Below, piece after piece: positions 1 through 22,793 of a DNA stretch of 22,793 bases (position 1 is its first letter; each line of letters begins with the position of its first letter). The notes under the pieces were generated by a model. That model was not told the origin of the DNA, ran no database searches, and saw only the letters and a list, made by a program, of their open reading frames with translations. The position numbers were made by a program, and so were the translations under genes. Origin of the DNA: a virus; the IMG/VR virus record IMGVR_UViG_3300005939_000057, positions 1 through 22,793 of that record; one strand, written 5' to 3'.

Positions 1-635
1 TCGAATTTTACCAACTCGAAAACAACATCCGATTCAACCGCGTCACTCGTTTTGGTGATGGTGATGAAAGAAAGATAATAATAAACATCGGGCATGGTGA
101 CTTTGAGCAATTGCACCTTCGTTGATCCTGAATAGTAACCGTAGGTCAAAGTCTGGTTGTACTTTTCCAGCCAAAGGCGAATTGGCAACGAGGGGGCCGG
201 GCTGACAGAATCGTATTGCAGGCCGGTGGTTCCACCCGCTGCCGCAAGCAATTGATAATCCAGCAAGATGCCGTCGCTGTAAAGGTTTATCCCGCCGAAA
301 TAACGGAAAGTTGAAAGCCGTCGGGCGCCGATCAATTCGAAACCGGCACGAAAGTATTCGGTCAATGATAAGCCGGAATGTGAATGTAGAATCGCTTCCA
401 CCGACACCTTATTTGTCAATGGCTGGTTGAAAACGAATTGAACAATTCTATCGGGGCCAGATGATAAAGCTTGAAGCTCGGGGCAGAAAGGCCATGTAAT
501 CAAAGGCCAATCGGCAATCACGTTGGCGCTTTGATGAAAGTTCAACCGTTCACTTCCCGGAAGTGTCACGATATCGGCGGCATCCGGTCCGGGAATGGCC
601 GTGTATTTATTGGTTGTGAGGTCCAGAGTCGCCAT
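1..635 (-). CDS. Partial protein downstream of baseplate gpJ, possible jelly-roll/LamG-like (runs off left edge)
   Basis: An open frame of 211 codons starts at ATG 635-633 and is still open at base 1. Its ATG overlaps the stop of the gpJ-like gene by one base (TAATG), so it is translationally coupled to it. In P2-type baseplates this slot belongs to gpI, but I do not recognise a gpI signature. The visible part is beta-rich. Its second half, around RLWLEKYNQTLTYGYYSG, looks like strands of a concanavalin/laminin-G-type jelly roll, which would suit a baseplate or receptor-contact protein. That fold is inference from strand pattern only. The C-terminus is missing, so length and function stay open. 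Confidence 0.75.
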   Translation of the reverse strand, partial: MATLDLTTNKYTAIPGPDAADIVTLPGSERLNFHQSANVIADWPLITWPFCPELQALSSGPDRIVQFVFNQPLTNKVSVEAILHSHSGLSLTEYFRAGFELIGARRLSTFRYFGGINLYSDGILLDYQLLAAAGGTTGLQYDSVSPAPSLPIRLWLEKYNQTLTYGYYSGSTKVQLLKVTMPDVYYYLSFITITKTSDAVESDVVFELVKF

Positions 636-1786
636 TAGGCCGATACCTCTTCATAAGTGAGCGTTACGGTTCCGAGCGTCGGCAAGACACCTTGAGCAAT
701 AGCCACATCGGCAGTGGGGGCGGTGAAATCGACATCATAAACGCCATCGGGGCGCATGACGATTTCAGTCAATTGGTTGAACACCACATTTCTACCGACT
801 GCCAAAGGCCGCAACCATTCATAAAGCTCATCACCGGTAGACAAGAAATAAGCAGTCAGGACGGCTTTTAGTTCAACGTCCAACGTGGTGGTATTCGTGC
901 CGGTGTAAACTTGCACCGTTGCCGTGATTGCAACTGCCTGTTCTGCCGGGCCGTGTATCCATACATCATCGCCAGCGGGTCGTTTCCCATCGGCATAATC
1001 AGGTGACGTGCCGATAATGTCATCCCGCAAAGCCTGCAAGAGTGCGACCGAGGGGCTGCCGGCCGTTCCGACCACGTAAATATCAATCGTTCCTTCACCC
1101 CTTGGCCCGTTGAAATCGATCCAGGCTTGCGCGACCCGACTATCAGCCAGGCACCATCCGAGGTAAGCGCTTGCCGTGCTGCCGGTTGTCAGAGCATCCC
1201 AAGCCAGCATGAAACGGCGATAAAGACGGGCGGCGCTGTCCTCGTTGCTGCCTTCGGAATAAATCCGGTCGTCAAGGTCATCTTCAATTTCATCAATGCC
1301 CGAAACAGCCGATCCCCAATAAACCACCGTATCGGCGGGTAAGTTGTAGGCGGTCCCGATTGCCTCAGCGGTGGCTAAAATCTCAATTTCCGATTCGCCG
1401 TCAAGAAGGGTGTAATCCTGATCCACGAAAAACCGATAACGGCTACCGCTTGAATCTTCGCCCGATTGAAGAATTGAATCTTTCGTGATGGTGAGATTTC
1501 CAGACGTGCTATTCCTCGTGACATTGACCTTCCTGACTGCCTTCTCGCCCTCGTTCTTCACCACCAGCCTATCCATAGCCTTGGCTTTGAGAAAGTCGCC
1601 TGTAGCGGTGCTGGCGTTGCCCTGTAGGGATGCCTGGATTGCAAAGGAGTAGAGGTCTTGTCCAACGTCCGCAATGCCCTCAAGCATCGTTTGGGCGATA
1701 CCGCCATTGTTGAAATTTGTAATATTGGCCTGAGCCCATTTGGTTTGCAGATCGGCAATGATGTCATCGATGGATTTTGCCAGCAT
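635..1786 (-). CDS. Baseplate wedge protein, gpJ-like
   Basis: This 383-aa protein resembles the P2 gpJ / Mu gp47 / T4 gp6 baseplate wedge family. That family forms the ring around the hub that triggers sheath contraction. The N-terminal part, with GGIAQTMLEG and the later GDFLKAKAMDRLV, fits the family pattern of a helical start followed by a long mixed domain. I chose the ATG at 1786 although the frame is open to an ATG at 1846. The 1786 start has GGAG eight bases upstream and overlaps the previous stop as TAATG, while the longer form would overlap the neighbour by 61 nt. It sits in a run of baseplate genes. Confidence 0.85.
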   Translation of the reverse strand: MLAKSIDDIIADLQTKWAQANITNFNNGGIAQTMLEGIADVGQDLYSFAIQASLQGNASTATGDFLKAKAMDRLVVKNEGEKAVRKVNVTRNSTSGNLTITKDSILQSGEDSSGSRYRFFVDQDYTLLDGESEIEILATAEAIGTAYNLPADTVVYWGSAVSGIDEIEDDLDDRIYSEGSNEDSAARLYRRFMLAWDALTTGSTASAYLGWCLADSRVAQAWIDFNGPRGEGTIDIYVVGTAGSPSVALLQALRDDIIGTSPDYADGKRPAGDDVWIHGPAEQAVAITATVQVYTGTNTTTLDVELKAVLTAYFLSTGDELYEWLRPLAVGRNVVFNQLTEIVMRPDGVYDVDFTAPTADVAIAQGVLPTLGTVTLTYEEVSA

Positions 1787-3057
1787 TATGTTACTCCAAA
1801 TAACGTAGCGACCGCGCCCATGTCGGCAGTTGCGCCAAGCATGCAAACGCCGATGATGTGCGATTCATCCGGCAAGTCGGGCGGTCGGTCGAAATGTTCA
1901 AGTTCATCTTTTAGCCCCTGAATTCCTGTCGTTGAATTGATTTGCAGGACGTAAAGCCCCGATACCGTCAAAATCAATTCAATCAGTTCAATCAGAGCTT
2001 CTATCTGTTCCTTCAGGGCTATCAACTGAGCCGCTTTTTCGGAAAGCAGGTCGGCAAGCTCCTGAAGCATGTCGCTCATTTGCGGGGCCAACTCCATTAG
2101 GCCGATCAATTTTCGGATGACGCGGGTGATTTTTCTAACCGGATCGAAGTCTTTCAATTGACATGCCCGCCAATCGGGTTCGATGCTGGCCGGGTGTGGC
2201 TGTGGATCGATGCCGCACATAATAATCGGATCGCCCGCGCTCCAATTGTTTTTCAAAGGCTCATAGAGGGTAAATTCGCCGGTTGACCGGTCAATGCTTT
2301 TTGGCGTTACAAATTCCGGCCAATCCGTTCCCAGGTTTCCGACCATGCAGAATCGATCAACCGTAAAAGCTTTCGTCGGATCGGAAATGGTCAGATGATT
2401 ATCGCCCGCCGTGGCGTCTATTTTCAGCACGTCATTTACAAGACGCCCCAAAAGATCGTTGAATTTTTTGATCGAAAACAGTTGGCCGAGAGCGCCAAGC
2501 AACGCCGGTAAATCGTCAAGCGATGGCGTTCCGGCAACAAATAAAAGGGCCGTCAAGGCTGACCCGTCCGCCAAATCCGGCTTGTTGTCGTCGCCGGGAT
2601 CATCCAGCGAATCCATAAATCGCTTGCACCACCCGGTCCAACCGAAAAGCAAATGAGGTTCAAGGGCCAATTCCGGGAAGGTGTAGGGCGTTCCCGCTGC
2701 CGATGCCGCTTGACGCCGCGCCGTTTCGGATTCGTCAATGTTCATCGCCCGTGCATGCTCGTCTTGATCAAAAGAACGCAATTTGTAGAACGGCAAGCCC
2801 GTGGTGTCGTAATAAAGATAAACGCCGGTATTTTCGACATTCGTTACAAGGGCTTTTAGGTTTTGTATCGCCAAATCGATGGCAGGTCTGATTGGATCAT
2901 CGATGTCGATTATCAGGCTCGAAAGCGTTTCCAAGGCGGTAGCGAGAACATCAAGCACCTGTCCTGTCGCATCGGCTACATTCCCCGTAGCGGTCAATAC
3001 AGCTTGGGTAGCAGCCGGGAAAAGATTTGCGGCATTGAATTGTGCCCAACCGCTCAT
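1786..3057 (-). CDS. Unrecognised baseplate-region structural protein
   Basis: This 423-aa protein has no family I can name. Three parts can be seen: an Ala/Leu-rich helical N-terminus (about 1-75); a beta-rich patch at about 216-285 of the kind DNHLTIS...FCMVG...EFTLYEPL...SAGDPI, a small sandwich-like pattern found in some phage structural proteins; and a long amphipathic helix at about 325-367, likely a coiled coil. Its ATG overlaps the stop of the preceding 50-aa gene (ATGA) and its stop overlaps the gpJ start. It lies between spike and gpJ, where P2-like phages carry the gp25-like wedge gene W, but it is three times too long and has no visible gp25 motif. A structural baseplate role is inferred from position. 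Confidence 0.75.
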   Translation of the reverse strand: MSGWAQFNAANLFPAATQAVLTATGNVADATGQVLDVLATALETLSSLIIDIDDPIRPAIDLAIQNLKALVTNVENTGVYLYYDTTGLPFYKLRSFDQDEHARAMNIDESETARRQAASAAGTPYTFPELALEPHLLFGWTGWCKRFMDSLDDPGDDNKPDLADGSALTALLFVAGTPSLDDLPALLGALGQLFSIKKFNDLLGRLVNDVLKIDATAGDNHLTISDPTKAFTVDRFCMVGNLGTDWPEFVTPKSIDRSTGEFTLYEPLKNNWSAGDPIIMCGIDPQPHPASIEPDWRACQLKDFDPVRKITRVIRKLIGLMELAPQMSDMLQELADLLSEKAAQLIALKEQIEALIELIELILTVSGLYVLQINSTTGIQGLKDELEHFDRPPDLPDESHIIGVCMLGATADMGAVATLFGVT

Positions 3058-3206
3058 TTGTCGCTGCCTTTCGCCGCTTCGGCCATTGCGGTAATCCGCC
3101 TTTCGATTGTCTTTTCTTCCTTATCGATAATTTCACCGAGCCCCTTGGATACCTGCCTCAAGGGATCAAGCAGCTTTTTGAAATCTGGTTTTTTCCATTC
3201 GTTCAT
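3054..3206 (-). CDS. Small 50-aa charged protein between spike and baseplate genes
   Basis: This 50-codon gene starts at ATG 3206-3204 and ends at TGA 3056-3054. It overlaps both neighbours: TAATG with the spike gene and ATGA with the 423-aa gene. The product begins MNEWKKPDFKKLLDPL and is mostly one charged amphipathic helix ending in GSDK. The tight double coupling, rather than any homology, is the evidence that it is real. It could be a small assembly factor or coiled-coil partner of the neighbouring baseplate protein. I cannot assign a function. Confidence 0.7.
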   Translation of the reverse strand: MNEWKKPDFKKLLDPLRQVSKGLGEIIDKEEKTIERRITAMAEAAKGSDK

Positions 3207-4375
3207 TATGGATACCCAAAAAATTGACGGACTGATATGGCCGTAAAAACGGCCGTTGCCAATACGCCATCGAGCCCCGCAACAACAAGGTTGTAGCCTT
3301 CCAGGGCTGTTGCTAAGTCGCTTCCAATTACCGGATTGGGGCCTGAAAATTTACCGGCGAGTGCTGTCATGGCGGCATGGATTCCTAGTCTATGGGCATC
3401 AATGGCCGCTTTTAGTAAAGCCCCGTTAATCATCGGTGCCGATACGCCGGGTATATAAGAGCCGCCCCAAACATTAATGCCGAGCGGTGGGCTATTCAGT
3501 TCATGGCAAATAAACGGTACTGGAACCACCCCATCGGACCGAAGTCCAGCCGCCAAAATTTGGTTTCTCCCGCCGATGATTTTCTTGACATTTTTCGCAA
3601 CGGTCTTTACATCATCGCCGCCGATCACATGCGACTGGTCTGAGGCCACCTTGACCGACCGCAAACCCGATACCTTTTCCATTTTCTTGCCTGAAGTAAT
3701 CTCCGCTCGTTGCCAAATGTCGCTGTTTGCATCGGTATAATCGGTGAATTCCTCATGATCGGGATCATCAGCATCGCCATAAGTGCGAGACAACGCGCCC
3801 CGCACGGCCTCTGTTAGATTCATTTCAAATGTCTTGGTAGCTTGCCCGCCTGTCGTTTCAGTCAAATGCCCTTGAACCTCAGTGCGTTTCTGGCCGCCTG
3901 TCGCTTCAGTTCTGCCGCCCGCCGTTTCATCGGCTTTGTTGTATGCCTGGAAAATCACTTCGCCTGAATCGGGACGCAACGAGAACCGCTGGCCGGAATG
4001 ATCCATGATGGTGAAACTACCAATGCGCCCGCCGATGGGTGGCCGGTTATTCAAAAATTCAGCACCGCTGATTCGCGGGTCGGTAATGTCTCCATTCTTG
4101 AAAGAAACTGTCACCTCAGATTCCAATTCGGGAGTAACAAAAACTCCCCAACCATCGCCGCCCGCCAAAGAATTCACCGGGACATTCGGAATCATCCAAT
4201 GCTCTTTAAACGGCTCGCCCTCTTTCTGTTCTTTCTCGACTCGGACATTGACCGTAAATTCTTGTTCGCCGTACCCATCAACGTATCCAGTCACGGGCTG
4301 CAATAAAATATGTCGCAAGTCAGGCCCAACCGCCTCAATTGCCCTTTTCAACGCATCGGCAAAGCTGTTGCTCAT
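3206..4375 (-). CDS. Baseplate central spike / assembly protein, gpV-like
   Basis: This 389-aa protein fits the gpV/gp45/VgrG-like spike group. Residues 1 to about 125 look like the OB-fold: a repeat of short strands with GYGEQEFTVNVRV, a GDGWGVFVTP loop, and then PRISGAEFLNNRPP. The middle (about 130-230) holds Thr/Gly-rich short repeats such as GGRTEATGGQ and TETTGGQ, typical of a trimeric beta-helix stalk. A His/Gly-containing C-terminal domain follows. No lysozyme domain is visible, unlike T4 gp5. The start has an ATGA overlap with the hub gene upstream. It would form the needle under the hub that punctures the envelope. Confidence 0.8.
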   Translation of the reverse strand: MSNSFADALKRAIEAVGPDLRHILLQPVTGYVDGYGEQEFTVNVRVEKEQKEGEPFKEHWMIPNVPVNSLAGGDGWGVFVTPELESEVTVSFKNGDITDPRISGAEFLNNRPPIGGRIGSFTIMDHSGQRFSLRPDSGEVIFQAYNKADETAGGRTEATGGQKRTEVQGHLTETTGGQATKTFEMNLTEAVRGALSRTYGDADDPDHEEFTDYTDANSDIWQRAEITSGKKMEKVSGLRSVKVASDQSHVIGGDDVKTVAKNVKKIIGGRNQILAAGLRSDGVVPVPFICHELNSPPLGINVWGGSYIPGVSAPMINGALLKAAIDAHRLGIHAAMTALAGKFSGPNPVIGSDLATALEGYNLVVAGLDGVLATAVFTAISVRQFFGYP

Positions 4376-5118
4376 GCCGTAACCTCATCGAAAAACACTT
4401 TTATTTCGCTACCATCATCGGTATCAGACCATTCCAGGCCGGTAATAAAGCAGGTGTATTCGTCGTCATCTTCATCGATCACCGTCACGATGTCGCACAA
4501 ATCCAACGTGATCGCCTCGGTGGTGAAGGTTCCATTGTCGCGGTCGAAATTATCCGCATCGTAGCCAATCTCAAAAGCATGAACGGCGTCCTGATCGGTG
4601 TTACGTTCCTGCCAGTGAAATACTCCATCGGTGTCCATCCAATAATCATGCGATAGAGCCATCCGCCGATGGATAAAGCGCAAGGCATCAATCACGGTCA
4701 TCTCATTCAAAGGCAGGCGGTCCAGCATCGTGTTGTAAATTTCAATGCCGGTCACATCCAGGCCGAGTTTTTTACCCACAAAATAACTGAGCATGTCGCT
4801 CGGATATTGATTGATCAGCGTGAGGGTAAATTTCTCGATTTGCAGTTTGCGAAAATCGCAGTAGCAAAGCAATTCAACCTGCTTCCGTTGCGGATATTTA
4901 GGCTCGTAGATTTTTCCGCTGAAAATCAAATCCTGCGAAGGCCCGTAATCCAAGGAAAACGTCAATGAAGTGCTGGCTATAGCCAAATCGGTAATCTGCC
5001 CGGTCGGATTGGGAAGCGTCAAACGCGCCACGCGGGATTTCCCAAGATGCGCCGCGATTTTGTACGATTCGACTAAATCAAAGTCAAAGCCGGATACCGA
5101 TATGGTGGGTTGGATCAT
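4372..5118 (-). CDS. Baseplate hub protein, gpD-like
   Basis: This 248-aa protein matches the P2 gpD / T4 gp27-like hub pattern. An early two-strand domain is followed by LINQYPSDMLSYFVGKKLGL and then MTVIDALRFIHRRMALSHDYWM, the helix that precedes the DGVFHWQER strand pair in this family. The hub links the tail tube to the spike. I use the ATG at 5118, which forms TGATG with the previous stop. The frame extends one codon upstream to a TTG that is a less likely start. It lies immediately upstream of the spike gene, the standard D-V order. Confidence 0.82.
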   Translation of the reverse strand: MIQPTISVSGFDFDLVESYKIAAHLGKSRVARLTLPNPTGQITDLAIASTSLTFSLDYGPSQDLIFSGKIYEPKYPQRKQVELLCYCDFRKLQIEKFTLTLINQYPSDMLSYFVGKKLGLDVTGIEIYNTMLDRLPLNEMTVIDALRFIHRRMALSHDYWMDTDGVFHWQERNTDQDAVHAFEIGYDADNFDRDNGTFTTEAITLDLCDIVTVIDEDDDEYTCFITGLEWSDTDDGSEIKVFFDEVTA

Positions 5119-6011
5119 CAAAATGTAAAATCATTCAGCGTTAGCGGATTATCGCTTGATTTATCTGATTCATTTTCCGTTGAGGGGCTTGAAATATCCC
5201 ATCCTGCGCCCGCTAGTAAACCTTCATCCCTTGCCTCGCGATAGTCAGCAAAGGCTTCATCAACAGTGACGTCATTGACCAAAGCATGCTCAATTGCTTG
5301 TGGTAAAACCCTTACCGTTTGGAACACGCCTTCATCTGTTAAAATTCCCTTGTCGCCAACAAAGTCATCGGCATCCTTATCCCACAATTCATAAGCCCCA
5401 AGGTGATCCCGCATCTGCTCGGCTGGCGTTATTGGCGCGGCTGCAACGGATGATCCGGTTCCTGCTCGCCTTGCCCCCGTGCTCTTCTTTTTTTGCGGCG
5501 CGTTATAAAACCATTGCCTCAGTAAAATTCTGGCGACAATGCAATCAGCGCCCAAGGAATCGTTGTGAGTGAGTGAATCCCAAAACACGAATTTGATATC
5601 TTTGGGTACTTGCGGGTGATCGGGGGCGAAAAGATATTTCTCTCCGTACTGATCCCGCGCCCGAAACGATTGATACAAAAGCTCCAATTTCATAAGTGCC
5701 GTTTCGCCGCCCTCTCCGGATTCATCGGTAAGCAATTCAACCGAAAATTCAACATCGGTGGGATCGTCGTATTTTTTCATTTCAACGACAGTCGCGCCGG
5801 TCGCTTTATTCTTTTTCTCGGTATAGCCGGTCTGGTTTTTTACGGTGACTTCGCCAGCCGGTGAAATAGTTAGCAAGCGAAAAGTGTAATCAACTCCCGG
5901 CTCCGATTCGTCGCGTCCCTTGTCATTTTGAGCTCTGGTCACATGGCACAAATTGAAAACAATGACATCGCCACCATTGTAGGGATTCGTGGCGGCTGAA
6001 TTATTCTCCAT
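5118..6011 (-). CDS. Tail tube/baseplate linker candidate (unrecognised)
   Basis: This 297-aa protein lies between the tape measure and the hub. That is where contractile systems encode tube-initiator or LysM-type proteins (T4 gp53/gp48/gp54, Mu gp43/44). The N-terminal part up to about residue 175 is beta-rich with charged loops. A basic low-complexity linker (QKKKSTGARRAGTG) follows, then a helical acidic C-terminal part ending in a Ser/Asp-rich tail. I see no clear LysM motif. The ATG has GGAGG nine bases upstream and the gene starts two bases after the tape-measure stop. The linking role is inferred from order alone. Confidence 0.72.
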   Translation of the reverse strand: MENNSAATNPYNGGDVIVFNLCHVTRAQNDKGRDESEPGVDYTFRLLTISPAGEVTVKNQTGYTEKKNKATGATVVEMKKYDDPTDVEFSVELLTDESGEGGETALMKLELLYQSFRARDQYGEKYLFAPDHPQVPKDIKFVFWDSLTHNDSLGADCIVARILLRQWFYNAPQKKKSTGARRAGTGSSVAAAPITPAEQMRDHLGAYELWDKDADDFVGDKGILTDEGVFQTVRVLPQAIEHALVNDVTVDEAFADYREARDEGLLAGAGWDISSPSTENESDKSSDNPLTLNDFTF

Positions 6012-6013
6012 CG

Positions 6014-8224
6014 CTACCGCCCTCCATCTTTTCCGGTTTCATTCAAAGCCTGCATGATGCCTTGCTTCACTTTCTTTTCGATGTCCTTGTCGGACGTGCC
6101 GGTAATATTCACCGTGACGGTGTAATGATTTGTGCGCCCGCCATCAGATTGCCGCGAATTATCGATGTTATTAATTGACCCGCCGCCCGCGCCAACCGGT
6201 ACCGGAATGAGTCTCATCAACGATTCATCCAACTCACGTTCCAATGAGGGAAACGATTGATGGATTCCACGCTGAAAAGTTTCGACGAATCTAAAACCGC
6301 TTTTCGTCAGGTCCGAAAGAGGGCCTTTTTTAGCGTCGCTGAAAGGCAAATAAGAGCGCAATTCGGAAAACATGTTTTTGACATTTGTTACCAGTCCAGA
6401 CCATGCCGCCTTGATCCCGTCCAGAAATGCGGCAATCAGACCCTTGCCCGCTTCATAGAATCGACTAGGCAGAGCGACAACCCATTGCCAAACCGCCGTA
6501 AAATGCCCCTTGATCGTCTCCCATACCCCACCGAAAGCCTCAGCAATTCCCGCCCAGGTGCTTGACCATAAACCGGAAATATAAGACAGCCCGATAGAGA
6601 AAACATTGGTAATGAAATCCATCCCGACAGCAATCCCCATGCCGAGACTCAAGACCATATCGCGTACAAACTCCCAAATCCATTTGAATCCGGCCCCAAG
6701 CATGCCCCACAGCTTCACAGCCGCCCCGCTGATCGCTTGGGATGCAATAAGGAAGGCCCCACAGATGGCCCTGAAAGCCGCTCCTAGCCCTGCTGTAATG
6801 GAATCCCAATGTTTCCAAAGCTGATAGCCGATGACGCTCAATCCGGCAATCGCCAAAATGACAAGACCGACAGGCCAGAGGATTGACCATATTCCAATAG
6901 CCACGCCCTTTAATGCCGCCGCCAATCCCAATGAACCCATCGCCGCGCTTTTGGAGGCAAGCGAATACGCAGCCAAACTGACCACCGCAAAGGCAAAGCT
7001 CGCAGCCAAAAACACAACCGTTCCGGCTAAAGTCAGAAAAATGCCGGTGACTAAAATGCTGGTGATCAATATTTTAGTTAGCATCGGATGCGCTTTGGCA
7101 AATGCCCCGATCCCTGAGCCGATCTTGCCGATGACAGTAAGCAGGCTCGTTATCGTCGGCAACATGGCCTTAAATATGTCGTGCATTGCCGCCGCCGCCG
7201 ATGCCTTACTTTTATCAAATGCGGCCTTCGTAGTCGCGTCCATCTTTGCAAATGCAGTAGCGGTGGAGCCTGTCTTAATCCCCATCGCTTCCATGATCTC
7301 AGCGTATTTCTGGCCTTGCGGCCCAACTAAAGCCAAGGCCCCAACCAAGGCCCGGACATTCGGGAATAATCTGGCAAGCGCAACTTCATTGCCGCCCATC
7401 TTCTCTTGCAAGATTTTCAACCAATTGGAAAAGCCGCCCACTGATTTTATTCCGGCAGTCGAAAGAGTAATCCCAAATTCTTTAGCCACCGCCGTCGCGT
7501 CGGCAGTGGGCTTCAAAATTCCGCTCATCATGGCGCGAAATGACGTGGTTGCCTCTGCTGTATTCAAACCGCCAAGGGTCAATGCAGCAACGCCTGCGGT
7601 CATTTCGTCAATTCCGACACCCGCCGCTTTGGCCAAAGGCGCAACGCGGCCAATGGTAGACGACAAAGCCCCGATGGTCGTTTTGCCCATCCTCATAGCA
7701 ACAAAAAGAGAATCAGAGACGCTAAGGGCGTCCTCGCCAGATAATCCATAAGCATTCAGAATTGAAGTCAATCCATCGACAGCCGTTGCAGTATCGGTCA
7801 CACCGCCACGCGCCAATTTCAACCCGACAGTCATTATTTCCGTGGCGTCGGCAGCATCGGAAAAGCCCGCCGAAACGGTCTGATAAAAAGCTCTTGCGGT
7901 ATCGGTCGGCATAGAACCGAATTCCTTGGACATGTCCTTGACTTGTTCGCCGAGCCCGCCAATGTCCACCGTTGCGGTATCGACTAAAGTTGAAACCTCA
8001 GCCATCGCATTTTCAAATCCAGCCGCCGAAACGATACCGGGCACCATGGCCGCCGTCATGACGCCGCCGATAAACATCATTTTCTTGCCGATGGCCTTTA
8101 ATTGACCAATGGCTTTTTTTAATTTATTCAGATCACCGATGGCATTCTTGACAGGCTTCCCCAAGGCATTCTTGCCGACGATCCCGACTTTGATGGAATG
8201 GAGAAACCTGCCAAAACCGAACAT
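6014..8224 (-). CDS. Tail tape measure protein
   Basis: This 736-aa protein is the longest in the window and follows the tail chaperone, as tape measures do. Residues of about 60-330 form the TP901-type core, with FENAMAEVSTLVDTA and repeated Ala/Gly-rich helices such as SLFVAMRMGKTTIGALSSTI. Strongly hydrophobic segments lie at about 383-420 and 434-467, followed by Trp-rich amphipathic helices. The C-terminal piece FSDAKKGPLSDLTKSGF is a common tape-measure tail motif. It fixes tail length and leaves through the tube at infection. At the usual ~1.5 angstrom per residue the tail would be near 110 nm. The SD is weak, so start at 8224 probably depends on coupling to the chaperone stop at 8226. 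Confidence 0.92.
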   Translation of the reverse strand: MFGFGRFLHSIKVGIVGKNALGKPVKNAIGDLNKLKKAIGQLKAIGKKMMFIGGVMTAAMVPGIVSAAGFENAMAEVSTLVDTATVDIGGLGEQVKDMSKEFGSMPTDTARAFYQTVSAGFSDAADATEIMTVGLKLARGGVTDTATAVDGLTSILNAYGLSGEDALSVSDSLFVAMRMGKTTIGALSSTIGRVAPLAKAAGVGIDEMTAGVAALTLGGLNTAEATTSFRAMMSGILKPTADATAVAKEFGITLSTAGIKSVGGFSNWLKILQEKMGGNEVALARLFPNVRALVGALALVGPQGQKYAEIMEAMGIKTGSTATAFAKMDATTKAAFDKSKASAAAAMHDIFKAMLPTITSLLTVIGKIGSGIGAFAKAHPMLTKILITSILVTGIFLTLAGTVVFLAASFAFAVVSLAAYSLASKSAAMGSLGLAAALKGVAIGIWSILWPVGLVILAIAGLSVIGYQLWKHWDSITAGLGAAFRAICGAFLIASQAISGAAVKLWGMLGAGFKWIWEFVRDMVLSLGMGIAVGMDFITNVFSIGLSYISGLWSSTWAGIAEAFGGVWETIKGHFTAVWQWVVALPSRFYEAGKGLIAAFLDGIKAAWSGLVTNVKNMFSELRSYLPFSDAKKGPLSDLTKSGFRFVETFQRGIHQSFPSLERELDESLMRLIPVPVGAGGGSINNIDNSRQSDGGRTNHYTVTVNITGTSDKDIEKKVKQGIMQALNETGKDGGR

Positions 8225-8225
8225 T

Positions 8226-8917
8226 TTATCTTTTGCCTTTTCTGCCCCTACCGGGCGTCGGGGCGTTCTCTTTTCCCTGTTTTCCTAACCACTCACTCCC
8301 GACTAAATGGTCCATGATTTCTTCAACCGTCATCGCATCAACGTCCCCATAAGTAAGGCCAGGGTGCATCTTCGTGATGATTGCCCTGGCCTCTCCAAAC
8401 CACCCAAGTTCCTGAAACCGCCGTCTTGCGGCGGTCAGTAATTTTTTATTTCGCCCTCGTCGCTATACCCGTTGAACCTGGATATCTGAGTCACCAAGGC
8501 CAGGATGTGACCACCGAGCAAATCCTTGGTTCCCTCTTTGAGTTCGCCCACGTTGTAGCGCGGGTAATCCAATGTCGATTGAACGAACGTGGCGACGCTC
8601 ACCGACATGTTCTTGGCCTTGGCGTCGGCCATTGCCTTTGACTGCCGCATGAAATCGGAAGGGCTCAGGGTGTGGGCCACAAAAATGAATTTGCACGTCG
8701 GAATGTAAATCACGCCGACCGCCTGCTTTGGTTCATGTTTCTTTTTGGCCGCGTCCAGGGCATCTTGAATCGCCCAATATTCCTTTTCGATTTCATCATC
8801 GGGAATGTTGAATTGTCTCAGGTGCTCTTCAACATCATTGAAAAGGTTCTCGTCTTTTTCCTGTTTGTCTTTCGGATCGCCCGCCGTGTTGGCTGAACCC
8901 GTACCTTGCTCACTCAC
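8226..8917 (-). CDS. Tail assembly chaperone, long form made by -1 frameshift (G-GT type)
   Basis: If ribosomes slip back one base at AAAAAAT (8447-8441), the first 159 residues of the short form continue into a 71-codon frame (8441-8229, stop TAA 8228-8226), giving about 230 aa. The added part begins LLTAARRRFQELGWFGEARA, has an acidic helix (YGDVDAMTVEEIMDHLVG) and ends basic (GRGRKGKR). It has no strong start of its own, is stop-free from the slip site to the tape-measure gene, and leaves one base between its stop and the tape-measure ATG. In lambda and many other phages a G/GT pair at this position guides tube assembly around the tape measure. The long form is inferred; the overlap and signal are seen. 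Confidence 0.82.
8418..8447 (-). promoter_or_regulatory. Programmed -1 ribosomal frameshift signal
   Basis: On the minus strand the heptamer A AAA AAT (8447-8441) lies in the X XXY YYZ register of the chaperone frame. It is followed by a six-base spacer TACTGA that contains the 0-frame stop. Then comes a perfect six-pair GC stem, CCGCCG (8434-8429) with CGGCGG (8423-8418), around the loop CAAGA. An A-U and a G-U pair can extend the stem into the spacer. Slippery site, spacer and stem all match the known design of phage tail frameshift sites. Confidence 0.85.
8435..8917 (-). CDS. Tail assembly chaperone, short form (G-like)
   Basis: This 160-aa protein starts at GTG 8917-8915, with AAGGGG six bases upstream. 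It is charged, with an acidic low-complexity N-terminus and a more ordered middle containing VGVIYIPTCKFIFVAHTLSP. It lies between the tube and tape-measure genes, the fixed place of the G-like chaperone. The 0-frame ends TAC TGA directly after a slippery run, so this is the non-shifted product. Function as a tape-measure chaperone is family knowledge applied by position, since such chaperones have low sequence conservation. Confidence 0.85.
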   Translation of the reverse strand: MSEQGTGSANTAGDPKDKQEKDENLFNDVEEHLRQFNIPDDEIEKEYWAIQDALDAAKKKHEPKQAVGVIYIPTCKFIFVAHTLSPSDFMRQSKAMADAKAKNMSVSVATFVQSTLDYPRYNVGELKEGTKDLLGGHILALVTQISRFNGYSDEGEIKNY

Positions 8918-8941
8918 TTTAGACCCCTTCAGTTATTTTGT

Positions 8942-9433
8942 TTAGAACAGGCCCTCGCCGCCTTTGGCAAAGCCTTCAACGCTGACACTTGATACCTCAC
9001 CAAGGGCTTTTTTGCCGCTGGCTTTGGTGAATTCGCAATCTGTCAGGCGGACAACTTTTTTGACGCCTTCAAAAGACGGATTGGAATTTGTGATTGTGAA
9101 GGGCGGCAAATCGCCCCAGGTTGTATAATCAACCCCGTTGATATTAAACGCGGCAATTTCCACCCCGTTGACGACTTTGGTGCCAAGCAGGCTGTCATTG
9201 ATGTCGTCTAGCGTCATGCTCCATGTGTATCGAATATCGCCACGCATGACGCGGAGATTTTTGGAGCCTTTATTTCGGCCCGGCCCGCCCCTGACTTCCT
9301 TGGGATAATCGGAGTCCCAATCGAAATTCTGCGCCGTGCAAAGCTCATACTCTTGCCCGGCGATCGTTACCGTAAGGGTGGTTTCTTCCAGTACGCTCGG
9401 GTCTTCCTCGGCCTTGTTGTCATATAGGGACAT
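8942..9433 (-). CDS. Tail tube protein
   Basis: This 163-aa protein directly follows the sheath gene and precedes the tail chaperone, which is the tube position in Mu/P2-like tails. The length fits tube proteins, which form stacked hexameric rings inside the sheath. Visible elements are an early strand pair (TLTVTIAGQEYEL), a flexible Gly/Arg-rich loop at about 48-60, and a run of strands to the C-terminus (VVRLTDCEFT, VSSVSVEGFAKGGEGLF), the simple beta-sandwich of the fold. The ATG at 9433 has GGAGG about eight bases upstream. Confidence 0.85.
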   Translation of the reverse strand: MSLYDNKAEEDPSVLEETTLTVTIAGQEYELCTAQNFDWDSDYPKEVRGGPGRNKGSKNLRVMRGDIRYTWSMTLDDINDSLLGTKVVNGVEIAAFNINGVDYTTWGDLPPFTITNSNPSFEGVKKVVRLTDCEFTKASGKKALGEVSSVSVEGFAKGGEGLF

Positions 9434-9447
9434 TGCGTCGCCCTCCC

Positions 9448-10914
9448 TTATGCGCTTTTGCGGTAAACGCGATGTGTGACGTTCTTCATCGTCACGGTAT
9501 ACAGGAACCTAAGATCGGCATAGGTATAGCCATCGGCGTCCACATTGACATTGATTGTGTAATCGGAAAACGCCTTGCCCTTGCGAAGATCAAGCGGAAC
9601 TTTCATCGCCGTAGCAAGTCCGACCTTGCCGTTTCCATCGGCGTCATCCCATCGGCCCCATTGTGGCAATCCGGCTGTTCGCGCTTCGCCGCCGCTAACG
9701 TAAGCGGTTCGCAAAATCTCACAGTCCTCAAAGTCGCTGCCATCAACAACTAAAGTCTTGGAGACGTTGACGATGACGTTCCGGCCTTTTTTCCAATGGA
9801 TGTAATTGACTCGGGCCGCCGCAAGCGTATTGCGGAATGACTTCGGGATTTCGGGTTGCAGGTCGGTCCTGTCGGCATCCGTCTTGATATTGATGAGACT
9901 CCGATTGATGGCATGCCCAAGCCAAATGCCCGCCGCGTAGGCTGCTACGTTGGCTTCGTATTCGGTGGTATCACCATCGTTGAAATCTTTTTGACCCGCG
10001 AAGGCGATAAGGTTTTTATCATCCTCACTTGCCAAGGCGGTTTGAATCGATGTGGTCCAAGTGTTGATATCGACCAGCCAAGCCGCCGATTTCGGAGTAT
10101 TGGCGCTTTCAAAATCTTCCATTTCCAGGAAGAAAAAGCGCTCTTGGTCGTGATCGGCCAGACTGGAAGCCGCATGCGTCCCGAGCAATGCCCGTAAGGC
10201 CGAGCTTGCATCTTCCCCGCTGCCTTTCGCGCCCAAAATCAGCACGGCCATATGCTCGGTGCCTTCCAGCAACGTCAAGACGCGGCTGATTTCGGCGTTC
10301 GTGATTGACCCCGATAGCCCACCGGTAAACAGCGTCCAGGCAATTTCCAGCAGTTCTTTTTCAGTATTGGCCGTGGCGGTCAATTGCAGACTGGAAGCAT
10401 TGATCGCATTCGCCAAAAGGGTATTGGTATTTGTGGCTGCCAAGCTCGCGGTGAATTGCGAACTCGTTCCCGTGGATGTGCGCTTGATCGTGACGGTCAT
10501 TTCATTTTCAACGAGGTCTTTTTCGGTCATGATGTACCACTCGTTGCCGTCCGTTCCGCAGTAATCATATTCGACCGTGAGCCCCGTTACGGCTGTCGAA
10601 TCCTTTTCCTTCAAGGTCGCACTTGCCTTCGCCCCTGATGCACCGATCCGCATTGTATTGACGGTGATCAGTTCATCCCTTTCAGGATCATTCAGGTTGC
10701 CGGAAATTGCTTCACGGCAAGCACGGGGCAAGCGTCCATCGACCCCATACAGGGTCTCACACAGGCCGACGCCATTCAGGCCCGCCCACGGATAAATGGT
10801 GTCCATCTCGCCGTCATTCGCCAGACCGACAAGCAGCAATGAAAACTCATCGCTCCCGTCAATCGGGGAACTGTACTCATCTTTGTATTCAGTTTTCATA
10901 TTGGGTTCAGGCAT
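9448..10914 (-). CDS. Contractile tail sheath protein (Mu gpL-like)
   Basis: This 488-aa protein has the length and order of a Mu gpL-type sheath. The N-terminal arm leads into a domain ending in a conserved-looking stretch, AAYAAGIWLGHAINRSLINIK, that resembles the sheath motif before the C-terminal domain. The last part includes RVNYIHWKKGRNVIVN, GRWDDADGNGKVG and a final strand-rich end MKNVTHRVYRKSA that would interlock neighbouring subunits. It is followed by the tube gene. This gene identifies the particle as contractile. The ATG at 10914 has GGAGG six bases upstream and lies just beyond the previous stop. Confidence 0.88.
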   Translation of the reverse strand: MPEPNMKTEYKDEYSSPIDGSDEFSLLLVGLANDGEMDTIYPWAGLNGVGLCETLYGVDGRLPRACREAISGNLNDPERDELITVNTMRIGASGAKASATLKEKDSTAVTGLTVEYDYCGTDGNEWYIMTEKDLVENEMTVTIKRTSTGTSSQFTASLAATNTNTLLANAINASSLQLTATANTEKELLEIAWTLFTGGLSGSITNAEISRVLTLLEGTEHMAVLILGAKGSGEDASSALRALLGTHAASSLADHDQERFFFLEMEDFESANTPKSAAWLVDINTWTTSIQTALASEDDKNLIAFAGQKDFNDGDTTEYEANVAAYAAGIWLGHAINRSLINIKTDADRTDLQPEIPKSFRNTLAAARVNYIHWKKGRNVIVNVSKTLVVDGSDFEDCEILRTAYVSGGEARTAGLPQWGRWDDADGNGKVGLATAMKVPLDLRKGKAFSDYTINVNVDADGYTYADLRFLYTVTMKNVTHRVYRKSA

Positions 10915-10917
10915 ATC

Positions 10918-11220
10918 TTACCTCCCACTCCCGTCCACCGGGGAGTTCAACCATTCGTGGTAGCCTTTTACAAACGCTGGTTCATCGATCATCCCGCCTT
11001 CGATAGGCAGGAATCGTTTCAAGGCCGCCGCTTCCGGTTTTGCGATCTTGTATTTTTCAATCAAAGCCTCAAATGGTCGCTTGATTGGTTTCGGCTTCGC
11101 TACCGTTTTGGGTTTGTCAAATTCCGGGGTTGCCTCTGCCGCCTTTGGGATGACTGCCTTTGTCACTTCATCGGCCTTCGGATATTTTCCCCGTTTTTTT
11201 ACATCATCAGGCTCAGGCAT
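10918..11220 (-). CDS. Small Lys/Pro-rich tail-module protein of unknown role
   Basis: This 100-aa protein lies between the terminator-like gene and the sheath. The frame is open to 11256, but ATG 11220 has a full GGAGG (11231-11227) six bases upstream and gives an 8-nt overlap with the previous gene, so I use it. The first half is disordered and rich in Lys, Pro and Glu (KPKTVAKPKPIKRP). The second half is helical (FEALIEKYKIAKPEAAALKRF) and ends in a YHEWLNSP segment. Small genes at this place occur in Mu-like tails without a fixed function. I cannot assign one. Confidence 0.75.
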   Translation of the reverse strand: MPEPDDVKKRGKYPKADEVTKAVIPKAAEATPEFDKPKTVAKPKPIKRPFEALIEKYKIAKPEAAALKRFLPIEGGMIDEPAFVKGYHEWLNSPVDGSGR

Positions 11221-11773
11221 AAGCGTCCTCCGGGTATCGGTTTTTCGGATGTTCAATTGTTCTAGGCACGGCCCATCGAACCTTACGGTTTGTGTGCAAC
11301 GTCATTCGCAACGTGGCCTCATGGACAATCGGCTCCGTGCGTAAATTCGGTCTGGCGCCGCCCTCTTGCCCTAAGACAATGCGGATGACGCCCATGTCGG
11401 TATCATCGACGGGATCGACAAAATGATATCGAGTGCTTTCGTCGTAAATGATCGTTTCAAATAAGGCGCGAACTTGGTTGATAAGCTTTACACATAATTT
11501 TTCACTTGACCCATCGGCGGTAGTTTTGGCGAGCGCGGTGATCTGGATTTCAATCTCGCCCTTCATGCCCTTTTCAAAAAATATGGGTTTAGGCTTGGCG
11601 TCCGCGTTGTAAATGACTTTCTTGCCAGGCCCCTTTGCCACTTCATCGCCACCCAATTGCTCGACTTCAAAACAAGGAAATGTCATGTGGCGGTGGGCGG
11701 TTTCATCGGCAAACGCCGGAACCGATAATTGGGCGGTCAACATTTTCCCGACTGCGCGGACTAATGAGGCCAT
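11213..11773 (-). CDS. Tail terminator / completion-like protein
   Basis: This 186-aa protein begins inside the end of the HK97-gp10-like gene (13-nt overlap) and has GGAGG six bases before its ATG. Terminator proteins cap the tube and sheath at the head-proximal end; in Mu-like and lambda-like clusters they follow a gp10-like gene and precede the major tail proteins. The HRHMTFPCFEVEQLG start, the mid-strands (GEIEIQITALAKT) and the helix KLCVKLINQVRALFET followed by strands fit the alpha/beta arrangement of that fold. The assignment rests on order and secondary-structure pattern, not on a diagnostic motif. Confidence 0.7.
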   Translation of the reverse strand: MASLVRAVGKMLTAQLSVPAFADETAHRHMTFPCFEVEQLGGDEVAKGPGKKVIYNADAKPKPIFFEKGMKGEIEIQITALAKTTADGSSEKLCVKLINQVRALFETIIYDESTRYHFVDPVDDTDMGVIRIVLGQEGGARPNLRTEPIVHEATLRMTLHTNRKVRWAVPRTIEHPKNRYPEDAYA

Positions 11774-12363
11774 TTGGAACCTCCCGCCCGCCTGATAGCC
11801 CGATCAACGGCGCTATGGGCTTCTCTCGGAACCAATCGCCGGGCCAATGTGGTGGTCTTGGTCAACCACATAAAGCCCTTCATGCCGGGGTGGTGGACGC
11901 CTTTGGTGAAAACTGCATCAACGTCCAGATGTCGTTTATTCGGGGCGCTTGAAACGTCCTTGTATTGAACTTTTTTGAAGGTTTTAGCCTGTCCCTTTTT
12001 TCCACGTTTCGAGCGGGAAGTATAACCTCCCGAAGCATCCTTGAAGGGAATTGCGAGGTATTTAGCATTTCTCGGTCGGATGATATGTGGCCTTGCACCT
12101 TCATCCAAAGCGCCGCCCGCCGCATGATTCGTCCCAACTTCACCGGACGTACCTGAATACATCGCACTATGGATGGACCGCCGAAATTCTCCGGTCTCGT
12201 GAGGGGCTGCCAACACAGCGTATTTTTCCAAAAGAGCAAGGGTTTTCCGCATGGCTAGATGAACCTCAAAAGGCAAATTCCGAGCGCATGCCCTCAATTG
12301 GCGGGCTGTCAAACCATGCCCGTCAAGGGTCGCACTTACCGAGAAATTGTCTTGCGTTGCCAC
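11761..12363 (-). CDS. HK97 gp10-like neck / tail completion protein
   Basis: This 200-aa protein resembles the HK97 gp10-like family of small neck proteins at the head-tail junction. The signature is KYAVLAAPHETGEFRRSIH, the form of the family's helix followed by a tG.L..Si strand, then GTNHAAGGALDEGARPHIIRP, the usual Y/A-x-E-GT..H-like loop, and a C-terminal helix (REAHSAVDRAIRRA). The start is GTG 12363-12361, eight bases after GGGAG and one base into the previous stop. An insert of basic residues (about 116-135, SRSKRGKKGQAKTFKK) is longer than in most relatives. Confidence 0.78.
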   Translation of the reverse strand: MATQDNFSVSATLDGHGLTARQLRACARNLPFEVHLAMRKTLALLEKYAVLAAPHETGEFRRSIHSAMYSGTSGEVGTNHAAGGALDEGARPHIIRPRNAKYLAIPFKDASGGYTSRSKRGKKGQAKTFKKVQYKDVSSAPNKRHLDVDAVFTKGVHHPGMKGFMWLTKTTTLARRLVPREAHSAVDRAIRRAGGSKWPH

Positions 12364-12767
12364 TATGGATACTCCCGTTTCAAATGCAGGCGGGTGAATG
12401 TTTCCGCTCCCGCAATTTCAAATCGCCTTACATGCCTCACCCGGTAATTGCTCCCCATGATTACCAGCCGATCAGCCTTATTGGCCGACTCTGCCGCCGC
12501 CGCTTGAACCTGCTCTTGTAGGTTCCCCGCCGCGTCCGCTATCGCATCACAATCAGGCTCAAGGATTTCACTGGATGGCTCCATGTCGAGTTCAACCTTG
12601 ATCGTCATTACCGCCGTGAAATCTGCTTCGGCGGCTCCGTCAAATGAACCGTCATCGATCAGCACCGGGCGCATGACCACGGCCTCGACTTGGCTGACTT
12701 CACATATCCCTTTGCAATCGGCTTCGATCTGAGCCTTTTCCACGTCCGTGAGATCAAAATCGCCCAT
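12363..12767 (-). CDS. Head closure / head-tail joining-like protein
   Basis: This 134-aa protein lies between the connector (adaptor) and the gp10-like gene, the place of the head-closure (stopper) protein. Residues of about 47-65 and 100-134 form strands. The C-terminal pattern LVIMGSNYRVRHVRRFEIAG resembles stopper proteins, in which a strand pair of the kind g..y.V..v is followed by a last strand. An Ala/Gln/Glu-rich helix (LQEQVQAAAAESAN) lies before it. The ATG at 12767 has AGGA seven bases upstream. The assignment is by position plus a weak fold pattern. Confidence 0.68.
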   Translation of the reverse strand: MGDFDLTDVEKAQIEADCKGICEVSQVEAVVMRPVLIDDGSFDGAAEADFTAVMTIKVELDMEPSSEILEPDCDAIADAAGNLQEQVQAAAAESANKADRLVIMGSNYRVRHVRRFEIAGAETFTRLHLKREYP

Positions 12768-12771
12768 TCGG

Positions 12772-13221
12772 CTATCCTAATTCGATGCCGCCGCCCTCGC
12801 TGTCGGAACCAACAGGCTCGTAAGCAAGCGGGGTTGCCATTGTCACCGCATCCAGTCCAAGCATTTTTCTGTAAAGATCATAGAGAGAGCCGGCCAGGTT
12901 CTCTTTCGTCAATAATTGACGACTGCGATCAACCGACTTATCGCCGGATTTCCAACTCGTAACTTTGTTTGAGGATGTGACCAAATCTTTTTCGACAAGG
13001 AACATTTGAGCCAACAGAAGCAACGCTTCCCGATTCGCTCCAGCCGGGTCGGGATCGATTGTCGCCGATTCCCCGACTCCGCGTGTAATGACGAATGATG
13101 TACTTGCATCGGCATTGAGAACGGCGGTTGCTTTTTCCAACGACCGCCGACACACGTAATAGCCGAGTGTCTCGTCGCCCGCGTCGATCCGCAAATCTGC
13201 AATAAGTACGTCAAGATTCAT
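12772..13221 (-). CDS. Head-tail connector (adaptor)-like protein
   Basis: This 149-aa, mostly helical protein starts MNLDVLIADLRIDAGDE, typical of phage adaptor proteins that bind under the portal. Those begin with a helix describing a short LR..lgd pattern and then a set of helices. Later parts include NREALLLLAQMFLVEKDLV and a helix SLYDLYRKMLGLDA, then an acidic Gly-rich end. It lies after the major capsid block and before the closure-like gene. The ATG is at 13221 and the stop is four bases before the next start. No catalytic function is expected. Confidence 0.72.
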   Translation of the reverse strand: MNLDVLIADLRIDAGDETLGYYVCRRSLEKATAVLNADASTSFVITRGVGESATIDPDPAGANREALLLLAQMFLVEKDLVTSSNKVTSWKSGDKSVDRSRQLLTKENLAGSLYDLYRKMLGLDAVTMATPLAYEPVGSDSEGGGIELG

Positions 13222-13233
13222 TCCTCATCAGCC

Positions 13234-13590
13234 TCATTGGTCCTTTTTGTTCCCGCTGCCCTTCGGTCTGCCCGGCCCTCTTTTCGGAGGAACGGGTTTA
13301 GGTGTAGGGATATTCGCGGGCTGCGTCACTTCCGCCGTTTCTTCCCCAAATTCGGGCTCTGCCTCGAATTCAGGTTCGACGTAATACTCCGATGTCGATT
13401 CGGCTTGCTCACGCTCAATTTGCAAAATGCCCTTGTCGAGCAGCTTTCGCAGATCACGACACATCCGCGTTTCCTTGGTTTTTCCACCTCGAATAACCAA
13501 ATCCGGTTCCTTGATGTCGCGCCGTTTTATCACCCACGCTCCCTTGTTGGGATTGTGAACGTCATACATGATTACCGTTTCCGCTTTCAT
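13234..13590 (-). CDS. Unrecognised capsid-region protein with C-terminal AT-hook
   Basis: This 118-aa protein has three parts: a basic/beta N-terminal region (1-60, with GAWVIKRRDIKEPDLVIRGG), an acidic stretch with repeats of the type PEFEAEPEFGEE (about 69-86), and a Pro-rich C-terminus carrying KRGPGRPKG at 103-111. GRP flanked by basic residues is the AT-hook core that inserts into the minor groove of AT-rich DNA. Capsid-linked small proteins with Lys/Arg-rich ends are common, but a clear AT-hook at this position is unusual. It may bind packaged DNA or join major capsid to connectors; both are inference. The ATG at 13590 has AGGG just upstream. Confidence 0.75.
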   Translation of the reverse strand: MKAETVIMYDVHNPNKGAWVIKRRDIKEPDLVIRGGKTKETRMCRDLRKLLDKGILQIEREQAESTSEYYVEPEFEAEPEFGEETAEVTQPANIPTPKPVPPKRGPGRPKGSGNKKDQ

Positions 13591-13620
13591 TTTTCCCTCT
13601 CGTTTTGCCGCTCGCCCTTA

Positions 13621-14511
13621 TCAGGTGATGGTGATCCCGGCGATTCTGTTTGCATGACCGATGCCCATACGGGTGGTCATATACAGATTGATTTCCACTT
13701 CCAGCCGGTCCTTGGAATAATTTTCCTTCTCGCCCAATCGCTGAAGCTTGAATTCATCCACGCGGACACCGGGTTTTTTGTCACAGATCAACAGGATTTG
13801 TCCGGCCGTCGCCTGCGAGCAATAAGCCAAATTGGCCCCGCCGATTTCGATGGACTGGACGCCCTTGGTTTGCATGGACGTCTTGACCGCATTTCCGGCG
13901 CTGGCGTCGGATACAATGTCTGCAAAGTCGGAGGCCCGCCCAAAGAAGAGTTTGACGGTCTGGTCAAGGTCTTCCAAAATTGCGACGGCGGCGCTCATGG
14001 CCGCGACAGTCAGCGTGGTTGCAACACTGACCTTGTTGGCGGCAGGACACGCCGCACTCACAAGGCCGATTGCGTAAATGTTCAGCAGCTTGAAAATGGC
14101 TTCCTCTGCGACATTGACTTGCTCTTCCAGTGGGCCAATTTGGCCACGCTGCAAGTCCAGGATGTTGACGCGAGGGGCGCATGTCACCAGCTTGATCGGC
14201 AGGGTGGACATTGAGGGCGTATCCATGCTGGATTTGAACTGCCCGCTTTCATCCAGCCAATGGGCGGTATGCTCCGGGTCCGTTGCCAATTTCACCGTTC
14301 CCACCATGGGACTTTTCACATTAAGCAAAAGCGGCGTAACGTCCTTTTGCAGGATGTCGGCTTCCATGAAAAGCACCAATTCAGCCGCGATCGCAGCAAG
14401 CCCCTTATTGGTGTTGTTCACATGAGCCTTGCGGTATGTGTCGTAGAGATGACTGGCGAGCGCGTTCATCACCTCAGATCGCTTCACTCTCGGTCCGATA
14501 TCGGTAGGCAT
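13621..14511 (-). CDS. Major capsid protein (HK97-fold, compact)
   Basis: This 296-aa protein occupies the major capsid position after protease, scaffold and decoration. The ATG at 14511 has AAGGAG seven bases upstream, one of the strongest sites here, as expected for an abundant product. The helix YDTYRKAHVNNTNKGLAA near the N-terminus, a central alpha/Ala-rich stretch (SVATTLTVAAMSAAVAILED) resembling the spine helix and A-domain, and a final strand-rich part (RVDEFKLQRLG... LEVEINLYMTTRMGIG) fit a small HK97-type fold. The C-terminal part resembles major capsids in which yMr.r.g..h.. precedes the last strand. I see no cleavage site that can be named with confidence. Confidence 0.85.
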   Translation of the reverse strand: MPTDIGPRVKRSEVMNALASHLYDTYRKAHVNNTNKGLAAIAAELVLFMEADILQKDVTPLLLNVKSPMVGTVKLATDPEHTAHWLDESGQFKSSMDTPSMSTLPIKLVTCAPRVNILDLQRGQIGPLEEQVNVAEEAIFKLLNIYAIGLVSAACPAANKVSVATTLTVAAMSAAVAILEDLDQTVKLFFGRASDFADIVSDASAGNAVKTSMQTKGVQSIEIGGANLAYCSQATAGQILLICDKKPGVRVDEFKLQRLGEKENYSKDRLEVEINLYMTTRMGIGHANRIAGITIT

Positions 14512-14530
14512 GACGTTTCTCCTTTCATCC

Positions 14531-14899
14531 CTAGAAATAAATCTTGATGTCGTATCCGCTTTCAGCGGAAATCACGATACCGAGGGCAACCGCACCGCCG
14601 CCCGCAGCATATTTAGTAAAGAATCCGCTGGAATGACCCATCACCTTGTCGCCAGCAACGAGCGTTACGGCGACTTCGGTGGTGTCCAGATGGATCAACG
14701 CGCCATAGCCCCAAACGACAGTGGCTAAAGCTTCTTTATCGGGGTCTGCCAGAAGGATACCGGCCGGCATTTCCGTTGCGACCGTAAGCGGCTCGAAAGT
14801 GTCATCATCGGCCACTTTCATAAGCTGGCCCGATGTCGAATCAGAATCTACGGTGCCGGTTCCGTGCTGTACGGTTTGGCCCGGATAATAGATTTTCAT
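14531..14899 (-). CDS. Capsid decoration / head fibre-like protein
   Basis: This 122-aa beta-rich protein lies between scaffold and major capsid, where Mu- and lambda-like clusters carry a decoration protein. It starts MKIYYPGQTVQHGTGT; its middle (LMKVADDDTFEPLTVATEMPAG and VAVTLVAGDKVMGHSSGFF) is the short-strand-plus-Gly pattern of small capsid-cementing proteins such as those with DUF2190/gpD-like folds. The ATG overlaps the scaffold TGA (ATGA) and has GGAGG seven bases upstream. It probably stabilises the expanded capsid. Naming a family more exactly would need a search. Confidence 0.78.
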   Translation of the reverse strand: MKIYYPGQTVQHGTGTVDSDSTSGQLMKVADDDTFEPLTVATEMPAGILLADPDKEALATVVWGYGALIHLDTTEVAVTLVAGDKVMGHSSGFFTKYAAGGGAVALGIVISAESGYDIKIYF

Positions 14900-15435
14900 T
14901 GGTCGTCCTCCTCACACTGATTGATGAAAGCTCGGACCTTTTTTGCGTCGTCACTCAGATCACTATTTTTGCCGCCGTCGCCCATACTTTTGGGCTTCGG
15001 AATATCCAAAAACCTGTTGGCCGTGGATGTCTGCTTGCCCTTGTCGTCAACGGGGTCGGCTTCCGGTTCGGCATCGGCTTCCGGGGTGGGTTCCGCTTCG
15101 GCCTTGACGGGGATTTCTTCAACTTCCGCCTTGATTTCCGCCAAGGCTTCATCGGTTTTCCCCATCAATTTTCCGGCGTAGGCTTTGCGGGTTTTTTCAT
15201 CGTAGATAACGCCCCGCGCCTCCTTCGCGACGATGATCGATTCCACCAGCGCCTCTTTTTCCTTGCCCTGGTATTCGGCCAAGTCGTCGGTCAATTTCTT
15301 GTTGGTCTTGGCGAGCTCGGTGTTTTCCGCTTTGAGCGCTTCATTTTCCGCTTTGAGAATTTCCAGATCGGAGGCTTTTGCAGCTACGTTCTCAGCCCCC
15401 TTGTCCGGCGTCTTCCCTTCATCTTTTGGGTCCAT
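14896..15435 (-). CDS. Nested in-frame short scaffold (internal start), predicted
   Basis: Within the scaffold gene, in frame, ATG 15435-15433 (residue 227 of the long form, MDPKDEGKTPDKG) is preceded by a full GGAGG (15445-15441) with a five-base spacer. The start falls exactly at the boundary between the folded N-terminal domain and the coiled-coil scaffold half. The product would be 179 aa of acidic coiled coil. Phages of the lambda C/Nu3 kind make scaffold in this way from an internal start. Seen: the SD and ATG. Inferred: its use. Confidence 0.65.
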   Translation of the reverse strand: MDPKDEGKTPDKGAENVAAKASDLEILKAENEALKAENTELAKTNKKLTDDLAEYQGKEKEALVESIIVAKEARGVIYDEKTRKAYAGKLMGKTDEALAEIKAEVEEIPVKAEAEPTPEADAEPEADPVDDKGKQTSTANRFLDIPKPKSMGDGGKNSDLSDDAKKVRAFINQCEEDDQ

Positions 15436-16113
15436 TTCAGCCTCCGGTTCTTTGTTATTTTTGGTAAGCCGCGCTGCCGCAGCCTGGATAATCATGGCGT
15501 CTTCATCCGCACCCGGATTTTCCATGCAGGACCATCCGAATGGGGTTACGTTCGTCATTAGAATTGCGGCCTTGCCCCGCGAAGTCACCGCGTAGCTGCC
15601 GTCATGCAATTGTTTTTTGACGAGGTGTTCGCAGATGTCATTCACGTCAGTAAACGACTTGCCGCAAATAGAGCATTTCCCCTCCGAATAATTGATCTCC
15701 CATGATCCGTATTCGAATTGCCTATTCTTTATGATGTTCCAGCCGTGTTTTGAGACATCATTGGTGTCGTAAACTTCGGCCTTGAACAGAATGGCTTCCT
15801 TGCCCTTCAGGTCTTTGCCTTTCCACATTTCCAGCATGCGCCCGATAATCTCTTCAGCGCTGCCTAATGGGTGCTCATCCCCTGCCTTTTTCGGGGTGGT
15901 TTTTTTCATCCGAATGGCGAGATATTTACCGGAGTTTTTCTGGCGATAGAATCCGGCAATCATTTTATCGGCTTCATGATCGTCCAATTGGTTGCCGTTC
16001 AAGTTCGTGCCGATATGCCCATAAACTCCCGTAAATTGCTGGCCTTCCAAGACCTCTAAAACGGTATGTTTGGCGTTATTTGCCGTGGCGCGTAAAAGTG
16101 AATTCGACATCAC
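14896..16113 (-). CDS. Scaffold protein with N-terminal zinc-knuckle/prohead-protease-like domain
   Basis: This 405-aa protein has two halves. Residues 10-205 form a folded domain with GSWEINYSEG, then CSIC (147-150), CEH (161-163) and a late strand FGWSC. That matches the pattern of large S78/XkdF-type prohead-protease domains, in which a serine-containing strand is followed by a CxxC...CxH knuckle. Residues 249-300 form a Lys/Glu coiled coil (LEILKAENEALKAENTELAK), followed by acidic Pro/Glu repeats and a charged C-terminal helix, all typical of phage scaffolds. A separate protease lies directly upstream, so whether the N-terminal domain is active is open. The start is GTG 16113 (seven bases after GGAGG) or ATG 16110. 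Confidence 0.8.
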   Translation of the reverse strand: MMSNSLLRATANNAKHTVLEVLEGQQFTGVYGHIGTNLNGNQLDDHEADKMIAGFYRQKNSGKYLAIRMKKTTPKKAGDEHPLGSAEEIIGRMLEMWKGKDLKGKEAILFKAEVYDTNDVSKHGWNIIKNRQFEYGSWEINYSEGKCSICGKSFTDVNDICEHLVKKQLHDGSYAVTSRGKAAILMTNVTPFGWSCMENPGADEDAMIIQAAAARLTKNNKEPEAEMDPKDEGKTPDKGAENVAAKASDLEILKAENEALKAENTELAKTNKKLTDDLAEYQGKEKEALVESIIVAKEARGVIYDEKTRKAYAGKLMGKTDEALAEIKAEVEEIPVKAEAEPTPEADAEPEADPVDDKGKQTSTANRFLDIPKPKSMGDGGKNSDLSDDAKKVRAFINQCEEDDQ

Positions 16114-16898
16114 GAAATTACCTCCTCGGTTTTCTCTGGCGCTTCCGCCGTTTCCGCTATCGGGGCAATTTCCATGAGGTTGGTGACGATCTTATCGGCT
16201 AGGTGATAGTCAATCGCCTCCAATTCATTGAAGTAAAAATCGCGCTTTCCTTCGGGGTCCAATAGCATTTTATTGGCGAGCGTGGCTTGGTCCATCCCAA
16301 GGTTTTTTGCCAAAATGGAAAGCAATATTTCATTCAGCCGTTCCGCTTCTTCCAAATCGGCCTTGGCGTCTCTGAGGTGGCCCCATGCAATCGTCGATAC
16401 CTCGTGTATCATGACGGTTGAATTGGGGATAAGGAGGCGCTTGCCCTTGGTTCCGCATGAAAACAGGACCGCGCCCGCCGACATTGCCGCGCCGAAACAG
16501 ACGGTGCGAAAATCAACGCCCGCAACTTCCATAACGCCGATCATCGGGAACAACCCATAAATGGAGCCGCCGTAAGAGGCGATGCAAATTGTAATATCCT
16601 GCTCGGCATCCTCTCGAAGCAGATCGTAAATTTGGCTTGCAAAATCCTGAGCGCCATAAAGGCTGAAATCCGTCACCCAAACCGTGCGGGGAAATCCCCT
16701 TTGCGGTTGCTGGATAACGATGGAAGGCGTCGGATCAACTTCGTTCTGACTTCCCATATTGACGGAAAATTGCAAATTGGTTGAAATGGATTGGACTCGC
16801 GGGGGTTGAGCCATTACCGGTCTGCCGTCTTCATTTGCTACCGGCTCGACTTTTGCCTTTTCCGCTGCCGCCTCTTGATTTTCATTCTTTTTTTCCAT
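16110..16898 (-). CDS. ClpP-like prohead maturation protease
   Basis: This 262-aa serine protease belongs to the ClpP/S14-like fold used by many phages to cleave scaffold and capsid. Residues of about 98-112 carry the oxyanion strand with ASYGGS; the nucleophile is Ser140 in FGAAMSAGAV; His165 lies in NSTVMIHEVS; and Asp220 lies in GKRDFYFNELEAIDYHLADKI, the same order and spacing as the ClpP triad. The first 55 residues are a disordered charged tail that a cellular ClpP does not have. The ATG at 16898 has GGGAG six bases upstream and its stop overlaps the scaffold start. It is preceded by a 126-base gap with a leader related to that of the portal gene. Confidence 0.88.
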   Translation of the reverse strand: MEKKNENQEAAAEKAKVEPVANEDGRPVMAQPPRVQSISTNLQFSVNMGSQNEVDPTPSIVIQQPQRGFPRTVWVTDFSLYGAQDFASQIYDLLREDAEQDITICIASYGGSIYGLFPMIGVMEVAGVDFRTVCFGAAMSAGAVLFSCGTKGKRLLIPNSTVMIHEVSTIAWGHLRDAKADLEEAERLNEILLSILAKNLGMDQATLANKMLLDPEGKRDFYFNELEAIDYHLADKIVTNLMEIAPIAETAEAPEKTEEVIS

Positions 16899-17024
16899 GC
16901 GCTTCTCCCGGTTACGAAAAAAGCGTATGCACAGATTATTTTTTTTTCGGGATTGGTACGGTTTTTCAGAAAAGTATATTTATCCGCTACATGGACCACT
17001 TATTGTAGAATTTACTTTAGGTAT
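16899..17024 (-). promoter_or_regulatory. Leader of the protease gene with 22-bp repeat copy 1 and weak hairpin
   Basis: This gap between the head morphogenesis stop and the protease start holds a copy of a 22-bp sequence (16950-16971) also found upstream of portal. On the coding strand it is followed by an inverted repeat CGAAAAAA (16949-16942) with TTTTTTCG (16922-16915) around a 19-base loop, and then AACCGGGAG before ATG. The region is AT-rich unlike its neighbours. A transcription or translation control role is inferred. I see no clear -35/-10 pair. Confidence 0.5.
16950..16971 (-). repeat. 22-bp direct repeat, copy 1
   Basis: TTCTGAAAAACCGTACCAAT plus CC on the minus strand. It matches copy 2 at 19621-19642 at 20 of 22 positions and is in the same orientation. 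It lies 51 bases upstream of the protease start codon. Confidence 0.85.
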
Positions 17025-18077
17025 TTAAGCAGCTTCTAAAAAGGCTTCCGGCGTCATGTCAATCGAACTGGCCTCCGGGATAATCGTGCAACAGCATCCA
17101 GGGTGGGCGGGCAATCCAGGCAGGTCTTTTATTTTGTAGGTTACACCGTGACGGGGTAAGCAGATTCCGCAAACATTATCTTTTTCACTGGTCAGCCACG
17201 TTACTTCCCGCACTCCAATCTTTTCATGGAATGCCAGCTTCCCCATATTGTGGACGCGGTTATTTTCCGTGGCCGCTATCAATTGCATTCGATTTGCAGC
17301 GCTTGGAAAAACACGGCCGCCCGCATGCCTGAATTTCTCTGGGTCAATCGGGACGTGGCCTAGCTTCCGGACCGTTTCATAAAGTGGATCGCCGGAGATC
17401 ATGGACGTTGCGAGAGTGCCTTTTATTTTTTGCTTGATCTCATTCGCCACGTCTCCGGCAAGCTCTAATCTGTAGGCTGATAAAAACTGCAACCCTTCGG
17501 TGCTGATAATGCCTCTGGCATTGGTTGCTAATTCGCCGACTTGTTTCTTTGTCAGATCGCCCCATCCACCGGGGGCCTTCTGGTCAACCACATCCTGGAC
17601 GCCCCAAAAGAGGCCGTTATCAATTGCCGCCTTGGTCTGCGCCTCAACCAGTTTAGCCTGGCGGGCAAATGCCTGATCGATGGATTTATCAATATCTTTT
17701 TGCAGGCCGGCCATGCCCCTTTTGCGTTTCGCCGGAGTGTTGAATTTCGGATTGTGATCAAAATCCTTAATCGTCTTGCCGATTTCCTCGCGGGCCGTCG
17801 CCATTTCCCGCTGCATGTCCATGACCTGCTTGCGGGTGAGCGCATCAACTTCCTTGCTGGCCTGCTCGGTGGATTTTCGGATTCGTTCGGATAGATCGGC
17901 CGCGACAGATAAAAGCGGCATCATGCCGAATTGTGGTTGATCTTTCAGGGCCGCATTGGCTGCCGGGTGTGCATGCCCGCAAGTGCCGGACCAATCTTGT
18001 GAATACCATGCAAGCAGGGTGGTGAAGGCCGCAAATTTGGCCGGAGCCATTCCACGGCGAAAAGCCAGCCGGGGCAC
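17025..18077 (-). CDS. Head morphogenesis protein (Mu F / SPP1 gp7-like)
   Basis: This 350-aa protein belongs to the phage head morphogenesis family that acts beside the portal in the prohead. The diagnostic C-terminal part is TWLTSEKDNVCGICLPRHG, with C303 and C306, followed by PAHPGCCC (H325, C328). This is the VCp.C...G...HP.CrC pattern of Mu gpF-like domains, likely a metal-binding site. The middle is long coiled helices (about 60-220). Start is GTG 18077, one base before the end of the portal stop, with AAGG eight bases upstream. An ATG at codon 10 has no SD. Its order after portal is standard. Confidence 0.85.
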   Translation of the reverse strand: MPRLAFRRGMAPAKFAAFTTLLAWYSQDWSGTCGHAHPAANAALKDQPQFGMMPLLSVAADLSERIRKSTEQASKEVDALTRKQVMDMQREMATAREEIGKTIKDFDHNPKFNTPAKRKRGMAGLQKDIDKSIDQAFARQAKLVEAQTKAAIDNGLFWGVQDVVDQKAPGGWGDLTKKQVGELATNARGIISTEGLQFLSAYRLELAGDVANEIKQKIKGTLATSMISGDPLYETVRKLGHVPIDPEKFRHAGGRVFPSAANRMQLIAATENNRVHNMGKLAFHEKIGVREVTWLTSEKDNVCGICLPRHGVTYKIKDLPGLPAHPGCCCTIIPEASSIDMTPEAFLEAA

Positions 18078-19565
18078 TTACTTGACCTTTTTGGGTGGTT
18101 TTTTCTTCGTGGCTGTTTTCTTGTCGGCTTCCATTTTACTTTGCAGGGCCAGCATTTTATGGGCGACGGAATTGAAATTTTTCTCTTCTGATTTCTTGGT
18201 CAACGCCGCCGCTACTGATTCCAATTCCTCTTCTGAAATTCCCAACACCGCCGCCGCTACCTTGGGGGTGAACACTTGCGCCTGGACCAACGCGGCCATT
18301 TCACCGGGTGTCATATAATTGCGAATTCGCAACATCTCGGCGGCCAATCGGGCTTCTTCTTGATCGGGATCAACGCCACGTCGTTCCAGGTAAGTGCGCC
18401 TTGAGATAAGCGCCCGGTCAACCGCTTCCCGATCTTCCCGGACTTCCCATTCTTCATCATCGACCCGCAAGCCCGTGAAGAAATACCCAATTTTTACGTC
18501 TTCGGCGATCCCAATTGCTTTTCTAACTTCGGGATCATTGAAAAACCAGATCATCAAGGATTTGATTTTTTGGGCCAATCGTTTGATCTGGAAAGTTTTC
18601 GCCTTGAAAACAATGCGGGCCGTGCTGAAATTCGGCCCCTCGCCGGTAATGAATATCGGCTCCAAGTCATGCGCCATCGCAATTTGATTTGTCTGTAAAA
18701 CAATTCGTTCGGTTGTATTGAGAATGTCGCCCTCGACGCCCTTTTGCACGATTTCAACGAAAGGATCGGTCACGAGGGCTTGCCGCTGATCCATGGTGTT
18801 CAAGGTCGTTTGCATTTTTTGGAGGTCGGCGGCTTTCGGGATAAACACTTTATTGCCGACAGCCCCGCCAAGCTTGACCAACCGGATCACATTGACAAAT
18901 CGTTTTGCAATGGAGTTTTCAGCTTTTCGCAAATTCAACAGAATCGGAATCTTGTCGAGCGCCGCCGTGGTCAAGCCATCGGCCCTTTTGTTTACGCCAT
19001 CTTCTTCTTGGTATTCCAATCGCAGATAACGCCAAGCGTCTAAAGTTTCACCTTCCCATGTTCCATCCTGGGCAACCACCTTGCGGTCCTCGGTCGTGTA
19101 CTGTTCGAGTTTGACAAGCTTTCCAGCTTCATAGGTGATCTTGAGCGACAAGGGATTTATCGCCCTCAATCGTATCGTGCCATCGTCTTCACGGTGCTTG
19201 AAAACTCCGACTTCGCCCTTGACGATTAGGAGCACAAGCACCTGCCAGAGCGATTCGTACATGCCAACTTTTTGCTCGTACTCTTCAATTTTTTCGCGCT
19301 CTTCTTCTTTTTTCGTGAGGTATTTGATGCCGTCGCCAAGAACGAAAGTACACCAGCAATGGACCGGCTTCTTGACCGCATCGACTTGCATGTAATACAG
19401 CCAGCACAGCTTTGCCCGATCATCCCATTCTTTCGGAACCGGGTCTTCATCTTTTGTGCCGGTATAATCGCTAATCCGCGCAGCAACGGCTTGAACGCCA
19501 CTCGCTACACTTTCGAATGAAATGTTGACTGCGCTGAGGAGTCTATCGGCAATTTTATTCGGCAT
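18078..19565 (-). CDS. Portal protein
   Basis: This 495-aa protein would form the dodecameric channel at the capsid vertex through which terminase drives DNA. Its place directly upstream of the head morphogenesis gene is normal. Features include an N-terminal part with AKLCWLYYMQVDAVKKPVHC, a beta-rich centre (TIRLRAINPLSLKITYEAGKL), a helix NSIAKRFVNVIRLVKLGG, and a long C-terminal helical region with KTFQIKRLAQKIKSLMIWFF, then GLRVDDEEWEVREDREAVDRA. The last 40 residues are very Lys-rich (KKPPKKVK). The ATG at 19565 has GGAAGG upstream, but that SD sits inside a hairpin. Confidence 0.83.
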   Translation of the reverse strand: MPNKIADRLLSAVNISFESVASGVQAVAARISDYTGTKDEDPVPKEWDDRAKLCWLYYMQVDAVKKPVHCWCTFVLGDGIKYLTKKEEEREKIEEYEQKVGMYESLWQVLVLLIVKGEVGVFKHREDDGTIRLRAINPLSLKITYEAGKLVKLEQYTTEDRKVVAQDGTWEGETLDAWRYLRLEYQEEDGVNKRADGLTTAALDKIPILLNLRKAENSIAKRFVNVIRLVKLGGAVGNKVFIPKAADLQKMQTTLNTMDQRQALVTDPFVEIVQKGVEGDILNTTERIVLQTNQIAMAHDLEPIFITGEGPNFSTARIVFKAKTFQIKRLAQKIKSLMIWFFNDPEVRKAIGIAEDVKIGYFFTGLRVDDEEWEVREDREAVDRALISRRTYLERRGVDPDQEEARLAAEMLRIRNYMTPGEMAALVQAQVFTPKVAAAVLGISEEELESVAAALTKKSEEKNFNSVAHKMLALQSKMEADKKTATKKKPPKKVK

Positions 19566-19570
19566 CGCGC

Positions 19571-19597
19571 CCTTCCGGTTTTTTTCAACCGGGAAGG
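19571..19597 (-). promoter_or_regulatory. Hairpin covering the portal ribosome-binding site
   Basis: On the coding strand CCTTCCCGGTT (19597-19587) can pair with AACCGGAAGG (19580-19571) around a six-base A-rich loop, giving ten pairs with one bulge. The 3' arm contains the portal SD, with the ATG five to six bases beyond, so folding would hide the ribosome-binding site. No U-tract follows, so a terminator is unlikely. Confidence 0.55.
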
Positions 19598-19620
19598 TAC
19601 GAACGAATTTAGAACTTTAT

Positions 19621-19642
19621 GGATTGGTATGGGTTTTCAGAA
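19621..19642 (-). repeat. 22-bp direct repeat, copy 2
   Basis: TTCTGAAAACCCATACCAAT plus CC on the minus strand, directly after the recombinase stop codon (19649-19647) and 55 bases before the portal start. It has 20 of 22 identical positions with copy 1 at 16950-16971. It could be a control element or, because it borders the integrase gene, part of an attachment site. Confidence 0.8.
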
Positions 19643-19646
19643 TTGC

Positions 19647-20489
19647 TTAGATTTGATCCACCGCCGCTTGCATATCGCCATCGTTGCAATGCGTGTAGAT
19701 TTGGGTTGTGACTATGCTCGAATGCCCCAAGAGTTCCTGTGTTAGCCTCATATTTTTGGTAGAGGATAGAAGTAGGGTCGCAAAGGTATGGCGCAAGGAG
19801 TGCGGGGAGATTTCTTTTATCCCGGCCTTTTTACACCACACCTTGAGCCGATTTCTGATTTGCTCGGTGGTGATATGCCCCTTGCCAAATCGTCCCGTGA
19901 AGAAATAGCCGTTGTCCCGATGGACCTTTTCCCGATCCTCAAGCCATTGGCCCAACACACGGGAGACCGTTGCGGATAAAACCTTGACCTGCTCCTTCCC
20001 GCCTTTCGCCTGAATGATTATGTGCCGAGCATCGATCCAGTCGGCAATTTTCAAAGTGGCAACCTCAGCCACTCGCAACCCGGCCCCGACCATCATTTGA
20101 ATAATTGCCAAATCGCGCATGGCGTTTTTATCATCGCTATCCGTGATGGAATAAATCAGCGTATCCCGTTCCTGCTCTGACAGGTATTGACGTGGCGCAT
20201 GATTCACCCGTCTGGTTTTGAGCAATCGCGCCGGATCAATGGAAACAAGGGCCGTCGCCTCTGCCCATTTGAAAAAGGATTTCACCGCCGAGACGCACCG
20301 ATAAATGGAAGCATCCGAAAGGTTACTCCCGCGCAATCCCAAAACGAATTGATCCAAATCGCCCGGCGTGGCTTCCATCGGATCAACGAATTCGGCCAAC
20401 CGCACAAGGTCTCGACCATATGCCGAAAGGGTATGGGGGCTGTGACCATTGGCGGTAAGGTGGTTGAGAAAATTATTGATTGAAGTCAT
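19647..20489 (-). CDS. Tyrosine recombinase / phage integrase (XerC/D-like)
   Basis: This 280-aa enzyme has the complete set of catalytic residues: Arg139 in VGAGLRVAEV, Lys162 in the AKGGKEQ beta-hairpin, His230 and Arg233 in SPHSLRHTFA, His256 in LLGHSSIVTT and Tyr265 in IYTH. The SAM-like N-terminal domain (1-95) has the usual NFLNHLTANGHSPHTLSAYG start. The length is that of Xer-type recombinases, shorter than most lambda-type integrases, and no arm-binding domain is seen. It starts three bases after the 70-aa gene and precedes portal with an 81-base gap. It would integrate and excise the phage, resolve dimers, or act on the nearby repeats; which one is open. Confidence 0.9.
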   Translation of the reverse strand: MTSINNFLNHLTANGHSPHTLSAYGRDLVRLAEFVDPMEATPGDLDQFVLGLRGSNLSDASIYRCVSAVKSFFKWAEATALVSIDPARLLKTRRVNHAPRQYLSEQERDTLIYSITDSDDKNAMRDLAIIQMMVGAGLRVAEVATLKIADWIDARHIIIQAKGGKEQVKVLSATVSRVLGQWLEDREKVHRDNGYFFTGRFGKGHITTEQIRNRLKVWCKKAGIKEISPHSLRHTFATLLLSSTKNMRLTQELLGHSSIVTTQIYTHCNDGDMQAAVDQI

Positions 20490-20492
20490 TTG

Positions 20493-20705
20493 CTAATTTT
20501 CCCCATAGAATAATTTGCAGCCTTCGCCGTTACGCCAAAGGCGGGCAGCAATTTTGATGTGTATTTTACGACCTGTTCTTTCGTTTACAGCATCCCATTC
20601 GATCCGGCCCCGTTCCCCTTTCACATCGGTAATTATTACTTTGCAGACATGCCCGCTTATCAAGGTGTAATATTTCTCGCCAATTTCGACGCTCTCTTTA
20701 TTCAT
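20493..20705 (-). CDS. Small 70-aa beta-rich protein, unknown
   Basis: I use ATG 20705, with GGAG about ten bases upstream and an 8-nt overlap with the helix-turn-helix gene, although the frame is open to 20744. The product begins MNKESVEIGEKYYTLISGHV and is made of short strands with a pattern of the kind vGekY...isGhv.kV.I......Grie...v.eRTGRkihIk.aarL. It resembles small SH3-like phage or bacterial proteins with a G-x-x-Y start and a TGR-x-(I/V)-x-I end. No function is assigned. It is followed by the recombinase with a three-base gap. Confidence 0.7.
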   Translation of the reverse strand: MNKESVEIGEKYYTLISGHVCKVIITDVKGERGRIEWDAVNERTGRKIHIKIAARLWRNGEGCKLFYGEN

Positions 20706-21051
20706 TTTTTTTGTTCTCCCGTTCGTATCGGATAACTTCAGCAATTGGAACGAAGCGCATTCGGCCCCTTCGATATGCCGCCAATTTCCCGTATTGGTTT
20801 ATCATTGCGGCCAATGTGGACCGCGCAATTCCAGTCCTTTCAACCACCTTTGAAACAGTCAAATTCGGGAGCGAAAGGATTGTGTCCTCGTCGGCTTTCT
20901 GAAAATCCTTCAATTTTATTCTTACCGGATCGCCCAGGCCCCTCCCGCCTTTGGTTATTTCGCAGGCCATGATTTCATTTTTGCCGACCTTGTACTTGAC
21001 CTGCGAGGGTAAATATAGCGCCTTGGATTTCTTGTGTTGGTAGATCATCAT
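20698..21051 (-). CDS. Helix-turn-helix DNA-binding protein (excisionase/regulator-like)
   Basis: This 117-aa protein has a helix-turn-helix at about 64-86 in the segment LTVSKVVERTGIARSTLAAM, followed by a short wing-like GRMRFVPIAEVIRYE, a MerR/excisionase-like arrangement. The N-terminal 55 residues are a separate beta-rich part (ALYLPSQVKYKVGKNEIMA). ATG 21051 has GGAG seven bases upstream. Two genes from the recombinase, it could be the excisionase (directionality factor) or the regulator of the promoter at 21585-21613. Neither is shown by the sequence. Confidence 0.75.
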   Translation of the reverse strand: MMIYQHKKSKALYLPSQVKYKVGKNEIMACEITKGGRGLGDPVRIKLKDFQKADEDTILSLPNLTVSKVVERTGIARSTLAAMINQYGKLAAYRRGRMRFVPIAEVIRYERENKKNE

Positions 21052-21099
21052 CGCTGTTCTCCTTGTTGATGCCTGTCAGTTGTGTGCAGGCTGGCATAA

Positions 21100-21340
21100 T
21101 TACGCCCCTTCGGTAATCTCACACAGTTTCTTGAAGTGTTGGTTGGCGGCATACGCCAGCGCTTCATGGCCGGACATTCCCGCTTTTTTCTTGATCGCGT
21201 AATAGGAATATGCGCGGCTGCACAAAGCTTTTTCGCATATCGAGGTTCCAGAGCCGTCTTTCAATTTCAAGTACGCCCCCCAACCCTTCAAAGTCGTTTA
21301 CGTTGGCATCTTTCAGCATTTCAGCGATGTATTCGTTCAT
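21100..21340 (-). pseudogene. Small ORF broken by a single-base frame change in a G6 run
   Basis: A frame with a good start (ATG 21340-21338, AAGGA seven bases upstream) encodes MNEYIAEMLKDANVNDFEGLG. It then reaches GGGGGG (21281-21276) and, if read straight, continues into an atypical stretch that stops at 21164. The +1 frame from the G-run onward has no start of its own except TTG (21291), yet carries a better-looking protein: AYLKLKDGSGTS, ICEKALCSRAYSYYAIKKKAG, HEALAYAANQHFKKLC, with a stop at 21102-21100. Joining the two gives 79 aa. This fits one extra G (mutation or sequencing error). A -1 slip would meet a stop at once, so ordinary -1 recoding does not explain it. The function is unknown. 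Confidence 0.6.
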
Positions 21341-21352
21341 GGCTTTATCCTT

Positions 21353-21538
21353 TCAGGTTCTGAATGGGTCGTTAAGTAGGGCCTTGCAATGGAAGCAATG
21401 TAATTGGCGCAATTCTAATTCCTTCTTCCGTTCGTCCACCGACTGGCTCACCAGTAGAGACAGCGGGAGCGCGAACTTCGTCTCTTTGCCACAACGCGGG
21501 CAAGCGTAACTGGCTTCATCGATCGGCTTGTCATTCAT
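21353..21538 (-). CDS. Small zinc-ribbon protein (two CxxC)
   Basis: This 61-aa protein has CPRC (C13, C16) and CFHC (C48, C51), a zinc-ribbon arrangement with a 31-residue spacer rich in charged helix residues. I use ATG 21538 because it has GGAG eight bases upstream; the longer open frame to 21613 runs across the promoter and is excluded. It is the first gene after the leftward promoter. Such small ribbons occur in phage early regions as DNA- or polymerase-binding factors, but no specific role can be named. Confidence 0.75.
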   Translation of the reverse strand: MNDKPIDEASYACPRCGKETKFALPLSLLVSQSVDERKKELELRQLHCFHCKALLNDPFRT

Positions 21539-21578
21539 TTCCGTTTCTCCTGTTTGCTTTGTTTGTCCGTTTCTCATG

Positions 21579-21613
21579 TTTACAACTATAGTCGTTAGCG
21601 GTATGGTTGTCAA
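21579..21613. promoter_or_regulatory. Inverted repeat spanning the promoter, possible operator
   Basis: TTTACAAC (21579-21586) and GTTGTCAA (21606-21613) are inverted copies with one mismatch and 19 bases between them. They cover the -10 and -35 boxes of the leftward promoter, where a repressor dimer would block it. The arms overlap functional promoter bases, so a fortuitous match is possible. Confidence 0.45.
21585..21613 (-). promoter_or_regulatory. Strong sigma70-like promoter for the leftward operon
   Basis: On the minus strand a perfect TTGACA (-35, 21613-21608), a 17-base spacer and TATAGT (-10, 21590-21585, five of six consensus bases) match the consensus almost fully. Transcription would begin near 21578 and enter the zinc-ribbon gene, whose ATG is at 21538. 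It is the only near-consensus promoter I see in the window. Confidence 0.8.
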
Positions 21614-21761
21614 GTAAAAAATGAAAAAATAATAAAAAAATAAAACCGTGTGTTTTTAGATAGTTAGCTTGCCTATGGCCGTTCCCTGTAAAAAAGCCGT
21701 CGTTTTTTCTGAAAAAATAAGCCACTAGCATGGCATCCGCTCCCGCTCCTATGGTTCCCGC
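21607..21761 (+). promoter_or_regulatory. Intergenic control region of the terminase, with a weak rightward promoter
   Basis: A possible rightward promoter has TTGTCA at 21607-21612 and TAATAA at 21630-21635 with a 17-base spacer. Its -35 box overlaps that of the leftward promoter, so the two would be back to back. The rest of the stretch is AT-rich with A- and T-runs and has no clear terminator or small gene. The terminase start has no good SD. A match of 10 bases to the leader repeat (21707-21716) is too short to rely on. Confidence 0.35.
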
Positions 21762-22793
21762 ATGGCAATCCAAGGACCGATGGAAAGACTAATCAAGGGA
21801 CTCCCCCCGGAGCATGTCGCATACTTTGAAGAGTGCAGGGAAAACCCGTGGAAATGGGGCGAACTCGTTATTGCGAACCGGGAGACCGGGGAAAACTACA
21901 AATATTGGCCCCATCAAAAAGAGGATTTGGAATGCAAGGCTAAAATGATTGTCCACCAGGACGCCGCCGATGTAGGAAAAACCACCGCCCTCATAACCGA
22001 CATAATCCATTTTCTCTGCTGGACTGAAAACCTTCTCGGATTATGCATCGCTCCGATCTCGGCTCACTATCGGCCAATCATTGATGAAATTAAATGGCAG
22101 ATCGACCAAAGCCCCCTGCTGCAAGAAATGTTCAAGATAAAAGGTGAATCACCATATTTTTGGGTCCAGTTCAAAGGCGGCTCAAGGGTAGATTTCAGAC
22201 CGGCCGGTATCGATGGCGATGCGTTCAAGGCTCAACACGTCCACAAAATCTGGATCGACGAAGCGGCCCGAATTTCAAAACGAGCCTGGCATGTCATGCT
22301 CGAACGCCTTGTTAAAACCTACAAGAAAGCCCAAATCCGGGCGTACTGCTATCCAGACGGACGCCGCGATACTGAATACTACAAAGCTACTCAGGATACA
22401 GACTGGAAAGTATTTAAGGTTCCACAATCAGCCCGCCCTGATTGGGATGCCGAAAAGGAACGGGAAGCCCGGAAAAAGCACGGCGATCCGACCACGCCCG
22501 AATATCAACACATGGTTATGGGTGAACATGGAAGGCCGTGCGATTCCGCTTTCAATCAAAACAACTTTGCGGCCTGTCAACATAATATTCCAGGCTACAA
22601 GGTCCGCAAAATCGAGCAAAGCGCTTTTCACAACTTGGCGGATGAAAAGGCAATAAACGAGCGGATCAATTTTCTTTTCAGCACCCTGCCGTTGCCGAAA
22701 CCTGGATACCGCTGGTTGGGGCTTGACCCTGCCTACACCGCCGATCCATGTGAGTATGTCATTTGGTCCGAAGATGACCGGGGCCATATGACA
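21762..22793 (+). CDS. Terminase large subunit (partial, runs off right edge)
   Basis: 344 codons are open to the last base. The ATPase has a Walker A variant DAADVGKTT (67-75; catalytic-type Lys73) and Walker B KIWIDEAAR (162-170) with a following helix RISKRAWHVM. The nuclease domain begins at LGLDPAYT, in which Asp322 would be the first metal-binding residue; the other acidic residues are beyond the edge. The classical G-x-x-x at the start of Walker A is replaced by DAAD, as in some phage terminases with an xxDVGKT loop. It packages DNA through the portal. The start is ATG 21762 or ATG 21780; AAGGA (21772-21776) lies only three bases before 21780, and neither is well supported. It is on the opposite strand from all other genes. 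Confidence 0.85.
   Translation, partial: MAIQGPMERLIKGLPPEHVAYFEECRENPWKWGELVIANRETGENYKYWPHQKEDLECKAKMIVHQDAADVGKTTALITDIIHFLCWTENLLGLCIAPISAHYRPIIDEIKWQIDQSPLLQEMFKIKGESPYFWVQFKGGSRVDFRPAGIDGDAFKAQHVHKIWIDEAARISKRAWHVMLERLVKTYKKAQIRAYCYPDGRRDTEYYKATQDTDWKVFKVPQSARPDWDAEKEREARKKHGDPTTPEYQHMVMGEHGRPCDSAFNQNNFAACQHNIPGYKVRKIEQSAFHNLADEKAINERINFLFSTLPLPKPGYRWLGLDPAYTADPCEYVIWSEDDRGHMT

Follow-up and report, generated by a model that had tools for sequence, protein, structure and literature searches.

In phage lambda, the gene lying between the major tail protein and the tape measure yields a short product, G, and a minority product, GT, extended by a -1 shift of the reading frame. The molar ratio of the two proteins is about 30:1 and both leave the tail (PMC5009743). 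In the two HK97-like chaperone fs-genes that were tested, frameshifting amounted to 6% and 7% (PMC3711429).

The sequence examined here is the IMG/VR virus record IMGVR_UViG_3300005939_000057, and "the window" designates the whole 22.8-kb stretch analysed (22,793 nt). Its structural genes lie on the minus strand, as does every part of the slip signal described below. They include a contractile tail module in the order sheath, probable tube, 160-aa ORF and tape measure. The PBSX/skin-type contractile tail module of Bacillus subtilis shows the same gene order, and the sheath family of the window, phrog_279, also matches in B. subtilis. As in lambda, the 160-aa ORF lies directly upstream of the tape measure gene and downstream of the tube gene, the latter being assigned by position only; profile searches, PHROGs included, gave no family match for the tube ORF. 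The features of the locus are as follows.

9448..10914, minus strand: tail sheath protein, 488 aa (phrog_279, E 4e-18)
8942..9433, minus strand: probable tail tube protein, 163 aa (from its position between sheath and chaperone)
8435..8917, minus strand: predicted tail-assembly chaperone read in the 0-frame (G-like), 160 aa, from GTG to TGA (open frame, placed after the probable tube and before the tape measure)
8441..8447, minus strand: slippery heptamer A AAA AAT, in register (sequence and codon phase)
8435..8440, minus strand: spacer TACTGA, which includes the 0-frame stop TGA at 8437-8435 (sequence)
8418..8434, minus strand: putative stimulatory hairpin CCGCCG-CAAGA-CGGCGG (folding; the fold extends outward within the 30-nt segment)
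8226..8441, minus strand: predicted -1 frame extension (T-like), 71 sense codons and TAA (open frame, codon score)
6014..8224, minus strand: tape measure protein, 736 aa (TIGR01760, E 1.8e-37; PF10145; phrog_991)

Anatomy of the slip signal

The 160-aa ORF starts at the GTG at 8917, with AAGGGG 6 bases 5' of it, and its 3' end reads ATA-AAA-AAT-TAC-TGA. The heptamer A AAA AAT (8447-8441) is thus in codon phase and is followed by a single sense codon and the stop. The 6-nt spacer separates it from a perfect CCGCCG/CGGCGG stem closed by a loop of 5 nt (8434-8418). The 30-nt segment after the heptamer has a folding energy of -15.1 kcal/mol (z -3.84) and none of 200 shuffled versions was as stable. 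A structure of this sort is frequent at G/GT-type chaperone sites without being obligatory. Both the spacing and the stability of the hairpin satisfy the empirical rule of PMC4066793, which places the start of the hairpin at 4-10 nt and asks for at least 7.6 kcal/mol. The -1 frame, read from TTA at 8441, comprises 71 sense codons before TAA (8228-8226), and the predicted fusion product has 230 aa. From the TGA to the tape-measure ATG at 8224 there are exactly 210 nt. A preliminary description of this DNA had reported the in-register heptamer with the 0-frame ending one codon later, the GC stem six bases further on, the 71 open codons leading to a 230-aa fusion and the interval of 210 bases, all of which were found again. 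It had also placed the -1 stop two bases before the tape-measure ATG; a single base (8225) lies between them.

The last upstream stop of the -1 frame is TAG at 8465-8463, and therefore the slip must fall in the short overlap that precedes the TGA. This overlap of the two frames, from that TAG to the TGA at 8437-8435, has a length of about 9 codons, and no XXXYYYZ motif other than the heptamer was found in it. Of the 6095 codon positions of the structural genes, 23 (0.38%) carry an in-register X XXY YYZ motif, so that a chance motif in the overlap has a probability of a few percent. No second perfect stem made of six GC pairs and closed by 3-8 nt occurs in the 18.9 kb of the structural cluster. 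Only 0.12% of the 30-mers of the cluster are as stable as the signal segment, or about 0.4% of sites if a displacement of +-3 nt is allowed. In an iid sequence, a stretch of 71 codons would be open with P 0.03. Chance is a poor explanation of the signal. The hairpin was also considered as a transcription terminator. This was rejected: the minus strand has no terminator-like site, the hairpin is followed by just three U and the tape measure gene lies downstream.

The codon-usage score of the -1 frame is 4.7, between the 95th percentiles of the shifted frames (2.4 and 2.8) and the 5th percentile of the true frames (7.5), so that coding potential backs the extension only moderately; this intermediate value was counted against the frameshift reading. 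It would also suit a downstream frame that is untranslated, or one that constitutes a separate small gene of about 47 codons starting at the in-frame ATG at 8369, the hairpin then being incidental. However, this ATG is the first possible start of the frame, whose initial 24 codons contain no ATG, GTG or TTG, and it is not preceded by a well-spaced Shine-Dalgarno sequence. Moreover, the frame crosses the slip site uninterrupted: its last upstream stop lies at 8465, and it ends a single base short of the tape measure. We regard a separate or untranslated frame as exceedingly improbable.

A sequencing or assembly indel in the A6 run could likewise have split what is really one continuous frame of 230 aa. 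Indeed, the change of frame falls at a homopolymer and the slip site is covered by one assembly only. An independent assembly, IMGVR_UViG_3300025698_000928 (L002), which corresponds to positions 14052-22793 and so ends short of the slip site, agrees with the window at all but one of 8742 nt, without gaps. Two assemblies thus represent one phage population, and their agreement argues against an indel, as do the many A/T runs of at least six that occur within intact genes. An indel would, in addition, leave unexplained both the unique GC stem 6 nt downstream and the change of frame at the same gene position in unrelated phages (see below). It is a very unlikely explanation, though marginally less so than the separate gene.

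The run of A just before the change of frame could also promote slippage of the RNA polymerase, which would yield the same fusion as a ribosomal shift. Transcriptional realignment, however, has been tied to longer runs (An, n > 7; PMC3711429), and six A residues in a phased heptamer, together with a spaced hairpin, are a better fit to ribosomal slippage. The transcriptional alternative appears as improbable as the separate gene.

Loci with homologous tape measures

An alignment query with the tape measure returned 80 viral loci, from which duplicates were then removed. A locus was retained when a gene was overlapped by a -1 frame ending near the tape-measure start, according to criteria set by the analyst. 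Under these criteria, on which the counts depend, and with the reservation that related loci are not independent, 44 non-redundant loci (window included) display a -1 overlap, and an in-register heptamer lies within the overlap in 39 of them, that is in 38 besides the window. These loci come from IMG/VR contigs and from Dinoroseobacter, Vibrio and Bacillus phages (L003-L085) and share with the window a homologous tape measure, the -1 overlap and the phased heptamer. Heptamers are found at 34 of the 660 positions making up the final 15 codons and at 25 of 5613 elsewhere in the gene, an enrichment of about 12-fold. The gene order and the anatomy of slip site, spacer, stem and open frame, along with the likeness of the other tape-measure-sharing loci, bear out the earlier suggestion that the parts match the G/GT system.

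The commonest heptamers among these loci are AAAAAAC and GGGAAAC (12 each), whereas AAAAAAT occurs in the window only. The preliminary description had singled out both the heptamer and the stop codon in the spacer as worth recording. The former is indeed a mild oddity. The latter is ordinary, because the 0-frame stop lies 0-3 nt past the heptamer in 18 of the 38 relatives. Stops at this distance are seen in many unrelated chaperone groups of the L003-L085 set, with AAAAAAC and GGGAAAC strongly preferred, and the nearness of the stop to the heptamer may itself matter for the slip rate.

BLAST divides the chaperones of these loci into about 15 mutually unrelated groups. The window protein resembles none of them (best phmmer E 0.08; hhalign probability about 1% or less), and a phrog_279 sheath, present in the window, was found in none of the 50 tape-measure-sharing records scanned. 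The slip arrangement is thus general at the gene position upstream of the tape measure, but these comparisons give no sign that the window protein is homologous to those chaperones. By the analyst's criteria, ten further loci (L008, L014, L020, L021, L022, L031, L036, L065, L077 and L080) have an overlap of the +1 type and lack an in-register heptamer; they possibly represent other types of shift or separate genes.

Proposed mechanism and the heptamer

The analysis shows the anatomy of the signal, how unlikely it is to arise by chance, and that phages with related tape measures are arranged alike; we infer the occurrence of frameshifting, its rate and the roles of the products. The tail-assembly chaperone gene very probably undergoes programmed -1 ribosomal frameshifting of the lambda G/GT type. 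According to this model, most ribosomes starting at 8917 would stop at the TGA (8437-8435) and release the 160-aa G-like protein. The GC hairpin would pause a minority of them while tRNA-Lys occupies AAA and tRNA-Asn occupies AAT. The two tRNAs could then move back by one base and pair with AAA AAA, and the ribosomes carried past the TGA in this way would add 71 residues, yielding a GT-like protein of 230 aa. If the analogy with lambda holds, both products, present at a fixed ratio, would cover the tape measure, recruit the tube subunits and later leave the tail.

AAC and AAU codons are read by the same tRNA-Asn. A AAA AAG ranks among the best heptamers in E. coli, and A AAA AAC is described as a low-efficiency heptamer there, yet one used by bacterial IS elements (PMC4066793). 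By analogy with A AAA AAC, and given the shared tRNA-Asn, low efficiency in E. coli would be predicted for A AAA AAU as well; this was counted against the frameshift reading. The preliminary description had likewise rated AAAAAAT below AAAAAAG in E. coli, which the analogy with AAC upholds, with limited force for a phage whose host may differ. In the literature searched, neither a measured value for A AAA AAU nor an instance of AAAAAAT as the slip site of a tail chaperone turned up, and GeneTack lists AAA_AAA_T solely in another phase.

The locus thus resembles lambda G/GT in its position and in its predicted pair of a short and a minority extended product. Unlike lambda, the window phage has a contractile tail, the heptamer is A AAA AAT and a short, strong hairpin stands 6 nt away. 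In another departure from lambda, the chaperone is without a sequence match: neither the 0-frame nor the -1 product gave a significant profile match in Pfam, PHROG or NCBIfam. As no Pfam model matched, the XkdN-type model did not match either, a difference from the PBSX/skin-type module. There is about an even chance that the window represents an undescribed family of contractile-tail chaperones, using A AAA AAU in a bacterial host and relying on the short, strong hairpin to set the product ratio.

Many tailed phages have a frameshift of this kind; new in this case are only the precise slip sequence and a protein family that was not recognised. The heptamer is unusual but not surprising; it contributes a slip site ending in U to a collection in which AAAAAAC and GGGAAAC prevail. 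For annotation, the gain is one frameshifted chaperone in place of a gene and a gap, in a poorly matched phage. The understanding of tail assembly is unchanged.

Relatives of the window phage

No relative of the chaperone was found among viral contigs or phage records, which was counted against the frameshift reading. Single-protein queries of the viral contigs with the tube, sheath and tape measure returned no relatives, nor did the genome contigs scanned. The same holds for tblastn against phages with the chaperone, tube, sheath and portal, where the sheath, searched at E 10, gave noise. The exact DNA pattern of the slip signal and a DNA search of the plasmid collection gave no match. The portal and capsid queries retrieved one near-identical contig only, which does not reach the slip site, and a close relative covering the slip locus was not found among the collections searched. 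Single-sequence structure models were poor (mean pLDDT 58 for the 0-frame product and 71.5 for the extension) and the viral and PDB fold searches run with them gave no significant match, so that structure is neutral, neither for nor against the chaperone reading.

At the portal position (18078-19565, minus strand), a 495-aa protein had no match in phage tblastn or PHROGs, which suggests that the phage is distant from described ones. Beyond this portal-like gene, at 19647-20489 (minus strand), lies a gene for a XerC/XerD-like tyrosine recombinase (TIGR02224, E 2.9e-58, under the curated cut-off of the model). This recombinase is possibly an integrase, in which case the phage may be temperate.
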